DNA of 64,000 nucleotides from Streptomyces coeruleorubidus. GTDB lineage: Bacteria; Actinomycetota; Actinomycetes; Streptomycetales; Streptomycetaceae. Shown here one piece after another: positions 1 to 64,000 of the stretch. The notes under the pieces were generated by a model. That model saw only the letters and a list, made by a program, of their open reading frames with translations. It did no database searches and was not told the DNA's origin. Each line of letters starts with the position of its first letter. Position 1 is the stretch's first letter. The stretch spans positions 6,857,001-6,921,000 of the forward strand of contig NZ_CP023694.1 of NCBI RefSeq assembly GCF_008705135.1, written 5' to 3'. A program made the translations under genes and the position numbers.

Positions 1-387
1 GAGCAGCTGGCCGCCGTGCGCGAGGTGATCAGGGACGTCGGCGCCACCGGCGTACCCGAGATCGTCGTGATCAACAAGGCCGACGCGGCCGACCCGCTGA
101 CGCTCCAGCGGCTGCTGCGTGTCGAGAAGCGGTCCATGGCCGTCTCGGCCCGCACCGGCCAGGGCATCGACGAGCTGCTCGCGCTCATCGACAACGAGCT
201 GCCGCGCCCGTCGGTCGAGATCGAAGCGCTCCTGCCGTACACGCAGGGCAAGCTGGTCGCCCGTGCCCACGACGAGGGCGAGGTCCTCTCCGAGGAGCAC
301 ACCCCGGAGGGCACCCTGCTCAAGGCGCGGGTGCACGAGGAACTGGCGGCGGAGCTCGCGCCGTACGTCCCGGCGCCGGCGCTCTGA
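1..387 (+). CDS. hflX: GTPase HflX, C-terminal part (5' truncated by window)
   Basis: The reading frame is open from the first base, so only the last 128 residues are present. The fragment contains the NKAD guanine-specificity motif (G4) and a VSARTGQG segment typical of G5 in TRAFAC GTPases, followed by the C-terminal domain found in HflX (IEALLPYTQGKLVARAH). HflX is a ribosome-associated GTPase that splits stalled or heat-damaged ribosomes. The Walker A and switch regions lie upstream of the window. A long perfect hairpin terminator follows about 100 bp after the stop, so hflX ends its transcription unit here. Confidence 0.9.
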   Translation, partial: EQLAAVREVIRDVGATGVPEIVVINKADAADPLTLQRLLRVEKRSMAVSARTGQGIDELLALIDNELPRPSVEIEALLPYTQGKLVARAHDEGEVLSEEHTPEGTLLKARVHEELAAELAPYVPAPAL

Positions 388-486
388 CGGCTTCGTCGCG
401 AGCGGGGTCGCGAGCGAGTCCTCGGCGTGAGCGGCTCTTCGATCTGAGGGCGTCTACGGCCTGAGCGCGTTACGGCCTGAGCACGA

Positions 487-522
487 GAAGGCCCGCTCCC
501 TGTCCGCAGGGAGCGGGCCTTC
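487..522. terminator. bidirectional terminator between hflX and the protease genes
   Basis: A perfect 16-bp inverted repeat (GAAGGCCCGCTCCCTG and its complement) encloses the tetraloop TCCG. It lies between two convergent genes, hflX (+) and the protease gene (-), and can serve both. Confidence 0.85.
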
Positions 523-534
523 AGCTTGTTCCGG

Positions 535-1737
535 TCACCGACCGCCGTACGTCTTGCTCATGTTCTGGTAGAGCGCCTCGGCATCGCGGCCCAGCTGCGG
601 GCCGGCCAGCCAGCTGTTGTCGGCCGGGCCGATCGAGGTGTTGGACACGAGGACGGACTTGCCGTTCACCACCCGGAACCAGCCGCCGCCGGACGAACCG
701 CCGGTCATGGTGCAGCCGATGCGGTACATCGTCGGCAGGCTCGGGCTGAGCGAGAACCGGCCCGGGACGTCGACGCACTTGAACATCTTCAGACCGTTGT
801 AGGGCGGCGCCGCCGGGTAACCCCAGGCGCCCATCTTGGCGGCCCCGGCCGCGGACGGCGCCGAGAAGTCCACGTCCAGCGCGGCGCCCACCGTCTCCTC
901 CAGGGACTTGGCACCCTGCTCGGGCTTCACGTGCAGCACGGCATAGTCGTACGCGGCACCGTCACCGCCGGTCTCCGAGCCGCCCCGGATCCACTGGTTC
1001 GAGGTCGAGGCCCAGTCCGCCCACCAGTTGCCGTACGGCGCGACCTCCGTCGGGTTCGCGTTGCTCAGCTCCGCCTCGGACTTGCCGAGGTCGTTGTAGG
1101 CCGGGACGAACACGAGATTGCGGTACCAGCCGCCGTCGCCGCCGGCGTGCACGCAGTGGCCGGCCGTCCACACCAGGTTGGACTTGCCCGGGTGGTTGAC
1201 GTCCTTGATCACCGTGCCGGAGCAGACGGCCGGGCCGTCGGGGGAGTCGAAGAAGACCTTGCCGACCGGGGCGGCGTTCCGGTGGTACGGCGTCTTCTCG
1301 GCCTGCGCCTGGACGGGCGCCGGGTCAGGATCGCTGACGCCCCGGCCGGCCGACGCGTCCTTCGTCGTGACCGTCTTGTCGGCCTCCTTCGCGGACTGCA
1401 TCCGCTCCGGCTTCCAGAGGCCCTCGATCACCGGGTTGACGAAGTCCTTGGCCTCACTGAGCCACTTGTCCTTGTCCCAGTCCTTCCAGCCGCCGTCCTT
1501 CCACCGGTCGACGTCGATCCCGTGCTCCTCGAGCTTGCCGGCGAGGTCGGCCGGGATCTTGACCTTGCCACCGCCGTCCGCGGCTTGCGAGGTGGTGACG
1601 TCGGGCTTGTCGTTCGCCGAGTCCGCCGAACCTTCACAGGCGGTCGCGGTGAGCGCCAGGGCGGCGACGAGCCCGGTGGCGGCGAGAAGGGAGCGCCGCC
1701 CGCGCCTCGGTGCCGCGGGCGTACGTGTGGAACGCAT
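535..1737 (-). CDS. trypsin-like serine protease lipoprotein (copy 1)
   Basis: A secreted serine endopeptidase of the trypsin/V8 fold, 400 aa. I start at the ATG at 1737 because it is preceded by a GGGGGT ribosome-binding site and is followed directly by a signal sequence; the longer frame upstream has neither. The N-terminus has an Arg-rich n-region, a hydrophobic core and the lipobox LTATAC, so the mature protein is probably a lipid-anchored surface protein. Catalytic residues visible are His in TAGHCVHAG, Asp in AYDYAVLHV and Ser in GGSSGGGW. A long charged linker with many Asp, Lys and Trp residues separates the lipobox from the protease domain. It is a tandem paralogue of the next gene and is transcribed in the same direction. 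The substrate is unknown. Confidence 0.85.
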   Translation of the reverse strand: MRSTRTPAAPRRGRRSLLAATGLVAALALTATACEGSADSANDKPDVTTSQAADGGGKVKIPADLAGKLEEHGIDVDRWKDGGWKDWDKDKWLSEAKDFVNPVIEGLWKPERMQSAKEADKTVTTKDASAGRGVSDPDPAPVQAQAEKTPYHRNAAPVGKVFFDSPDGPAVCSGTVIKDVNHPGKSNLVWTAGHCVHAGGDGGWYRNLVFVPAYNDLGKSEAELSNANPTEVAPYGNWWADWASTSNQWIRGGSETGGDGAAYDYAVLHVKPEQGAKSLEETVGAALDVDFSAPSAAGAAKMGAWGYPAAPPYNGLKMFKCVDVPGRFSLSPSLPTMYRIGCTMTGGSSGGGWFRVVNGKSVLVSNTSIGPADNSWLAGPQLGRDAEALYQNMSKTYGGR

Positions 1738-1968
1738 GGTGCGATGACCCCCGTTGGTGCATAACCGTGTGCTGTGCTGCTGCGTGTGCATGTCAGACCT
1801 GGCGCCGGAGCCCCCGGCGCGACACCCCACTATGCCCGTGGAGTTGAGGGCGTACCGGGGTGGGGCGGTGAAGGTTTCCGTGAGTCCACGGGCCATTGCG
1901 CCAGGTGCGCGCGGGCACGGGCACGGGCACGGCGCACCGCCCCACCGCTGAAGGTGTTCAGCGGGCCG

Positions 1969-3192
1969 TCAGCGGCCCGCGAACTTCTCGCTGACCGAGT
2001 CGTACACGCCCTTCGCCGCCTCGCCCAGGCGCGGACCGGCCAGCCAGCCCGACGTCACCGGACCGATCGAGGTGTTGGACACCAGCGCCGGCTTGCCGTC
2101 CGAACCCGGCGCGACCCAGCCGCCGCCGGACGAACCGCCGGTCATCGTGCAGCCGATGCGGTACATCGTCGGGTCCGAAGCGGTGACCGACAGCCGGCCC
2201 GGCCGGTCCTGGCACCGGTACAGCTTCTGCCCGTCGTACGGAGGCGCGGCCGGGTAGCCGATCGCCGTGACGCTCTTCACCTTCGGTACGGCGGGAGCCC
2301 TGAAGTCCACCGGCAGCGCCGAACCGACCGTCTCCTCCAGCGACTTGCCGCCGCTGCCCTTCTCCGGCGTCACATGGATGACCGCGAAGTCATAGGGTGC
2401 GCCGTCCCCGCCGGTCGAGCCGCCCTGCTCGATCCACTGGTCCGAGGTCTGCGCCCAGTCTCCCCACCAGACGCCGTAGGGAGCGACGTCCTCCCTGGTG
2501 GCGTTCTCCAGCTCCGCGACCGGCTTGCCGTCGTCGTTGTACGACGGCACGAACGCGATGTTGCGGTACCAGCCGCCCTTCTTGCCCGCGTGCACGCAGT
2601 GGCCCGCCGTCCACACGAGGTTGGACTTGCCCGGATGGGCCGGGTCCTCGACGACCGTCGCCGAGCAGACGGCCGAGCCCTTGGGGGAGTCGAAGAACAC
2701 CTTCCCGGCCGTGGGCGCGCTGGCGTGGTACGACGGCGGCACGGCCTGCGCCCGGACCGGCTCGGGCGTGGGATCGGTCACGCCCTGGTCACCGGCGAGG
2801 TCGCTGTCGTCCACGCCCTGGTCGGGCTCCTCGGCCTCCCGCATGCGGTCCGGGTCCCAGAGTCCCTCGATGATCGGGTTGATGTACTCGTTGGCCTCGC
2901 GCAGCCAGTCGTCCCGGTCCCAGTTCTTCCAGGCGCCGTTCTTCCACTTGTCGATGTCGATCCCGTGCTCGCGGAGCCGGTCCCTGATGTCGTCCGGGAT
3001 CTTCAGCTTGCCGTCATCGGAGGCGCCGGCCGACGCGGAGGCCTCGCCGCCCGCCGCGGCGTCGCCCGACTCGCAGGCGGTGGCGGTCAACGCGAGCGCC
3101 GAGGCGAGGGCAACGGCGGCCAGCACGGGGGAGTTCCTGCGGCGCGCCCTCCCCCCTCGGCTGGCGATGGACGACGGCCGTATGGATCGCAT
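1969..3192 (-). CDS. trypsin-like serine protease lipoprotein (copy 2)
   Basis: A 407-aa paralogue of the downstream gene, with the same order of parts: Arg-rich signal peptide, lipobox LTATAC, acidic/Lys/Trp-rich linker, then a trypsin-like domain. The triad is His in TAGHCVHAG, Asp in PYDFAVIHV and Ser in GGSSGGGW. The ATG at 3192 follows a strong AGGGGGAG ribosome-binding site, and an in-frame upstream extension was rejected for lack of one. The gap of about 230 bp to copy 1 has no obvious terminator, so the two may be cotranscribed or independently expressed. A local tandem duplication followed by divergence is the simplest origin. Confidence 0.85.
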   Translation of the reverse strand: MRSIRPSSIASRGGRARRRNSPVLAAVALASALALTATACESGDAAAGGEASASAGASDDGKLKIPDDIRDRLREHGIDIDKWKNGAWKNWDRDDWLREANEYINPIIEGLWDPDRMREAEEPDQGVDDSDLAGDQGVTDPTPEPVRAQAVPPSYHASAPTAGKVFFDSPKGSAVCSATVVEDPAHPGKSNLVWTAGHCVHAGKKGGWYRNIAFVPSYNDDGKPVAELENATREDVAPYGVWWGDWAQTSDQWIEQGGSTGGDGAPYDFAVIHVTPEKGSGGKSLEETVGSALPVDFRAPAVPKVKSVTAIGYPAAPPYDGQKLYRCQDRPGRLSVTASDPTMYRIGCTMTGGSSGGGWVAPGSDGKPALVSNTSIGPVTSGWLAGPRLGEAAKGVYDSVSEKFAGR

Positions 3193-3336
3193 GATGTGAC
3201 TCCCCCTGATATGGAACGAACATGGACGAACCGGTGCTTCAGCCCTGCTGTCCGCCAGTTTCATGGGGAGTTGGGGCCGACTTCACGGCGTCCGGGAACG
3301 GCACCACACACTATGCGGTGGCTGTGGGGGCGGCCC

Positions 3337-3359
3337 GACGGAACCGCAACAGTTCCGTC
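3337..3359. promoter_or_regulatory. inverted repeat, possible operator
   Basis: Perfect 8-bp arms GACGGAAC and GTTCCGTC are separated by 7 bp. The site lies in the divergent intergenic region between the protease genes (-) and the siderophore-type genes (+). Function is inferred from position only. Confidence 0.35.
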
Positions 3360-3479
3360 ACGGAAAGGATCTTGAGGCAACCCGTAACCCGGTGAGCGGA
3401 TCGGGGTTGGTAGCGGTTGGGGGCCTGCTGTCTGTGTGCGGTCCTCTGTGCCCGTGCCCAGTGGGAGGTCAGGGAAGTC

Positions 3480-4952
3480 GTGGCGGAATCCACCCAAGGG
3501 GGATGTGCGTCCGAGGAGGCCGCTGTGGGGCGTATGCCGGTGAGGGCCCTCCCCAGTGCCGTCGACGACACGGCACCGGGAGCGCGCGCCGCGCACGAGG
3601 GAATTCTGCGCCGCCAGTCCGCGCGCGAGTCCGCCGCCCGCACCTACGCCCGCGCCCTGCCGATCGTGCCGGTGCGGGCCCGGGGGCTGACCATCGAGGG
3701 CGCGGACGGCCGCCGCTACCTGGACTGCTTCTCCGGCGCCGGCACGCTCGCCCTCGGGCACAACCACCCGGTCGTCCTGGAAGCCATCCGCAGGGTCCTC
3801 GACTCCGGCGCGCCCCTGAACGCCCTCGACCTGGCCACACCCGTCAAGGACGCCTTCGTCACCGAGCTGTTCCGCACCCTTCCCCCAGGGCTCGCCGGCC
3901 GGGCCCGCGTACGGTTTTGCGGACCGGCCGGCGGCGACGCCGTGGAGACCGCCTGTGAGCTGGTGCGCGCGGCGACCGGCCGGACCGGCCTCATCGCGTT
4001 CACTGGCGCCTCCCACGGAAGGACGGCCGGGGCACTCGACGCGTCCGCCGGTGCCCACGACGTATCCCTGGCCCGCCTGCCCTACCCGCAGGACTACCGC
4101 TGCCCCTTCGGCGTCGGGGGCGAGCGCGGGGCCGACCTCGCCGCCCGCTGGACCGAGTCCGTCCTCGACGACTCCGGGCCGGGCGCTCCGCTCCCCGCCG
4201 GGGTGATCGTCGAGCCCGTCCAGGGCGAGGGCGGGGTGATCCCCGCGCCGGACACCTGGCTGCGGCGCATGCGGCAGCTCACGGCCGACCGGTCCGTCCC
4301 CTTGATCGCCGACGAGATCCAGACGGGCGTCGGGTGGACCGGCGCCTTCTGGGCCGTGGAGCACAGCGGAGTGACCCCCGACGTGATGGTCCTCTCCAAG
4401 GCCATCGGAGGAAGCCTGCCGCTGGCCGTCGTGGTCTACCACGAGGACCTCGACGCCCCGGAACCCGGCGCCCCCGCCGGCACCTTCCGCGGCAACCAAC
4501 TCGCCATGGCCGTCGGCACGGCGACCCTCACTCACGTCCGGGAGAACCACCTCGCCGAGCGCGCGGCGACGCTCGGGGCGCGCATGCTGAGCCAACTCCA
4601 GGGCCTGGCCACGGAGTTTCCAATCGTGGGGGATGTGCGGGGACGGGGGTTGATGATCGGGGTGGAGTTCGTGGATCCGGAGGGAGAGACCGGGAGAGCC
4701 CGGCAGGTGGTTGAGTCGGCGGGGACGCCCGTCCCCGCCGCCCCCGAACTGGCGGCCGCCGTCCAGCGGGAGTGCCTGCGGCGCGGCCTCATCGTCGGAC
4801 TCGACGGCCGTCACGCCGGCGTCGTCCGACTGCTGCCGCCCCTGACGATCACCGACGAACAGGCGGCCGCCGTGCAGGACCGGCTGGCCGACGCCGTCCG
4901 GGCGGCGGCTCGGTGCGATGGGGGCGCGGCGGCGGCGCCGTTCACACCGTGA
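3480..4952 (+). CDS. class III PLP aminotransferase (diaminobutyrate--2-oxoglutarate type)
   Basis: A 490-aa class III aminotransferase closest to 2,4-diaminobutyrate:2-oxoglutarate transaminases, which make diaminobutyrate from aspartate semialdehyde. Visible marks are the GRRYLDCFSGAGTLALGHNHP region, the FCGPAGGDAVETA cofactor-phosphate segment, IADEIQTGVGWTG with the Asp that contacts the pyridine nitrogen, and VLSKAIGGSLPLAV with the Schiff-base Lys. I chose the GTG at 3480 (GGGAGG 11 nt upstream); the ATG at 3534 is possible and would remove a variable leader. The next two genes encode a siderophore synthetase and an acyltransferase in the same direction, so diaminobutyrate or a similar diamine is the likely building block. 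No decarboxylase gene is present. Confidence 0.85.
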   Translation: MAESTQGGCASEEAAVGRMPVRALPSAVDDTAPGARAAHEGILRRQSARESAARTYARALPIVPVRARGLTIEGADGRRYLDCFSGAGTLALGHNHPVVLEAIRRVLDSGAPLNALDLATPVKDAFVTELFRTLPPGLAGRARVRFCGPAGGDAVETACELVRAATGRTGLIAFTGASHGRTAGALDASAGAHDVSLARLPYPQDYRCPFGVGGERGADLAARWTESVLDDSGPGAPLPAGVIVEPVQGEGGVIPAPDTWLRRMRQLTADRSVPLIADEIQTGVGWTGAFWAVEHSGVTPDVMVLSKAIGGSLPLAVVVYHEDLDAPEPGAPAGTFRGNQLAMAVGTATLTHVRENHLAERAATLGARMLSQLQGLATEFPIVGDVRGRGLMIGVEFVDPEGETGRARQVVESAGTPVPAAPELAAAVQRECLRRGLIVGLDGRHAGVVRLLPPLTITDEQAAAVQDRLADAVRAAARCDGGAAAAPFTP

Positions 4953-5080
4953 GCCTGATGCCGTGAGGGCTCATGCCATGAGCCTCCACACCGCGAGTTT
5001 TCACATCGCGAGCCCATGCAGAACCCCCCGCTCGCAGATCTCGAGCGCGCGTCCCGGAACCACCCGACGAGGTACCTGTC

Positions 5081-7102
5081 TTGAACGCCATGTCCGAGCC
5101 CGACCACCACGCCACATCACCGGGACGAGGCTCTGCTGACGTCCGCGGCTCGGGAACGCCGGTGCTCCCGGCAGTGCCGTGTCAGAGGCCTGGGGCGGCG
5201 CAGCTCGCCGAGGTGCAGGGCGGCGAGGTGTGGGACGGTGACGCGCTGGGTGGTGCGTTGAGGGCCGGGGGAGCCACCACCGACCTCTTGGAGCATCCCG
5301 ACCCGCACACCGTCGCCCAGGCAGCAGCAGTGGAGACGCTGCTCCGCTGCTGGGTGCGCGAGACCAACCAGTCCGCTCCCGCCGACGGCATCCTCCGCAT
5401 CCCCCTTCCCGCCAGCGGCACGGCTCTGCTCGCCCCCGTGCGCTACTGGTCCCCGACGGGCTGGCACCGCTTCGGTCTCCCGCGCCTGGCCGACGCTCCC
5501 GACCACGCCCCACCGGCCGACGCCGTCACGGTCGCCGCTCTGCTCTCCAGGGAGACCCCCGCAGACGGGGACGGCTGCAGCCAGGGCGACCGCGGCGGTA
5601 ATTGCGACGGCGTCGGACTCGTCGCGGGCGTTGCCGACTCTCTCCGCCGCGTCACCTCCTTCCTCAGCGACCGCCGTGAACACCCGGTCGACGGCCCCGA
5701 CCTCTTCCTGGCCGCGGAGCAATCACTCGTCCTCGGACACCCCCTGCACCCGGCTCCGAAGAGCCGCGAGGGCCTCTCCGAGGCCGAAGCGGGGCCGTAC
5801 TCGCCCGAGTTGCGCGGCTCCTTCCCCCTGCATTGGATGGCTGTCGCCCCCTCTGTTCTCGCCACTGACTCCGCCTGGACCGAACGCGGCCGCCCTGTCG
5901 CCGCGACCCGACTCACCGCGCGTCTGGCCGGGACCGGCCTGCCTTCGCCGGACGGTTACGCCCTACTGCCCCTTCACCCCTGGCAGGCACGCGAGATCCG
6001 GCACCGCCCCGAGATCGCTGCCCTGCTCGACAGCGGACTGCTCCGCGACCTCGGCACCCACGGAACTCCGTGGCAACCCACCTCCTCCGTACGAACCGTC
6101 TACCGAACCGGTGCCCCCGCGATGCTCAAGCTGTCGCTGGGCCTGCGCATCACCAACTCCCGTCGCGAGAACCTCCGTAAGGAACTCCACCGCGGTGTCG
6201 AGGTCCACCGCCTGCTCCGCAGCGGACTCGCGCAGCAGTGGCGGGCCGTGCATCCGAGCTTCGACATCGTTCGCGACCCGGCCTGGATCGCCGTCGACGG
6301 ATGCGATGGCTACGGAGGTTCCGACGGCGTCCCGTTGCCCGGATTGGACGTGGTGATCCGCCACAACCCGTTCAGCCCCTCGGACGATGTCTCCTGCGTC
6401 GCCGGACTCGTCTCGCCGCGCCCCTGCCCACCTGCCCGGCCGGGAACCGCTCCAGGCCGCCCGGAGACCCACGGCCCGATCCTTCGGTCCCGGCTCGCCG
6501 AGGTCGTCACGCGCCTCGCCCGCCGGACCGGCCGGCCCCGCGGAGCCGTCGCCGCCGAGTGGTTTCTGCGCTACCTCGAGCACGTCGTGCGTCCCGTCCT
6601 GTGGCTGGACGGTGAGGCCGGCATCGCCCTGGAGGCTCACCAGCAGAACACTCTGCTTCTGCTGGACGCCGACGGGTGGCCAAGAGGCGGCCGCTACCGC
6701 GACAACCAGGGCTACTACTTCCGCGAGTCCCGGCGCGTGGACCTCGACGCCCGGCTGCCCGGTATCGGAGAGCGGAGCGACACGTTCGTCTGTGACGAGG
6801 TCACCGACGAACGGCTCGGCTACTACCTGGCGGTCAACAACGTCCTCGGCCTCATCGGCGCGTTCGGCTCCCAGCGGCTGGCCGACGAGCGGCTGCTGCT
6901 CGCCGCCTTCCGCCGTTTCCTCGGAAACGTCGCCTCCGGACCGGCCAGGCTGCGCTCCTCGCTGCCGGCCCGGCTACTGGACTCACCCGTACTGCGCTGC
7001 AAGGCCAACCTGCTGACCCGGCTCCACGGCCTCGACGAACTCGTCGGCCCGGTCGACACCCAGTCCGTCTACGTCACCATCGCCAACCCCCTGCACTGCT
7101 GA
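5081..7102 (+). CDS. IucA/IucC-family NRPS-independent siderophore synthetase
   Basis: A 673-aa member of the aerobactin-synthetase superfamily. These enzymes adenylate a carboxylic acid such as citrate and condense it with an amine or hydroxylamine. Signature segments are LGHPLHPAPKSREG (ATP/carboxylate binding), LLPLHPWQ, SLGLRITNSRREN, EAHQQNTLLLL and YRDNQGYYFRES. The last part resembles the FhuF-like C-terminal domain of these synthetases. The TTG at 5081 has GACGAGG at 8 nt and is preferred over the ATG at 5090. The gap to the aminotransferase is 128 bp without a visible terminator, so the set is probably an operon. Length and domains look complete. Confidence 0.9.
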   Translation: MNAMSEPDHHATSPGRGSADVRGSGTPVLPAVPCQRPGAAQLAEVQGGEVWDGDALGGALRAGGATTDLLEHPDPHTVAQAAAVETLLRCWVRETNQSAPADGILRIPLPASGTALLAPVRYWSPTGWHRFGLPRLADAPDHAPPADAVTVAALLSRETPADGDGCSQGDRGGNCDGVGLVAGVADSLRRVTSFLSDRREHPVDGPDLFLAAEQSLVLGHPLHPAPKSREGLSEAEAGPYSPELRGSFPLHWMAVAPSVLATDSAWTERGRPVAATRLTARLAGTGLPSPDGYALLPLHPWQAREIRHRPEIAALLDSGLLRDLGTHGTPWQPTSSVRTVYRTGAPAMLKLSLGLRITNSRRENLRKELHRGVEVHRLLRSGLAQQWRAVHPSFDIVRDPAWIAVDGCDGYGGSDGVPLPGLDVVIRHNPFSPSDDVSCVAGLVSPRPCPPARPGTAPGRPETHGPILRSRLAEVVTRLARRTGRPRGAVAAEWFLRYLEHVVRPVLWLDGEAGIALEAHQQNTLLLLDADGWPRGGRYRDNQGYYFRESRRVDLDARLPGIGERSDTFVCDEVTDERLGYYLAVNNVLGLIGAFGSQRLADERLLLAAFRRFLGNVASGPARLRSSLPARLLDSPVLRCKANLLTRLHGLDELVGPVDTQSVYVTIANPLHC

Positions 7103-7183
7103 ATCGCCCTGACCGTCCCTCACCACAACCGACCTCCTTCATCCCTGAGGACACGCCTCACCCCTTCCTGAGAGGAGCGTTTG

Positions 7184-8098
7184 GTGCCCCCCGCCGACCC
7201 GACCGCCCACACCGGTACCGCTGTCCCCGCCACGGCCGACGTCAACGCCGGTGCCGGCTCCAGCGCCCGCTTCCGTGCCGGTTCCCACGCGGGCTCCAGC
7301 GCGGGAGTCGACGCGGACCTGGATGCGGATGCCGGTGCCGGCGGTCCCGGCGAGGACACCATGGACCTACGGCTGCCGGACGAACTCTTCGCCCTCATCG
7401 AGGACGAGTCGTCCGACAACCACGGAGCACGGCGGCCGGACCAGGACAGGGCACAGCCCTCCGCCTCCATCGCCACGACCCGTGAGGCCTCCGTCCTCTC
7501 GGTCCCCTCCCTTGTCCCGGCCGAGGACGATCTCCTCGACCGTGTTGCCGACTGGGGCCCGACCGACACACCCGTGGGCGTCTTCCAGCTCGTCCCCGTG
7601 CGCGTCGAACGTGATCTTCCGCTCATCAGCCGCTGGATGAACGACCCCGCCGCTGCGGCGTTCTGGGGCTTGTCCGGATCCCAGAACGTGACCGAGGAGC
7701 ATGTGCTGACCCAGCTAGCCGGCGACGGGCGCAGCGTGCCGTGCATCGGGGTGCTGGACGGTACGCCGATGAGCTACTGGGAGATCTACCGGGCGGACCT
7801 GGACCCGCTGGCCCGCCGCTACCCGGCCCGGCCTCACGACACGGGGCTTCACCTTCTGGTCGGCGCCATCGCCGACCGAGGACGTGGTCTCGGCGGTCTG
7901 CTGCTTCGCGCCGTAGCCGATCTCGTACTCGTGCGGCGGCCCTCCTGCGCACGCGTCATCGCGGAACCCGACATCCGCAACACCCCCTCCATCGCCGCTT
8001 TCCTGACCGCCGGCTTCCGGTTCTCCGCCGAGGTCGACCTGCCCGACAAGCGCGCCGCCCTCATGGTCCGAGAACGGGCCCTTCGGCATCTGCTGTAG
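7184..8098 (+). CDS. GNAT acyltransferase, siderophore (IucB/RhbD) type
   Basis: A 304-aa GNAT protein. Residues 1 to about 115 are low-complexity Ala/Gly/Asp-rich sequence. The C-terminal 190 residues match siderophore-type N-acyltransferases: LVPVRVERDLPLISRWMND, then MSYWEIYRADLD, the acetyl-CoA pyrophosphate loop around DRGRGLGGLLLRAV, and EPDIRNTPSIAAF near the end. The GTG at 7184 has AGAGGAG 6 nt upstream. It is third in the siderophore-type set and would acylate the diamine or its hydroxylated form. The low-complexity N-terminus is unusual for this enzyme class; the true start could lie at an internal codon, although the ribosome-binding site favours 7184. Confidence 0.8.
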   Translation: MPPADPTAHTGTAVPATADVNAGAGSSARFRAGSHAGSSAGVDADLDADAGAGGPGEDTMDLRLPDELFALIEDESSDNHGARRPDQDRAQPSASIATTREASVLSVPSLVPAEDDLLDRVADWGPTDTPVGVFQLVPVRVERDLPLISRWMNDPAAAAFWGLSGSQNVTEEHVLTQLAGDGRSVPCIGVLDGTPMSYWEIYRADLDPLARRYPARPHDTGLHLLVGAIADRGRGLGGLLLRAVADLVLVRRPSCARVIAEPDIRNTPSIAAFLTAGFRFSAEVDLPDKRAALMVRERALRHLL

Positions 8099-8452
8099 CG
8101 CTGTGTCACCGCGCCATCACTCATTGAACGCGGCGTGTGCCGCCGCAGTTCCCATTCGTGCCGCAGAAATTTCCCGAGCCGCTCGCCGGCGCAGCCACGT
8201 CGCACAGCGGAGGGCCGGGGCCGGCTCCAGCCCGCACCGCATACAGCTGGCGCCGCCCGCCATGCCAGCCCGTCCCGCCTACAGCCCGAGCCGCACCGCC
8301 TGTCCCGAACCGGTCACGCCCCCCCCCGGGCCCAGAACTACCCCTCCGCCCATCCGGCCCATCCCCACCGAGGAGTCCAAGGTCTTGATCCCGTCCCCCG
8401 TCCCCGCCTTGATCACCCGTTTGTCAGTGCTGGGTCGTAGGGTGGTCGCGCT
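8099..8452. other. intergenic region between siderophore genes and dinG
   Basis: This stretch of 354 bp is very C-rich and includes a run of nine C residues near 8320. Short plus-strand frames here have composition rather than motifs and no good ribosome-binding sites. I see no iron box, SOS box or clear hairpin. It must hold the dinG promoter, but I cannot place it. Confidence 0.4.
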
Positions 8453-10429
8453 ATGACGAAGCCCTCACTCCCCGAACTCCTGCATGCTGCCGTCACTGCC
8501 GTCGGCGGTACGGAGCGCCCCGGTCAGGTGACCATGGCCGAAGCCGTCGCGGAGGCGATCGACGACGGCTCCCACCTGCTGGTCCAGGCCGGCACCGGCA
8601 CCGGCAAGTCGCTGGGCTATCTGGTGCCCGCGCTCGCGCACGGGGAGCGTGTGGTCGTCGCGACCGCCACCCTGGCGCTCCAGCGCCAGCTGGTGGAGCG
8701 CGACCTGCCGAGAACGGTCGAGTCGCTGCACCCCCTGCTGCGCCGCCGCCCGGAGTTCGCGATGCTCAAGGGCCGGTCGAACTACCTGTGCCTGCACCGC
8801 CTGCACGAGGGTGTCCCGCAGGACGAGGAGGAGGGCCTCTTCGACCAGTTCGAGGCGGCCGCGCCCACCAGCAAGCTGGGTCAGGACCTGCTGCGGGTGC
8901 GCGACTGGGCCGACGAGACCGAGAACGGCGACCGTGACGACCTCACTCCCGGCATCTCGGACCGGGCCTGGGCCCAGGTGTCGGTGTCGTCGAGGGAGTG
9001 CCTGGGCGCCTCGAAGTGCGCCTACGGCGCGGAGTGCTTCGCCGAGATGGCCCGCGAGCGCGCCAAGCTCTCCGACGTCGTCGTCACCAACCACGCACTG
9101 CTCGCGATCGACGCCATCGAGGGCGCCCCGGTCCTTCCGCAGCACGAGGTGCTGATCGTCGACGAGGCCCATGAGCTGGTCTCGCGCGTCACCGGAGTCG
9201 CCACCGGCGAACTCACCCCCGGCCAGGTCAACCGCGCGGTGCGCCGGGCCGCGAAACTCGTCAACGAGAAGGCCGCGGACCAGCTACAGACCGCCGCCGA
9301 GGGCTTCGAGCGGCTGATGGAGCTCGCGCTGCCCGGCCGCCTGGAGGAGATTCCCGAGGACCTCGGTTATGCCCTCATGGCACTGCGCGACGCGTGCCGC
9401 ACGGTCATTTCCGCCATCGGCACGACCCGCGACAAGTCCGTCCAGGACGAGGACGCGGTCCGCAAGCAGGCCCTGGCGGCCGTGGAGAACGTGCACGACG
9501 TGGCGGAACGGATCACGAACGGCTCCGAGTGGGACGTGGTCTGGTACGAGCGCCACGACCGCTTCGGCGCCTCCCTGCGCGTCGCCCCCATGTCCGTCTC
9601 GGGGCTGCTGCGGGAGAAGCTCTTCGCGGACCGCTCCGTGGTCCTGACATCCGCGACGCTGAAGCTGGGCGGGGACTTCAACGGGGTCGGCGCGTCCCTC
9701 GGGCTCGCTCCCGAGGGGACCGAGGGCGATGACGTCCCGAAATGGAAGGGCATCGACGTCGGCTCACCCTTCGACTACCGCAAGCAGGGCATCCTGTACG
9801 TCGCGAGGCACCTGGCGCGCCCCGCGCGGGACGGCGACCGCGGTGACATGCTCGACGAGCTCACGGAACTCATCCAGGCGGCGGGGGGCCGGACCCTGGG
9901 CCTGTTCTCCTCCATGCGGGGGGCCCAGCTGGCCGCCGAGGAACTGCGTTCCCGGATCCCGGAGTTCCCGATCCTCCTCCAGGGGGAGGAGACCCTCGGC
10001 GAGCTCATCAAGAACTTCGCGGCCGACCCCATGACCTGCCTGTTCGGCACGCTGTCGCTGTGGCAGGGCGTGGACGTCCCCGGCCCCAGCTGCCAGCTGG
10101 TCGTCATGGACAAGATCCCGTTCCCACGCCCCGACGACCCGCTGATGAGCGCCCGCCAGAAGGCGGTGGAGGACGCGGGCGGCAACGGCTTCATGGCGGT
10201 CGCCGCCACGCACGCCGCGCTCCTCATGGCCCAGGGCGCCGGCCGCCTCGTACGGGCGTCGGGCGACCGGGGTGTGGTCGCCGTCCTGGATCAGCGTCTG
10301 GCGACCGCGCGGTACGGCGGCTATCTGAAGGCGTCACTGCCCGACTTCTGGTACACGACGGACCGTAACCAGGTGCGGAAGTCGCTGGCGGCGATCGACG
10401 CGCTGGCGAAGCAGACGGAAGCCGATTGA
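8453..10429 (+). CDS. dinG: DinG-like ATP-dependent DNA helicase (XPD/Rad3 family)
   Basis: A 658-aa superfamily 2 helicase of the XPD/DinG group, which unwind DNA 5' to 3' and resolve D-loops or R-loops. Walker A is GTGTGKS at residues 47-53, the Walker B box is IVDEAH, and motif III is LTSATL. Cysteines in NYLCLHRL and CLGASKCAYGAECF are placed as in the 4Fe-4S domain of this family. The C-terminal half contains LFGTLSLWQGVDVPG and MAQGAGRLVR, as in motifs V and VI. The start is the ATG at 8453. It converges on lexA, with a hairpin between the two. I saw no LexA box upstream, so SOS control is not supported here. Confidence 0.88.
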   Translation: MTKPSLPELLHAAVTAVGGTERPGQVTMAEAVAEAIDDGSHLLVQAGTGTGKSLGYLVPALAHGERVVVATATLALQRQLVERDLPRTVESLHPLLRRRPEFAMLKGRSNYLCLHRLHEGVPQDEEEGLFDQFEAAAPTSKLGQDLLRVRDWADETENGDRDDLTPGISDRAWAQVSVSSRECLGASKCAYGAECFAEMARERAKLSDVVVTNHALLAIDAIEGAPVLPQHEVLIVDEAHELVSRVTGVATGELTPGQVNRAVRRAAKLVNEKAADQLQTAAEGFERLMELALPGRLEEIPEDLGYALMALRDACRTVISAIGTTRDKSVQDEDAVRKQALAAVENVHDVAERITNGSEWDVVWYERHDRFGASLRVAPMSVSGLLREKLFADRSVVLTSATLKLGGDFNGVGASLGLAPEGTEGDDVPKWKGIDVGSPFDYRKQGILYVARHLARPARDGDRGDMLDELTELIQAAGGRTLGLFSSMRGAQLAAEELRSRIPEFPILLQGEETLGELIKNFAADPMTCLFGTLSLWQGVDVPGPSCQLVVMDKIPFPRPDDPLMSARQKAVEDAGGNGFMAVAATHAALLMAQGAGRLVRASGDRGVVAVLDQRLATARYGGYLKASLPDFWYTTDRNQVRKSLAAIDALAKQTEAD

Positions 10430-10510
10430 GCCACGGGGTCGGTCTGCGGTCTGCGGCGGCCAAGCCGGGGGGCCGACCCCCACCCTTTTGCCCCGGGCCC
10501 GGACAGCGCA

Positions 10511-10544
10511 GGGCCCCGGAACCGGCGCAGGGGTCCCGGGGCCC
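10511..10544. terminator. terminator between convergent dinG and lexA
   Basis: Inverted repeat GGGCCCCGG / CCGGGGCCC with a 16-nt loop, lying between two convergent genes. Confidence 0.6.
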
Positions 10545-10590
10545 GGTCAGAGGGCGGGCCGACTGGGCCCACCCGACGCGGTGCGCGGTG

Positions 10591-11370
10591 TCAGACGCGG
10601 CGCAGTACGGCCACCACCTTGCCGAGGATGGTCGCGTCGTCGCCGGGGATCGGCTCGTAAGCGGCGTTGTGCGGCAGGAGCCAGACGTGGCCGTCCTCGC
10701 GCTTGAACCGCTTGACGGTGGCTTCTCCGTCGAGCATCGCGGCCACGATGTCGCCGTTCTCGGCGACCGGCTGGCGGCGGACCGTGACCCAGTCGCCGTC
10801 GCAGATGGCGGCCTCGATCATCGAGTCGCCGACGACCTTCAGGACGAACAGCTCACCGTCGCCGACGAGCTGGCGCGGAAGAGGGAAAACGTCCTCGACG
10901 GACTCCTCGGCGAGAATCGGGCCACCGGCGGCGATGCGGCCGACCAGCGGGACGTACGACGCGGCCGGCTTGCCCGCCGTGTCCGTGGGCTGCACGGACG
11001 CGGCCTGATCGGAACCGCGCACCTCGTATGCGCGCGGGCGGTGCGGGTCACGGCGCAGGAAGCCCTTGCGCTCCAGTGCCATCAGCTGGTGTGCGACGGA
11101 AGAGGTGCTGGACAGGCCGACGGCCTGGCCGATCTCGCGCATCGACGGCGGGTAGCCGCGCCGCTGCACCGAATCCCTGATGACCTCGATCACTCGACGC
11201 TGGCGGTCGGTGAGTCCGGAACTGTCCGCCCGGATGCCGGGAGGTCGTCCCGGCAGAGAGCGCTTGTGCCCCTCCGGGTTCGTGGCTTCGTTCATCGCGT
11301 GCACCGGCTCCAGTCGGCCCTGGGAGCGCTCCTGGGCAGTGATGGCGGCACTGTCTGCGGTGGTGGTCAC
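10591..11370 (-). CDS. lexA: SOS repressor LexA
   Basis: A 259-aa LexA repressor-protease that controls the DNA damage response. The N-terminal winged helix is [19 protein letters not shown] then [14 protein letters not shown]. The Ala-Gly cleavage site is in GRIAAGGP, the nucleophile Ser is in [11 protein letters not shown], and the catalytic Lys is in [12 protein letters not shown] start at the GTG at 11370, which has GAGAGGGG 5 nt upstream; the ATG at 11295 would give a 234-aa protein and is also plausible. A LexA-type box lies about 60 bp upstream of the start, so autoregulation is expected. Confidence 0.95.
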
Positions 11371-11430
11371 GTCGGCCCCTCTCGATGGTCTCCCTGCTGG
11401 ACAACGGTAGTTGCTTTCGAAAGGTTGCGC

Positions 11431-11444
11431 CAAACACACGTTCG
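11431..11444. promoter_or_regulatory. LexA (SOS) box upstream of lexA
   Basis: Read on the minus strand the site is CGAACGTGTGTTTG, close to the actinobacterial SOS box pattern CGAAC-N4-GTTCG. It sits upstream of the lexA start, as expected for autoregulation. Confidence 0.8.
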
Positions 11445-11838
11445 AGTGAAAAATCGCGAATCGGCTGACGCGATCATGTGTCCGGGTGTATTGGCTACCG
11501 CTCCACCTGGCGGGCAAAAGCGCCCATTGCTGTACTCTTCACCGCCGGGGTGATCGCCTCGGTGACTGTTGCCCCAGTCTGCCATCCGGCATTCCCCTGC
11601 CCCGGGACCAGCCCTCATCTGTGCGGGAGTCGCACGTCCCCTCCTCGCGGCGCCCACGGTATCTCCGCATGTGCCGCAGCGATACGGCTGTGCGCGTACG
11701 GATGCGGCCGGCGGGTGTGGCAGACCGTGTCCGGCGGTGCCGCCGCGGGCGCGAGAGCTCGGTGCGACGCGGTCGGTCGCGCGTCACCTGCGTCTACTTG
11801 TGCGACACGCGCGTATGGCGTGCATGTATGAGCCAATC
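11445..11838. other. divergent lexA/nrdR intergenic region
   Basis: The interval between the LexA box and the NrdR boxes carries no convincing gene. Short plus-strand frames lack family resemblance and ribosome-binding sites. It must contain the lexA promoter upstream elements. I see no B12 riboswitch. Confidence 0.4.
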
Positions 11839-11854
11839 CCCACATCTAGTGGTT
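11839..11854. promoter_or_regulatory. NrdR box 1
   Basis: CCCACATCTAGTGGTT is a near palindrome matching the 16-bp NrdR-box pattern (acaCnatATnTwGtgt family). It lies 138 bp before the nrdR start. Confidence 0.8.
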
Positions 11855-11869
11855 GGATTGCAGCAGTAG

Positions 11870-11885
11870 CCCACAAGTTGTGGTC
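11870..11885. promoter_or_regulatory. NrdR box 2
   Basis: CCCACAAGTTGTGGTC is the second NrdR-type palindrome. Its start is 31 bp from that of box 1, which is three helical turns, the spacing that lets NrdR oligomers bind both boxes on the same DNA face. Confidence 0.8.
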
Positions 11886-11991
11886 CCCCGGGTCTCCGCG
11901 CTCATGGTCATCGCCTATGCTGGGGGCTGCTTCGTGGGGCGCAAGAGACCCAGCGAGGCTATTGAGTCTGCTGTGAGGAGGGTTGGAGTTC

Positions 11992-12552
11992 ATGCACTGC
12001 CCCTTCTGCAGGCACCCCGACAGCCGTGTCGTCGACAGTCGTACGACCGACGACGGCACGTCGATCCGCAGGCGCCGCCAGTGTCCTGACTGCTCCCGTC
12101 GTTTCACGACCGTGGAGACGTGCTCGCTCATGGTGGTCAAGCGGTCCGGAGTCACCGAACCCTTCAGCCGTACCAAGATCATCAATGGTGTGCGCAAGGC
12201 GTGTCAGGGGCGGCCCGTCACCGAGGACGCGCTCGCCCAGCTCGGCCAGCGGGTCGAGGAGGCGGTGCGGGCCACCGGAAGCGCCGAGCTGACCACCCAC
12301 GACGTGGGGCTGGCCATACTCGGCCCGTTGCAGGAGCTCGATCTCGTCGCCTATCTGCGATTCGCCTCCGTCTACCGGGCGTTCGACTCGCTCGAGGACT
12401 TCGAGGCGGCCATCGCGGAGCTCAGGGAAGAGACGGGACCCCCCGACACGGACGACGGAGACCGCGAGGACGCGGGGGCGGGGAGCCAGGAAGACGACCG
12501 CGGGCCCGGAGGGACGACACCCGTCCCCGAGCCCGCAGGCGCCGCCGACTGA
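11992..12552 (+). CDS. nrdR: transcriptional repressor NrdR
   Basis: A 186-aa repressor of ribonucleotide reductase genes that senses ATP/dATP through an ATP-cone. The zinc ribbon uses C3, C6, C31 and C34 (MHCPFC, QCPDC). The ATP-cone spans about residues 46-136, from the [16 protein letters not shown] segment. The C-terminal 35 residues are an acidic, Pro/Gly-rich tail that is not part of the conserved fold. The ATG at 11992 follows GAGGAGG at about 10 nt; the earlier in-frame TTG at 11983 is too close to that site. It lies upstream of nrdJ, and its own boxes stand in front of it, so the repressor probably controls both genes. Confidence 0.95.
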
Positions 12553-12716
12553 CCGGCGGGCCGGACCCGGACGGCAGCTCCGGGCCCGGCCGGGCGGCGG
12601 CGATGTGAAGACCTGTTGCGGGCGAGGTGAGTGGGTGCCCGCAACACCAGACAGAACACCGTGCCACGGGAACAACGGGGCACTTCAGGGCGTTTTCGCC
12701 CGTACAGGGAGGCGGC

Positions 12717-15593
12717 ATGACAGAGACGGCGAGTGGTCCGGCACGGAGTTCCCGCGCCAAGAGCACCAAGGCGAGCAAGGGCCTGCGTATCGAGCGCATC
12801 CACACCACCCCCGGGGTCCACCCGTACGACGAGGTGGCCTGGGAGCGCCGTGACGTCGTCATGACCAACTGGCGCGACGGCTCGGTCAACTTCGAGCAGC
12901 GCGGCGTCGAGTTCCCCGACTTCTGGTCGGTGAACGCGGTCAACATCGTCACCAGCAAGTACTTCCGCGGTGCCGTCGGCACCCCGCAGCGTGAGACCAG
13001 CCTCAAGCAGCTGATCGACCGCATCGTGAAGACGTACCGGAAGGCCGGAGAAGACCACAAGTACTTCGCCTCGCCCGCCGACGCCGAGATCTTCGAGCAC
13101 GAGCTGGCGTACGCCCTCCTGCACCAGATCTTCAGCTTCAACAGCCCTGTCTGGTTCAACGTCGGCACCAAGCAGCCCCAGCAGGTCTCCGCCTGCTTCA
13201 TCCTGTCCGTCGACGACTCCATGGAGTCGATCCTCGACTGGTACAAGGAAGAGGGCATGATCTTCAAGGGCGGCTCCGGCGCCGGCCTGAACCTCTCCCG
13301 GATCCGTTCCTCCAAGGAACTGCTGTCCTCCGGCGGCAACGCCTCCGGTCCGGTCTCCTTCATGCGCGGTGCCGACGCCTCCGCAGGAACGATCAAGTCC
13401 GGTGGCGCCACCCGCCGCGCCGCCAAGATGGTCGTCCTCGATGTGGACCACCCGGACATCGAGGACTTCATCGAGACCAAGGTCAAGGAAGAGGAGAAGA
13501 TCCGCGTCCTGCGCGACGCGGGCTTCGACATGGACCTGGGCGGCGACGACATCGCGTCCGTCCAGTACCAGAACGCCAACAACTCGGTCCGCGTGAACGA
13601 CGAGTTCATGACGGCCGTCGAGCAGGGCGGCCAGTTCGGCCTGCGGGGCCGGATGACCGGTGAGGTCATCGAGGAGGTCGACGCCAAGTCGCTCTTCCGT
13701 AAGATCGCCGAGGCCGCCTGGGCCTGCGCCGACCCCGGCATCCAGTACGACGACACCATCAACAACTGGCACACCTGCCCCGAGTCCGGCCGGATCACCG
13801 CGTCGAACCCGTGCAGCGAGTACATGCACCTGGACAACACGTCCTGCAACCTGGCCTCGCTGAACCTGATGAAGTTCCTGAAGGACGACGGCAAGGGCAA
13901 CCAGTCCTTCGAGGCCGAGCGCTTCCAGAAGGTCGTCGAGCTGGTCATCACCGCGATGGACATCTCGATCTGCTTCGCGGACTTCCCGACCCAGAAGATC
14001 GGCGAGAACACGCGCGCGTTCCGCCAGCTCGGCATCGGCTACGCCAACCTCGGCGCCCTGCTGATGGCCACCGGCCACGCCTACGACTCCGACGGCGGCC
14101 GCTCCCTCGCCGGTGCCATCACCTCCCTGATGACCGGCACGGCGTACCGCCGCTCCGCCGAGCTCGCCGCGGTCGTCGGCCCGTACGACGGCTACGCCCG
14201 CAACGCCGACGCCCACAAGCGCGTCATGAAGCAGCACTCCGACGCCAACGACAAGGCCGTCCGCATGGACGACCTGGACACCCCGGTGTGGGCCGCCGCC
14301 AGCGAGTCGTGGCAGGACGTACTGCGCCTCGGCGAGAAGAACGGTTTCCGTAACTCCCAGGCGTCCGTGCTCGCCCCGACCGGCACCATCGGCCTCGCGA
14401 TGTCCTGCGACACCACCGGTGTCGAGCCCGACCTCGCCCTGGTCAAGTTCAAGAAGCTGGTCGGCGGCGGCTCGATGCAGATCGTCAACGGCACGGTCCC
14501 GCAGGCCCTGCGCCGCCTCGGCTACCTGGAAGAGCAGATCGAGGCGATCGTCGCCCACATCGCCGACCACGGCAACGTGATCGACGCGCCCGGTCTCAAG
14601 CCCGAGCACTACGAGGTGTTCGACTGCGCCATGGGCGAGCGGGCCATCTCCCCGATGGGCCACGTCCGCATGATGGCCGCGATCCAGCCGTGGATCTCCG
14701 GTGCCATCTCCAAGACGGTCAACATGCCGGAGACGGCGACCGTCGAGGAGGTCGAGGAGATCTACTTCGAGGCCTGGAAGCTGGGCGTCAAGGCGCTCGC
14801 GATCTACCGCGACAACTGCAAGGTCGGCCAGCCGCTCTCCACCAAGAAGTGGGAGGAGAAGGCCGAGGAGCCCGCCGCCGTCGAGGCCAAGGTCGAGAAG
14901 GTCGTCGAGTACCGACCGGTCCGCAAGCGCCTTCCGAAGGGACGTCCCGGCATCACCACGTCCTTCACCGTCGGCGGTGCCGAGGGCTACATGACCGCCA
15001 ACTCCTACCCGGACGACGGTCTCGGCGAGGTCTTCCTGAAGATGTCCAAGCAGGGCTCGACCCTCGCGGGCATGATGGACGCCTTCTCCATCGCGGTCTC
15101 CGTCGGCCTCCAGTACGGCGTCCCGCTGGAGACGTACGTCTCGAAGTTCACCAACATGCGCTTCGAGCCGGCCGGCATGACGGACGACCCGGACGTGCGG
15201 ATGGCGCAGTCGATCGTCGACTACATCTTCCGCCGCCTGGCGCTGGACTTCCTGCCGTTCGAGACGCGCTCCGCGCTCGGCATCCACTCGGCCGAGGAGC
15301 GTCAGCGTCACCTGGAGACCGGTTCGTACGAGCCGAACGAGGACGAGGTCGACGTCGAGGGCCTGGCCCAGTCGGCGCCGCGGGCCCAGGAGCTGAAGGC
15401 CGTCTCCGCACCGAAGAACGAAGTGGCGGCCCAGCCCGCACCGCAGCAGGCGCACACCAGCGCCGAACTGGTGGAGATGCAGCTGGGCATCCAGGCCGAC
15501 GCCCCGCTGTGCTTCTCCTGCGGTACGAAGATGCAGCGCGCCGGTTCCTGCTACATCTGCGAAGGCTGCGGTTCGACCAGCGGTTGCAGCTGA
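12717..15593 (+). CDS. nrdJ: vitamin B12-dependent ribonucleotide reductase (class II)
   Basis: A 958-aa class II ribonucleotide reductase that makes dNTPs using adenosylcobalamin and no oxygen. The active-site segment NPCSEYMHLDNTSCNLASLNL carries the Asn-Cys-Glu set; GGSGAGLNLSRIR and PTGTIGLAMSCDTTG are further conserved loops. The C-terminus ends in a Cys-rich zinc-ribbon-like tail with CFSCGTKMQ and CYICEGCG, which carries the redox-active cysteines. The ATG at 12717 has AGGGAGG 4 nt upstream, and the in-frame 30 residues before it are not conserved. It follows nrdR by 164 bp. A strong hairpin terminator follows. Confidence 0.96.
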   Translation: MTETASGPARSSRAKSTKASKGLRIERIHTTPGVHPYDEVAWERRDVVMTNWRDGSVNFEQRGVEFPDFWSVNAVNIVTSKYFRGAVGTPQRETSLKQLIDRIVKTYRKAGEDHKYFASPADAEIFEHELAYALLHQIFSFNSPVWFNVGTKQPQQVSACFILSVDDSMESILDWYKEEGMIFKGGSGAGLNLSRIRSSKELLSSGGNASGPVSFMRGADASAGTIKSGGATRRAAKMVVLDVDHPDIEDFIETKVKEEEKIRVLRDAGFDMDLGGDDIASVQYQNANNSVRVNDEFMTAVEQGGQFGLRGRMTGEVIEEVDAKSLFRKIAEAAWACADPGIQYDDTINNWHTCPESGRITASNPCSEYMHLDNTSCNLASLNLMKFLKDDGKGNQSFEAERFQKVVELVITAMDISICFADFPTQKIGENTRAFRQLGIGYANLGALLMATGHAYDSDGGRSLAGAITSLMTGTAYRRSAELAAVVGPYDGYARNADAHKRVMKQHSDANDKAVRMDDLDTPVWAAASESWQDVLRLGEKNGFRNSQASVLAPTGTIGLAMSCDTTGVEPDLALVKFKKLVGGGSMQIVNGTVPQALRRLGYLEEQIEAIVAHIADHGNVIDAPGLKPEHYEVFDCAMGERAISPMGHVRMMAAIQPWISGAISKTVNMPETATVEEVEEIYFEAWKLGVKALAIYRDNCKVGQPLSTKKWEEKAEEPAAVEAKVEKVVEYRPVRKRLPKGRPGITTSFTVGGAEGYMTANSYPDDGLGEVFLKMSKQGSTLAGMMDAFSIAVSVGLQYGVPLETYVSKFTNMRFEPAGMTDDPDVRMAQSIVDYIFRRLALDFLPFETRSALGIHSAEERQRHLETGSYEPNEDEVDVEGLAQSAPRAQELKAVSAPKNEVAAQPAPQQAHTSAELVEMQLGIQADAPLCFSCGTKMQRAGSCYICEGCGSTSGCS

Positions 15594-15628
15594 AGGTGAG
15601 CGCCTTCGAGGCGTGAAGTGACGGCTAC

Positions 15629-15663
15629 GGGTGGGGAGTCGGCGAAATGTCGGCTCCCCACCC
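15629..15663 (+). terminator. terminator after nrdJ
   Basis: Arms GGGTGGGGAG and CTCCCCACCC, extended by an imperfect GTCGGC/GTCGGC loop region. It lies 35 bp after the nrdJ stop. Confidence 0.75.
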
Positions 15664-15674
15664 GGCTGTCCTTG

Positions 15675-15890
15675 TTAACGACGCTTGGTGTCGCCTGGTG
15701 CCCCGAGTGTTCTTGCTATGAGGTCGGTATCGCAGTACTCGGTCAGTGCTTGCAGTTTTCCGTCTTGGATCTGGCAAACCCAGCAGTGCGTGTGGCGAGC
15801 AGCGGCCGAAACAGCTCGTTGAGGACGGTCTGCCTGGTGCCCCACTTGTCGTCACGGGTTACGGAAACCGGGGCGCCTGTCCAGCGCTCA
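15675..15890 (-). pseudogene. SnoaL/NTF2-like gene remnant
   Basis: No intact frame exists, but two minus-strand frames together resemble a SnoaL/NTF2-like protein. One frame (about 15890 to 15790) reads KWGTRQTVLNELFRPLLA, like the GK-V-DELF-PL motif of these proteins. Another (about 15775 to 15675) reads CWVCQIQDGKLQALTEYCDT and then DLIARTLGAP before a TAA, like the C-terminal strands and helix of the fold. The middle of the domain is missing and an in-frame TGA lies upstream. I infer a deletion plus frameshift in an ancestral gene. The assignment rests on motif memory only. Confidence 0.55.
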
Positions 15891-16020
15891 GAGGTTCACC
15901 CGAGTCCCGGCGGCGGGGACGGCGTTCGACCCGGCGGCCGTCGGCCAGCCGTGCCTCGCAGTCCCCGCCGCCCCGAACAACCGAGTCCGTCCCTGCCCCG
16001 CAGGCTCCCTGGGGGAAAGC

Positions 16021-16554
16021 TCACGGCCGGCGCGCTGCACCCATCGTCCTGGCGAAGTCCGCAGGGTCACCCTCGAAACCACGGACGCCGGGTCGGAAGT
16101 CCCAGGGACCGGAACCGTCCCGGACGAACTCCGCGACCGTCGCCGCAGTGGCCCCCAGCACGCCCCCGAAGTCGTCCTCGACCAGGACCGTGTACCCCTC
16201 GCGGATGCGCAGCCCGGGGTTCACCACACTGACGAAAGTGCGCCCCGCCGGGCGCTGCTGGATGACGACGCCGACCACCACGCGCGCGTACCGGCCGTCG
16301 AGTCGGTCGAGTTCCAGCGTCATGACCTCGTCGTAGCCGAAGCCCTGGCCGTCCTTGCTGTCCCGGTTGAGATAAATGGTGCCGTCGGGGGAGCGGCTGT
16401 CGAAGTGCACCACGTAGGCGGGATCGCCGTGCGGATCGTCCGCCAGATAGGTCGCCGCGACGAGGTCCAGGTCGGTGGACGGCTGCCCCGCCGGACTGGG
16501 ATCCCACCGCACCGCGATCTCGACCTTGCGAAGCCCCTTGTTGAGCCCGTCCAC
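16021..16554 (-). CDS. TerD-family stress protein
   Basis: A 177-aa TerD-domain protein; these bind calcium and are linked to tellurite resistance and general stress. Typical segments are KVEIAVRWDPSP, TDLDLVAATYLAD, VVHFDSRSPDGTI, QGFGYDEVMTLELDRL and VSVVNPGLRIREGYTVL, ending with DFRPGVRGFEGDP. The acidic DLDL and GYDE positions are those that hold calcium. I start at the GTG at 16554, which has GGGGAAGGGG just upstream and gives an N-terminus that runs straight into the first strand; an in-frame extension to 16632 has no ribosome-binding site. It is divergent from the next gene, with 155 bp between starts. Confidence 0.85.
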   Translation of the reverse strand: MDGLNKGLRKVEIAVRWDPSPAGQPSTDLDLVAATYLADDPHGDPAYVVHFDSRSPDGTIYLNRDSKDGQGFGYDEVMTLELDRLDGRYARVVVGVVIQQRPAGRTFVSVVNPGLRIREGYTVLVEDDFGGVLGATAATVAEFVRDGSGPWDFRPGVRGFEGDPADFARTMGAARRP

Positions 16555-16709
16555 CGGCGTCCCCTTCCCCGTACCGACTTGCCCGTTCACCTCAACTGCC
16601 GGGCCGTCACGACTGTTTGTCCATCCTGCCACGCGTGCGGGTGCGCGCGCCGGAGAGCGGTCCAGCCGAGAGTGACCGGCGCCACGCTCCCTGGCCTTAC
16701 CATGGCGCG

Positions 16710-17315
16710 GTGCTGGTCAAGTGGATTCGCTGCACCGTGGTGGACCGCCGCGGTTTCGAGCGGGGGCAGCGGAAGTGGGCGGGGCTTCTGGGGGAGCCGG
16801 GGTTTCGGGGACAGGGGGGTGGCTGGAGCCGGGGGCGGCCGGACGTGGCGCACATCTTCGCGTTCTGGGAGAGCCGCGCCTTCTACGACTCCTTCATGGC
16901 GCGATCCCACGACCGGCTCGCGTCGGCCCAGTCGGGCACGTTCAAGGACGCCCAGGTCAGACTCTTCGACTACCGCTTCGACGTGAAGACCGGGTTCGAG
17001 CCGCGCTTCACGGACGCCGACCTGTTGCGGGTCGCGCTCTGCCGTGTCCACGAGGAGCGGGTCGAGCACTTCGTGCTGATGCAGGAGAAGGTCTGGAACC
17101 CGGCGATGGCCGGCTCGCCCGGGATGGTGCGCGGACTGTTCGGCGAGGCCCTCGGGAACGAGTTCATGGTGCTGTCGATGTGGCGGTCGGCCGCAGAGCA
17201 CGGCAAGTACCGCGCCGAGCGCGTGGAGCGGCTCGCCCTGCGGGCCCAGACGGAGGCGGACGTGGCAGCGCTCACCGGGGACGTCGTGGACATGGAGCCG
17301 AGCTGGACGGTTTGA
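16710..17315 (+). CDS. DUF4937 / YdbC-like protein
   Basis: A 201-aa cytoplasmic protein with two ferredoxin-like, antibiotic-biosynthesis-monooxygenase-type halves. The first begins VLVKWIRCTVVDRRGFERGQ and contains HIFAFWESRAFYDSFM; the second contains LCRVHEERVEHFVLMQEK and VLSMWRSAAEHGKYR. Similar proteins are annotated as DUF4937, without known function. The GTG at 16710 gives the family-like start. There is no clear ribosome-binding site, and a TACCAT element lies only 9 bp upstream, so a leaderless transcript is possible. Confidence 0.65.
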   Translation: MLVKWIRCTVVDRRGFERGQRKWAGLLGEPGFRGQGGGWSRGRPDVAHIFAFWESRAFYDSFMARSHDRLASAQSGTFKDAQVRLFDYRFDVKTGFEPRFTDADLLRVALCRVHEERVEHFVLMQEKVWNPAMAGSPGMVRGLFGEALGNEFMVLSMWRSAAEHGKYRAERVERLALRAQTEADVAALTGDVVDMEPSWTV

Positions 17316-17453
17316 CGTTCGGGTGATCTGACGGGCCTTAATCGATGGATTCCGATCGTACTTACGTGCGACCTGTGTGATCTGTGGTGCAGGATGTGTG
17401 TGACCTACGTTGTATGGGCGCGGTACGAGTGCTCGATGGGCCCTCACCCGATC

Positions 17454-17459
17454 TAGGGT
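17454..17459 (+). promoter_or_regulatory. -10 element of a probable leaderless promoter
   Basis: TAGGGT ends 6 nt before the ATG at 17466, and no Shine-Dalgarno sequence is present between them. This spacing places the transcript start at the ATG. Confidence 0.5.
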
Positions 17460-17465
17460 TTTGGC

Positions 17466-18125
17466 ATGGCACGACCACGGCGCATCGTCCTTGTCCGGCA
17501 CGGCGAGTCAACGGGCAATGTTGATGACTCCGTGTACGAGCGTGAACCCGACCACGCCCTGGCGCTGACCGAGCGGGGCCGGCGGCAGGCGGAGGCGACG
17601 GGCGAGCGACTGCGCGAGCTGTTCGGCGGCGAGCGCGTCAGCGTGTACGTCTCCCCGTACCGCCGCACCCACGAGACGCTGCGCGCCTTCCGCCTCGACC
17701 CGGGGCTCATACGGGTGCGCGAGGAACCCCGGCTGCGCGAGCAGGACTGGGGCAACTGGCAGGACCGGGACGAGGTCCGCCTGCAGAAGACCTACCGTGA
17801 CACGTACGGACACTTCTTCTACCGTTTCGTCCAGGGCGAGTCCGGCGCCGACGTCTACGACCGGGTCGGCGGCTTCCTCGAGAGCCTGTTCCGCAGCTTC
17901 GAGGACCCCGACCATCCGCCGAACGTCCTGATCGTCACCCACGGTCTGGCCATGCGGCTGTTCTGCATGCGGTGGTTCCACTGGACGGTCGCCGAGTTCG
18001 AGTCGCTGTCGAACCCGGGGAACGGCGAGGTGCGGATGCTCGTTCTCGGAGACGACGGCAAGTACACCCTTGACCGGCCGTTCGACCGCTGGCGAGATCC
18101 CGAGCCCTACGGGATCACCGGATAG
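17466..18125 (+). CDS. histidine phosphatase family protein (phosphoglycerate-mutase-like)
   Basis: A 219-aa histidine phosphatase superfamily enzyme. The phospho-acceptor motif is VLVRHGESTGN near residue 10, followed by LTERGRRQAEATG, VSPYRRTHETL with the second substrate Arg, and a late VTHGLAMRLF with the second catalytic His. The substrate cannot be told from sequence; members include phosphoglycerate mutases and sugar or nucleotide phosphatases. The ATG at 17466 appears to be the 5' end of the mRNA. It is followed 12 bp later by the ADP-ribosylglycohydrolase gene, so the two are likely cotranscribed. Confidence 0.85.
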   Translation: MARPRRIVLVRHGESTGNVDDSVYEREPDHALALTERGRRQAEATGERLRELFGGERVSVYVSPYRRTHETLRAFRLDPGLIRVREEPRLREQDWGNWQDRDEVRLQKTYRDTYGHFFYRFVQGESGADVYDRVGGFLESLFRSFEDPDHPPNVLIVTHGLAMRLFCMRWFHWTVAEFESLSNPGNGEVRMLVLGDDGKYTLDRPFDRWRDPEPYGITG

Positions 18126-18137
18126 AGTGGCAGGGCG

Positions 18138-19046
18138 ATGACCGCTGATTCCTCCCCCGACGGGCGCCTGGACCGCGCCCTGGCCAGCCTGCGCGGACTG
18201 TCCGTCGGGGACGCCCTGGGCTCCCAGTACTTCGTGCCGGTGAACTACCCGCTGCTGAAGCGCCGGGAGGTGCCGTCCGGGCCGTGGCAGTGGACCGACG
18301 ACACGGAGATGGCCGCCTCTGTGGTCGCCGTCCTGGTCGCCCACCGCCGCATCGACCAGGACGCCCTGGCGCGATCCTTCGCCGAGCACCACGATTTCGA
18401 CCGGGGCTACGGTCCCGCGGTCAACCGCATGCTGCGGCTCGTCCGGGAGGGCGGCGACTGGCGTGAACTCGCCGCGGCGCTCTTCAACGGACAGGGGTCC
18501 TGGGGCAACGGCGCCGCGATGCGGATCGCCCCGCTGGGCGCCTGGTACGCGGACGACCCGGAGCAGGCGACCCACCAGGCGGAGATCTCGGCCTACACGA
18601 CCCACCAGCATCGCGAGGCCGTCGTCGGCGCCATGGCCGTCTCCGCGGCCGCCGCGTTCGCCGCCGCCCCAGGAGGGCCGCCCGGTGCCGAGGCTCTCAT
18701 GGACGGGGTCATCGACCTGGTGCCGAAGAAGAGCGCGGTCGGTGCGGGACTGCGCCGGGCCCGGGACATGCTCGACTACGGCGACCCTGCCACGGTCGCG
18801 GCGGTCCTGGGATGCGGACGGCGGACGACCGCCCACGACACCGTGCCGTTCGCCCTCTGGTCGGCCGCGCGAAGCCTCGGTGATTACCAGCAGGCGTTCT
18901 GGACGACCGCCCAGGTCGGTGGGGACGTCGACACCACCTGTGCCATCGTGGGCGGCGTGATCGCTTCCGGGAAGGCGGGGGCGCCGCCCGCCGAGTGGGT
19001 GGAGCGGACGGAGTCGCTGCCGGACTGGGTGCACGGGTCGGTCTAG
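18138..19046 (+). CDS. ADP-ribosylglycohydrolase family protein
   Basis: A 302-aa DraG/ARH-type hydrolase that removes ADP-ribose from proteins or other acceptors. Metal-binding motifs are visible: WTDDTEM near residue 53 for the first magnesium site, GSWGNGAAMR in the middle and GGDVDTTCAIVGG late in the chain, with the two Asp of the second site. Length is normal for the family. It lies 12 bp downstream of the histidine phosphatase gene, which suggests a shared role, for example processing phosphorylated nucleotide derivatives, but that is inference. No terminator is evident; a tract of short direct repeats follows the stop codon. Confidence 0.88.
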   Translation: MTADSSPDGRLDRALASLRGLSVGDALGSQYFVPVNYPLLKRREVPSGPWQWTDDTEMAASVVAVLVAHRRIDQDALARSFAEHHDFDRGYGPAVNRMLRLVREGGDWRELAAALFNGQGSWGNGAAMRIAPLGAWYADDPEQATHQAEISAYTTHQHREAVVGAMAVSAAAAFAAAPGGPPGAEALMDGVIDLVPKKSAVGAGLRRARDMLDYGDPATVAAVLGCGRRTTAHDTVPFALWSAARSLGDYQQAFWTTAQVGGDVDTTCAIVGGVIASGKAGAPPAEWVERTESLPDWVHGSV

Positions 19047-19050
19047 GGCC

Positions 19051-19267
19051 GGAAGTCTCCCCCATGTCGGTGTGACCGTCGGAAACTCTCTCGCGTCGGC
19101 ATGGCGGTCGGAAACTTTCCCGCGTCGGCCTGAGCGATGAAAGGTCTCCCGCGTCGGTCTGCGCGATGAGAAGTCTCCCGCCTCGGTCTGCGCGATCAGA
19201 ACTCTCCGGCATCGACCCAGGGGCCAGAACTCTCCGTGCACGTCGGGAACTCTCCGTGACCGGCTGC
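19051..19267. repeat. degenerate 29-30 bp tandem repeats
   Basis: About eight imperfect units lie head to tail, with starts at 19051, 19081, 19110, 19140, 19169, 19198, 19226 and 19246. The first five are 29-30 bp, and the last ones are shorter and more diverged. Each opens with a version of GGAAACTCTCCCGCGTCGG followed by a TGNGCGAT-like end. They lie between the ADP-ribosylglycohydrolase gene and the MFS gene, where I see no gene. There are no unique spacers, so this is not CRISPR. Confidence 0.8.
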
Positions 19268-19563
19268 TCGTTGTCGTGACATCCGCTGTGCGAGCCATGA
19301 GGCCGCACACGCCGGAAGTACATGCATTGAGCGTGAAAGGGGGGATGGCCATGGGCTTCCTGCTCACTGTTCTGATCCACTGGCGGGACGCCTTCGCACG
19401 CCGCGTGGGACATGCGCGGAAGGCAGGCACCTTGCCCTCACCGTCCGTCCCCCGGACACGGTCCGCCCATCCGCAGCCGGTCGCGGATCGGCCCGACAGC
19501 CGCCGGCAGGCCTGCTTCAAGCCCACCGGCGAGCCGTCTGAGCCGTCTCGCGATGCCTTTGCG
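19268..19563. other. intergenic region after the repeat tract
   Basis: Convergent gap between the repeat tract and the MFS gene on the minus strand. Plus-strand frames here show no family resemblance. I see no convincing terminator. Confidence 0.4.
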
Positions 19564-21111
19564 TCAGCCCAGCCCCGGCCCGGCCGAGCCGGAGAGCGCG
19601 TCCAGGTCGCTCTTGCGGACCCGGATCACCAGCCAGGCGGTGGCCAGGGCGAGGACGGCCATGACCGCGGCCGGGATGAAAGCAGCGGAGATGCCCTCGG
19701 CCAGCACCTCGTGCCCCCACGGCGCGGGCAGCTGATGCGTCGCGGCGAACTCCGCCTTCTGCTCCGCGGAGCCCTCGGCCATGAACTGCGGAAGCTGCTT
19801 CTCCGCCTCGTCCCTGGTCGCCGTGCCGAAGACGGTCGTCAGGATGGACAGACCCAGCGATCCGCCCACCTGCTGCGTGGTGTTGAGCAGCCCGGACGCG
19901 GCGCCGGCCTCGTGCTGGGCGACACCGGAGACGGCGGTGAGCGTGAGCGTCACGAAGTTCAGCCCCATACCGAAGCCGAACACGAGCATCGGCCCGAGGA
20001 TCCCGCCGACGTACGAGCTGTCGGAGCTGATGAGTGCCTGCCAGGCCAGTCCGATCGCCGCGAGCGCCGAGCCCAGGAGCATGAACGGCTTCGGGCCCAG
20101 CACCGGCAGGAACCGCTGCGACAGACCGGCGCCGAGCGCGATCACGACCGTCACGGGCAGGAAGGCGAGCCCCGCCTCGATCGGGCTGTAGCCGAGCACG
20201 TTCTGCACGAACAGCACGATGTAGAAGAACATGCCGAACATCGCCGCCGCGAGGCTCAGCATGATCACGTATGTGCCCGAGCGGTTCCGGTCGGTGAACA
20301 TCCGCAGCGGAGTGATCGGCTCCTTGGCTCGGGCCTCGATGATCCCGAAGGCCAGCAGCAGGACCACCGCGGCGGCGAAGGACCCGATGGTGAGGCTGTC
20401 CCGCCAGCCCTCGTCCGCCGCCCGGATGAAGCCGTAGACAAGGGACGCCATGCCCGCGGTCGAGGTCACCGCGCCCGCTATGTCGAAGCGGCCGGTGTGC
20501 CGCTCGGACTCGCCGATGTAGAGCGGAGTGAGCACGGCGATCAGCACGCCGATCGGCACGTTCACGAAGAGCACCCAGCGCCAGTCGAGCCACTCGGTGA
20601 GCATGCCGCCCGCGAGCAGGCCGATGGCACCACCACCAGCGGACACCGCGGCGAAGACGCCGAAGGCCCGGTTGCGCTCCGGGCCCTCGGGGAACGTGGT
20701 GGTGATGAGCGCCAGCGAGGTGGGCGACGCGATCGCGCCTCCCACGCCTTGGAGGACCCGCGCGGCCAGCAACTGCCACGGCTCCTGGGCGAGCCCGCCG
20801 AGCAGCGAGGCGAAGGTGAAGAGCAGGATGCCGGCCATGAATACCCGGCGGCGCCCGAGGAGGTCGCCGGCGCGGCCGCCGAGGAGCAGCAGGCCGCCGA
20901 AAGTGAGTGTGTAGGAGCTGACGACCCAGGTGAGGTCGGTGGTGCTGAACTTGAGTGCGTCTTGAATGTGCGGGAGCGCGATGTTCACAATCGTCGCGTC
21001 GAGTACCACCATGAGCTGGCAGGCCGCGATGACGGTGAGTGCGATGCCGGGGCGCCCCTCCCGGCGTGCCGCACCTGGCTTCTGGTTCCTGAGCAATGGA
21101 GAGGTTGTCAC
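19564..21111 (-). CDS. MFS drug efflux transporter (DHA2, EmrB/QacA type)
   Basis: A 515-aa, 14-helix major facilitator of the DHA2 group, expected to export drugs by proton antiport. The first helices contain VLDATIVNIALPHI (motif D1), followed by GGRAGDLLGRRRVF (motif A) and the motif-C-type stretch GGGAIGLLAGGMLTEWLDWRW. The GTG at 21111 has GGGGGACC 5 nt upstream; an in-frame extension to 21201 runs through the operators and is not real. The gene is divergent from a TetR gene, and two perfect palindromes lie between them. It is therefore likely repressed by that TetR protein until a substrate drug binds. Confidence 0.92.
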   Translation of the reverse strand: MTTSPLLRNQKPGAARREGRPGIALTVIAACQLMVVLDATIVNIALPHIQDALKFSTTDLTWVVSSYTLTFGGLLLLGGRAGDLLGRRRVFMAGILLFTFASLLGGLAQEPWQLLAARVLQGVGGAIASPTSLALITTTFPEGPERNRAFGVFAAVSAGGGAIGLLAGGMLTEWLDWRWVLFVNVPIGVLIAVLTPLYIGESERHTGRFDIAGAVTSTAGMASLVYGFIRAADEGWRDSLTIGSFAAAVVLLLAFGIIEARAKEPITPLRMFTDRNRSGTYVIMLSLAAAMFGMFFYIVLFVQNVLGYSPIEAGLAFLPVTVVIALGAGLSQRFLPVLGPKPFMLLGSALAAIGLAWQALISSDSSYVGGILGPMLVFGFGMGLNFVTLTLTAVSGVAQHEAGAASGLLNTTQQVGGSLGLSILTTVFGTATRDEAEKQLPQFMAEGSAEQKAEFAATHQLPAPWGHEVLAEGISAAFIPAAVMAVLALATAWLVIRVRKSDLDALSGSAGPGLG

Positions 21112-21134
21112 AATGGGTCCCCCACGAGTGCGGT

Positions 21135-21154
21135 AGTGAACGCTGGCGTTCACT
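21135..21154. promoter_or_regulatory. TetR-type operator 1
   Basis: AGTGAACGCTGGCGTTCACT is a 20-bp palindrome with perfect 9-bp arms. It lies just upstream of the MFS start. Confidence 0.85.
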
Positions 21155-21182
21155 GCCGCGTCAACGGTAGTGAGTCCCCGAC

Positions 21183-21202
21183 AGTGAACGCAAGCGTTCA
21201 CT
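21183..21202. promoter_or_regulatory. TetR-type operator 2
   Basis: AGTGAACGCAAGCGTTCACT has the same 9-bp arms as operator 1, with only the central two bases different. The two sites are 48 bp apart centre to centre in the MFS/TetR divergent region. Confidence 0.85.
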
Positions 21203-21298
21203 TATGGCGTCGTCATGCGGCACGTCCCCCTTTGCTGCCGCCCGGCACGTCCCCCGTCCCCGAAATGCCCGCTTCCTCTGCTCGTTGGAGAGAGTCCG

Positions 21299-21919
21299 AT
21301 GGTTACCCCGAGCTGGGCGGACGCCCCCGCTCAGACGTCCGCCCGCCGCCGCGGCGCCGTACTCGAACGCGCGATCCTCGACGCCGCGCTGGACCAACTC
21401 AGCACCGTCGGCTGGAACGGCCTGACGATGGAAGGTGTCGCCGCCGGCGCCCAGACCGGAAAGGCCGCCGTCTACCGGCGCTGGCCCTCCAAGGAGGACC
21501 TCGTGGCCGACGCCCTGCGTGCCGGGCTGCCGCAGTTCGACGCGGTGCCGGATGAAGGGAGCGTGCGTGAGGACCTCTTGGCGCTGTGTCGGCGAGCCCG
21601 TGACGCGATGTTCTCCCGTCCGGGTTTCGCGCTTCGCTCAGTGATTCACGAATGCGATACAACGCAGGCCGAGCGCTTCCATGCTGTGATCTTCGACGGG
21701 GTCGTGGAGCCCACGATCAAGATGCTGCGAGAGGTGATCGAGCGTGGGATCACGCGAGGCGAGGTGCGTTCCGACGCTGCGAACGGATACGTTTTCGATG
21801 CCATCCCGGCAATGATGATGTACCGCTCCAAGATGTGCGGTTGCGAATGGCAGGACCAGGAAATCGAGGAGATGATCGACCAGTTGATGGTTCCGCTGCT
21901 GCGGTCGAGCAGCGACTGA
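21299..21919 (+). CDS. TetR/AcrR-family transcriptional regulator
   Basis: A 206-aa TetR-type repressor. The N-terminal helix-turn-helix is in residues about 20-66: RGAVLERAILDAALDQL, then LTMEGVAAGAQTGKAAVYRRW, followed by PSKEDLVADAL. The C-terminal ligand domain is helical and contains a Cys-containing MYRSKMCGCEW segment. The ATG at 21299 has GGAGAGA 5 nt upstream. It is divergent from the MFS exporter with two identical-arm operators between them, so it very likely represses the exporter and itself. Confidence 0.9.
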   Translation: MVTPSWADAPAQTSARRRGAVLERAILDAALDQLSTVGWNGLTMEGVAAGAQTGKAAVYRRWPSKEDLVADALRAGLPQFDAVPDEGSVREDLLALCRRARDAMFSRPGFALRSVIHECDTTQAERFHAVIFDGVVEPTIKMLREVIERGITRGEVRSDAANGYVFDAIPAMMMYRSKMCGCEWQDQEIEEMIDQLMVPLLRSSSD

Positions 21920-22001
21920 CAGGGGCCGGGGAGAGCTGCGACACCGCTCGGCCCGACCGGGGTGTCGCGGGCGGTTCCGGGCGGCGTAACCTAGGGTCGC
22001 C

Positions 22002-22703
22002 ATGCCGTACGAACCGCCTACTCACACCGTCGAGCGCTCCCTTCGAGCCACGACCGGAGCGAAGATCGTTGCAGGTGTCGACGAGGTGGGGCGCGGCGCG
22101 TGGGCCGGTCCCGTCACCGTCTGCGCGGCGATCACCGGACTGCGCCGGCCGCCCGAGGGTCTCACCGACTCGAAGCTGCTCACCATCAAGCGACGCACCG
22201 AACTCGCCGCGGAACTGCGGAAGTGGGTGACGTCGTACGCCTTGGGGCACGCCTCTCCGGAGGAGATAGACGACCTGGGGATGACGGCCGCGCTGCGGCT
22301 CGCCGCGGGCCGTGCCCTCGACGCCCTGCCGGTCCGCCCCGACGCGGTCATCCTCGACGGGAAGCACGACTACCTCGGCGCACCCTGGCGGGTCCGCACG
22401 GTGATCAAGGGCGATCAGTCGTGCGTGGCGGTCGCGGCGGCCTCGGTGCTCGCCAAGGTCCAGCGCGACAAAATGATGGCCGAACTGGGTATCGACCATG
22501 CAGACTTCGGTTTTGCGGACAACGCCGGGTATCCCTCACCCGTGCACAAGACCGCACTGGCGGAGCGGGGCCCCACCCCGTACCACCGGTTGTCGTGGGC
22601 GTATCTTGATGCGCTGCCCCAGTGGCGGCACCTCAAGAAGGTCCGCAGCTGTACGGACGGAAGCGTTCCGGAAATCGAGGGTCAGCTCGGCTTCGATTTC
22701 TGA
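22002..22703 (+). CDS. rnhB: ribonuclease HII
   Basis: A 233-aa RNase HII, which nicks RNA:DNA hybrids and removes single ribonucleotides from DNA. The N-terminal catalytic motif is [16 protein letters not shown], with the first Asp-Glu pair. ILDGKHDYL supplies a further Asp, and [20 protein letters not shown] is the conserved helix region near the active site. The ATG at 22002 fits the family start. It is followed by a gene with an AT-rich palindrome in front, so it may end its own transcript, although no clear hairpin is seen. Confidence 0.93.
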
Positions 22704-22754
22704 CAGTTTCGTTCGCACGCATGCGCCACCCGCCGAAGCGGGCCGTACCAACGT

Positions 22755-22768
22755 TTGATAAATATCAA
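22755..22768. promoter_or_regulatory. AT-rich palindrome immediately before a start codon
   Basis: TTGATAAATATCAA has 6-bp perfect arms and 2 central bases. It ends 3 bp before the ATG at 22772, in otherwise GC-rich DNA. It could be a repressor site, or it could overlap a -10 element of a leaderless promoter. Confidence 0.45.
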
Positions 22769-22771
22769 CCC

Positions 22772-23401
22772 ATGCCTCTCATTCCCGAGGAGCCTCAGAT
22801 TCACGAGAGTGCCCAGGGTCCCCGCGCCACTCCGGCCAGCGGCCGTACCGCGCCGACCCCTCGCCCCGTACCCGGCCCCCGTCCCGCGGCTCCGTCGCGT
22901 CCCGGTCGTCCCGGTCCTCTCCGGCCCGCGCCGCCGGTGCAGCGCACGCCGCGTGACGCGGCCGCCCAGCCCGGTCCGTCGGGTCCCGCAGCCGGTGCCG
23001 CCGCTCCGGCAGCCCCGCAGATCCAGTTGATCCCGGCTTCAGCCGAAGGCGCGCTCGATGCCGCCGAGGAGGCCGTGGACCTGCTCCTGGAGTCCGGTCG
23101 CGCCCCCGGCGACGTCCTGGTGATCACGACCGGCGAACAGCACCCGTGGGCTGCCCACGAGCTGTCCTTCGGAGAGACTTCCTACTGGGCCCAGCACGAC
23201 GCCGGTGACGACGTCTTCTACACGGATGCCACCGTCGCCGACCGCGCCGCGTCTCGTCCGGTGGTCGTTGTCGCCGTCAACGGCGGTGCCGAGGCCGCGG
23301 CCGCGAGCGCCCTGTCCTCGGCCCACTCCCGGGCCACCGCCCTGCTGATCGTCTGCGGTGATCCGCAGCGGATCAACTCGGTGTTGGGCACGAGCGTCTG
23401 A
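22772..23401 (+). CDS. uncharacterised protein, Pro/Ala-rich N-terminus with a helicase-tail-like C-terminus
   Basis: A 209-aa cytoplasmic protein. Residues 1 to about 88 are Pro/Ala/Arg-rich and probably disordered. Residues 90-209 form a compact domain: EEAVDLLLESGRAPGDVLVI, then YWAQHDAGDDVFYTDA, RPVVVVAVNGG, and a run ending HSRATALLIVCGDPQRIN. The order and spacing recall the last part of UvrD/PcrA-type helicase cores, where a VVVVAxN strand is followed by an SRA-LLVVCGDP strand, but no ATP-binding motifs are present. I do not recognise a function. The ATG at 22772 is the only start consistent with the upstream palindrome. Confidence 0.65.
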   Translation: MPLIPEEPQIHESAQGPRATPASGRTAPTPRPVPGPRPAAPSRPGRPGPLRPAPPVQRTPRDAAAQPGPSGPAAGAAAPAAPQIQLIPASAEGALDAAEEAVDLLLESGRAPGDVLVITTGEQHPWAAHELSFGETSYWAQHDAGDDVFYTDATVADRAASRPVVVVAVNGGAEAAAASALSSAHSRATALLIVCGDPQRINSVLGTSV

Positions 23402-23500
23402 GTCGGTGCCGTGGCGTCCGGTCGGGCGCCGGTGGCTGACTTCGGGGCGCCGCTCCGGGGCTCCGCACGGCGGCTGGTTCGGCCTGCCCGGAGGGCTGAA

Positions 23501-23591
23501 GGGCGGGGCTGCGTACGGGGCTTGCCCGGGTGGCCTCAGCCTGGTCCGGGGTGCTCATGCCGAGTGTCCGTCGAGGCAACTGCGGCGTGCC
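23501..23591. repeat. long direct repeat, unit 1
   Basis: The 91-bp unit begins GGGCGGGGCTGCGTACGGG. It differs from unit 2 at only two positions: a G/T in the GTACGGGGC region and a G/C in the CTGGTCC region. Confidence 0.9.
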
Positions 23592-23592
23592 A

Positions 23593-23683
23593 GGGCGGGG
23601 CTGCGTACGGGTCTTGCCCGGGTGGCCTCAGCCTGGTCCCGGGTGCTCATGCCGAGTGTCCGTCGAGGCAACTGCGGCGTGCC
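23593..23683. repeat. long direct repeat, unit 2
   Basis: Second copy, 89 of 91 positions identical to unit 1 and offset by 92 bp. The near identity of non-coding DNA implies a recent duplication or maintenance by gene conversion. Confidence 0.9.
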
Positions 23684-23775
23684 GTGCGACGGCGTTTGCC
23701 TGACCGGTGAGCAGAGCCCCGCGCAACCAGCGGTCGGTGTGGCCCCGAGTCCGTGCGGAACGCTCTGCCGGGGCC

Positions 23776-24390
23776 TCAGCGTGCCGCCGCAGCGCGGCGC
23801 AGCACCTCGGAGGCGGCGCCACCGGTGCGTGGCAGCGGCGGCGGTGCCTCCGACGTGGCGAACGGCTCCGGCGCCGAGGCCGAGTGAGGGCGGCGTCCGC
23901 CGCGGCCCTCGCCGAGCACCTGCCAGCCGTCACGGGTCAGCGTGATGTACGCCCCGCAGCGCAGCCCGTGCAGGGTGCAGGCGTCGCGCAGCCCCCACAT
24001 CCACGCGCCGTCCTCTTCCGTCCAACGGGCGTCGCCCTCACGGCAGTAGAGCAGCACGGCGGTGCGCACCGGTGTGCGGCGCCGCAGATCGTGCGGGATG
24101 ATCAGGCGCAACTGCGCCAGCAGCACATTGCGGAACATCCAGCCGTCGGCCGGGGCCGGGCGGCGGACGAACGAGGCGCTCGCCCGCAGCCGCTCGTCCG
24201 GGTCGAGCACGGCGATGACTGCGGTCGCCGGCTGCGGGTGGTGCCGGGCGTGCAGTCCGCTGACGACTTCACGGGGGTTGCGGAGCAGCGGGATCCCGGC
24301 GGCGGCCCATTCCGCGGGTTCGAGCAAGCGGTTGGCGGAAGCGGCGGACGTCGACGCCGCTGCCGAGGCCGGAGCGAATCCGAAGGTCAC
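23776..24390 (-). CDS. hypothetical protein, conserved-looking actinobacterial type
   Basis: A 204-aa protein I cannot assign to a named family. The coding frame has the strong third-position GC bias of its neighbours. The core, about residues 35-165, includes VVSGLHARHHPQPATAVIAV, WMFRNVLLAQLRLIIPHDLR, VRTAVLLYCREGDARWTEED and CGAYITLTRDGWQVL. This looks like an alpha/beta fold with a late helix around ALLYCREGD to GLRDACTLHG. The N-terminus is Ala/Ser-rich, and the last 35 residues are Pro/Arg-rich. The GTG at 24390 has AGGGAGG very close upstream. It converges on the rnhB-side gene across the long direct repeats. Confidence 0.65.
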   Translation of the reverse strand: MTFGFAPASAAASTSAASANRLLEPAEWAAAGIPLLRNPREVVSGLHARHHPQPATAVIAVLDPDERLRASASFVRRPAPADGWMFRNVLLAQLRLIIPHDLRRRTPVRTAVLLYCREGDARWTEEDGAWMWGLRDACTLHGLRCGAYITLTRDGWQVLGEGRGGRRPHSASAPEPFATSEAPPPLPRTGGAASEVLRRAAAAR

Positions 24391-24747
24391 GGTCCTCCCT
24401 TCGGCTACGCGCCCACACTGCGGGCGGGGTCGGATTCTGGGAGCGCGCACCGCAGCGAAGCCGACCGGATCGGCGGTCGTACCGTGCGGGAGCGGACCTC
24501 AATTCTTCCTGTCGAACTTGAATGCGGCAACGAGCAATTGGGGCAGCCGACCGTTATCAGATGATGCGCGGCTAATATCCCCACCCTGTGCGTCGCCGGG
24601 CCACCCATGGGGCGTTCGAGCACGACACGTTCGTACGTTACGGGGGTGCGCGGCGTCCAGGGGTGTGCGCGACCGGGCAGGTTTCCGTGCCCGGTCAGGG
24701 GGTCGATGCCCGGCCAGGTCATAGCGGCCGCGGCTCCCGGCGCACGG

Positions 24748-26913
24748 TCAGCCCTGCACGGCCAGCACCAGCGGCAACACCCCCTGCGCACCGGAGCGCC
24801 GGAGCAGGCGGGCCGCGACCGCGAGGGTCCAGCCGGTCTCCGTGTAGTCGTCCACCAGGAGCACCGGGCCCTGGGCCTCGGCGAGGGTGGACGCGAGAGC
24901 GGGCGGTACGGTCAGTGCCCCGTCGAGCGCCTTCAGCCGCTGGGCGCTGTTGCTCCGGGGCCCCGGGTACACGTCGCCCGTGTATTCGACGGTGCCCAGC
25001 AGCGGCAGCCGGCCGACCTCCGCGATGCGAGCCCCCAAGGAGTGGATCAACTGGGGCCTGGTGCGAGAGGCGACGGTGATGACGCCCACCGGGCGGGGCT
25101 GAGGGTCCGATACCCCCGGGGCCCAGCCGCCGGGTCCCTTGGCCCAGTCGGCCAGCACACCCACCACGGCCTTCGCCACGTCGTCCGGCACGGGCCCGTC
25201 GGGTGCCTGGGGCGCGAGCATCGGCCGCAGCCGGTTGCCCCAGCCGATGTCCGACAGGCGCCCCAACGCTCGTCCAGGCGCGGCCTGTTCGCCGACCGGG
25301 ATACGTCCCTTGAGGTCCACTCCGATCGCCGGCAACCCGGTCGGCCACATCCGGCGGGGCTCCACCTCGACACCCGCCCGCCCCAGGTCCACGCGCGCCG
25401 CGTCGAGCGCTTCCTCGGACATGTCCGCGGTGAAGCGCGGGCCCGCGCAGTTGTCGCAGCGACCGCACGGCTTGGCGGCCTCGTCGTCCAGCTGGCGCTG
25501 CAGGAACTCCATTCGGCAGTCGGTCGTCGAGGCGTACTCGCGCATCGCCTGCTGCTCGGCCTTGCGCTGACGCGCCACCCATGCGTACCGCTCGGCGTCG
25601 TACGTCCAGGGCTGCCCGGTGGCGATCCAGCCTCCCTTGACCCGCTTGACCGCCCCGTCCACGTCGAGGACCTTGAGCATCGACTCCAGGCGCGAGCGGC
25701 GCAGCTCCACCAGGGGCTCCAGGGCGGGCAGCGACAGAGGCTTCTCCGCGTGCGCGAGGATGTCGAGCGTGCGGCGCACCAGCTCTTCCGAGGGGAAGGC
25801 GAGCGACGCGAAGTACGCCCAGATCGCCTCGTCCTCCTTCCCGGGGAGCAGGAGCACCTCGGCGTGCTCCACACCGCGTCCCGCGCGGCCCACCTGCTGG
25901 TAGTAGGCGATGGGGGAGGAGGGCGAACCGAGGTGCACCACGAAACCCAGATCGGGCTTGTCGAAGCCCATGCCGAGTGCGGAGGTGGCGACCAGCGCCT
26001 TCACCTTGTTGGCGAGCAGATCCTCCTCGGCCTGCTGACGGTCGGCGTTCTCCGTCTTGCCCGTGTACGAGGCGACCGTGTGCCCGCGCTGCCGGAGGAA
26101 GGCGGTGACCTCCTCGGCGGCGGCCACGGTGAGCGTGTAGATGATCCCGGAACCCGGCAGTTCGTCGAGGTGCTCGGCGAGCCAGGCCATCCGGTGTGCG
26201 GCGTCGGACAGCCGTAGCACGCTCAGGCTCAGGCTGTCCCGGTCCAGTGGGCCCCGCAGCACGAGGGCGTCCGAACTGCCGCCGGTGCCGAGCTGTTCCG
26301 CGACGTCGGCCGTCACGCGCGCGTTGGCGGTGGCGGTGGTCGCGAGCACCGGCACGCCGGGCGGGAGGTCGGCGAGCATCGTGCGCAACCGGCGGTAGTC
26401 CGGCCGGAAGTCGTGGCCCCAGTCGGAGATGCAGTGCGCCTCGTCCACCACCAGCAGCCCTGTGGCGGCCGCGAGCCGGGGCAGCACCTGGTCCCGGAAG
26501 TCCGGGTTGTTCAGCCGCTCGGGACTCACCAGCAGGACGTCGACCTCACCCGCGGCGATCTCGTCCTGGACGGCCTCCCATTCCTCGTTGTTGGAGGAGT
26601 TGATGGTCCGGGCGTGGATGCCCGCCCGGGCCGCCGCCTCGACCTGGTTCCGCATGAGCGCGAGCAGCGGGGACACGATCACGGTCGGACCGCTGCCCTG
26701 GGCCCGCAGCAGCGAGGTCGCCACGAAGTAGACCGCGGACTTGCCCCAGCCCGTGCGCTGGACGACCAGGGCGCGGCGTCTGTCGGCGACCAGTGCCTCG
26801 ATCGCCCGCCACTGGTCCTCGCGCAGCCGGGCCGTTCCCGAGACGTCCCCGACGAGACGGGCGAGGACCGCGTCGGCCGCTGCCCGGAGATCCGCGTTGC
26901 TCGTGTGCTCCAT
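24748..26913 (-). CDS. recQ: RecQ-family ATP-dependent DNA helicase with C-terminal PRTase-like domain
   Basis: A 721-aa protein. Residues 1 to about 480 are a RecQ helicase: [14 protein letters not shown] (motif I), [19 protein letters not shown] (motif II and the RecQ-specific loop), TTATANARV (motif III) and VGRAGRG (motif VI). A four-Cys zinc site follows, in CRMEFLQ then CGRCDNC. The last ~150 residues carry [17 protein letters not shown], and [14 protein letters not shown], which resembles the PRPP loop of type I phosphoribosyltransferases. The ATG at 26913 is my choice; an ATG 9 bp upstream is possible. It probably unwinds DNA structures in repair. The PRTase-like tail in place of an HRDC domain is unusual relative to E. 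coli RecQ. Confidence 0.88.
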
Positions 26914-27005
26914 GCGTTCCATACAACAGGACGGCACTGACAGCGCGAGCGGTGCGAGGGGTAATCAGGTGCTTCGCGTTTCGAGTGACGTGTCCCTGAT
27001 CGGAG

Positions 27006-27014
27006 TTATCCACA
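27006..27014 (+). promoter_or_regulatory. single DnaA box
   Basis: TTATCCACA is a perfect match to the classical DnaA box. It lies alone in the divergent region between recQ and the DUF4192 gene, about 40 bp upstream of the latter. It may act in DnaA regulation or titration. Confidence 0.5.
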
Positions 27015-27054
27015 GGGTCAAGCGGATCTTTGGATTCCGCGAGATCGTCTTCGC

Positions 27055-28998
27055 ATGACGAACCACAGCGAAACGACTGGATCCTCCGAAAACGGCGACA
27101 TCACCCAGCCCGGCGTGCACGGCAGGCACAAGGACGAGGGACAGGAGAAGCGGGGAAGCGACGGGACCATGTCACACGTCCCCAGCCCCGCGTACGACGA
27201 CCACGGCGGCGAGCACCAGGTCACCCTGCGTACCCCGGCCGAACTGGCCGACGCCCTGCCGTATCTGCTCGGATACCGCCCCGAGGACAGCATCATCCTG
27301 GTCGCCCTGCACGACAGGGACGGACGCGGGCGGTTCGGGGGCCGGGCCCGGCTCGGCATCCCCTCGAACGCTGACGACTGGCCGTCAGCGGCCCGGCAAC
27401 TGGCCCACGGCCTGGTGAAGGGCAGCGAGCGCCGAGGGGCCCGCCCCGAGTCGATGGTCGCCTTCCTCTGCCAGGAACCGGAGAAGGGGGAGTCCGGCCG
27501 ACAGGTCATGGAACGACTGCGGCCGCTGGCCCACAAGCTGCGTGTGGAGTGCGGTTCCCTGGACGTGACGGTGGTCGAGGCGCTGTGCATCTCCGACGGT
27601 CGCTACTGGTCCTACTGCTGTGACAACGCGACATGCTGCTCGCCCGAGGGAGCCCCCATGGGCCTGCCGGGCACATCGGTGCTGGCCGCCGCTGCCACCT
27701 ACGCGGGGATCCAGGTACGCGGCACGCTGCGGGAGCTGCGGGCCCGGCTGCTCCCCTGGGAGAACGCCGCCGCTCTCGAGCAGGAGACCGCCCTGGACAC
27801 CGCCAGCCTCGCGCTGGTCCCGAGGATCCTGGACGACGCCGGCCGTGCCGAGGTGGCCGGCGAGACACTGGAACTGGCCGGGCGGATCCTGGACCGCTTC
27901 GCCGAGGCACAGCCCGTCTCCGGCATGCTCCTGGCAGACCTCCGCGACGACGAACTTCTCCGGCACGACGAGGCAGCCCGGCTGATCCTCGGCCTCCAGG
28001 ACCGCGCGACCCGTGACCGCGCCGCCGAGTGGATGGAGGGCGACGAGGCCGGACGCGCCCTGCGCCTGTGGCGGACACTGGCCCGCCGCTGCGTCGGACC
28101 CTATGGCGAGCACGCCGCTGCTCCCCTCACTCTCGCCGGCTGGGTCGCATGGTCCACCGGCGACGAACTGGAGGCCAGGGAAGCTCTCGCCATGGCCCTG
28201 AGCGCGGACCCCGACTATCTCTTCGCCCGCCTCCTGCACCAGGCCTGCAACGAGGGCCTGGACCCGGAGTCGATCCGCAGCTGCCTGCGAGCGGAGCGCG
28301 AAGGCCGGGAGTGCCCGGGAACTGTCGGCTCGGATGCGCGGGCCGTCGCCTCGGACCTTCGGGCCGTTGGCTTGGAAGCTGGGACGGGCGGCTCCCCTGC
28401 CCCAGCGGACGAGTGTGTCGAGCCGGTGGACGGTTCCCTGGCTGGGGCGGAGGAATCCGCCGAGCCGGTGGACAGTTCCCTGGCTGGGGCGGAGGACTCC
28501 GCCGAGTGGATGGGCGGCTCCCCGGCCAGGGCGGACGACTCCGCCGGGCGAGTGGACACCTCCGTCGCGCAGCAGGCCGGCCCCCCGGCTCGGCCGGACG
28601 CCGACGAGGTCGCCACAGGTGAGGCAGCCGCGCCCGAGTCCGAGCCGGAACCCGCACCCGCGTCCACAGCAGTGCCTTCACGTCGTCGACGCCGTACCCG
28701 TTCAGCCCGCTCCGCCGGTGTCGTCGGCGCGGCCCCGAGCGGTGCCCGTGCAGGAGACCACGTCCCGAGCGCGCGGGTGCCCCGTCGGCGTACTCCGACG
28801 GGCACCACGCGCCCTGCCAGGGTCGTAGCAGCCGGCACGCGTACCGGCCGGGCGACCGCGGGTGCTGCGCGGTCCGGCAGCGTTCACCCGGGCGGCACGC
28901 GTGCGCGTACGTCGCGGAAGGCGGCCATGCCGTGCCACGACACGGGCAAGGAAGGCGGACGGCTCGGCCAGGGCGCGGAGACGGAGGGGGAGGAGTGA
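27055..28998 (+). CDS. DUF4192 domain-containing protein with repetitive C-terminal tail
   Basis: A 647-aa protein. About residues 50-420 match the DUF4192 pattern: LRTPAELADALPYLLGYRPEDSIILVAL, an RARLGIPSNADDW region, LCISDGRYWSYCC then CCSPEG, and later GPYGEHAAAPLTLAGWVAWSTGDE with LFARLLHQACNEGLDPESIR. Function of the family is unknown. The last ~220 residues are Ala/Glu/Ser-rich, contain a 14-residue tandem repeat and end in a basic Arg/Thr/Ala-rich section that might bind nucleic acid. The ATG at 27055 has no strong ribosome-binding site; an internal Met at residue 39 is possible. It is divergent from recQ. Confidence 0.8.
   Translation: MTNHSETTGSSENGDITQPGVHGRHKDEGQEKRGSDGTMSHVPSPAYDDHGGEHQVTLRTPAELADALPYLLGYRPEDSIILVALHDRDGRGRFGGRARLGIPSNADDWPSAARQLAHGLVKGSERRGARPESMVAFLCQEPEKGESGRQVMERLRPLAHKLRVECGSLDVTVVEALCISDGRYWSYCCDNATCCSPEGAPMGLPGTSVLAAAATYAGIQVRGTLRELRARLLPWENAAALEQETALDTASLALVPRILDDAGRAEVAGETLELAGRILDRFAEAQPVSGMLLADLRDDELLRHDEAARLILGLQDRATRDRAAEWMEGDEAGRALRLWRTLARRCVGPYGEHAAAPLTLAGWVAWSTGDELEAREALAMALSADPDYLFARLLHQACNEGLDPESIRSCLRAEREGRECPGTVGSDARAVASDLRAVGLEAGTGGSPAPADECVEPVDGSLAGAEESAEPVDSSLAGAEDSAEWMGGSPARADDSAGRVDTSVAQQAGPPARPDADEVATGEAAAPESEPEPAPASTAVPSRRRRRTRSARSAGVVGAAPSGARAGDHVPSARVPRRRTPTGTTRPARVVAAGTRTGRATAGAARSGSVHPGGTRARTSRKAAMPCHDTGKEGGRLGQGAETEGEE
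28420..28545 (+). repeat. 42-bp tandem repeats inside the DUF4192 gene
   Basis: Three units start at 28420, 28462 and 28504. Units 1 and 2 differ at only a few bases; unit 3 is more diverged. Each encodes a version of EPVDGSLAGAEESA. Degenerate half-units flank the array on both sides. Confidence 0.85.
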
Positions 28999-29189
28999 GT
29001 GTCCTCCCGGCGGCCTCGACGCGCCCGGGGCGGGGACGCGGGCGTGACCCGAAGGAGGTTCACGCCGTTCACCTGAGTGGCGGAACGCCTGGACGGGGCG
29101 TGACGCCGCACTGCCCCTGCCCCGTCGGAGCCCTCCGGCACCGGCGCCGAAGTCGATCGAGGCGCACAGAGCGCAGAGGAAGCCTCTCC

Positions 29190-31547
29190 ATGCATCAGCC
29201 GACTCCGCCCTCCTCCGCCACCGACGACCGCCACGCCCCGGGCGGGCCCCCGCCGCCCTTGGCGTCGGGCCCCGGGCAGCCCGGGGCCGGGGCCGGGACT
29301 CCGAGGTCGGGGGACCGAGACGCCCCTCAGCGGCCGGCGGCACATGTCGACGGATTCGGGCCCAGGTTCCCCGGAGGGGCCTCGCCCGCCTCGCTGCCCA
29401 CCGGCCCGGGCTCGTGTCCGCCCTCGACACCGGACCGGAGCCGTTCGTCCCCCCATGGGGCGGGCCGGAACCGTCGTCCCGGTGCCGCGTCGGGGTACGG
29501 CTCGCCCCCGCCGCCCTTGCCTCAGAGCCGGGGCCCGTCCTCCGCGGGGCAGCCCGCCGGGCCTCCGCGGGGTGCCACGATCCCCGGTCTGCGCTGGTCT
29601 GCCGACCTGCCGCCCGCCCACACCATGATGATCTGCGTCGCGCTTCCCGGTCTGGCCATCTCGACGGAGGGAGGGCAGATGACCGGCCGGGGGCTGGAAG
29701 GCTTCTATCGCGCCGGCCGGCGCGTGCTCTCCCGGTGCGAGATCCGCGTGGCCGGGCGGGAACCGCTCGCCGTGCAGGCCCGCATGGCTGCCGCCGACCG
29801 AGCCAGGTTCGTCGGCACGCTCCGCACGTCACCGCAGGCAGGCCCGGATCCGGACGTGGTCGTGGAACGCAACCGTCTCGCGGACGGCACGGAGCGGATC
29901 ACCTTCCACAGCGCGGCACCCCGTCCCCTGCGCCTGCCGGTCGAGGTGTCCCTGGGCACGGACCTGGCCGACCTCGGGTCGATCGCCTCGGGCCAGCCGG
30001 GACCCGAACTCCCCGCGAGCGTCCACGACTCCGGACTGCGGTGGTCCTGCGCCACCGGCAATGCGTCCGTCACGGCCGCACCGCCTCCCTCGGACGCCCT
30101 GGCCTCGGCCGGGCTGTTGCGATGGGAGCTCGACCTGCCGCCGGGCGGCAGCAGAAGCGTGGAACTGCGGGTGCGGCCGGACGGTGCCGGTCCCCTCCGA
30201 GCCGTGGGCCGTGCGGCGACCAGCCCCCTTGCCGCCGCGCGAGCCGAAGGCGACGATCCCAGAGTTCCCGCGCTCCTCGGAACGAGCATCGAGGACCTCC
30301 AGGCCCTCCTGCTGCGTGATTCCGCGAACCCCGCCGACACCCACCTCGCGGCCGGTGCACCCTGGCGCTGCGGTCTCGCCCCAGCCGACGCGCTCGTGGC
30401 CGCCCGGATGGCCCTGCCGCTCGGGACGGGTCTGGCAGCGGGGACGCTGCGGATCCTCGCCCGTACCCAACTCACCGGCCCGGGGCCACAGTCCGGGATG
30501 ATCCCCGGCCCGAGACGGGACGCAGGCCCGCACCTTCCGCCGCTGTGCACCGGCACGGAGGCCACGCTGCTCTTCCCGGCACTGCTCGCCGAGGCCCGCC
30601 GCTGGGGCCTGGGCGAGCAGGAGACGGAGGAACTGCTGCCGGCCGCCGAGCGCTGCCTGACCTGGCTGCGAACCACCGTGGGCGACGACCCGTACCTGCG
30701 CGATCCGCATCCCGGCGATCCCGTCCGCTGCGAGACACAGGCGCACGCCCACCGTGCCGCGCTCCTCGGTGCCGATCTGCTCGACGCCTGCGGCCGCACG
30801 GGCGGAGCGGCACTCCGGCAGTGGGCGCAGGCCTTGAGAACTGCCTTCCGCAGGGACTTCTGGATCGACGACCTCGGGGGCGGCCGGCCCGCGGCTGCCC
30901 GAGCCCCGGACGGCAGGCCCGTGCCTCATCTGGGGGCGGCCGCCGCCCACCTCCTCGACACCGGCCTGCTGGGCGAAGGCGCCCTGGCCCCCGGTCTGCT
31001 CGACAAGGTGCAGACCGAGCACCTCGCCCGGCTGCTCGGCAGTCCTGTCATGGACTCGGGCTGGGGCCTGCGCGGACTGGGCGCTAAGGAAGCGGGGTTC
31101 AATCCGTTCGGCCACCGGGCCGGGGCCGTACGGGTCCAGGAGACCGCACTCGCCGTCGCGGGCCTGACCGCCGCCGGCTACGAGAAGGAGGCGACCTCGC
31201 TGCTGCGCGGCGTACTCGCGGCCGCCGAGGCCTTCGCCCACCGGCTACCTGACATGTACGCCGGGGAACAGCGCACGGAGGGGAGCGCTCCTCTCCCGCA
31301 CCCGGCGGCCTGCCGCCCGGCAGCCACATCGGCGGCCGCCGGAGTGCTGCTGCTGACCACGCTCGTCGGCATCCGCCCCGACGCCCCGGCAGGGACGGTC
31401 ACCCTGAGCCCCATGCGCAGCGCACCCCTGGGCGAGGTCGGCTTCACGGGACTGCGGATCGCGGGCGCCCCCTTCTCCGTACGGGTCAGCCGGCTCGGCC
31501 TCGCCATGGTCGAGGAAGCGGCTGACGGACTTCAATTGGGGGTGTGA
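29190..31547 (+). CDS. glycogen-debranching N-terminal domain / glucosidase-like protein
   Basis: A 785-aa protein. The first ~125 residues are Pro/Gly/Ser-rich and look disordered. Then comes IPGLRWSADLPPAHTMMICV with STEGGQMTGRGLEGFYRAGRR, typical of the beta-sandwich N-terminal domain of amylo-alpha-1,6-glucosidase (GH63/GH15-like) proteins. An (alpha/alpha)6-type half follows, with ETQAHAHRAALLGADLLD and VMDSGWGLRGL, where acidic catalytic residues would be expected. I infer an oligosaccharide hydrolase, but the substrate is unproven. The ATG at 29190 has AGAGGAAG 7 nt upstream. It follows the DUF4192 gene by 191 bp in the same direction. Confidence 0.7.
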   Translation: MHQPTPPSSATDDRHAPGGPPPPLASGPGQPGAGAGTPRSGDRDAPQRPAAHVDGFGPRFPGGASPASLPTGPGSCPPSTPDRSRSSPHGAGRNRRPGAASGYGSPPPPLPQSRGPSSAGQPAGPPRGATIPGLRWSADLPPAHTMMICVALPGLAISTEGGQMTGRGLEGFYRAGRRVLSRCEIRVAGREPLAVQARMAAADRARFVGTLRTSPQAGPDPDVVVERNRLADGTERITFHSAAPRPLRLPVEVSLGTDLADLGSIASGQPGPELPASVHDSGLRWSCATGNASVTAAPPPSDALASAGLLRWELDLPPGGSRSVELRVRPDGAGPLRAVGRAATSPLAAARAEGDDPRVPALLGTSIEDLQALLLRDSANPADTHLAAGAPWRCGLAPADALVAARMALPLGTGLAAGTLRILARTQLTGPGPQSGMIPGPRRDAGPHLPPLCTGTEATLLFPALLAEARRWGLGEQETEELLPAAERCLTWLRTTVGDDPYLRDPHPGDPVRCETQAHAHRAALLGADLLDACGRTGGAALRQWAQALRTAFRRDFWIDDLGGGRPAAARAPDGRPVPHLGAAAAHLLDTGLLGEGALAPGLLDKVQTEHLARLLGSPVMDSGWGLRGLGAKEAGFNPFGHRAGAVRVQETALAVAGLTAAGYEKEATSLLRGVLAAAEAFAHRLPDMYAGEQRTEGSAPLPHPAACRPAATSAAAGVLLLTTLVGIRPDAPAGTVTLSPMRSAPLGEVGFTGLRIAGAPFSVRVSRLGLAMVEEAADGLQLGV

Positions 31548-31665
31548 CCTGGTGCAATGTTCAACTGTCGGACGACCGGGCCGGAGAGCGAAGTTCATAT
31601 CCGACCGAAGTGGATCAGTCGCCGATGCGACCGCCGAAGGGAGTGTTTATCGTCAGGCAGACGAC

Positions 31666-31671
31666 TATGAT
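31666..31671 (+). promoter_or_regulatory. -10 element of a probable leaderless promoter
   Basis: TATGAT ends 6 nt before the ATG at 31678, and no Shine-Dalgarno sequence is present. A 5-bp-arm inverted repeat, TCGTC-N5-GACGA at 31650-31664, lies just upstream and could bind the NrtR-like product. Confidence 0.5.
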
Positions 31672-31677
31672 CGCCGC

Positions 31678-32436
31678 ATGCCCTACGACCCGTCAGCGTT
31701 CCCGCCGTTTGCCGTCACCGTGGACCTGGTCGTGCTGACCGTGCGCCGCCATGCCCTGTGCGCGCTGGCGGTACGCAGGGGCGAGCCCCCCTTCCAGGGG
31801 CGTTGGGCGCTGCCCGGCGGTTTCGTAAGGGCCGACGAGGACCTAGCGCAGGCCGCGGCACGCGAGCTGGCCGAGGAGACCGGGCTGCGTGTCCACGACC
31901 CGTCCGTCCCCGCCCAGGACAACGGGGCGCATCTGGAGCAGCTCGCCACCTACGGCGACCCCAAGCGGGACCCCAGGATGCGGGTCGTCAGTGTCGCCCA
32001 CCTGGCGCTCGCTCCCGACCTGCCCGCGCCCAGGGCAGGCGGCGACGCCAGTAACGCCCGCTGGGCTCCCGTGGAGGAACTGTTGCGGCAGGGCGGCTAC
32101 GGGCGGGACGCCGAACCGGTCGCGCCGCTCGCGTTCGACCACGCGCAGATCCTGTCGGACGGAGTGGAGCGTGCTCGCTCCAAGATCGAGTACTCGTCGC
32201 TGGCCACTGCGTTCTGCCCGCCCGAGTTCACCGTCGGAGAGCTGCGCCGTGTCTACGAGGCGGTGTGGGGCGTGGCGCTCGACCCGCGCAACTTCCACCG
32301 CAAGGTCACGGGCACACCGGGCTTCCTCGTCCCCACCGGTGGGACGACCACCCGCCAGGGCGGCCGCCCGGCCCAGCTTTTCCGTGCCGGTGGCGCGACT
32401 CTGCTCAACCCCCCGATGCTGCGCCCCGAGGTCTGA
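31678..32436 (+). CDS. NUDIX domain with C-terminal winged helix (NrtR-like regulator)
   Basis: A 252-aa protein. The NUDIX box is intact: a Gly-Gly start in LPGGFVRADEDL and REL-EETGL with the metal-binding glutamates, near residues 45-70. The C-terminal 90 residues, around EYSSLATAFCPPEFTVGELRRVYEAVWG and FHRKVTG, match the winged-helix domain of NrtR-type regulators, which sense ADP-ribose and control NAD metabolism. It could therefore be an ADP-ribose-responsive repressor, or an active hydrolase, since the catalytic Glu residues are kept. The ATG is probably leaderless. It lies directly after the glucosidase-like gene but seems to have its own promoter. Confidence 0.85.
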   Translation: MPYDPSAFPPFAVTVDLVVLTVRRHALCALAVRRGEPPFQGRWALPGGFVRADEDLAQAAARELAEETGLRVHDPSVPAQDNGAHLEQLATYGDPKRDPRMRVVSVAHLALAPDLPAPRAGGDASNARWAPVEELLRQGGYGRDAEPVAPLAFDHAQILSDGVERARSKIEYSSLATAFCPPEFTVGELRRVYEAVWGVALDPRNFHRKVTGTPGFLVPTGGTTTRQGGRPAQLFRAGGATLLNPPMLRPEV

Positions 32437-32532
32437 CGCCGAGTCCGAACACCACGCGCCCGCTGCCCGGACAAGGGTGATGGTCGTGCCCGGGCAGGCC
32501 TCGTGCTGCCCGAAAAATCGGACATAGCGCGC

Positions 32533-32538
32533 TATCTT
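32533..32538 (+). promoter_or_regulatory. possible -10 element for the ABC transporter gene
   Basis: TATCTT ends 7 nt before the GTG at 32546, with no Shine-Dalgarno sequence, consistent with a leaderless start. Confidence 0.4.
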
Positions 32539-32545
32539 GCTGCGA

Positions 32546-34783
32546 GTGATCCAGGCCTTCGGACTGACCAGCAACCCCCGCAAAGAGCTCCCGCCCGCAG
32601 CCGACGACGTCTCCTTCGAGGCGCGCGCGGGCCGCGTCACCGCGCTGCTCGGAGCACCGGGCGCCGGTAAGACGACAGTTCTCAGACTCATGCTGGAACT
32701 CCAACAGGGCCGTGGGGTCACCTACTTCCGGGGCCGCCCCCTGCACCGCATCGCCCATCCGTCACGCGAGGTCGGTGTGCTGATGGGCGACGTGCCGGGG
32801 CATCCGGCCCGCACGGTCCGCGGGCATCTGCGCATGCTGTGTGCGGCCGCAGGGGTCCCGGTCCGGCGCGCCGACGAAGTGCTCGAGGCGGTCGGGCTCG
32901 TGAGCCTGCGCGACGAACGCCTCGGCGCCCTCTCGCGCGGCATGGACCGCCGCCTGGGCCTCTCCTGCGCCCTCCTGGCCGACCCGCACACGCTCGTCCT
33001 CGACGACCCCGCCGGTGGGCTGTCCGTCCGCGACAGCCACTGGCTGCACGGCATGCTGCGCGCCCATGCCGACCAGGGCGGCACGGTCCTGTTCACCACG
33101 GCCGACCCCAAGGAGGCCGCGCGTACCGCCGACCGCGTCGTCACACTGGAACAGGGCAGGCTCGTGGCCGACCAGGAGGCCGCGGAGTTCTCGCGTACCC
33201 GCCTGCGTCCCCGGGTCGCCGTACGCAGCCCGTACGCGGCCCGTCTGGCGGCCCTCCTGGCCAAGCAGGCCCGCACCGCTCAGCGCTCCGTCGAGGTCGT
33301 ACGAGAAGACGGCAACCGCCTCTCCGTGTACGGCAGTACCTGTGCCGAGATCGGCGAGACGGCATTCCGTCACGGCATCGTCGTGCACCAACTGGCCGAT
33401 GAGATCGGTGACATGGGGCCCGGGGCGGGAGCGGTACACGCAGATGAGCCGCATGGCGGCAGCGCCCCGGGACTGGGCAAGGCGGAGCAGGCGGGGGGTG
33501 AGTTGCACGGGACCGACGCAGCGCGATCGTCTGCCGACACGCTCGAGCTCGTCCGCGTGGAGCCGGATCGCACGAGTGCCGAGGCGGGGCATGTCGCCGA
33601 GGCGCCCGGGGTGACGGTTGCACCCCCGGCCGCCAACGGTGAGCCGCGACCCACCCTCGACGCGTCGAAGCCGCCCGCGGTCACCGCCGACCCGGATACC
33701 GCTGATCCGGTTACCGCGGAGCCCATGGTCGTCGCCATCGAGTCGCCACGCCCGGCTGAGCCACGGCCCACCGTCGACGCGGCGCAACCAGTCACCGTCG
33801 AGCCCTTGCTCCCCGCCGGGCATGCGCAGGCCGCCGCGGAGCCGCACGAGCGCCCGGACGCCCCATCGGCCGGCCACCCGCCCAACGCCGAGGCCCATCC
33901 TCAGGAGGCGGCGACACGCCGCACGTTCCACCCCGCCGACGCCCGCACCGCACGCACAGCCCGCACACTCGGCGCGCTGCCCCCGCTGCCGCCGCCCATC
34001 TCCGTCCGCCCCGCCCCCAGCCCCCTCCGTCCCCTCCGCTACGAGATCCGCCGCGCCGCCGGGATCGGCACCGGGTTCATCACCGGGGCCGCGGTACTCG
34101 TCGTGTCCGCCGTGACCGCCGTCGCGCTCGCCCGTATCGGGCACACTCCTCAGCCGCGCCTGCTGGCCGCGTGGCCGCAGGAGCTGCCCCTGCCGCCCGC
34201 GGCGCTCGGCGCTGGGCTGCTCGGCGCGCTGGCCTTCGGCGACGAGTTCCGCCACCCCGCCCTGGCCGCGGACCGCGGCACCGTGCCCCGCCGACTGGGG
34301 CTGCTGGCCGCCAAACTGCTCGTCGCCACGGCCACCGCGCTGATGCTGGCCGTACTCACCGTCGGCTGCGACGCCGAGGTGCTCTACCTCGTGTACGGAC
34401 GGGAGCTCGCCCAGGTTCCCGCCGACTGGCTGTCGCTGAGTGCGAGTTGGATCGGGCTGGTGGTCGGCTGTGCCTGGGCGGGCGTACTGGCCGCAGGCGT
34501 CTTCCGTTCCACCACGGCCGGACTGGCCGCCGTGGGCGCCGTGCCGCTCCTGGTCGTGCCCGCGGTGCACAAGGTCCTTGAAGGGCCGTCCGTGCGGACC
34601 GCGGCGGGACTTCCCGTGCGGCTGCGCGAGGCTCTGCTGCCGCGATGGCCCTTCGGGGGAGAGCGCTACCTGGAAGCCGCGCTCAGCGTGGTCTCCCAAC
34701 CTGTCGGCGGCGCACTGACGTTGTCGCTGACCGCACTGCTCTGCGCGTATCTCCTCACCGCACTGCGGAGCCGGTTCCGGTGA
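32546..34783 (+). CDS. ABC transporter, ATPase fused to a membrane domain
   Basis: A 745-aa fused exporter-like ABC protein. Residues about 1-225 are the ATPase: GAPGAGKTT (Walker A), LSRGMDRRLGLSCALLADP in the signature position, and LVLDDPAGGLS (Walker B). The usual LSGGQ is replaced by LSRGM. A Pro/Ala/Glu-rich linker of about 190 residues follows, then six or so membrane segments near the C-terminus starting at IGTGFITGAAVLVVSAVTAV. The GTG at 32546 appears to be leaderless; a TTG at 32537 would add three residues. It stands immediately before whiH, so a role in sporulating hyphae is possible but unproven. The long disordered linker is unusual. Confidence 0.85.
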   Translation: MIQAFGLTSNPRKELPPAADDVSFEARAGRVTALLGAPGAGKTTVLRLMLELQQGRGVTYFRGRPLHRIAHPSREVGVLMGDVPGHPARTVRGHLRMLCAAAGVPVRRADEVLEAVGLVSLRDERLGALSRGMDRRLGLSCALLADPHTLVLDDPAGGLSVRDSHWLHGMLRAHADQGGTVLFTTADPKEAARTADRVVTLEQGRLVADQEAAEFSRTRLRPRVAVRSPYAARLAALLAKQARTAQRSVEVVREDGNRLSVYGSTCAEIGETAFRHGIVVHQLADEIGDMGPGAGAVHADEPHGGSAPGLGKAEQAGGELHGTDAARSSADTLELVRVEPDRTSAEAGHVAEAPGVTVAPPAANGEPRPTLDASKPPAVTADPDTADPVTAEPMVVAIESPRPAEPRPTVDAAQPVTVEPLLPAGHAQAAAEPHERPDAPSAGHPPNAEAHPQEAATRRTFHPADARTARTARTLGALPPLPPPISVRPAPSPLRPLRYEIRRAAGIGTGFITGAAVLVVSAVTAVALARIGHTPQPRLLAAWPQELPLPPAALGAGLLGALAFGDEFRHPALAADRGTVPRRLGLLAAKLLVATATALMLAVLTVGCDAEVLYLVYGRELAQVPADWLSLSASWIGLVVGCAWAGVLAAGVFRSTTAGLAAVGAVPLLVVPAVHKVLEGPSVRTAAGLPVRLREALLPRWPFGGERYLEAALSVVSQPVGGALTLSLTALLCAYLLTALRSRFR

Positions 34784-34844
34784 CGACTGTCCGTAACCCT
34801 TAGTCCGGCCATGCGCACAACTCCCCGCAGAACGCCCATTTCTT

Positions 34845-34852
34845 TCCGATAA
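34845..34852 (+). promoter_or_regulatory. sigma-WhiG-like -10 element upstream of whiH
   Basis: TCCGATAA is one base from the GCCGATAA -10 element of sigma-WhiG promoters. It lies 92 bp before the whiH start. I did not find a convincing TAAA -35 at the usual 15-bp distance. Confidence 0.5.
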
Positions 34853-34944
34853 GGCGTCAATTGCGACGGGGGGAGCGATCACCCTTTCGTGTGCTTTTCA
34901 CCAAAGACCTCAAGGGAGTTGGAGACGGCGCCGACAAAGGATGC

Positions 34945-35832
34945 GTGAGTACCCTTGCGCACACCATGATGACCGCCGCCCGCTCCGCTGACTCCGGCCT
35001 CGCGAGCCCGGGCGAACTCGACCGCTACCCCTACGCGGAGGCGCCCGCCGTCGACCGCGTCGGTGCCCCTGTCTGGGACGGCGGGGACCCCGAGCTGGGC
35101 CGGGTCGGCAGGCGCGCCGCGGGCAGCCGCGGACGCGGGCTGCACGGCCAACTCGTCCAGCAGTTGGGTCAGATGATCGTCTCCGGCGACCTGGGCGCCG
35201 ACCGTCCACTGGTGCCCGAGGAGATCGGCCAGCGGTTCGAGGTCTCCCGCACCGTCGTCCGCGAGTCGCTCCGCGTCCTGGAGGCCAAGGGCCTGGTGAG
35301 CGCCCGCCCGAACGTCGGCACGCGCGTGCGCCCGGTCAGCGACTGGAACCTCCTCGACCCGGACATCATCGAGTGGCGGGCCTTCGGGCCGCAGCGCGAC
35401 GATCAGCGCCGCGAGCTGAGCGAGTTGCGCTGGACGATCGAGCCGCTCGCCGCCCGCCTCGCCGCCGGGCACGGGCGCGAGGACGTCCAGCAGCGCCTGG
35501 CGGACATGGTCGAGATCATGGGGCACGCGATGGCCCAGGGTGATGCGCTCACCTTCTCCCGCGCCGACTCCGAGTTCCACTCGCTGCTCATCCAGGTCGC
35601 CGGCAACCGCATGCTGGAGCACCTCTCCGGGATCGTGTCCGCGGCCCTCCAGGTCTCCGGCGGTCCGATCGCGGGCTGTGACCGGCCGACCGAGGCGTCG
35701 CTGGCGCACCACGGCCGCATCTGTGACGCCCTCGCCGCCGGCGACGGGGCGGCGGCCGAGGCGGCGATGCGGCAACTTCTCACGGTCCACCCCGAGGTGG
35801 AACGCGTGGTGCCCGCTCCGCGCGAGCGCTGA
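34945..35832 (+). CDS. whiH: sporulation regulator WhiH (GntR/FadR type)
   Basis: A 295-aa GntR-family regulator needed for sporulation septation in aerial hyphae. The winged helix is in residues about 65-130: RGLHGQLVQQLGQMIVSGDLG, then PEEIGQRFEVSRTVVRESLRVLEAKGLVSARPNVGTRV. The FCD ligand domain follows, with DPDIIEWRAFGP and ADSEFHSLLIQVAGNRMLEHLS. The order ABC transporter-whiH-hrdB is that of S. coelicolor. The GTG at 34945 gives 295 residues, matching the length I remember for WhiH. A WhiG-like -10 lies upstream and a long hairpin lies downstream. Confidence 0.93.
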   Translation: MSTLAHTMMTAARSADSGLASPGELDRYPYAEAPAVDRVGAPVWDGGDPELGRVGRRAAGSRGRGLHGQLVQQLGQMIVSGDLGADRPLVPEEIGQRFEVSRTVVRESLRVLEAKGLVSARPNVGTRVRPVSDWNLLDPDIIEWRAFGPQRDDQRRELSELRWTIEPLAARLAAGHGREDVQQRLADMVEIMGHAMAQGDALTFSRADSEFHSLLIQVAGNRMLEHLSGIVSAALQVSGGPIAGCDRPTEASLAHHGRICDALAAGDGAAAEAAMRQLLTVHPEVERVVPAPRER

Positions 35833-35907
35833 CCGCGTTCCGCGGGCGGCGCGCCCGGGTCTGCCACCCCCCTCCTGTGGCAGTGCCCGTACGGCGAACC
35901 GCCTCCC

Positions 35908-35948
35908 GTCGGACCCCGCAGGATCCTCGCGATCCCGCGGGGTCCGAC
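35908..35948 (+). terminator. terminator after whiH
   Basis: A near-perfect 17-bp stem: GTCGGACCCCGC pairs with GCGGGGTCCGAC at 12 of 12 positions, then GGATC pairs with GATCC after one mismatch. The loop is 5 nt. It lies 75 bp after the whiH stop. Confidence 0.85.
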
Positions 35949-36259
35949 GGCGCGAAGGGGCCGCAGATCCGCCGGAGCGGCCAGTGAACGGCCAGGTGTG
36001 ACCTCCTTTGCCCGCGTATGATCGCTTTTGTTCGCTTACGGGGTGTGACTCGGGCCACGCGAATTGGGCGTAACGCTCGCGGGAAGAACGCGATGACCTA
36101 AGAGGTGACAGCCGCGGAGGGAATACGGACGCCGTTCACGGCGCTGTGCATCTTCCCGGCCCCCGCCCGCGCCGTCGGCCCACCCCCAAGCCGGCGGTCG
36201 GCTCCTGTCCACTGTGGACGGGGCCGGAAGCCGTTTTCCAACGTTCCGAGAGGTTGTTC
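35949..36259 (+). other. hrdB upstream and leader region
   Basis: No gene is visible in this interval. It holds the hrdB promoters, which I cannot place with confidence from sequence alone. A GU-containing hairpin is formed by 36203-36212 and 36214-36223, around GTCCACTGTGGAC, about 37 nt before the hrdB start. Confidence 0.45.
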
Positions 36260-37798
36260 GTGTCGGCCAGCACATCCCGTACGCTCCCGCCGGAGATCGC
36301 CGAGTCCGTCTCTGTCATGGCTCTCATTGAGCGGGGAAAGGCTGAGGGGCAGATCGCCGGCGATGACGTGCGTCGGGCCTTCGAAGCTGACCAGATTCCG
36401 GCCACTCAGTGGAAGAACGTACTGCGCAGCCTCAACCAGATCCTCGAGGAAGAGGGTGTGACGCTGATGGTCAGTGCCGCAGAGCCCAAGCGCACCCGAA
36501 AGAGCGTCGCAGCGAAGAGTCCCGCCAAGCGCACCGCCACCAAGACGGTCGCGGCCAAGGCGGTGACCACCAGGAAGGCCACCGCCACCGCCACGCCGGC
36601 GGCGCCCACAGCCGAGCCCGCCGCCGAGGACGAGGCACCCGCCAAGAAGGCAGCCGCCAAGAAGACGACCGCCAAGAAGGCGGCCGCGAAGAAGGCGCCT
36701 GCCAAGAAGACCGCGGCGAAGAAGACCAGCGCCAAGAAGGACGACGCCGAGCTTCTCGAAGAGGAGGTGCTCGAGGAGGCCGCTCCCGGCAAGGCCGGCG
36801 AGGAACCCGAGGGCACGGAGAACGCCGGTTTCGTGCTGTCCGACGACGACGAGGACGACGCGCCCGCGCAGCAGGTCGCCGCCGCCGGTGCCACCGCCGA
36901 CCCGGTCAAGGACTACCTCAAGCAGATCGGCAAGGTCCCGCTGCTCAACGCCGAGCAGGAGGTCGAGCTCGCCAAGCGCATCGAGGCCGGTCTGTTCGCC
37001 GAGGACAAGCTGGCCAACGCCGACAAGCTCGCGCCGAAGCTCAAGCGTGAGCTGGAGATCATCGCCGAGGACGGCCGCCGCGCCAAGAACCACCTCCTGG
37101 AGGCCAACCTCCGTCTGGTGGTCTCCCTGGCCAAGCGCTACACCGGCCGCGGCATGCTCTTCCTGGACCTCATCCAGGAAGGCAACCTCGGTCTGATCCG
37201 CGCGGTGGAGAAGTTCGACTACACCAAGGGCTACAAGTTCTCCACGTACGCCACCTGGTGGATCCGTCAGGCGATCACGCGCGCCATGGCCGACCAGGCC
37301 CGCACCATCCGTATTCCGGTGCACATGGTCGAGGTCATCAACAAGCTCGCGCGCGTGCAGCGCCAGATGCTCCAGGACCTGGGCCGCGAGCCCACCCCGG
37401 AGGAGCTGGCCAAGGAGCTCGACATGACCCCTGAGAAGGTCATCGAGGTCCAGAAGTACGGCCGTGAGCCCATCTCGCTGCACACCCCGCTGGGCGAGGA
37501 CGGCGACAGCGAGTTCGGTGACCTCATCGAGGACTCCGAGGCGGTCGTCCCGGCCGACGCGGTCAGCTTCACGCTCCTCCAGGAGCAGCTGCACTCCGTC
37601 CTGGACACCCTGTCCGAGCGCGAGGCGGGCGTCGTCTCGATGCGCTTCGGTCTCACCGACGGTCAGCCGAAGACCCTCGACGAGATCGGCAAGGTCTACG
37701 GCGTCACGCGTGAGCGGATCCGCCAGATCGAGTCCAAGACCATGTCGAAGCTGCGCCACCCGTCCCGTTCGCAGGTGCTGCGCGACTACCTCGACTAG
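36260..37798 (+). CDS. hrdB: principal RNA polymerase sigma factor HrdB
   Basis: A 512-aa primary sigma-70 factor that directs RNA polymerase to housekeeping promoters. Region 1.1 is near residues 10-70. A Lys/Ala-rich low-complexity insert follows, with repeated AAKK and AKKT motifs. Region 1.2 begins [16 protein letters not shown]. Region 2 includes [20 protein letters not shown] for -10 recognition and melting. Region 4 has [21 protein letters not shown], the -35 recognition helix-turn-helix. The GTG at 36260 has GAGAGG 6 nt upstream and gives the expected [12 protein letters not shown] start. It lies downstream of whiH and is followed by a strong terminator. Confidence 0.97.
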
Positions 37799-37820
37799 TC
37801 GTCGCGGTCGTATGACGCGG

Positions 37821-37851
37821 AAGGCCCGGTCCCCCCAGGGGGCCGGGCCTT
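37821..37851 (+). terminator. terminator after hrdB
   Basis: Perfect arms AAGGCCCGG / CCGGGCCTT lie about 25 bp after the hrdB stop. Confidence 0.85.
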
Positions 37852-37934
37852 CGTCATGCCCCTCCGCGGGTGCGGGCCGCCACGGGGTGAATCACTCTGG
37901 GTGTCTCGCTGACATCACGGAGTGAGGAGTGTTC

Positions 37935-38771
37935 ATGCGTCGTCGCCTTTCTCGAGCCCTGGCCCGACCGCTGGTCCTGGCGGCAGCGGTACTCGCCCTG
38001 TCAGTGGGTCCCAGCGGCCCTGTGGCCGCCGACCGGGTCGTCATAGGGGGATTCCCCGTCGACGCGTCGGAGAGTCCGTGGACGGTGGCCCTGTCCAGTC
38101 GTGACCAGTTCGGGGGAACGCGCGCGGGGCAGTTCTGCGGTGGTGTGGCGGTCGGCCGCAACACGGTGCTCACCGCGGCCCACTGCGTGGACGAGGAGGT
38201 CCTGGGCGGGCCACCGGAGCGCGTACGCGATCTCAAGGTCATAGCGGGGCGCACGGACCTGTTCTCGGACCGCGGTGGCCGGGAGGTCGCGGTGCGAGAG
38301 ATTTGGGTCAACCCGGCCTACGACGGTGTCAGCAATGTCGGGGATTTCGCCGTGCTCACCCTTGCCGAGCCTCTCCCCGCCGACTCGGTCATCGGCATGG
38401 CGGTCGGCGGTGACCCCGCCTACGCCGTGGGCGAAGCCGCGACGGTGTACGGGTGGGGGGATGTCTCGGGCGCCGGGGAGTATCCGAACAGTCTGCGGGC
38501 GGCACGCGTGCGTGTGCTCCCCGACGCTCTCTGTGAGGAGGCGTACCCGGGCGGCGAGGACGGCGTCTACGACGCCAGGAGCATGCTGTGTGCCGGAGAA
38601 GCGAAGGGAGGCCGGGACGCCTGTCAGGGCGACAGCGGGGGGCCGCTGGTGGCCCAGGGGCGGCTGATCGGCCTCGTGTCCTGGGGGATCGGCTGCGGTC
38701 GAGCCGGCAGCCCCGGGGTGTACACGCGTGTGTCCGGCATCATGCGCACGCTCGGCTGGGCACACATGTGA
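37935..38771 (+). CDS. secreted chymotrypsin-family serine protease
   Basis: A 278-aa secreted trypsin-like enzyme. An Arg-rich start and hydrophobic core lead to a cleavage site near PVAADR, so the mature enzyme begins close to VVIGGFPV, the usual trypsin N-terminus. Catalytic residues are His in LTAAHCVD, Asp in VGDFAVLTL and Ser in CQGDSGGPL. The Asp of CQGDSGGPL and the four Cys in the C-terminal half suggest trypsin-like disulfides. The ATG at 37935 follows GGAG at 5 nt; the GTG at 37929 overlaps that site. It lies between hrdB and a divergent-to-convergent terminator and is likely monocistronic. Confidence 0.92.
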   Translation: MRRRLSRALARPLVLAAAVLALSVGPSGPVAADRVVIGGFPVDASESPWTVALSSRDQFGGTRAGQFCGGVAVGRNTVLTAAHCVDEEVLGGPPERVRDLKVIAGRTDLFSDRGGREVAVREIWVNPAYDGVSNVGDFAVLTLAEPLPADSVIGMAVGGDPAYAVGEAATVYGWGDVSGAGEYPNSLRAARVRVLPDALCEEAYPGGEDGVYDARSMLCAGEAKGGRDACQGDSGGPLVAQGRLIGLVSWGIGCGRAGSPGVYTRVSGIMRTLGWAHM

Positions 38772-38858
38772 GGATCATGCGCAAGCTCGGCCGGTACGGC
38801 GTGTAGAAACCGCGCGGTGGGCGTGCGGGGGAGCCTGAGCGGACTCGCGAGAACGAGG

Positions 38859-38895
38859 ACGGGCGGCTGCCTCCATAGGGGAGGCAGCCGCCCGT
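38859..38895. terminator. bidirectional terminator
   Basis: A perfect 16-bp inverted repeat, ACGGGCGGCTGCCTCC and its complement, with a short ATAGG loop. It lies between the protease gene (+) and the small zinc-type protein gene (-). Confidence 0.9.
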
Positions 38896-38938
38896 TCACC
38901 GGCCTGTGCCGTGCTGGCTCGTCGTCGGACGCGAGGTG

Positions 38939-39169
38939 TCAGCGCTCTTCTTCGGAGGCAGTCGCGGGAGCGGACGTCAGCCGCTCCGTCTCGTCCTGTA
39001 TCTCAGCGGCGATCTTCTTGAGTTCCGGCTCGAACTTGCGCCCGTGGTGGGCACAGAAGAGCAGTTCTCCGCCGCTGAGCAGGACGACGCGCAGGTACGC
39101 CTGGGCGCCGCAGCGGTCGCAGCGATCAGCGGCCGTCAACTGGCTCGCAGGGGTCAGAACAGTAGTCAC
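38939..39169 (-). CDS. small zinc-ribbon-like protein (DUF7455 type)
   Basis: A 76-aa protein with two Cys in DRCDRCGAQAYLRVV and a Cys-His-His in LLFCAHHGRKFEPEL, the likely zinc ligands. A Glu/Lys-rich helix follows. Similar small proteins occur widely in Streptomyces as DUF7455 without known function. The GTG at 39169 has GAAGAGG 5 nt upstream. It is divergent from parE, with about 440 bp between starts. Confidence 0.8.
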   Translation of the reverse strand: MTTVLTPASQLTAADRCDRCGAQAYLRVVLLSGGELLFCAHHGRKFEPELKKIAAEIQDETERLTSAPATASEEER

Positions 39170-39610
39170 GTCGCCTCTTCTCTAGCTCGACGAGCTGTCG
39201 TACCAGGGTCAACATCCAACCAGCCCCAAAACGTTCCCGCTCGTGGCTTTTCCTCGAAAAATCTTTGCGAGGCGGCTGTCTGCTGCCGGTTGGCGGCGAA
39301 TGTGCCGTATTGCGTGTCTATGTGTCTTACGGAGCTTCGCGTTGTATCGGTGGTCGGTCCTCCCGGCTGGGTTGCCGGTTGTTCATGAGGACGTGCCCGG
39401 AGCCTAAATGGTTCATGCCTGGAAGGGAACGTGATGTGTGCTTCACTCCAACGAGGGATCGAACACCCATGCGAGTCTGGACTAGGGTGAGTTTCCGACG
39501 AGGGTGGCGTTACAACGGCTCTACCAGGCCTCGGTACCCTCTCACCGGTGACTGAAGCCGCGCCCTTACCCATGAGGGCCCCATCTGAAATTCAGCGAGG
39601 AGCGAACCGC
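39170..39610. other. divergent region upstream of parE
   Basis: The region lacks a recognisable gene. It has lower GC than its surroundings between about 39240 and 39440. An in-frame GTG at 39548 could extend ParE by 21 residues, but the ribosome-binding site favours 39611. A TAGGGT hexamer at 39483 is a possible -10. I see no other site. Confidence 0.4.
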
Positions 39611-41734
39611 GTGACCGCCGAGACGTCCGTGCCGTCCACAGCTCTGCTGGCAGGAGCAGACCGGGACGGGTCCAACTACACCGCGCGGCACCTGCTCGTC
39701 CTCGAGGGGCTCGAGGCCGTGCGGAAGCGCCCCGGTATGTATATCGGGTCGACTGACAGCCGTGGCCTGATGCACTGCCTCTGGGAGATCATCGACAACT
39801 CCGTCGACGAGGCCCTCGGCGGCTACTGCGACCACATCGAGGTCATCCTCCAGGACGACGGCTCGGTCGAGGTCCGGGACAACGGCCGGGGCATCCCGGT
39901 CGACGTCGAGCCCAAGACCGGCCTCTCCGGTGTCGAGGTCGTGATGACCAAGCTGCACGCCGGCGGCAAGTTCGGCGGCGGCTCCTACGCCGCCTCCGGC
40001 GGTCTGCACGGCGTCGGCGCCTCCGTGGTGAACGCCCTGTCCGCCCGTCTGGACATCGAGGTGGACCGCGGTGGACACACCCACGCGATCAGCTTCCGTC
40101 GTGGTGTCCCCGGCGCCTTCGCGGGTAACGGCCCAGACGCCAAGTTCGAGGCCAAGAGCGGCCTGCGCAAGGCCAAGAAGATCCCGAAGACCCGCACCGG
40201 CACGCGCGTGCGGTACTGGGCCGACCGCCAGATCTTCCTCAAGGACGCCAAGCTCTCCCTGGAGAACCTGCACCAGCGCGCCCGTCAGACCGCCTTCCTG
40301 GTGCCCGGCCTGACCATCGTCGTGCGCGACGAGTACGGGCTCGGCGAGGGGGGCAGCAAGGGGGAGGAGTCCTTCCGCTTCGACGGCGGCATCAGCGAGT
40401 TCTGCGAGTACCTGGCGAACGACAAGCCGATCTGCGACGTCCTCCGCTTCTCCGGATCGGGCTCCTTCAAGGAGACGGTCCCCGTCCTGGACGACCACGG
40501 CCAGATGACGCCCACCGAGGTCACCCGCGAACTCGGCGTCGACGTCGCGCTGCGCTGGGGAACCGGCTACGACACGACGCTGAGGTCGTTCGTCAACATC
40601 ATCGCCACCCCCAAGGGCGGTACGCACGTCGCCGGCTTCGAGCAGGCCGTCGCCAAGACGATGAACGAGGTGCTGCGCGCCAAGAAGCTGCTGCGCGTCG
40701 CCGAGGACGACATCGTCAAGGACGACGCCCTGGAGGGCCTGACCGCGGTCGTCACCGTGCGTCTCGCCGAGCCCCAGTTCGAGGGCCAGACCAAGGAGGT
40801 CCTGGGGACCTCGGCGGCCCGCCGCATCGTGAACAACGTGGTCACGAAGGAACTCAAGGCGTTCCTGACGTCCACGAAGCGGGACGCCGCCCAGCAGGCC
40901 CGCGTGGTCATGGAGAAGGCCGTGGCCGCGGCCCGTACGCGCATCGCCGCCCGGCAGCACAAGGATGCCCAGCGCCGCAAGACGGCGCTGGAGTCCTCCT
41001 CGCTGCCGGCCAAGCTCGCCGACTGCCGCAGCGACGACGTCGACCGCAGCGAGCTGTTCATCGTCGAGGGCGACTCCGCGCTCGGCACGGCGAAGCTCGC
41101 CCGGAACTCCGAATTCCAGGCGCTGCTGCCGATCCGGGGCAAGATCCTCAACGTCCAGAAGTCGTCCGTGACGGACATGCTCAAGAACGCCGAATGCGGC
41201 GCGATCATCCAGGTCATAGGGGCCGGGTCGGGCCGCACCTTCGACATCGACACGGCCCGCTACGGCAAGATCATCATGATGACCGACGCCGACGTCGACG
41301 GCTCGCACATCCGCACACTGCTGCTGACCCTGTTCCACCGCTACATGCGGCCCATGGTCGAGGCAGGCCGGGTCTTCGCGGCGGTGCCGCCGCTGCACCG
41401 CATCGAGATCGTCCAGCCCAAGAAGGGCCAGGACAAGTACGTCTACACGTACTCGGACCGCGAGCTGCGGGACAAGCTCATGGAGCTCCAGAGCAAGGGC
41501 GTCCGTTACAAGGACTCGATCCAGCGCTACAAGGGTCTCGGCGAGATGGACGCCGACCAGCTGGCCGAGACCACCATGGACCCGCGCCACCGCACTCTGC
41601 GCCGGATCAACCTCTCCGACCTCGAGGCCGCCGAGCAGGTCTTCGATCTGCTGATGGGCAACGACGTCGCGCCGCGCAAGGAGTTCATCTCCAACTCGGC
41701 GGCGACGCTGGATCGGTCGCGGATCGATGCGTAG
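39611..41734 (+). CDS. parE: DNA topoisomerase IV subunit B (ParE)
   Basis: A 707-aa type IIA topoisomerase ATPase subunit. The GHKL ATPase domain shows IIDNSVDEALGGYC, VRDNGRGIPVD and SGGLHGVGASVVNALS. The C-terminal TOPRIM domain has FIVEGDSALGTAK and MMTDADVDGSHI, with the metal-binding Glu and Asp residues, and ends with QRYKGLGEMD. ParE pairs with ParC, encoded 14 kb downstream. The GTG at 39611 has AGGAG 8 nt upstream and yields the 707 residues usual for streptomycete ParE. GyrB is excluded mainly by context and length. Confidence 0.95.
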   Translation: MTAETSVPSTALLAGADRDGSNYTARHLLVLEGLEAVRKRPGMYIGSTDSRGLMHCLWEIIDNSVDEALGGYCDHIEVILQDDGSVEVRDNGRGIPVDVEPKTGLSGVEVVMTKLHAGGKFGGGSYAASGGLHGVGASVVNALSARLDIEVDRGGHTHAISFRRGVPGAFAGNGPDAKFEAKSGLRKAKKIPKTRTGTRVRYWADRQIFLKDAKLSLENLHQRARQTAFLVPGLTIVVRDEYGLGEGGSKGEESFRFDGGISEFCEYLANDKPICDVLRFSGSGSFKETVPVLDDHGQMTPTEVTRELGVDVALRWGTGYDTTLRSFVNIIATPKGGTHVAGFEQAVAKTMNEVLRAKKLLRVAEDDIVKDDALEGLTAVVTVRLAEPQFEGQTKEVLGTSAARRIVNNVVTKELKAFLTSTKRDAAQQARVVMEKAVAAARTRIAARQHKDAQRRKTALESSSLPAKLADCRSDDVDRSELFIVEGDSALGTAKLARNSEFQALLPIRGKILNVQKSSVTDMLKNAECGAIIQVIGAGSGRTFDIDTARYGKIIMMTDADVDGSHIRTLLLTLFHRYMRPMVEAGRVFAAVPPLHRIEIVQPKKGQDKYVYTYSDRELRDKLMELQSKGVRYKDSIQRYKGLGEMDADQLAETTMDPRHRTLRRINLSDLEAAEQVFDLLMGNDVAPRKEFISNSAATLDRSRIDA

Positions 41735-41862
41735 CCGCTGCGCTGGGCTTCGGCATGGCATGGCAGGACCGGGCGGGGTCGGGTGCTGGTGATCTGAGCG
41801 GGCGGGTCCTGGTCGGGGCCGGTGCCGGTTGGGTCCTGGTGTTGGCCTGAGCTGGGCTGACA

Positions 41863-41956
41863 GAGTGAGGAATCGGCGGGAGCCGGGGCTGGCAGAGCCA
41901 GGGAGCGGCGGGAGCTTGGGCTGCCAGCGCCAGGGATCGGGAGGAGTTTCGGCTGG
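41863..41956. repeat. three 32-bp imperfect direct repeats
   Basis: Units start at 41863, 41895 and 41927. The common text is roughly GAGCCAGGGATCGGCGGGAG followed by a TGGGCTG-like end. The third unit is the most diverged. They lie between parE and the next gene. Confidence 0.7.
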
Positions 41957-41995
41957 TTCCAGCGGTTCCGGTTGGTCCGGCTCGGCCGGGAAGCC

Positions 41996-42055
41996 GGCGC
42001 ATGACTCGTGCCATGCCTGGAAGTCGGCGCGTAGCGCCCGCCATGCCTCGTGTAC
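41996..42055. repeat. two 30-bp imperfect direct repeats
   Basis: Units at 41996 and 42026 share GGCGC and a CCATGCCT core. About two thirds of positions match. Confidence 0.5.
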
Positions 42056-42107
42056 GGCCCGACCGGCTCGGACGCCCCGGCCCGCGGCCAGACCGCCGTG
42101 GCCGAGC

Positions 42108-42135
42108 CGTTTCTCCACCCTTGGGTGGAGAAACG
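42108..42135. terminator. perfect hairpin downstream of parE
   Basis: 13-bp perfect arms CGTTTCTCCACCC / GGGTGGAGAAACG with two bases between them. It is 370 bp after the parE stop and 120 bp before the next gene; the likely role is ending parE read-through. Confidence 0.7.
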
Positions 42136-42258
42136 CACGGTCGGGGATCCACCCATGATCCACCCGCGCTCCGATCCCGTGACCTGGCGATTTCCGTAGC
42201 GTCGAAGGTGTCGGCGGCAACGCTGCCGACATCCCCTTTCTCGCTCACGGAGGTTGTG

Positions 42259-42783
42259 ATGTCCGGGCTCGTCGACGCGCTGGTGATCGTGCTTGTTGCC
42301 ATGCTGGTGATCGCCCGGCAGTTCCGCGCAACTCCCATCGACGGCGAGCGTCGCTGGTGGCTCCTGCCCGGAATTCTGGCCGTCGTCGCATTGCGCGAGC
42401 CCGGCGTACTCGACGCCCATCACCACACGGCCTCGGTGCTCTTGCTCGGCGCCGAATTGCTCGTCGGCCTGGCCACCGGGGCCGGTTGGGCCTGGACCAC
42501 CCGCATATGGGTGGAGCCGGACGGCACGGTGTGGAGCAAGAGCAGCAGGGCGGGCGTCGCCGTCTGGGGCGTGGGAATCGGACTGCGCGTCGGGTTCTTC
42601 GCGCTCGGTGCCGCGATGGGCGTTCACCAGGACAGCTCCGCCCTGCTGCTGGGGCTTGCCGGCACCCTGCTCGTCCGGGCCGGAATCCTGGCCCGGCGCG
42701 GTCGGTCGCCGGGCTCTGCCGTGGACTCGGGCTGGGCGTACGGTGACAGCACGGTGCGGCCTGTGGGGAGGGAGCGCGTGTGA
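42259..42783 (+). CDS. small integral membrane protein (DUF1453/CcdC-like)
   Basis: A 174-aa membrane protein with about four hydrophobic spans, the first at LVDALVIVLVAMLVIARQFR and later ones around ASVLLLGAELLVGLATGAGW and VAVWGVGIGLRVGFFALGAA. The end is polar. It resembles DUF1453/CcdC-like proteins of unknown role. The ATG at 42259 has CGGAGG 5 nt upstream. Its stop overlaps the GTG start of the sensor kinase, so translation is coupled and the protein may act with the kinase, for example as an accessory sensor. Confidence 0.75.
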   Translation: MSGLVDALVIVLVAMLVIARQFRATPIDGERRWWLLPGILAVVALREPGVLDAHHHTASVLLLGAELLVGLATGAGWAWTTRIWVEPDGTVWSKSSRAGVAVWGVGIGLRVGFFALGAAMGVHQDSSALLLGLAGTLLVRAGILARRGRSPGSAVDSGWAYGDSTVRPVGRERV

Positions 42784-43931
42784 AGGAGAACGCCTGGACA
42801 CGCTGGCCTTCCCGGGAGGCGCTCAGCCGCGAGGGACTCTCACGCTCCCGGTGTCTGCTGGCCTGGACGGTGAGGGCACTGGTCCTCGGTGTGCTGATGT
42901 GGGGTGCCTTCGCCGGGAGTGAGATACGCGGCTGGAAGGCGGCGGCCGGAGCCGGAGGGGTGCTTGGGGCGGCACTGCTCGCCTGGGCGTTCTTCCGGAC
43001 CACGCTCCAGCACCGGCTGTGGCCGTCGCTGGCGTTGCTCGCGCTGCTTCAGGGTGTCGCCGTCGCGGCCCAGTTGTCGGGGTTCAAGGTCGCGGCCCTG
43101 GTCATGTGGTGCGGGTGTGCCGTCTCGGCACTGGAGCGACTCCCACCGGCAATCGCCCTGAGCGCAGCGGGCGTGGCACTCGGTTCGTTCGGGGCCGTGA
43201 ACAACGACGACGTGCTGACGTCCGTGGTCACCAGCCTCGGCCTCGCTCTGGCCGGATACACGCTGCGCCTGGACGCCGAGGCCCGCGGCAGCGCCCAGCG
43301 GCTGCTCGCCCAGGAGCGGGCCGCGCGGGCGGCTGAGGCGGAGACGGCGGCGCTCGCTGAACGGGCCCGTATCGCGCGGGAGATTCACGACGTGCTGGCG
43401 CACAGCCTGTCCGCCCAGCTCGTGCACTTGGAGGCGGCCCGGCTTCTGATCGAGCGTGGCGGGGAACGGGAGCAGGTTCTCGAACGAGTGGTGGCGGCAC
43501 GGGAGATGGCGCGTGGCGGGCTCGCCGAGACGCGGCAGGCGCTTTCCGCCCTGCGCGGGGACCTGACCCCGCTGGAGGAGTTCCTGAACCAGTTGGTGGG
43601 TGCGGCCGGCGGTGCCGAGATCACCATCACGGGTGAACGCAGGGCGCTGCCGGCAGAGGCTTCCCAGGCTGTGCGCAGAGCGGCTCAGGAGGCTCTGACG
43701 AATGCCCGCAAGCACGCCCCGGGCGCCAAGGTGCGCCTGAGGCTCGACTACAACCCGCACGAAGTGACCCTGGATGTGCGGGACTCGGGTGGCTCGCCGG
43801 GCGAGCTGACCGGGACGGGAGCCGGGTACGGTCTGCTGGGCATGCGGGAGCGAGCCGAGCTGCTGGGCGGTTCGTTCGAGGCCGGGCCGGGCGAGGAGGG
43901 GTTCGTGGTGACGTTGAAGGTGCCGGTATGA
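42780..43931 (+). CDS. sensor histidine kinase (NarL-type, HisKA_3)
   Basis: A 383-aa membrane-bound sensor kinase. The N-terminal ~150 residues hold four to five membrane spans without a large extracellular loop. The dimerisation/phosphoacceptor segment is ERARIAREIHDVLAHSLSAQ, followed by the ATPase domain with QEALTNARKHAPGAKV (N box) and GAGYGLLGMRERAELLGG (G boxes). It begins with GTG overlapping the previous stop, and its own stop overlaps the ATG of the response regulator gene. Signal unknown. Confidence 0.92.
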   Translation: MKENAWTRWPSREALSREGLSRSRCLLAWTVRALVLGVLMWGAFAGSEIRGWKAAAGAGGVLGAALLAWAFFRTTLQHRLWPSLALLALLQGVAVAAQLSGFKVAALVMWCGCAVSALERLPPAIALSAAGVALGSFGAVNNDDVLTSVVTSLGLALAGYTLRLDAEARGSAQRLLAQERAARAAEAETAALAERARIAREIHDVLAHSLSAQLVHLEAARLLIERGGEREQVLERVVAAREMARGGLAETRQALSALRGDLTPLEEFLNQLVGAAGGAEITITGERRALPAEASQAVRRAAQEALTNARKHAPGAKVRLRLDYNPHEVTLDVRDSGGSPGELTGTGAGYGLLGMRERAELLGGSFEAGPGEEGFVVTLKVPV

Positions 43932-44611
43932 CGGAGGGGGCCGAGCGGAAGCCCGCTCGGGTGGTGGTCGCGGACGACCAGACCGTGGTGCGGGAGGGCA
44001 TCGTGATGCTGCTCGGTCTGCTGCCCGGGATCGAGGTCGTCGGCGCGGCGGGGGACGGGGAGGAGGCCGTTCGGCTCGTCGCGGAAGTCGCCCCGGACGT
44101 GGTGCTGATGGACCTGCGTATGCCTCGCTGCGACGGAGTGGAGGCGACCCGCAGGATCCGCGCGGAGTACCCCGGGACGCAGGTCGTGGTGCTCACGACG
44201 TACGCCGACGACGAGTCGCTCTTCCCGGCACTGGCTGCGGGAGCGCGCGGCTATCTCACGAAGGACGCCGACGGAGAGGAGATCGTGCGGGCCGTGCACA
44301 GCGTGCTGTCGGGGGACGCCGGTCTGTCGCCGAGCATCCAGAGGCGGCTGCTGGAGCGGCTGGCGGAGACCGAGGCGAGACCGGCCGCGCCCCCTGAGGC
44401 ACCGGACGGGCTCACCGTGCGGGAGACGGAGGTGCTGCTGCTCATCGCCGAGGGGCTCAGTAATCAGGAGATCGGCCGCAGGCTGCATGTCTCCACCGCG
44501 ACCGTGAAGACCCACATCAACAACCTTTTCGCCAAGACGGGGCTCAAGGACCGCGCGCAGGCGGTGCGTTACGCCTACGGAAAGGGACTGGTGCGGCCAC
44601 CAGCGGGTTGA
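43928..44611 (+). CDS. NarL/FixJ-family response regulator
   Basis: A 227-aa response regulator. The receiver domain shows VVVADDQTVVREG with the acidic pair, DVVLMDLRMP with the phosphorylated Asp, and YLTKDA with the conserved Lys. The LuxR-type helix-turn-helix is LTVRETEVLLLIAEGLSNQEI, then GRRLHVSTATVKTHINNLF. The ATG overlaps the kinase stop, so the pair is cotranslated. Targets are unknown; the membrane protein gene upstream is the natural candidate. Confidence 0.94.
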   Translation: MTEGAERKPARVVVADDQTVVREGIVMLLGLLPGIEVVGAAGDGEEAVRLVAEVAPDVVLMDLRMPRCDGVEATRRIRAEYPGTQVVVLTTYADDESLFPALAAGARGYLTKDADGEEIVRAVHSVLSGDAGLSPSIQRRLLERLAETEARPAAPPEAPDGLTVRETEVLLLIAEGLSNQEIGRRLHVSTATVKTHINNLFAKTGLKDRAQAVRYAYGKGLVRPPAG

Positions 44612-44636
44612 GTCACCTGATGGGGTGAAGAGCGAA

Positions 44637-44661
44637 GGGAAGAAGAGTCGGGGATCTTCCC
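44637..44661 (+). terminator. weak hairpin after the two-component genes
   Basis: Arms GGGAAGA / TCTTCCC with an 11-nt loop, 25 bp after the response regulator stop. Confidence 0.4.
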
Positions 44662-44680
44662 GTTCTGTCCATCCTTGGAC

Positions 44681-45241
44681 ATGCAGCCAAGCAAGGGCCG
44701 TCCCCGTAGAGACGGGGCCGGCCAGGAAAGTCCGGTCGAGCCACTCGACGGTGTCGGCCCGGTCCCGGCCGATGAGGCCGGGCGCCTCAGGTACGACGAT
44801 CCCTGGTACGACGCCCTCGCCTCCGGCTGGGGCGAGTCGGTGGGCGCCGGGGTGCCGGATCCGGCCGTGGTCCCGTCGGCACGCAGGGAGGGCGAGACCG
44901 GGGTCGCGGCGGCCGATGTGTATCTGGAGGTGCAGCGCAGCGAGGCCTTCCAGGAGGTGCGGCGGCGCTACCGGAGGTTCGTGGTGCCGGGCTTCGTGGC
45001 CTTCTTCGCCTGGTACGTAGGCTACGTCGTGGCTGCCACGACCGCGCCGGAGCTGATGGCGCGGCCCGTGGCGGGAGCGGTGAACGTGGCGCTGGTGGCG
45101 GGGCTCGGGCAGTTCCTGAGCACGTTCCTGTTCACCTGGGCGTACGCGCGGCACGCGCGGCTGCGCAGGGACCGGGCGGCGCTCGAACTGCGCTGGGACA
45201 CACAGGAGCTGACGCGCGGCGTCAACGGCGGTGTCTCGTGA
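44681..45241 (+). CDS. DUF485 membrane protein
   Basis: A 186-aa protein. The polar N-terminal ~85 residues contain a conserved-looking RYDDPWYDALASGWGE. The DUF485 domain starts at EVQRSEAFQEVRRRYRRFVVP, with two membrane spans around VPGFVAFFAWYVGYVVAATT and VNVALVAGLGQFLSTFLFTW. DUF485 proteins are encoded next to cation/acetate symporters, and here the stop overlaps the symporter start. The start is uncertain: the ATG at 44681 is chosen, a TTG at 44675 is adjacent, and neither has a good ribosome-binding site. Confidence 0.75.
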   Translation: MQPSKGRPRRDGAGQESPVEPLDGVGPVPADEAGRLRYDDPWYDALASGWGESVGAGVPDPAVVPSARREGETGVAAADVYLEVQRSEAFQEVRRRYRRFVVPGFVAFFAWYVGYVVAATTAPELMARPVAGAVNVALVAGLGQFLSTFLFTWAYARHARLRRDRAALELRWDTQELTRGVNGGVS

Positions 45242-46830
45242 CGGATGAACACCAGACGCTGGCACTGCTGCTGTTCAGCGGGTTCGTCGCGGTCACGCTG
45301 GCGATCACGACCTGGGTGAGCCGCAACCGGCGCGGTTCGGCGGAGGAGTTCTACGCGGGCGGGCGGCTCTTCTCACCCATGGAGAATGGTTTTGCCATCG
45401 CCGGTGACTACATGTCGGCCGCCTCCTTCCTGGGGGTCACCGGCCTCATCGCGCTGTTCGGCTACGACGGGCTGCTGTATGTCGTCGGCTTCCTCGTGGC
45501 CTGGCTGGTGGTGCTGTTCCTCGTGGCCGAACTGGTCCGCAACTGCGGACGGTTCACGCTCGCGGACGTCGTGGCGGCGCGGATGAGGGAGCGACCGGTA
45601 CGGATCGCGGCGGGAACGTCCTCGGTCACCGTGTCCGTTCTGTATCTGGTGGCGCAGATGGTCGGCGCGGGCAGCCTGGTGGCGCTGCTGCTCGGGGGCA
45701 CGAGTGAGGCGGCGCGCGACTGGACCGTCATCGGGGTCGGCGCGCTCATGGTGATCTATGTGTCGCTGGGAGGTATGCGGGCTACGACGTGGATCCAGAT
45801 CGTCAAAGCCGTCCTGCTGCTCGGTGGCACGATCGCGCTGACGGTGCTCGTCCTGATGCGCTTCCACGGCGACCTGGACCGGCTGCTGCTCACGGCGGCC
45901 GAGCGCAGCGGTCATGGGCAGGCGTTTCTGGCGCCCGGTCTGAAGTACGGCGGGGACTGGACCGCCCGTTTCGACTTCATCAGTCTGGGGCTTGCCCTGG
46001 TGCTGGGCACGGCCGGGCTCCCGCACATCCTGTCCCGCTTCTACACCGTGCCCACCGCGCGCGCCGCACGCCGCTCGGTCGTGTGGGCCGTCGGGCTCAT
46101 CGGCGGTTTCTACCTGATGACGATCGTGCTGGGATTCGGGGCGGCCGCCGTCGTGGGTCCGGACGCGGTACGCGGGTCGAACGCGGCCGGGAACACGGCC
46201 GTTCCGCTGCTGGCGCTCGATCTGGGCGGTGGTGCCGGATCCACGGGTGGAACGGTTCTCTTCGCGATCGTCGCCGCGGTCGCCTTCGCCACGATCCTCG
46301 CCGTGGTCGCCGGGATCACACTCGCGTCCTCGGCGTCGGTGGCCCACGACCTGTACGCGTCCCTGCGGCGCCCGCGCGGCAAGCCCCGTAGCGAGGTGGC
46401 CGTGGCCCGTGTCGCGGCCGTCGGTGTCGGCGTGGTGGCGATCGCCCTCGGGCTGCTGGCGCGGGATCTCAACGTCGCGTTCCTGGTGGGCCTCGCCTTC
46501 GCCGTCGCCGCGTCGGCGAACCTTCCGGTGCTGCTCTACTCCCTGTTCTGGAGCCGCTTCACCACACGCGGAGCCGTGTGGGCCGTCTACGGCGGTCTGG
46601 TCCCGGCCCTGGTGCTCGTGGTGCTGTCCCCGGTGGTTTCCGGAAGCCCCGACTCACTGTTCCCGAGCGTCGACTTCCGGTACTTCCCGTTGCAGAACCC
46701 GGGTCTGGTCTCGATCCCGCTGGGCTTCCTCGCGGGCTGGCTGGGCACGGTCACCTCGGCGGAGGTCCCGGACGAGGCCAGGCACGCGGAGACCGAGGTG
46801 CGGTCGCTGACCGGGGCGGGAGCGGCGTAG
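45238..46830 (+). CDS. sodium/solute symporter (SSS, cation acetate symporter type)
   Basis: A 530-aa sodium:solute symporter with about 13 membrane spans. AEEFYAGGR near residue 35, GDYMSAASFLGVTGLIALFG and YLVAQMVGAGSLVALLLGG are typical of ActP-like cation acetate symporters, as is the LPHILSRFYTVPTARAAR segment. The GTG at 45238 overlaps the DUF485 stop. A convergent CitA/CitB-type two-component system follows and may regulate it. The substrate is probably a small carboxylate such as acetate, by family. Confidence 0.88.
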   Translation: MTDEHQTLALLLFSGFVAVTLAITTWVSRNRRGSAEEFYAGGRLFSPMENGFAIAGDYMSAASFLGVTGLIALFGYDGLLYVVGFLVAWLVVLFLVAELVRNCGRFTLADVVAARMRERPVRIAAGTSSVTVSVLYLVAQMVGAGSLVALLLGGTSEAARDWTVIGVGALMVIYVSLGGMRATTWIQIVKAVLLLGGTIALTVLVLMRFHGDLDRLLLTAAERSGHGQAFLAPGLKYGGDWTARFDFISLGLALVLGTAGLPHILSRFYTVPTARAARRSVVWAVGLIGGFYLMTIVLGFGAAAVVGPDAVRGSNAAGNTAVPLLALDLGGGAGSTGGTVLFAIVAAVAFATILAVVAGITLASSASVAHDLYASLRRPRGKPRSEVAVARVAAVGVGVVAIALGLLARDLNVAFLVGLAFAVAASANLPVLLYSLFWSRFTTRGAVWAVYGGLVPALVLVVLSPVVSGSPDSLFPSVDFRYFPLQNPGLVSIPLGFLAGWLGTVTSAEVPDEARHAETEVRSLTGAGAA

Positions 46831-47001
46831 TGGCGGGGCCTTCACCGGCGTACGGCGGCAGATCAGTTCCGTCGTCGGCTCCGAGTGGCCGGTCGCCGGC
46901 CCCGGCGACGCGAGGGACTGGGTGGTCTCGCCGGGACCTACACGACGGAGTTCGCGAAGAAGGCCACGGGCTGACAGCCGAAACGGCCTCAGACCGAGGG
47001 C

Positions 47002-47682
47002 CTAGGCGCGGGTCGCCCACACGTAACGGTGTTCCGGGCGGCCCGCGTCGCCGTACTTGAGGGTCAGCCTGGCCCGTCCCGTGCGTTCCAGGAGCTTCAG
47101 ATAGCGCTGGGCGGTCTGGCGGCTCACCCCGGTCCGCTCGGCGATCTCCTGCGCGGACAGCGGCCCGTCCGCGTTCATCAGGGACTGACGGACCAGCTCC
47201 GCGGTGGTGGGGGAGTGACCTTTGGGCAGGTCCGGCTCGGAGGGGGTCGACAGCGCCCCGAAGATGCGGTCGACCTCGGCCTGCTCCGCCTCCCCGCCGC
47301 CGTCGAGGGTGCGGCGCAGTTCCGCGTACGCCTCCAGCTTGGAGCGCAGGCCGGCGAAGGCGAACGGCTTGACCAGGTACTGCAACGCGCCGTGCCGCAT
47401 CGCCGCCTGCACGGTGGAGACATCCCGGGCCGCCGTCACCATGATCACGTCGGTCTGGTGGCCGCGCCGGCGCATCTCCTGGACGACCGCGATCCCCGTC
47501 TCGTCGGGCAGGTAGTGGTCCATGAGCACCAGGTCGAGCCGGGGCAGCGTCTCCAACTGACGCAGCGCGTCCGCGGCGCTGTGGGCCTCGCCGGCGACAT
47601 GGAAGCCCGGCACTTTCTCGACGTAGGCGGCGTTGACCCGCGCGACCCTGGTGTCGTCGTCCACGACCAGCACCTCGATCAT
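47002..47682 (-). CDS. CitB/DcuR-type response regulator
   Basis: A 226-aa response regulator of the CitB/DpiA group. The receiver has VLVVDDDTRVARVN, LVLMDHYLPDETG with the phospho-acceptor Asp, and QYLVKPF with the Lys. The C-terminal part carries a winged helix-turn-helix: LSAQEIAERTGVSRQTAQRYLKLLERTG. The ATG at 47682 has GGAGGAG 5 nt upstream and overlaps the kinase stop by one base (TGATG), so translation is coupled. Known relatives respond to citrate or C4-dicarboxylates. It converges with the symporter gene and may control carboxylate uptake. Confidence 0.9.
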   Translation of the reverse strand: MIEVLVVDDDTRVARVNAAYVEKVPGFHVAGEAHSAADALRQLETLPRLDLVLMDHYLPDETGIAVVQEMRRRGHQTDVIMVTAARDVSTVQAAMRHGALQYLVKPFAFAGLRSKLEAYAELRRTLDGGGEAEQAEVDRIFGALSTPSEPDLPKGHSPTTAELVRQSLMNADGPLSAQEIAERTGVSRQTAQRYLKLLERTGRARLTLKYGDAGRPEHRYVWATRA

Positions 47683-49352
47683 CACGACTCCTCCTTGACG
47701 GTTTGCGGAGCTGACGGCACGGTCAGGGCCGGTTCCGGGCCCGGCTGGGCCAGCGCCTCGGGCAGGACGACGGTGAACTCCGCGCCTCCGCCGTGCGCCT
47801 CGCCGACGGTCGCGCTGCCCCCCTGCCGCTCGGCGAGCCTGCGCACCAGGGAGAGTCCGATGCCCCGCTCGCGGTGCGCGGGCGGCTTCTTCGTGGACCA
47901 TCCCTCGGTGAAGATCAGCTCCCGGTGCTCCGGCGGGATTCCCGGCCCCGTGTCGCGCACCCGGAGGATCGCCGTACGACCCTCGGCGCGCAGTTCGACC
48001 TCCACGCGTGCGTGCGGCTTGCCCGCGACGGCGTCGAGGGCGTTGTCCACCAGGTTGCCGACGACGGTGACGAGCCCCTGGGGGTCGATCAGCCGGTCCG
48101 GCAGCCGGGTCCGGTCCGACACCCACAGTGCGACGCCCCGCTCGGCCGCGACGGTCGCCTTGCCGACCAGCAGGGCGGCGAGCAACGGGTCCTCGATCCG
48201 CTCGGTGACCTGCTCCGCGGTCGCCCGGTGGTCGCCGACCACTTCGCCGACGAACTCCACGGCGTCGTCGTACATATCCAGTTCGAGCAGGCCCAGGAGC
48301 GTGTGCATACGGTTGGCGTGCTCGTGGTCCTGGGCGCGCAGCGCGTCGATCAGGCCGCGGGTGGAGTCGAGCTCGCGGCCCAGCTGCTCCAGCTCGGTGC
48401 GGTCGCGCAGGGTGGCCACGGCGCCGCCGTCGTCGGTGGGCATGCGGTTGGCGACCAGCACCCGCTGGCCGCGGACGGTGAGCAGGTCCGTACCGGCCAC
48501 GCGCCCGGCCAGCACGTCGGCCGTGCGGCCCGCCCCGAGCGCCTCGTCGGGGGAACGGCCCACCACCGCGTCCCCGATGCCCAGCAGCCGCTGCGCCTCG
48601 TCGTTGACGAGCCGGATGCGGCCGGTGCGGTCCAGGGCGACGACGCCCTCCCGGATGCCGTGCAGCATCGCCTCGCGTTCCGACAGGAGCGACGCGATGT
48701 CCGAGAAGGCCAGGTCCCTGGTCTGCCGCTGGACCCGCCGGGAGATGAGCCACGCGGCCAGCGCGCCTACGGCCAGGGCACCTCCGGCGTACGCGAGCAG
48801 CCCCGGGATCGCGTGGATCAGCCGGGCCCGGACGCTGTCGTAGGCGATGCCGACCGAGACGGCGCCGACGACCGTGCCGTCGCTGTCACGCAGCGGCACC
48901 TTGCCGCGGGCGGAGCGGCCCAGGGTGCCGCTGTCGATCTCCATGACCTCCTTGCCCGCCAGGGCCTGGCCGGGGTCGGTCGAGACGATGCCGCCGATCT
49001 GCTTCGGGTCGGTGTGCGACCACCGCACGCCCCGCCAGTCCATCACCACGACGTACTCGGCCTTGGTGGCCTTCCGGATCCGCTCGGCTTCCCTCTGCAC
49101 CGGACCGTTCGGTGAGGGAGGCGTGTCCCTCACCTCCTCCGCGAGGCCCGGCTGTTGCGCGGTGGTCTGCGCGATGGCGAGCGCTCGGCGCATCGCCTGG
49201 TCGTCCAGCTGGTCGCTCAGGGGCGCGAGGAACAGCCCGGTCGCGAGGACCGCGACTCCCGCGGCGATCGCCACTTGCATCAGCAGCACCTGCGAGAACA
49301 CCCGCCGGGGCAGGCCGAGGCGCAGGCGGCGTGCGGGGGGAGTGGGGCTCAT
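47682..49352 (-). CDS. CitA/DcuS-type sensor histidine kinase
   Basis: A 556-aa sensor kinase. A first membrane span at VLLMQVAIAAGVAVLATGLF leads into an extracytoplasmic PAS-like sensor domain of about 130 residues (YVVVMDWRGVRWSHTDPKQIGG), then a second span near LLAYAGGALAVGALAAWLI. A cytoplasmic PAS domain follows (GVVALDRTGRIRLVNDEAQR), then the His-containing RAQDHEHANRMHTLLGL and the ATPase domain with VVGNLVDNALDAV and DTGPGIPPEH. This order matches CitA/DcuS carboxylate sensors. The ATG at 49352 was chosen; a TTG at 49358 is possible. Confidence 0.93.
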   Translation of the reverse strand: MSPTPPARRLRLGLPRRVFSQVLLMQVAIAAGVAVLATGLFLAPLSDQLDDQAMRRALAIAQTTAQQPGLAEEVRDTPPSPNGPVQREAERIRKATKAEYVVVMDWRGVRWSHTDPKQIGGIVSTDPGQALAGKEVMEIDSGTLGRSARGKVPLRDSDGTVVGAVSVGIAYDSVRARLIHAIPGLLAYAGGALAVGALAAWLISRRVQRQTRDLAFSDIASLLSEREAMLHGIREGVVALDRTGRIRLVNDEAQRLLGIGDAVVGRSPDEALGAGRTADVLAGRVAGTDLLTVRGQRVLVANRMPTDDGGAVATLRDRTELEQLGRELDSTRGLIDALRAQDHEHANRMHTLLGLLELDMYDDAVEFVGEVVGDHRATAEQVTERIEDPLLAALLVGKATVAAERGVALWVSDRTRLPDRLIDPQGLVTVVGNLVDNALDAVAGKPHARVEVELRAEGRTAILRVRDTGPGIPPEHRELIFTEGWSTKKPPAHRERGIGLSLVRRLAERQGGSATVGEAHGGGAEFTVVLPEALAQPGPEPALTVPSAPQTVKEES

Positions 49353-49456
49353 ACCCAAGAAGGTACGTGGGGCCGGCTAGCTGCCGTAATGGGTGTGGCG
49401 TGGATCTCTTGATCAATGCTTGAGGAGACGATCCGGACCCGCGGCCTGTGGACCGG

Positions 49457-50401
49457 TCAGCTCGCGAGCGCCGTCGTCACCCTCACCTCGCGCACCGCCA
49501 CGACGTCCATCCGCGCGGGCGAACCGAGGACTGCCGCCCCACAGCTCTCCGGCCGGGGCGGCAGGGCCGCCCCCTGGGCCACCTCGACCTGCCAGTGGCG
49601 CCCGTCGGCGTGGGCGACGGTCACCTCCCAGCGCGGGGCCGCGCCGACCGTCCGTACGACGCTCAGCGCCTCCGCGGCGTCTTCGCCGGTCCTGGTGCGC
49701 ACGGCGAGCTCTGCCGCCTGACCGGGCCGTTCCCAGGCCGAGCTGCCCCGGCACCCCTCCACGACGATCCGCCCCTCCCGCGCACCGTGCAGAACCTCCT
49801 TGAGGGTGTGCGCCTCGGCGCGGCCGTACGCGTATCCGTACGGCAGCACGAGCACCGTCGGGGAGAAGCGGTGACCACCCAGATGGGTGACCTCCCAGAC
49901 GCCCTCGACCCCGGACGTGGCGAGTTCGGCCGCGAGAGGCCTGCCGAGGAGGGCGCAGCAGCGGTCGCGCTTGCCGTTGGTGCAGACGAGGGCGAGCGGC
50001 TCGCCGTCGTGCGGCCGTCCGCCGAGCACCGCGTCGAAGGAGCGGTGCTCGCCCCGGCCGAGTGCGGCGAAATCGAGGTCGAGGAGCTGCCCGGGGTCCG
50101 AGATCGTCGCGCCGTGCAGCCAGACGTTTCCCGGAACGGTGTGGGCCGCGTACACCCGGCGTGCGGCGGGCATCCGGCGGTCCGCGTGGCGTCCGGGGCG
50201 GCGGATGAGCACGATCCGTACGCCCGTGTCCTTCGCCGCTGCCTCCAGGGCACGGCCCAGGGCGGGGTCCAGGTGGCTCGAAGTGAGCGCCTTGGCACCC
50301 CACGGACCGGGCTGTTCCAGCAACAGCCAGGTCCTCGCGGTGGCCGCGGTTCCCGAAACGGGCTCGGCGGAGCCCCGGGAGACGCTTGAACACGTACTCA
50401 C
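49457..50401 (-). CDS. sucrase/ferredoxin-like family protein
   Basis: A 314-aa member of the sucrase/ferredoxin-like family, whose thioredoxin-fold domain can bind a 2Fe-2S cluster. The Cys residues are in ALVCTNGKRDRCCALLG, followed by the conserved EVTHLGGHRFSPTVLVLPYG with two His. The N-terminal half contains WLLLEQPGPWGAKAL. The GTG at 50401 lies immediately next to an iron box (50402-50420), so transcription and perhaps translation start should be blocked by an iron-responsive DmdR/IdeR-type repressor when iron is plentiful. This suggests a role under iron limitation, possibly iron release from siderophores, though that is inference. Nearby genes are not siderophore genes. Confidence 0.85.
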   Translation of the reverse strand: MSTCSSVSRGSAEPVSGTAATARTWLLLEQPGPWGAKALTSSHLDPALGRALEAAAKDTGVRIVLIRRPGRHADRRMPAARRVYAAHTVPGNVWLHGATISDPGQLLDLDFAALGRGEHRSFDAVLGGRPHDGEPLALVCTNGKRDRCCALLGRPLAAELATSGVEGVWEVTHLGGHRFSPTVLVLPYGYAYGRAEAHTLKEVLHGAREGRIVVEGCRGSSAWERPGQAAELAVRTRTGEDAAEALSVVRTVGAAPRWEVTVAHADGRHWQVEVAQGAALPPRPESCGAAVLGSPARMDVVAVREVRVTTALAS

Positions 50402-50420
50402 AGAGGTAAGCCTAACCTGA
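50402..50420. promoter_or_regulatory. iron box (DmdR/IdeR-type operator)
   Basis: AGAGGTAAGCCTAACCTGA matches the actinobacterial iron-box pattern TTAGGTNAGCCTAACCTAA at 16 of 18 defined positions or better. It abuts the start codon of the sucrase/ferredoxin-like gene. Confidence 0.85.
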
Positions 50421-50454
50421 GTTGGATCGGGGCGACTCTCGGCCCCGCCCAGCA

Positions 50455-51723
50455 CTACTCCGGTAGTGGCTGAGGGGGTTTCGGACCGGCGTAGAGACCG
50501 CTCGGGCGCATGCGCAACGGCCGCTCGCCGTACTCCTCCAGGGCGTGGGCGATCCAGCCTGCCGTACGGGCCACCGCGAAGATCGTCTCGCCCGCGGTCG
50601 GGGGCATGCCGCAGGACGTGGTGAGCACGGCGAGCGCCAGGTCGACGTTGGCGTGCAGCGGGGCGTGGCGGGCGGTGGTCTCGACGATGTCCCGGGCCGC
50701 GAGGAGAGCGGGTTCCGCGCGCGGGATTCGCTCCAGGAGGGCGAACAGGGCACGCGCGCGTGGGTCCTCGCCCGGGTAGAGCCGGTGGCCGAGTCCCGGG
50801 ATGCGGCGGCCGGCGCGCAGTTCGTCCGCGATCACGGGCGCGGCGTCGCCCTGGTCGAGCACGTCGACGAGCAGCCGGTGGGCGAGACCGCTGGCCGCGC
50901 CGTGCAGCGGGCCCTCGATCACGCCGAGTCCGGCGGAGACCGCCGCGTAGGCGTGGGCACGGGCCGACGCGGCGACGCGCACCGCGAGCGTGGAGGCCGC
51001 CAGGTCGTGGTCGACGAGGAGGGCGAGGGCGGTGTCCAGGGCGCGCAGGGACGCCTCGTCGGGGTCCTTGCGCGGCGACAGCCGGGTCCACAGGCGGTGG
51101 GCCAGGGGCCCCTCGTCGCGGCGGTCGTGTCCCGCCGGTGGCAGAGCGGCGACGAGCGTGGGAATGAGGGTGCGCGCCGTGCCGAGCACGGCGTCCTCGG
51201 ACAGGTCGTAGCGCAGCGGGTCGGCGGTCGCGGCGGCGATCGTCGCGACGCGCAGCAGGTCGGTGGGCGCGGCGTGTTCGGGCAGCGTGTCGACGGCGCG
51301 GCGCGCGACGGCGACCGAGGCGGCCGGCGCGGTGAACGTGGTGCCCGGCCGCATCCGGCCGGTCCACAGCCACTCGGCGACCTCCTCGTAGCTGTGCCGG
51401 GTGGCCAGGTCGACGGCGTCGACACCGCGGTAGTAGTAGCGGTCGCTCTCGATGAGGGTGATGCGGGTCCGTACGGACAACTCGCCGCCGGAGGGGGAAC
51501 TCCCCGCGGCATCCCGCCTGTTGCGCCGGGCGAGCGCATCGACCTCCCTGGCGTCGAAGGTGCTGCCTCGTCCGCCGGTAACCCGCCGGCTGCTGAGCTG
51601 ACCGCGGCTCACGTACGCGTACACGGTCTCCGGCTTCACGCCGAGCAGTTCGGCGGCCTCCTTGGTGCTCAGCCGCCGTTCAGCGTCGCGGGGGGAGGGT
51701 TCTTGATCGCGCATGGGGGTCAC
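50455..51723 (-). CDS. citrate-synthase-family protein with N-terminal helix-turn-helix
   Basis: A 422-aa fusion. Residues about 15-75 form an excisionase/MerR-like DNA-binding domain: LSTKEAAELLGVKPETVYAYVSRGQLSSRR. The rest is a citrate-synthase-type fold with YYYRGVDAVDLA, EGPLHGAASGLAHRLL (catalytic His region) and GLGHRLYPGEDPRA (second His). Metabolic regulator activity is plausible: the enzyme domain may sense an acyl-CoA or oxaloacetate while the helix-turn-helix binds DNA. The GTG at 51723 is preferred over the ATG at 51714. It is divergent from a second citrate-synthase-like gene, with three TTGANTCAA palindromes in the shared region. Confidence 0.88.
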   Translation of the reverse strand: MTPMRDQEPSPRDAERRLSTKEAAELLGVKPETVYAYVSRGQLSSRRVTGGRGSTFDAREVDALARRNRRDAAGSSPSGGELSVRTRITLIESDRYYYRGVDAVDLATRHSYEEVAEWLWTGRMRPGTTFTAPAASVAVARRAVDTLPEHAAPTDLLRVATIAAATADPLRYDLSEDAVLGTARTLIPTLVAALPPAGHDRRDEGPLAHRLWTRLSPRKDPDEASLRALDTALALLVDHDLAASTLAVRVAASARAHAYAAVSAGLGVIEGPLHGAASGLAHRLLVDVLDQGDAAPVIADELRAGRRIPGLGHRLYPGEDPRARALFALLERIPRAEPALLAARDIVETTARHAPLHANVDLALAVLTTSCGMPPTAGETIFAVARTAGWIAHALEEYGERPLRMRPSGLYAGPKPPQPLPE

Positions 51724-51755
51724 GGTATCCGCCTAGGGGGCCATTGACCGATACA

Positions 51756-51764
51756 TTGATTCAA
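51756..51764. promoter_or_regulatory. palindrome TTGANTCAA, copy 1
   Basis: TTGATTCAA, a 9-bp palindrome in the divergent citrate-synthase-like region. Confidence 0.65.
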
Positions 51765-51780
51765 TCAATATTGACACAAC

Positions 51781-51789
51781 TTGAGTCAA
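51781..51789. promoter_or_regulatory. palindrome TTGANTCAA, copy 2
   Basis: TTGAGTCAA, 25 bp after copy 1. A TTGACA hexamer at 51771-51776 lies between copies 1 and 2 and could be a -35 element for the plus-strand gene. Confidence 0.65.
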
Positions 51790-51799
51790 CCATGGACAG

Positions 51800-51808
51800 T
51801 TGAATCAA
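51800..51808. promoter_or_regulatory. palindrome TTGANTCAA, copy 3
   Basis: TTGAATCAA, 19 bp after copy 2 and 25 bp before the plus-strand ATG. Confidence 0.65.
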
Positions 51809-51832
51809 GTCCAGGGGTCCAGGGAGGAAGAC

Positions 51833-52993
51833 ATGTCCGTCAACAGGTCCGCAGCCGCTCTCATCGACGCACCACGGGGACTCGCCGGTGTCGTCGTCAC
51901 CGACACCCGGATCGGTGACGTCCGTGGTGTCGAGGGCTTCTACCACTACCGGCAGTACTCCGCCGTCGACCTCGCGCGGACCCGCACCTTCGAGGATGTC
52001 TGGCACCTGCTCGTACACGGCGAACTGCCGGACGCCCGGCAGAGCGCGGTCTTCGCGGCGGAGACCGCGGCGCTGCGGCGGCTGCCCGACGAGGTGCGAG
52101 CGGCCCTGCCGGTCATCGCGGCGGCCGGCGGGCGCTCCGGCCCGCTCGCCGGGATGCGCACGGCGCTGTCGCTGCTGGGCGCCGCCAAGGGCTTCCGGCC
52201 CGTGTACGACATCGAAGCCGACCGGCGCAGGCAGGACACCCTCGAGGCGGCCGCGGCCGTACCCGCGCTGCTCACGGCGCTGCACCGGCTGGGGAAAGGG
52301 CTCGAGCCGGTGGAGCCGCGCGAGGACCTGTCGTACGCAGCCAACTACCTGTACATGTTGACCGGCTCGGTGCCGGCCGAGCGGCAGGCACGGGCGATCG
52401 AGCAATACCTGATCTCAACCATTGATCACGGATTCAATGCATCAACCTTCACGGCCCGGGTCATCGCGTCGACGGGTGCGGACGTGGCGGCATGCCTCGC
52501 CGGTGCGGTGGCGGCGCTGTCGGGGCCGTTGCACGGGGGTGCGCCTAGCCGCGCGCTGGACACCCTGGACGCGATCGGTACCCCGGACCGTATCGACTCC
52601 TGGGTACGGCAGCGGGTGCTCTCCGGTGAGCGCATCATGGGCTTCGGGCACGCCATCTACCGCACGGAGGATCCGCGCTCGCGGATGCTGCGCGAGGTCG
52701 CCCAGGGATTCGGCGGTCCGCGGGTGGACTTCGCCGTGGAGGTCGAGCGGCACGTCGAGGCGATCCTGGCGGAGCTGAAGCCGGGCCGCGAACTCCACAC
52801 CAACGTCGAGTACTACGCGGGCGTGGTCATGGAGCTCTGCGGCCTGCCCCGGGAGATGTTCACACCGACATTCGCCGCCGCGCGCGCGGTGGGCTGGAGC
52901 GCCAACATCCTGGAACAGGCGGAGGACACGAAGATCATCAGGCCGGTTGCGCGCTATGTGGGACCGGCTCCGCAAGGAAGTGGGGGCGTCTGA
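51833..52993 (+). CDS. citrate synthase / methylcitrate synthase family protein
   Basis: A 386-aa citrate-synthase-family enzyme, which condenses acetyl-CoA or propionyl-CoA with oxaloacetate. Catalytic segments are SGPLHGGAPSRALD, MGFGHAIYRTEDPRS with the His, and FAVEVERHVEAI followed by LHTNVEYYAGVVM near the Asp region. DTRIGDVRGVEGFYHYR near the N-terminus is usual. The ATG at 51833 follows AGGGAGGAAG. It is shorter than type I citrate synthases, and whether citrate or methylcitrate is the product cannot be read. The divergent helix-turn-helix fusion gene probably controls it through the palindromes between them. Confidence 0.9.
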   Translation: MSVNRSAAALIDAPRGLAGVVVTDTRIGDVRGVEGFYHYRQYSAVDLARTRTFEDVWHLLVHGELPDARQSAVFAAETAALRRLPDEVRAALPVIAAAGGRSGPLAGMRTALSLLGAAKGFRPVYDIEADRRRQDTLEAAAAVPALLTALHRLGKGLEPVEPREDLSYAANYLYMLTGSVPAERQARAIEQYLISTIDHGFNASTFTARVIASTGADVAACLAGAVAALSGPLHGGAPSRALDTLDAIGTPDRIDSWVRQRVLSGERIMGFGHAIYRTEDPRSRMLREVAQGFGGPRVDFAVEVERHVEAILAELKPGRELHTNVEYYAGVVMELCGLPREMFTPTFAAARAVGWSANILEQAEDTKIIRPVARYVGPAPQGSGGV

Positions 52994-53007
52994 GTGCCTG
53001 CCGCACG

Positions 53008-53520
53008 TCACGGTGGATTGGGTGTTCCGTGGGCCTGAGATTCGCGAATGGCCTGCTCGAAGATTCGGAAGAGCCGACCCTCGTGACTGTCCGGCGAAAG
53101 GCCCTCTTTCGCGCCACGAGAAGCTTCCTAGTAGCGGTGGAACAAGGGGCTTCGGAGAAGGGTCCGAGCGTACTCGAGCAACTCTTCTTCCGTTACGTCT
53201 CCCCATTCGTAGAAGAGCAGGTAATGGCCGAAAGTGAGCTTGGCGAACAAGTGCTGGCGCACCACTTCATGCGGTTCGCTCGGATAGTCGTTCCATACAC
53301 GCGCGAGGGCGGGATCGTCCATTGCCATCTGAGTCAATGGGACGTGCAGCGCTCGAAGGTCGGCTCTTGCGCTGCGTCGTAGTTCTTCGCGGGAGGAGAT
53401 GAGTTCTTGGCGCTGTAGGGACAGCTCCTGACGCTGCAAGCGCAATTCTCGCTGCTGGAACAGCAGTGTGATCACAAGCAGGAGCAGAGCAGGCCCTGAA
53501 AAGACGGCGCTGCGTGGTGC
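53008..53520 (-). pseudogene. DUF6082 gene with in-frame amber stop and missing start
   Basis: The minus-strand frame encodes a DUF6082-type protein: a membrane span FSGPALLLLVITLLF, then a Gln/Arg/Glu-rich coiled-coil ELRLQRQELSLQRQEL, and the core DLRALHVPLTQMAMDDPALARVW with HYLLFYEWGDVTEEELLEYA. After PLFHRY a TAG at 53128-53130 interrupts the frame, which then continues EASRGAKEGLSPDSHEGRLF up to a TGA at 53008. The family has Trp in the Y-W-E position, so a TGG-to-TAG change is the likely lesion. No ATG, GTG or TTG lies upstream of the membrane span in this frame. Only the GTG at 53475 inside the span could start a shortened product. Confidence 0.75.
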
Positions 53521-53561
53521 TTCCCTGCCAGAGGTACGGGAAACCGCGCTCGAGTGCGGGA

Positions 53562-53801
53562 TCAGGCGTCCGGGATGTCCGCCTTGGTGCGGACGAGGGT
53601 TTCCCGGGTGATGATGACGATCGTTTCGTAGTCGGCTCGCGAGGCGTCTCCAGGAAGCTCGCTCTCCAACTCGGCGGTGGCTTCTGTCCCGATGACGGCG
53701 AAGTTGCCGTCGGCCAGTTCGAAGAGGTCGGGGCAGTTTGCGCCGGAAGTGCTTCCGCGTTCACGCGGGGGAATGCCGATCCGACGAACAATCAGTGTCA
53801 C
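53562..53801 (-). CDS. small acidic hypothetical protein
   Basis: A 79-aa acidic protein starting MTLIVRRIGIPPRERG and containing CPDLFELADGNFAVIGTEAT, followed by a helical DYETIVIITRETLV. Proteins with this start and centre are common in Streptomyces, often near small regulator or DUF genes, but have no known function. The GTG at 53801 has AAGGA 7 nt upstream. It overlaps the remains of the DUF6082 frame downstream and is the only intact ORF in this decaying segment. Confidence 0.7.
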   Translation of the reverse strand: MTLIVRRIGIPPRERGSTSGANCPDLFELADGNFAVIGTEATAELESELPGDASRADYETIVIITRETLVRTKADIPDA

Positions 53802-53940
53802 TGATGATCCTTAAGTGCATGGCAGAGCACGCGAATACCGGAATCCGGCGAGCGCTTGTCAGTGCGGCGCCGGCAGCTCGGTGGTGCGAACGATACTTGC
53901 GGGATCACCCGCAACTCAGGGAAGAGTAGACCCAGTTTGA

Positions 53941-54325
53941 CTACTCGTTGGCAGGTTGGTGTGTTTCGTTGTCTACCGGCGGGCTCACCCACAACCCACC
54001 ACTCGTCCGTGTCCTCGGGAGAGTTGGCCAGGGCATGAAGCCGAAGAACTCCTCGCGGTTCATGTTGCCCATGCGGTAGCTGCACAGGGCGTTCGTGTAG
54101 AGGGCGCTGGCGAAGTGGAACTGGCGGAGCTTCCTGGGCGAGACGGTCCGTCGTACGCGTCCAGCACCTCGGCCAGCTCCGGGTCGTCCATTGTCTTGCT
54201 CAGCAACTCCGAGTGATCCGTGCACGCAACGCGTGGTACGTGAGCCACCGCGCGGCCATGGCGCCGGCGGCGCTCGCGGCCAGGGCGATCCCCGCCGAGA
54301 CCATGGCGCCCAGCCGTCGCAAGCT
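53941..54325 (-). pseudogene. second DUF6082 gene, frameshifted
   Basis: Three minus-strand frames each hold a consecutive part of a DUF6082 protein. Frame one gives MVSAGIALAASAAGAMAARW then LTYHALRARI (start about 54304). Frame two gives HSELLSKTMDDPELAEVLDA then YDG. Frame three gives VSPRKLRQFHFASALYTNAL then CSYRMGNMNREEFFGFM. A further frame reads NSPEDTDEWWVVGEP, which looks like a C-terminal tail. At least two frameshifts, near 54210 and 54155, and an internal deletion near 54035 would explain this. Confidence 0.7.
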
Positions 54326-54484
54326 CGAATCCTGCGTGCCCCACCCAACGTCTGCCCGCGAGTGCTGCTGACAGTCGTTCACTTCGTCGTGATTCCCGCG
54401 GCTCGTATCCTGGGGCGGCATCCCATCCTCGTACGTGTGCCGGGAACGAGCCGGTGCACGCGTCGGCGTGAGAGAGGTCGCACG

Positions 54485-55543
54485 GTGAGCCTGCCGAGCC
54501 CGGAACCGCAGCAGATCCCGGTCGTCGTCCTGGCCGGATTCCTCGGCTCGGGAAAGACCACACTCCTCAACCACCTCCTCCACCGCAGCGGCGGCAGTCG
54601 TATCGGCGCCATCGTCAACGACTTCGGGGCCATCGAGATCGACGCGATGGCCGTGGCGGGAGCGCTCGGCGACTCGACGGTCTCGCTGGGCAACGGGTGT
54701 CTGTGCTGTGCCGTAGACGCGAGCGAGCTGGATCAGTACCTGGAACGGCTCGCGGAGCCCTCCCTCGGCATCGACGTCATCGTCATCGAGGCGAGCGGAC
54801 TGGCCGAGCCGCAGGAACTCGTGCGGATGGTGCTCGCCAGCGAGCACCCCGGGATCGTGTACGGCGGGCTCGTCGAGGTCGTCGACGCCGCCGAGTTCGA
54901 CGACACCCGGTCCAGGCACCCCGAGATCGACCGGCATCTCGCGCTGGCCGATCTCGCCGTGGTCAACAAGCTCGACCGGGCGGCGGACGGCGAACGCGTC
55001 CTCGAACTGGTCCGCTCCCTCGTCGACCGCGCCGCCGTCGTCCCGGCCTCCTACGGCCGGATCGACCCCGAGTTCCTCTTCGACTGCAGGCCGAGCGAGG
55101 AGCGCCTCGGGCAGCTGTCCTTCGACGACCTGCACGAGCACGGTACGGACGACCACGCCGAGCACCTGCACAGCGCCTACGACAGCCTGTCGTTCGTCTC
55201 GCGGGAGCCCCTCGACCCGCGCCGGCTGATGGAGTTCCTCGACAGCCGGCCCGAGGGGCTGTACCGGATCAAGGGCTATGTCGACTTCGGGCCGTACGAC
55301 GTCCTGAACCGCTACGCCGTCCATGCTGTCGGGCGGTTCCTGCGCTTCTACCCGGAGCCCTGGCCGGCCGGCGGCGAACGCCTCACCCAGCTGGTGCTCA
55401 TCGGCTCCGGCATCGACGCCTCCAGCCTCGACAAGGAACTCGGCGCGTGCAGGAGCGACGCCCCGCACGCCGACGAGCGCGGCATGTGGGGCGTCCTGAG
55501 GTACGTACAGAATCCGGAGGAGGACCCGGCAGAGCCTGCCTGA
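54485..55543 (+). CDS. CobW/COG0523-family GTPase (metal chaperone type)
   Basis: A 352-aa G3E GTPase of the CobW/YjiA group, which deliver metal ions such as zinc or cobalt. Motifs are GFLGSGKTTLLNHLL (Walker A), GNGCLCCAV (CxCC metal site), IEASGLAEPQELV and VVNKLD (G4). The C-terminal domain has LYRIKGYVDFGPYD and a Tyr/Trp-containing RFYPEPWPAGGERL. The GTG at 54485 has GAGAGG 7 nt upstream; upstream in-frame sequence runs through the DUF6082 remnant. I see no Zur box. It is convergent with parC and shares a terminator. Confidence 0.88.
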   Translation: MSLPSPEPQQIPVVVLAGFLGSGKTTLLNHLLHRSGGSRIGAIVNDFGAIEIDAMAVAGALGDSTVSLGNGCLCCAVDASELDQYLERLAEPSLGIDVIVIEASGLAEPQELVRMVLASEHPGIVYGGLVEVVDAAEFDDTRSRHPEIDRHLALADLAVVNKLDRAADGERVLELVRSLVDRAAVVPASYGRIDPEFLFDCRPSEERLGQLSFDDLHEHGTDDHAEHLHSAYDSLSFVSREPLDPRRLMEFLDSRPEGLYRIKGYVDFGPYDVLNRYAVHAVGRFLRFYPEPWPAGGERLTQLVLIGSGIDASSLDKELGACRSDAPHADERGMWGVLRYVQNPEEDPAEPA

Positions 55544-55562
55544 GCCCTCCGCCGGGGGGCTC
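55542..55562. terminator. terminator between CobW-type gene and parC
   Basis: 9-bp stem, GAGCCCTCC with GGGGGGCTC, with one G-U pair and a GCC loop. It overlaps the ends of both convergent genes. Confidence 0.6.
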
Positions 55563-58018
55563 TAGACCGGCCCCGCCACCACGGCCACCGTCTTCGCCAG
55601 GGACACACCCGAGCCGTCACGCCGCGGGTCCATCTCCGGGAGGTCGGCGGGTGTGCCGTTCTTCTGCGCGGCGAGGGCCGGGGCCGGGCCCGCCCAGGCC
55701 AGGGACAGGCAGTCCTCGCCCTTCAGGAACCGCTGGCAGCGGACGCCGCCGGTGGCGCGGCCCTTGCGCGGGTACTGGTCGAACGGGGTCATCTTGGCCG
55801 TCGTCTGCACGGAGTTGTCCAGCGTGCCCCGCGAGCCGGCGACGGTGAAGACGACGGCGTCCACCGCCGGGTCCACCGCCGTGAACGAGATGACCTTCGC
55901 GCCCTCGGTGAGCTTGATGCCGGCCACGCCGCCGGCCGGGCGGCCCTGCGGCCGGACCTGGGATGCCTGGAAACGCAGCAACTGGGCGTCGTCGGTGATG
56001 AAGACCAGGTCCTCCTCACCGGTGCGCAGCTCGACCGCGCCGACGATCCGGTCGCCCTCCTTGAGGGTGATCACCTCGAGCTCTTCCTTGTTGGCCGGGT
56101 AGTCCGGCACCACGCGCTTGACGACGCCCTGTGCCGTGCCGAGCGCCAGGCCCGGCGACGACTCGTCGAACGTCGTCAGGCACACCACCGTCTCGTCGTC
56201 CTCCAGGGAGACGAACTCCGCCAGCGGGGCGCCCCCCGCGAGGTTCGGCGTCGGCATCGACTCCGGGAGCTGGGGCAGGTCGACCACGTTCAGCCGCAGC
56301 AGCCGGCCCGTGGAGGTGACCGCGCCCACCTCGCCGCGGGCGGTGGCCGGCACCGCCGAGACGATCACGTCGTGCTTCACGCGCTTGGCACCGGCGTCCT
56401 CCGGGAACGGCTCGCCGTTCGCCGTACGGGCCAGCAGCCCCGTCGAGGACAGCAGCACCCGGCACGGGTCGTCGGCCACCTGGAGCGGCACGGCGGCGAC
56501 CGGGGCCCCGCCCGACTCCAGCAGGACCGTACGCCGGTCGGTGCCGAACTTCTTGGCGACATTGGCCAGTTCGGTGGAGACCAGCTTGCGCAGTTCCGTG
56601 TCCGAGTCGAGGATCCGGGTCAGTTCCTCGATCTCCGCGTTGAGCCGGTCCTTCTCCGCTTCCAGCTCGATGCGGTCGTACTTGGTCAGGCGGCGCAGCG
56701 GCGTGTCGAGGATGTACTGGGTCTGCACCTCGCTCAGCGAGAACTGCTCCATCAGGCGCTGCTTGGCCTGCGCGGAGTTGTCGCTGGAGCGGATGAGGCG
56801 GATGACCTCGTCGATGTCCAGCAGGGCCGTCAGCAGACCCTCGACCAGATGCAGCCGGTCGCGCTTCTTGCCGCGGCGGAACTCCGAACGCCGCCGCACG
56901 ACGTTGAAGCGGTGGTCGAGATAGACCTCCAGCAGCTCCTTCAGACCCAGCGTGAGCGGCTGGCCGTCGACCAGGGCGACGTTGTTGATGCCGAAGGACT
57001 CCTCCATCGGCGTCAGCTTGTACAGCTGCTCCAGGACCGCCTCCGGCACGAAGCCGTTCTTGATCTCGATGACCAGGCGCAGGCCGTGGGCGCGGTCGGT
57101 GAGGTCCTTGACGTCGGCGATGCCCTGGAGCTTCTTCGAGCCCACCAGGTCCTTGATCTTGGCGATCACCTTCTCCGGGCCGACCGTGAAGGGCAGCTCG
57201 GTGACCACGAGACCCTTGCGGCGGGCCGTCACGGCCTCCACGGACACCGTGGCGCGCATCTTGAACGAGCCACGGCCCGTCTCGTAGGCGTCCCGGATGC
57301 CGGACAGGCCGACGATGCGGCCGCCGGTGGGCAGGTCGGGGCCCGGGACGTGCTTCATCAGGGCGTCGAGGTCCGCGTTCGGGTACCTGATCAGGTGGCG
57401 GGCGGCGGCGATCACCTCGCGCAGGTTGTGCGGAGGCATGTTCGTGGCCATACCGACCGCGATGCCGGAGGCGCCGTTGACCAGGAGGTTCGGGAAGGCG
57501 GCCGGCAGGGCCACCGGTTCCTGCTCCTGGCCGTCGTAGTTGGGGTTGAAGTCGACGGTGTCCTCTTCGATGGACTCCGTCATCAGGCTCGTCGCCTCGG
57601 CCATCCGGCACTCGGTGTACCGCATGGCGGCCGGCGGGTCGTCGTTGCCCAGCGAACCGAAGTTGCCGTGGCCGTCGACCAGGGGGACGCGCATCGAGAA
57701 GGGCTGGGCCATGCGCACGAGGGCGTCGTAGATCGACGTGTCGCCGTGCGGGTGCAGCTTGCCCATGACCTCGCCGACGACGCGGGCGCACTTGACGTAC
57801 CCGCGCTCGGGGCGCAGGCCCATCTCGTTCATCTGGTAGACGATGCGGCGGTGCACCGGCTTGAGGCCGTCGCGCGCGTCGGGCAGGGCGCGGGAGTAGA
57901 TGACCGAGTACGCGTACTCGAGGAAGGAGCCCTGCATCTCGTCGACGACGTCGATGTCGAGGATTCTCTCCTCGTACGAGTCGTCGGGCGGCGGGGTCTT
58001 CGTGCTGCGGCGGGCCAT
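55562..58018 (-). CDS. parC: DNA topoisomerase IV subunit A (ParC)
   Basis: An 818-aa type IIA topoisomerase breakage-reunion subunit. The start segment [21 protein letters not shown] leads into [13 protein letters not shown] and the helix [18 protein letters not shown], where quinolone-resistance changes occur. The active-site Tyr is in [11 protein letters not shown]. Further down are beta-pinwheel repeats, and the chain ends in a variable tail. The ATG at 58018 has AAGGAG 9 nt upstream and gives 818 residues, as in S. coelicolor ParC. It partners ParE encoded 14 kb upstream. It differs from GyrA by the partner context and C-terminal domain. Confidence 0.96.
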
Positions 58019-58467
58019 CGCTGCCGGCTCCTTGCTGAAGCGTGGAACGAGATCTGACGCCGACCATTGTGGACCGCCGCACTGACAACCGGGACCAGGA
58101 CCCTGCCCACGGCCCCACCGGCAGGGGTTCGCACACGGTCGAGGCCGCCGCTCGCCGGGCCGCAGCGGCGGCCCGGGACCCCGTCGGAGGACCGCCGTGG
58201 GCCGGCCCGCCCGCCGTCTTCCGTCCGGAGCCTCCCGGCTCCGGGCGGCCTGCCGTGCGCCGGGATGACCGTACGCGGACACCGCGGTCACCGGGCCCCG
58301 GGCGAGGCACGCCGTCACCACCGCACACCGCCCCGGCCGCTTCCCTCTCACGCTCTCCGCGTACGCCCCTCGGGAACTTCACCAGGGCCCCGCACGCTTG
58401 CATACAGTGGCAGGACTCGCCAGGAAAACCGCGGTTCGACGACCGCGCCGCGATCGAAGGGACGTAC

Positions 58468-59868
58468 ATGCCCATGGGTCACACGGCCACAGCCCAGGCA
58501 GGCTCCGGGGGCCTGACAGCGACCGAGCACCGCCTGGCCAACGGCCTGCGCGTGGTGCTCTCCGAGGACCACCTGACCCCGGTCGCGGCGGTGTGCCTCT
58601 GGTACGACGTCGGCTCGCGCCACGAAGTCAAGGGGCGTACCGGCCTGGCTCACCTTTTCGAGCACCTGATGTTCCAGGGTTCCGCCCAGGTGAAGGGCAA
58701 CGGCCACTTCGAGCTCGTCCAGGGCGCGGGCGGCTCGCTGAACGGCACCACCAGCTTCGAGCGGACCAACTACTTCGAGACCATGCCCGCCCACCAGCTC
58801 GAGCTCGCCCTCTGGCTGGAGGCCGACCGCATGGGCTCCCTGCTGGCCGCGCTCGACGACGAGTCGATGGAGAACCAGCGGGACGTCGTCAAGAACGAGC
58901 GCCGCCAGCGCTACGACAACGTCCCGTACGGCACCGCCTTCGAGAAGCTGACCGCCCTCGCCTACCCGGAGGGCCACCCCTACCACCACACCCCGATCGG
59001 CTCGATGGCCGACCTGGACGCGGCCACCCTGGAGGACGCGCGGGCGTTCTTCCGGACCTACTACGCGCCGAACAACGCCGTGCTCTCCGTGGTCGGCGAC
59101 ATCGACCCCGAGCAGACGCTGGCCTGGATCGAGAAGTACTTCGGCTCCATCCCCGGCCACGACGGCAAGCCCGCGCCCCGGGACGGCACGCTTCCGGAGA
59201 TCATCGGCGAGCAGCTGCGCGAGGTCGTCGAGGAGGAGGTCCCGGCGCGCGCCCTGATGGCCGCCTACCGGCTGCCGCACGACGGCACGCGCGCGTGCGA
59301 CGCGGCCGACCTGGCCCTCACGGTCCTCGGCGGCGGCGAGTCCTCCCGCCTGTACAACCGCCTCGTACGGCGCGACCGTACGGCCGTGGCGGCCGGTTTC
59401 GGCCTGCTGCGGCTCGCCGGGGCGCCCTCCCTGGGGTGGCTGGACGTGAAGACGTCCGGTGACGTGGAGGTCCCGGTCATCGAGTCCGCCATCGACGAGG
59501 AGCTCGCCCGCTTCGCCGAGGAGGGCCCCACGGCCGAGGAGATGGAGCGCGCCCAGGCCCAGCTGGAGCGCGAGTGGCTGGACCGGCTCGGCACGGTCGC
59601 CGGCCGCGCCGACGAACTGTGCCGGTACGCCGTTCTGTTCGGCGACCCGCAGCTCGCCCTGACCGCCGTGCAGCGCGTGCTGGAGGTGACGGCCGAGGAG
59701 GTCCAGGAGGTCGCCAAGGCCAGCCTGCGGCCCGACAACCGCGCGGTGCTCGTCTACGAGCCGATCGCCCCGGCCGACCCGGACGCCGAGAGCGCGGAAG
59801 GCACCGAAGCCCCGGAGTCCGCGGCGACCGTGGAAGCCACCGACGAGAACGAGGAGGCGGCGAAGTGA
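58468..59868 (+). CDS. M16 zinc peptidase, catalytic subunit
   Basis: A 466-aa M16-family metallopeptidase. The zinc motif LAHLFEHLMF (HxxEH) is near residue 69, and the downstream Glu of the site is expected around ENQRDVVKNERRQRYDN. The C-terminal half contains YRLPHDGTRACDAADLAL and LGGGESSRLYNRLVR. The product ends in an acidic Glu/Ala-rich tail. It lacks a signal peptide and is probably cytoplasmic. The ATG at 58468 has GAAGGGA about 7 nt upstream. Its stop overlaps the start of the second M16 gene (GTGA), so the two subunits are made together, as in MPP-beta and MPP-alpha pairs. Confidence 0.92.
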   Translation: MPMGHTATAQAGSGGLTATEHRLANGLRVVLSEDHLTPVAAVCLWYDVGSRHEVKGRTGLAHLFEHLMFQGSAQVKGNGHFELVQGAGGSLNGTTSFERTNYFETMPAHQLELALWLEADRMGSLLAALDDESMENQRDVVKNERRQRYDNVPYGTAFEKLTALAYPEGHPYHHTPIGSMADLDAATLEDARAFFRTYYAPNNAVLSVVGDIDPEQTLAWIEKYFGSIPGHDGKPAPRDGTLPEIIGEQLREVVEEEVPARALMAAYRLPHDGTRACDAADLALTVLGGGESSRLYNRLVRRDRTAVAAGFGLLRLAGAPSLGWLDVKTSGDVEVPVIESAIDEELARFAEEGPTAEEMERAQAQLEREWLDRLGTVAGRADELCRYAVLFGDPQLALTAVQRVLEVTAEEVQEVAKASLRPDNRAVLVYEPIAPADPDAESAEGTEAPESAATVEATDENEEAAK

Positions 59869-61253
59869 CCGAGCTCGCCACGATGGATTTCCACCCCCAG
59901 CCGCAGGGGGGCGAGCCCAAGCCCTGGGCGTTCCCGGCTCCCGAGCGCGGCACGCTCGGCAACGGCCTGACGGTCCTGCGCTGCCACCGCCCCGGCCAGC
60001 AGGTCGTCGCCGTGGAGGTGCTGCTGGACGCACCCCTGGACGCCGAGCCGGCCGGCCTCGACGGCGTGGCCACGATCATGGCCCGGGCCTTCTCCGAGGG
60101 CACCGACAAGCACTCCGCCGAGGATTTCGCCGCCGAGCTGGAGCGCGCCGGCGCCACCCTCGACGCGCACGCCGACCACCCCGGCGTCCGGCTCAGCCTG
60201 GAGGTCCCGGCCTCCCGGCTCGCCAAGGGGCTCGGCCTGATCGCCGACGCTCTCCGGGCACCCGCGTTCGCCGACAGCGAGGTCGAGCGCCTGGTCCGCA
60301 ACCGCCTCGACGAGATCCCGCACGAGATGGCCAACCCCGGCCGCCGCGCCGCCAAGGAGCTCTCCAAGGAGCTGTTCCCGGCCGGCTCGCGCATGTCGCG
60401 GCCCCGCCAGGGCACCGAGGAGACGGTCGCCGCGATCGACTCCGGGGCCGTACGCGCCTTCTACGAGAGGCACGTCAGGCCCGCCACGGCCACCGCCGTG
60501 GTCGTCGGCGACCTCACCGGCATCGACCTCGACGCCCTGCTCGGCGACACGCTGGGTGCCTGGACCGGCTCCGCGGCCGAGCCGCGCCCGGTACCGCCGG
60601 TGACCGCCGACGACACGGGCCGGGTCGTCATCGTGGACCGCCCGGGCGCCGTCCAGACCCAGCTGCTGATCGGCCGGATCGGCCCGGACCGGCACGACCG
60701 CGTGTGGCCCGCGCAGGTGCTCGGCACGTACTGCCTGGGCGGCACCCTCACCTCCCGCCTGGACCGCGTGCTGCGCGAGGAGAAGGGCTACACCTACGGG
60801 GTGCGGGCCTTCGGCCAGGTCCTCAGGTCCGCCCCGGACGGGACCGGTGCCGCGATGCTCGCCATCAGCGGCTCCGTGGACACGCCCAACACCGGCCCCG
60901 CCCTCCAGGACCTCTGGACGGTGCTGCGCACCCTCGCCGCCGGGGGACTGACCGACGCCGAGCGGGACGTCGCCGTGCAGAACCTGGTCGGAGTGGCGCC
61001 GCTGAAGTACGAGACCGCGGCGGCCGTCGCGAGCACGCTGGCCGACCAGGTCGAGCAGCACCTGCCCGACGACTACCAGGCCACGCTGTACCGGCAGCTC
61101 GCCGCGACCGGCACCGTGGAGGCCACCGCGGCGGCCGTCAGCGCCTTCCCGGTGGACCGTCTGGTGACCGTCCTCGTCGGCGACGCGGCGCAGATCAAGG
61201 GCCCCGTCGAGGCCCTGGGCATCGGCGAAGTCTCGGTCGTCGCCGCCGAGTAG
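59865..61253 (+). CDS. M16 peptidase-like partner without zinc motif
   Basis: A 462-aa M16-fold protein. The position of the zinc motif reads GVATIMARAFSEGT, with no HxxEH, so it should be catalytically inactive on its own. It keeps the LDRVLREEKGYTYGV segment, whose Arg and Tyr complete the active site of the partner in M16 dimers. The GTG at 59865 overlaps the stop of the catalytic gene, so translational coupling would give equal amounts. A strong terminator follows. Confidence 0.92.
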   Translation: MTELATMDFHPQPQGGEPKPWAFPAPERGTLGNGLTVLRCHRPGQQVVAVEVLLDAPLDAEPAGLDGVATIMARAFSEGTDKHSAEDFAAELERAGATLDAHADHPGVRLSLEVPASRLAKGLGLIADALRAPAFADSEVERLVRNRLDEIPHEMANPGRRAAKELSKELFPAGSRMSRPRQGTEETVAAIDSGAVRAFYERHVRPATATAVVVGDLTGIDLDALLGDTLGAWTGSAAEPRPVPPVTADDTGRVVIVDRPGAVQTQLLIGRIGPDRHDRVWPAQVLGTYCLGGTLTSRLDRVLREEKGYTYGVRAFGQVLRSAPDGTGAAMLAISGSVDTPNTGPALQDLWTVLRTLAAGGLTDAERDVAVQNLVGVAPLKYETAAAVASTLADQVEQHLPDDYQATLYRQLAATGTVEATAAAVSAFPVDRLVTVLVGDAAQIKGPVEALGIGEVSVVAAE

Positions 61254-61267
61254 GAGCACGCACGCGC

Positions 61268-61308
61268 AGGGGCCCTGGTTGTCTTCTAAGGCACCAGGGC
61301 TCCTTTTT
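61268..61308 (+). terminator. rho-independent terminator after the M16 pair
   Basis: Stem GGGGCCCTGGT / ACCAGGGCTCC followed by TTTTT, 15 bp after the stop. One of the few in the window with a U tract. Confidence 0.92.
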
Positions 61309-61454
61309 GCCCGAATTGGTGCGGAGGTTGCCTGTCTGCCCTGTGGGATGCGCTACAAAAACCGGGATCCGTTTGGGAATTGAAAGTCGCCCCGCTTAGG
61401 TTCGTCCGGGCTGTTCGTCAGGCAGTGCGCCGCACCCGCGGCACCGGACAGTCA

Positions 61455-61605
61455 TCGCCGAGTCCCCGTACGGCGCGAGCCAGGGGAGCCGGGGACCCAA
61501 CGCAGTCCCTGGGGTGAATCGGACGCCCGCGCGAGCCGCGAGGGGGTCCGTAGGAGACCTTCCTGCTCCGAACCCGTCAGCTAACCCGGTAGGCGAGAAG
61601 GAAGG
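61455..61605 (+). ncRNA. c-di-AMP (ydaO/yuaA-type) riboswitch
   Basis: The leader contains the conserved ydaO blocks in order: GAGCCGGGGACCCAACG near 61485-61502, GGGGTGAATCGGACGC near 61511, and GAACCCGTCAGCTAACC at 61570-61586 followed by GGTAGGCG. It ends about 18 nt before the start of the M23 peptidase gene. c-di-AMP riboswitches commonly sit before cell-wall hydrolases in Streptomyces, so the fit is good. High c-di-AMP would stop expression. Boundaries are approximate. Confidence 0.88.
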
Positions 61606-61622
61606 AAAGGACCAGCCACTCC

Positions 61623-62408
61623 ATGGCGTTCACCCGCGCCACCGGGAAGCATCGTCGTCCCAGCCGTATGCAGCGCGGCACCGCCCGCGCCGCGGGCGTC
61701 GCGGCCCTCGCCACCACCGGCGTCATCGGCACCGTGGCAGCTCCGGCCTTCGCCGCCGAGCCCGCCGTCGAGCAGACCGGTCTCACCCCTGTCGTCACCA
61801 TCGGCGACACCGTGGCCGAGCAGATCGACGCCCAGGCCGCCGCCCAGAAGCAGGCCGCCGAGGAGGCCGCCGCCAAGAAGAAGGCCGAGGAGGCCGCCCG
61901 TGAGCGGGCCGCCGAGGCGGCCAAGGAGGCCAAGGAGGCGGCCGAGAAGGCCCGTGAGGCCAAGGAGCGCGCCGCCCGCGAGGCCGAGCGCAAGCGCCTC
62001 AACACCTTCGTGTCCCCGATCTCCGGCTCCTACGTCTCCACCGGCTACAAGGCCGGCGGCGCCGTCTGGTCCTCCGGCAGCCACACCGGCGTCGACTTCC
62101 ACGCCGCCAGCGGCACCTCCGTCCACTCCGTGGGCATGGGTACGGTCGTCGAGGCCGGCTGGGGCGGTTCCTACGGCAATCAAGTAGTGATCAAGATGAA
62201 TGACGGGACGTACACCCAGTACGGCCACCTGTCGTCCATCGGTGTCTCGGTGGGCCAGCAGGTCACTCCGGGCCAGCAGATCGGCCTGTCCGGCGCCACC
62301 GGCAACGTCACCGGTGCGCACCTGCACTTCGAGGCCCGTACGAGCCCCGAGTACGGCTCCGACATCGACCCCGTCGCCTACCTCCGCTCGCACGGCGTGA
62401 ACGTCTGA
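61623..62408 (+). CDS. secreted M23 peptidase (LytM-type cell-wall hydrolase)
   Basis: A 261-aa secreted protein. A long Arg-rich signal peptide ends near AAPAFA. A coiled-coil of Ala/Glu/Lys-rich sequence, about residues 75-125, is followed by the M23 domain: SHTGVDFHAASGT, then GNQVVIKMNDGTYTQYGHLS and AHLHFEAR, which supply the zinc His and Asp residues. It should cut peptidoglycan cross-bridges or stem peptides. It is preceded by a c-di-AMP riboswitch and followed by a terminator, so it is a single-gene unit controlled by the second messenger. Confidence 0.93.
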   Translation: MAFTRATGKHRRPSRMQRGTARAAGVAALATTGVIGTVAAPAFAAEPAVEQTGLTPVVTIGDTVAEQIDAQAAAQKQAAEEAAAKKKAEEAARERAAEAAKEAKEAAEKAREAKERAAREAERKRLNTFVSPISGSYVSTGYKAGGAVWSSGSHTGVDFHAASGTSVHSVGMGTVVEAGWGGSYGNQVVIKMNDGTYTQYGHLSSIGVSVGQQVTPGQQIGLSGATGNVTGAHLHFEARTSPEYGSDIDPVAYLRSHGVNV

Positions 62409-62426
62409 CGGCGTACACCGCACCCG

Positions 62427-62453
62427 AGGCCCCGGCTCCCGAGCCGGGGCTTT
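62427..62453 (+). terminator. terminator after the M23 peptidase gene
   Basis: Perfect arms GCCCCGGCTC / GAGCCGGGGC with a CC loop, followed by TTT. Confidence 0.85.
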
Positions 62454-62590
62454 CGGCGTTTGTGACGCCCGGCTGTCCAAAAAATATCCATGGATTCCGG
62501 TCCGCCGTCGGAAATTCCGGCTCATTGCAATAGAGTCACGGAACACGCGTCACTCCTCGACGTTTCACGGGGATTAAACGGAGGTCGGTC

Positions 62591-63286
62591 ATGCGTATTC
62601 CCGCGCACTCGGTGTGCACGGCCATCCGGGACGACATCGTCGCGGGTGTCTACGAGCGCGGCAGCCGGCTGACCGAGGAACTCCTCGCCCGCCGCTACGG
62701 TGTCTCGCGCGTCCCCGTCCGGGAGGCCCTGCGCACCCTGGAGGCCGAGGGCTTCGTGGTGACCCGGCGGCACGCGGGCGCGTGCGTCGCCGAACCCACC
62801 GAGCAGGAGGCCGCCGACCTGCTGGAGATGCGGACGCTGCTGGAGCCGCTCGGCGCCGCCCGCGCCGCCCAGCGCCGCACCGAGGCCCACCTGAAGGTCC
62901 TGCGCGGCCTGGTCAGGCTCGGCCAGGAGCGCGCCCGCCGGGGCAACAGCGACGACCTGCGCTCCCTGGGCGGCTGGTTCCACGAGACGCTCGCGCAGGC
63001 CTCCGGCAGCCCCGCGCTGACCTCGACGCTCACCCAGCTCCGCCACAAGATCGCCTGGATGTACACCGTCGAGGCGTCGGCCGGTCCCGTGGAGTCCTGG
63101 ACCGAGCACGGCGCGATCGTGGACGCGGTGGCGCGCGGTGACAGCGAGCGCGCGCGGGCGGTCACGGCGCTGCACGCCGAGCGCGCGACGGGTGCGCACC
63201 GGCTGCGTTTCGGCTCCGCCGGGGAACGGGCGGAGCGTGTGAGGAACTCGCAACATCCCGTAAACACGGCGAGCCTGCGGCATTAA
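62591..63286 (+). CDS. GntR-family transcriptional regulator (FadR subfamily)
   Basis: A 231-aa FadR-type GntR regulator. The winged helix is in residues 1-65: IRDDIVAGVYERGSRL, then LARRYGVSRVPVREALRTLEAEGFV. The FCD ligand domain contains LLEMRTLLEPLGAARAAQRR and WFHETLAQASGSP, with the His residues that often bind a metal. The ATG at 62591 has GGAGG 6 nt upstream. The region upstream is AT-rich for this genome and contains two ATTCCGG repeats around 62493 and 62513, possible operator half-sites. It lies before ptsH in the convergent order, with its own terminator-free end. Confidence 0.9.
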   Translation: MRIPAHSVCTAIRDDIVAGVYERGSRLTEELLARRYGVSRVPVREALRTLEAEGFVVTRRHAGACVAEPTEQEAADLLEMRTLLEPLGAARAAQRRTEAHLKVLRGLVRLGQERARRGNSDDLRSLGGWFHETLAQASGSPALTSTLTQLRHKIAWMYTVEASAGPVESWTEHGAIVDAVARGDSERARAVTALHAERATGAHRLRFGSAGERAERVRNSQHPVNTASLRH

Positions 63287-63378
63287 CACGAGAGCCGTAT
63301 ACAAAGAGCAGCTAATTCGCGGGGGATTATTTCTGCTGCCCGTGAACGGGAATTCGGCGATCCGAGACCGGAAATGGC

Positions 63379-63413
63379 GAAGGGCTCGCCCGATGAATTC
63401 GGACGAGCCCTTC
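63379..63413. terminator. terminator downstream of ptsH
   Basis: Arms GAAGGGCTCG / CGAGCCCTTC. It lies between the GntR gene (+) and ptsH (-) and can serve both. Confidence 0.75.
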
Positions 63414-63445
63414 AGTGGTGCACCGGATCAGGTGCGGAAGAAAGC

Positions 63446-63727
63446 TCAGACGGTCTCGGGCAGTTCCTCGAGACCCTCGGAGACCAGCTTCGCCAGCCGG
63501 TCCAGGGCGGCGTCCGCGCCCTCGGCGTCGGAGGCGAGGACGATCTCCTCGCCCCCCTGGGCGCCGAGGCCGAGGACGGCCAGCATGGAGGCCGCGTTGA
63601 CGGGGTTGCCGTCTGCCTTGGCGATCGTCACCGGGACGCCTGCGGCCGTGGCGGCTCGGACGAAGATGGAGGCGGGGCGGGCGTGGAGGCCCTCGGCCCA
63701 GCCGACGTTGACGCGGCGCTCAGCCAT
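63446..63727 (-). CDS. ptsH: phosphocarrier protein HPr
   Basis: A 93-aa HPr, the phosphoryl carrier of the phosphotransferase system. The active-site His15 is in EGLHARPAS, and the regulatory-site Ser47 is in NAASMLAVLGLG. Phosphate moves from enzyme I to His15 and then to sugar-specific EIIA proteins. The ATG at 63727 follows the expected start MAERRVNVGW. It is divergent from the next gene. Confidence 0.95.
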   Translation of the reverse strand: MAERRVNVGWAEGLHARPASIFVRAATAAGVPVTIAKADGNPVNAASMLAVLGLGAQGGEEIVLASDAEGADAALDRLAKLVSEGLEELPETV

Positions 63728-63892
63728 GTGTTGCTGCCCTTCGGTTTTCAGGGTTGTCTAGACCAGTTTCCCATATCGTGAAGCTGCACCGGAGCGGTCC
63801 TGATGTCCCGCCCCGGGGTGCCGTCGGATCGCGGCCTCGACCCGACTGACGCCCTCCACAGACTGCCTCGCGCCGCTGTCGGACGCTAGCCG

Positions 63893-63898
63893 TACTCT
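63893..63898 (+). promoter_or_regulatory. possible -10 element of a leaderless promoter
   Basis: TACTCT ends 7 nt before the ATG at 63906, with no ribosome-binding site between them. Confidence 0.4.
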
Positions 63899-63905
63899 GG
63901 GGCCC

Positions 63906-64000
63906 ATGCAGACCTCGCCGGACCGGCATGAGTATCCCGCCCACTGGGAAGCCGACGTGGTGCTGCGCGACGGTGGTACCGCGCGCATCCGGCCCATCAC
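63906..64000 (+). CDS. GNAT / acyl-CoA synthetase fusion, N-terminal start only
   Basis: Only the first 31 codons are in the window. The reading MQTSPDRHEYPAHWEADVVL then RDGGTARIRPI matches the start of the long bacterial proteins that join an NDP-forming acyl-CoA synthetase domain to a GNAT acetyltransferase (Pat-type lysine acetyltransferases). Its place next to ptsH fits the S. coelicolor order. The frame is open to the window end. Confidence 0.7.
   Translation, partial: MQTSPDRHEYPAHWEADVVLRDGGTARIRPI

Follow-up and report, generated by a model that had tools for sequence, protein, structure and literature searches.

What acts on the short palindromes that lie between two divergent citrate-synthase-like genes in this stretch of DNA (64 kb in full, hereafter the window)? 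The minus-strand gene (50455 to 51714, with its ATG at 51714 to 51712) encodes a 419-amino-acid protein in which a helix-turn-helix (HTH) is joined to a citrate synthase domain, and the plus-strand gene (51833 to 52993) encodes a citrate synthase of 386 amino acids. From their place and neighbors, we take these genes to be orthologues of SCO5831/citA3 (the fusion) and SCO5832/citA4 (the synthase). An earlier note had proposed that the fusion binds the palindromes as a ligand-sensing repressor of its own paralogue. Our reading as a whole, which we consider likely, is that the fusion senses a ligand and acts as a transcription factor, probably a repressor, on the gene of the neighboring citrate-forming enzyme.

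Domain architecture of the divergent pair

The description of the minus-strand product as a fusion of an HTH with a citrate synthase fold is borne out by its domain matches. HTH_17 (approximately residues 14 to 65, numbered from the residue after Met) is matched at 35.9 bits against a cutoff of 27 and Citrate_synt (PF00285, residues 78 to 403) at 216.7 bits against 27. A model of the fusion built with AlphaFold2 (mean pLDDT, 87.9; pTM, 0.77) has citrate synthases as its best fold matches in the PDB, with an E value of 1.7e-15. The fusion remains below the cutoffs of the citrate synthase models PRK12350 (163.5 against 332) and TIGR01800 (151.8 against 421.3). With HTH models, it scores above the cutoffs of the excisionase model TIGR01764 (32 against 28.8) and Pfam MerR_1 (24.8 against 21.6) and below those of MerR (27.3 against 28.2) and BldC (20.3 bits against 77). 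Among 27 fusions that we compared residue by residue, which are 37 to 91% identical to the one in the window, the excisionase and BldC models each matched 19 at an E value of ≤0.001, and 8 fell short with the excisionase model. Excisionase-type proteins and, weakly, BldC resemble the fusion in the HTH; the fusion differs from them by the addition of a citrate synthase domain of ~330 residues.

The plus-strand synthase scores 367.4 bits with Citrate_synt, lies above the cutoff of PRK12350 (348.5 against 332), and lies below that of TIGR01800 (332.3 against 421.3). Its closest solved relative is citrate synthase 1 of Bacillus subtilis (2c6x), with which it shares a Glu in the motif NVEYYAG, at a position where citrate synthases usually have the catalytic Asp. 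In two genomes, G012 (L259/L260) and G095 (L261/L262), the synthase gene is split, with its N-terminal part beside the operator and fusion and the remainder ~4.5 Mb and ~164 kb away, respectively; the break points differ.

A conserved half-site between the two genes

The three 9-bp palindromes reported ahead of the synthase gene, TTGATTCAA (51756 to 51764), TTGAGTCAA (51781 to 51789), and TTGAATCAA (51800 to 51808), are present as claimed and are the only matches to TTGANTCAA in the window, for which 100 shuffles gave a mean of 0.08 matches and a maximum of 1. Across the 9.34-Mb Streptomyces genome (one contig), three of the six TTGANTCAA sites fall at this locus. The remaining sites of this genome are at 2951238, 4101735, and 6954126.

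As a conserved unit, however, the 9-bp palindrome did not hold up. A first hint that it is not the unit was that the paired 9-mer pattern occurs in only 11 of 150 Streptomyces genomes. We aligned the fusion-synthase intergenic regions from 76 of the best 80 loci listed, all from Streptomyces (best identity, 98%), leaving out L061, L080, L081, and L089, which have no adjacent synthase start by our rule. At least one TTGANTCAA match occurs in 58 of these 76 listed regions, with TTGAGTCAA in 7 and TTGAATCAA in 7, and TTGA, the left arm of palindromes 2 (at 51781) and 3 (at 51800), is found in only 6 and 3 of the 76, respectively. What is kept among the 76 listed orthologues is a set of five half-sites, TTGAY or RTCAA, in fixed register among variable neighboring columns. 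The first two, TTGAY at 51756 (74/76) and RTCAA at 51764 (75/76), form an inverted repeat, TTGAT-N3-ATCAA (51756 to 51768), a 13-bp palindrome (TTGATTCAATCAA) within which palindrome 1 sits and which recurs in distant pairs. Half-site 3 is TTGAC on the plus strand (51771 to 51775; TTGAY in 76/76). Half-site 4, GTCAA on the minus strand (51785 to 51789; RTCAA in 75/76), is the right arm of palindrome 2, and half-site 5, ATCAA on the minus strand (51804 to 51808; RTCAA in 72/76), is the right arm of palindrome 3. A possible sixth half-site, TTGAC on the plus strand (51744 to 51748), lies in the direction of the fusion gene's −35 region; TTGAY is found there in 41 of the 56 listed orthologues having the longer spacer. 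It is the half-site TTGAY/RTCAA, not the 9-mer, that has been conserved, and the earlier note recognized a genuine site by a motif that was in part accidental. Conservation in orthologous pairs, which the note had asked to be checked, holds for the site, which is kept in orthologous and distant pairs alike, but not for the 9-mers, which are only loosely conserved. The site itself is real and old.

Association of the operator with the fusion

We asked how closely this operator is tied to either gene across 150 Streptomyces genomes, the window's own included. The fusion (E ≤1e-100) was found in 94 genomes, the synthase (E ≤1e-120) in 94, and a strict operator, TTGAYN{3,5}RTCAANNTTGACA, in 88. 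Of the 94 synthase-bearing genomes, 88 have the strict operator, and of the 56 others none does; these counts are not independent events, given that the genomes share descent. The fusion accompanies the synthase in 91 of the 94 genomes, or in 93 after inspection of two misses (G149 and G112), in which it had been lost to the threshold or a contig end. Operators in G031, G084, G113, G136, and G137 have an altered arm, spacer, or base, and G027 has a synthase (72%) with neither fusion nor operator. At L061, L080, and L089, the core repeat stands beside the fusion with no synthase within the 9-kb locus. At L081, the synthase is found upstream of, and on the same strand as, the fusion and has a core of its own; the copy that remains beside the fusion has an altered third half-site.

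The association extends well beyond Streptomyces. Across 197 genomes sampled from the whole class, a synthase orthologue (E ≤1e-100) was found in 30, of which 29 also have fusion matches, six of them partial or split (G186, G188, G220, G303, G315, and G322); in the 30th, G164, the contig starts within the gene. The core TTGAYN{3,4}RTCAANNTTGAC occurs at 26 places in 24 genomes. Eighteen of these places are at the fusion/synthase junction, so that 18 of the 29 pairs have it, and the other 8 (in 6 genomes) are close in number to the matches of a reversed control (6 places). All ten f19/g37 pairs have TTGAY-N4-RTCAA with the third half-site not in register, and the repeat in G294 has an N5 spacer. 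A scripted junction test covered 35 loci, drawn from three sets (all 20 of the first, 1 of the 20 in the second, and all 14 of the third), and 33 complete pairs, 31 of them outside Streptomyces and two within it (L327 and L328); L321 and L324 were incomplete, and G258 (L264) lay outside the set. TTGAY-N3..6-RTCAA was found between the genes in 32 of the 33 pairs (0.12 expected from dinucleotide shuffles) and the three-half-site core in 22 of the 33 (0.00 expected). In the 33rd pair, L232, the core straddles the boundary of the interval that the script had drawn, which brings the repeat at the junction to 33 of 33.

In three of the 33 pairs, those of G156, G231, and G291, which belong to three different families, the divergent partner is an HMGL-like/HCS_D2 protein, by family unrelated to citrate synthase. 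These partners are 77 to 84% identical among themselves and score above the cutoffs of PF00682 and PF22617, and the one in G156 reaches 248.2 against a cutoff of 462.9 with the NCBIfam homocitrate synthase model. The operator beside them reads TTGAY-N5/6-RTCAA-N2-TTGAT, followed by GTCAA. That the same operator persists across this change of partner is our strongest evidence that it goes with the fusion and not with the synthase gene. The operator is kept across distant actinobacteria, even beside an unrelated enzyme. On sequence grounds, the case that the fusion is the operator's binder is strong, and the fusion is its best-supported owner, as the earlier note had suspected. A regulatory site between both genes is likewise supported; what the note did not foresee is that the partner is sometimes no paralogue.

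One report (PMC12016533), in its available part, relates Re-citrate synthase to homocitrate synthase, describes it as unrelated to the Si-type enzyme, and notes that it is often misannotated. We infer that the HMGL-like partner would make citrate, although it may instead have homocitrate, isopropylmalate, or citramalate synthase activity. Its place next to the same regulator and operator would make this unrelated enzyme a putative nonhomologous citrate synthase of actinobacteria.

It is also conceivable, though quite improbable in our view, that a different regulator, such as MtrA or GlnR, binds at the cluster and that the fusion is no more than a divergent citrate synthase whose HTH is vestigial. 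As a regulator, MtrA is general to the actinobacteria, yet the core is missing from all 56 synthase-less Streptomyces genomes. The way in which the operator follows the fusion when the partner changes argues against ownership by MtrA or GlnR, and the HTH residues L23, G24, V25, T29, Y31, Y33, S35, R36, and G37, invariant in 27 of 27 fusions, argue against a vestigial HTH. The available part of a study of Streptomyces coelicolor, in which the sco5831/sco5832 intergenic site matches ours in the region of half-site 5, reports that MtrA shifted an oligonucleotide probe containing TTGACTTAACTGTCCA, at half-site 5, and that sco5831 and sco5832 were both more expressed at late time points in an mtrA mutant; the MtrA consensus quoted there, GTAACC-N5-GTAACC, is unlike TTGAY/RTCAA (PMC12323332). 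The S. coelicolor work treats both proteins as citrate synthases under MtrA and, in the portions available, mentions neither an HTH nor an operator of its own for SCO5831 (PMC12323332, PMC9739823).

We continue to favor the fusion as the binder. The MtrA report is one of the main facts against so simple a story, the others being three Streptomyces genomes and two further loci. G013, G107, and G110 have a full-length fusion with neither synthase nor operator, so that the fusion must have another job there or be decaying. In G258, the inverted repeat lies over the fusion start, the third half-site is altered, and the neighbor is MDMPI_N. In G511 (L324), a second fusion copy has neither a citrate synthase nor an HMGL-like partner and no repeat within 7.5 kb.

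Ligand sensing and the sign of regulation

By analogy with pig citrate synthase, we take H235, H270, H309, R318, D357, R382, and R402 of the fusion to be residues of the oxaloacetate and catalytic sites. Six of these (H235, H270, R318, D357, R382, and R402) are invariant in 27 of 27 fusions, and H309 is kept in 25. In L116 and L119 (f18 g64), this second catalytic histidine is replaced by A or M (GLGAR and GLGMR), while the operator and partner are kept. Invariance of the site residues, together with the loss of H309 in two fusions, makes a ligand-binding role likely and suggests that full catalysis is dispensable somewhere. The retention of the oxaloacetate-site residues is consistent with the proposal that a metabolic enzyme fold serves here as a regulator.

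These residues also bear on whether the fusion might bind DNA while still working as a citrate or methylcitrate synthase, as a trigger enzyme that reports its own turnover and not the ligand level alone. Most fusions do have all catalytic residues (H270 and D357 without exception, H309 in 25 of 27). However, the replacement of H309 in L116 and L119 alongside a retained operator and partner implies that full catalysis is dispensable there, and the fusion in the window is far under the citrate synthase cutoffs, even with its best model (PRK12350). We regard a catalytically active regulator as rather unlikely.

In the mechanism that we prefer, the fusion would be a transcription factor, with an excisionase/MerR-like HTH joined to a citrate synthase fold, that binds the TTGAY/RTCAA half-sites grouped in the space between its own gene and the divergent one. 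Given that the oxaloacetate-binding residues are kept, its likely signal would be oxaloacetate and/or acyl-CoA (or citrate), an assignment in which we have moderate confidence, and binding of the ligand would shift the placing of the two HTHs in the dimer. If this is true, central carbon metabolism in Streptomyces gains a sensor built from the enzyme fold itself, and for that reason one whose ligand can be predicted and readily tested.

What binding would do to transcription depends on the promoters. TTGACA (51771 to 51776), which includes half-site 3, and GACAGT on the plus strand (51795 to 51800), 18 bp from it, look like the −35 and −10 of a synthase promoter; these candidates are drawn from conservation, TTGACA-N17..19-GACAGT occurring together in 73 of the 76 listed orthologues. 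On the minus strand, AC(C/G)GTA (TAC(G/C)GT as read on that strand) stands just before the fusion start in 75 of the 76 listed orthologues. In the window, this candidate −10 of the fusion gene, TACCGT (51722 to 51727), is 7 bp before the ATG, so that the fusion mRNA would be leaderless. The half-sites overlay the candidate −35 and the spacer of the synthase promoter. A bound fusion would thus cover the synthase −35 and spacer and reach toward its own promoter, the most likely outcome being repression of the synthase and of the fusion itself.

The opposite sign, in which the fusion would bind the operator as an activator and reshape the promoter as MerR does, seems to us unlikely. The HTH does score with MerR, excisionase, and, weakly, BldC models, and half-site 4 lies between the candidate −35 and −10. 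Half-site 3, on the other hand, is inside a good −35, TTGACA, and the 18-bp spacer of the putative promoter is not stretched, a combination that favors occlusion. Repression of the synthase by covering TTGACA is accordingly our preferred sign, held with moderate confidence.

An element of rare codons within the synthase gene

The synthase gene also contains half-site sequences, ~590 bp inside the gene and ~650 bp from the upstream operator. This plus-strand element (52415 to 52447) consists of TCAA (52415 to 52418), TTGAY (52422 to 52426), and RTCAA (52441 to 52445) written in rare AT-ending codons. We aligned the codons of 76 synthase genes (the window's and 75 listed ones; L073 was dropped as frame-broken), and the 11 codons of the element have the highest A/T third-position excess in the gene, 4.23 (mean, 0.01; standard deviation, 0.79). 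Among the 76 listed genes, TTGAY at 52422 is kept in 73 and RTCAA at 52441 in 63, the next-best intragenic half-sites being TTGAY at 52409 (37/76) and at 52358 (29/76); mean identity over 400 sampled pairs of these genes is 83%, and part of the conservation may be descent.

The rare codons might instead serve translational pausing or an RNA element, a possibility that we take seriously but doubt. It gains from the fact that the opening codons of the gene (51845 to 51877) exceed the element when codon rarity alone is scored (2.17 versus 1.90), from the failure of RTCAA at 52441 in 13 of the 76 listed genes, and from the absence of the element in other families and in deeper Streptomyces that have the upstream operator. 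It is countered by codon choices that fit the half-site. The Ile codon is ATT in 72 of 75 listed genes, against 9.5% gene-wide, and is followed by Asp as GAT or GAC; Ala before TCA is GCG or GCA and never GCC, in 74 of 75. The corresponding motif of a paralogous synthase, compared in 24 loci, has a GC3 of 0.98, which likewise speaks against a translational or RNA role.

We rate an auxiliary operator as a weakly to moderately supported role for the element. An ancestral intragenic site was rejected, as it is absent from 18 non-Streptomyces loci (L227 to L244). It is also missing from L249, L253 to L256, L258, and L260 and present in L257 and L262, and to judge from this distribution the element is an addition specific to one Streptomyces clade. 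If true, it would be a case of rare codons encoding a DNA site.

Many actinobacteria appear, from these comparisons, to switch a neighboring citrate-making gene by means of a DNA-binding relative of citrate synthase. Only tentatively, in a reading whose prospects we judge to be nearly balanced but somewhat on the doubtful side, would we go further and propose a widespread group of actinobacterial one-component regulators with a citrate-synthase-fold sensor and a TTGAY/RTCAA operator, which would control any adjoining citrate-forming enzyme, whether Si-type or of an unrelated Re-type-like kind, and to which one clade would have added an intragenic rare-codon operator enabling looping or a roadblock.

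Related systems and genomic surroundings

In B. subtilis, the gene of a minor citrate synthase (citrate synthase 1), citA, stands beside the divergent repressor gene citR, and the window similarly pairs a synthase gene with a divergent regulator gene. CitR is a LysR-type protein, unlike the regulator in the window, which itself has the citrate synthase fold. PutA, NadR, and BirA are trigger enzymes that combine an enzyme fold with an HTH and control genes of their own pathways, but to our knowledge none has a citrate synthase fold; the fusion differs from them in having one and in that its neighbor is a homologous or an unrelated enzyme. Caulobacter CitA is a citrate synthase that also regulates, independently of its catalysis, but it acts on cell-cycle entry, and no HTH or operator of its own is mentioned in the available part of the report (PMC7083601).

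The S. coelicolor citA3/citA4 genes are a pair of the same kind with a kinase gene nearby (PMC9739823). SCO5831 is more abundant in phosphate proficiency (PMC9739823, PMC8981147) and has been placed under the TCA cycle (PMC7324645), and it is not called a DNA-binding protein in the available portions of these three papers or of PMC12323332. The literature that we searched, which left most subscription journals outside its scope, yielded no description of an HTH-citrate synthase regulator.

Beside the locus are a sodium:solute symporter (SSF) gene on the plus strand (45238 to 46830) and, on the minus strand, a sensor kinase gene with sCache_3_2 and PAS domains (47682 to 49358). Together they would fit carboxylic acid uptake and sensing. 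A regulon beyond the locus was considered and rejected, loose matches to TTGAYN{3,5}RTCAA occurring at 18 places in the window's genome (9 in the reversed control) and the full core once. Within the fusion gene, no half-site reached a threshold of 20 among 81 sequences, except RTCAA at 51707, at the gene start, in 43 of the 81. Away from any fusion, an identical strong palindrome, TTGACATATGTCAACGTTGAC, occurs in G272 (L150 to L152 and L265) and in G105 (C1, 5222773), possibly as the site of another regulator or as a repeat. In the window's genome (G000, C1), TTGACTGGGGGTCAA occurs three times within 53 kb (8104972, 8128086, and 8157332), which suggests a local repeat.
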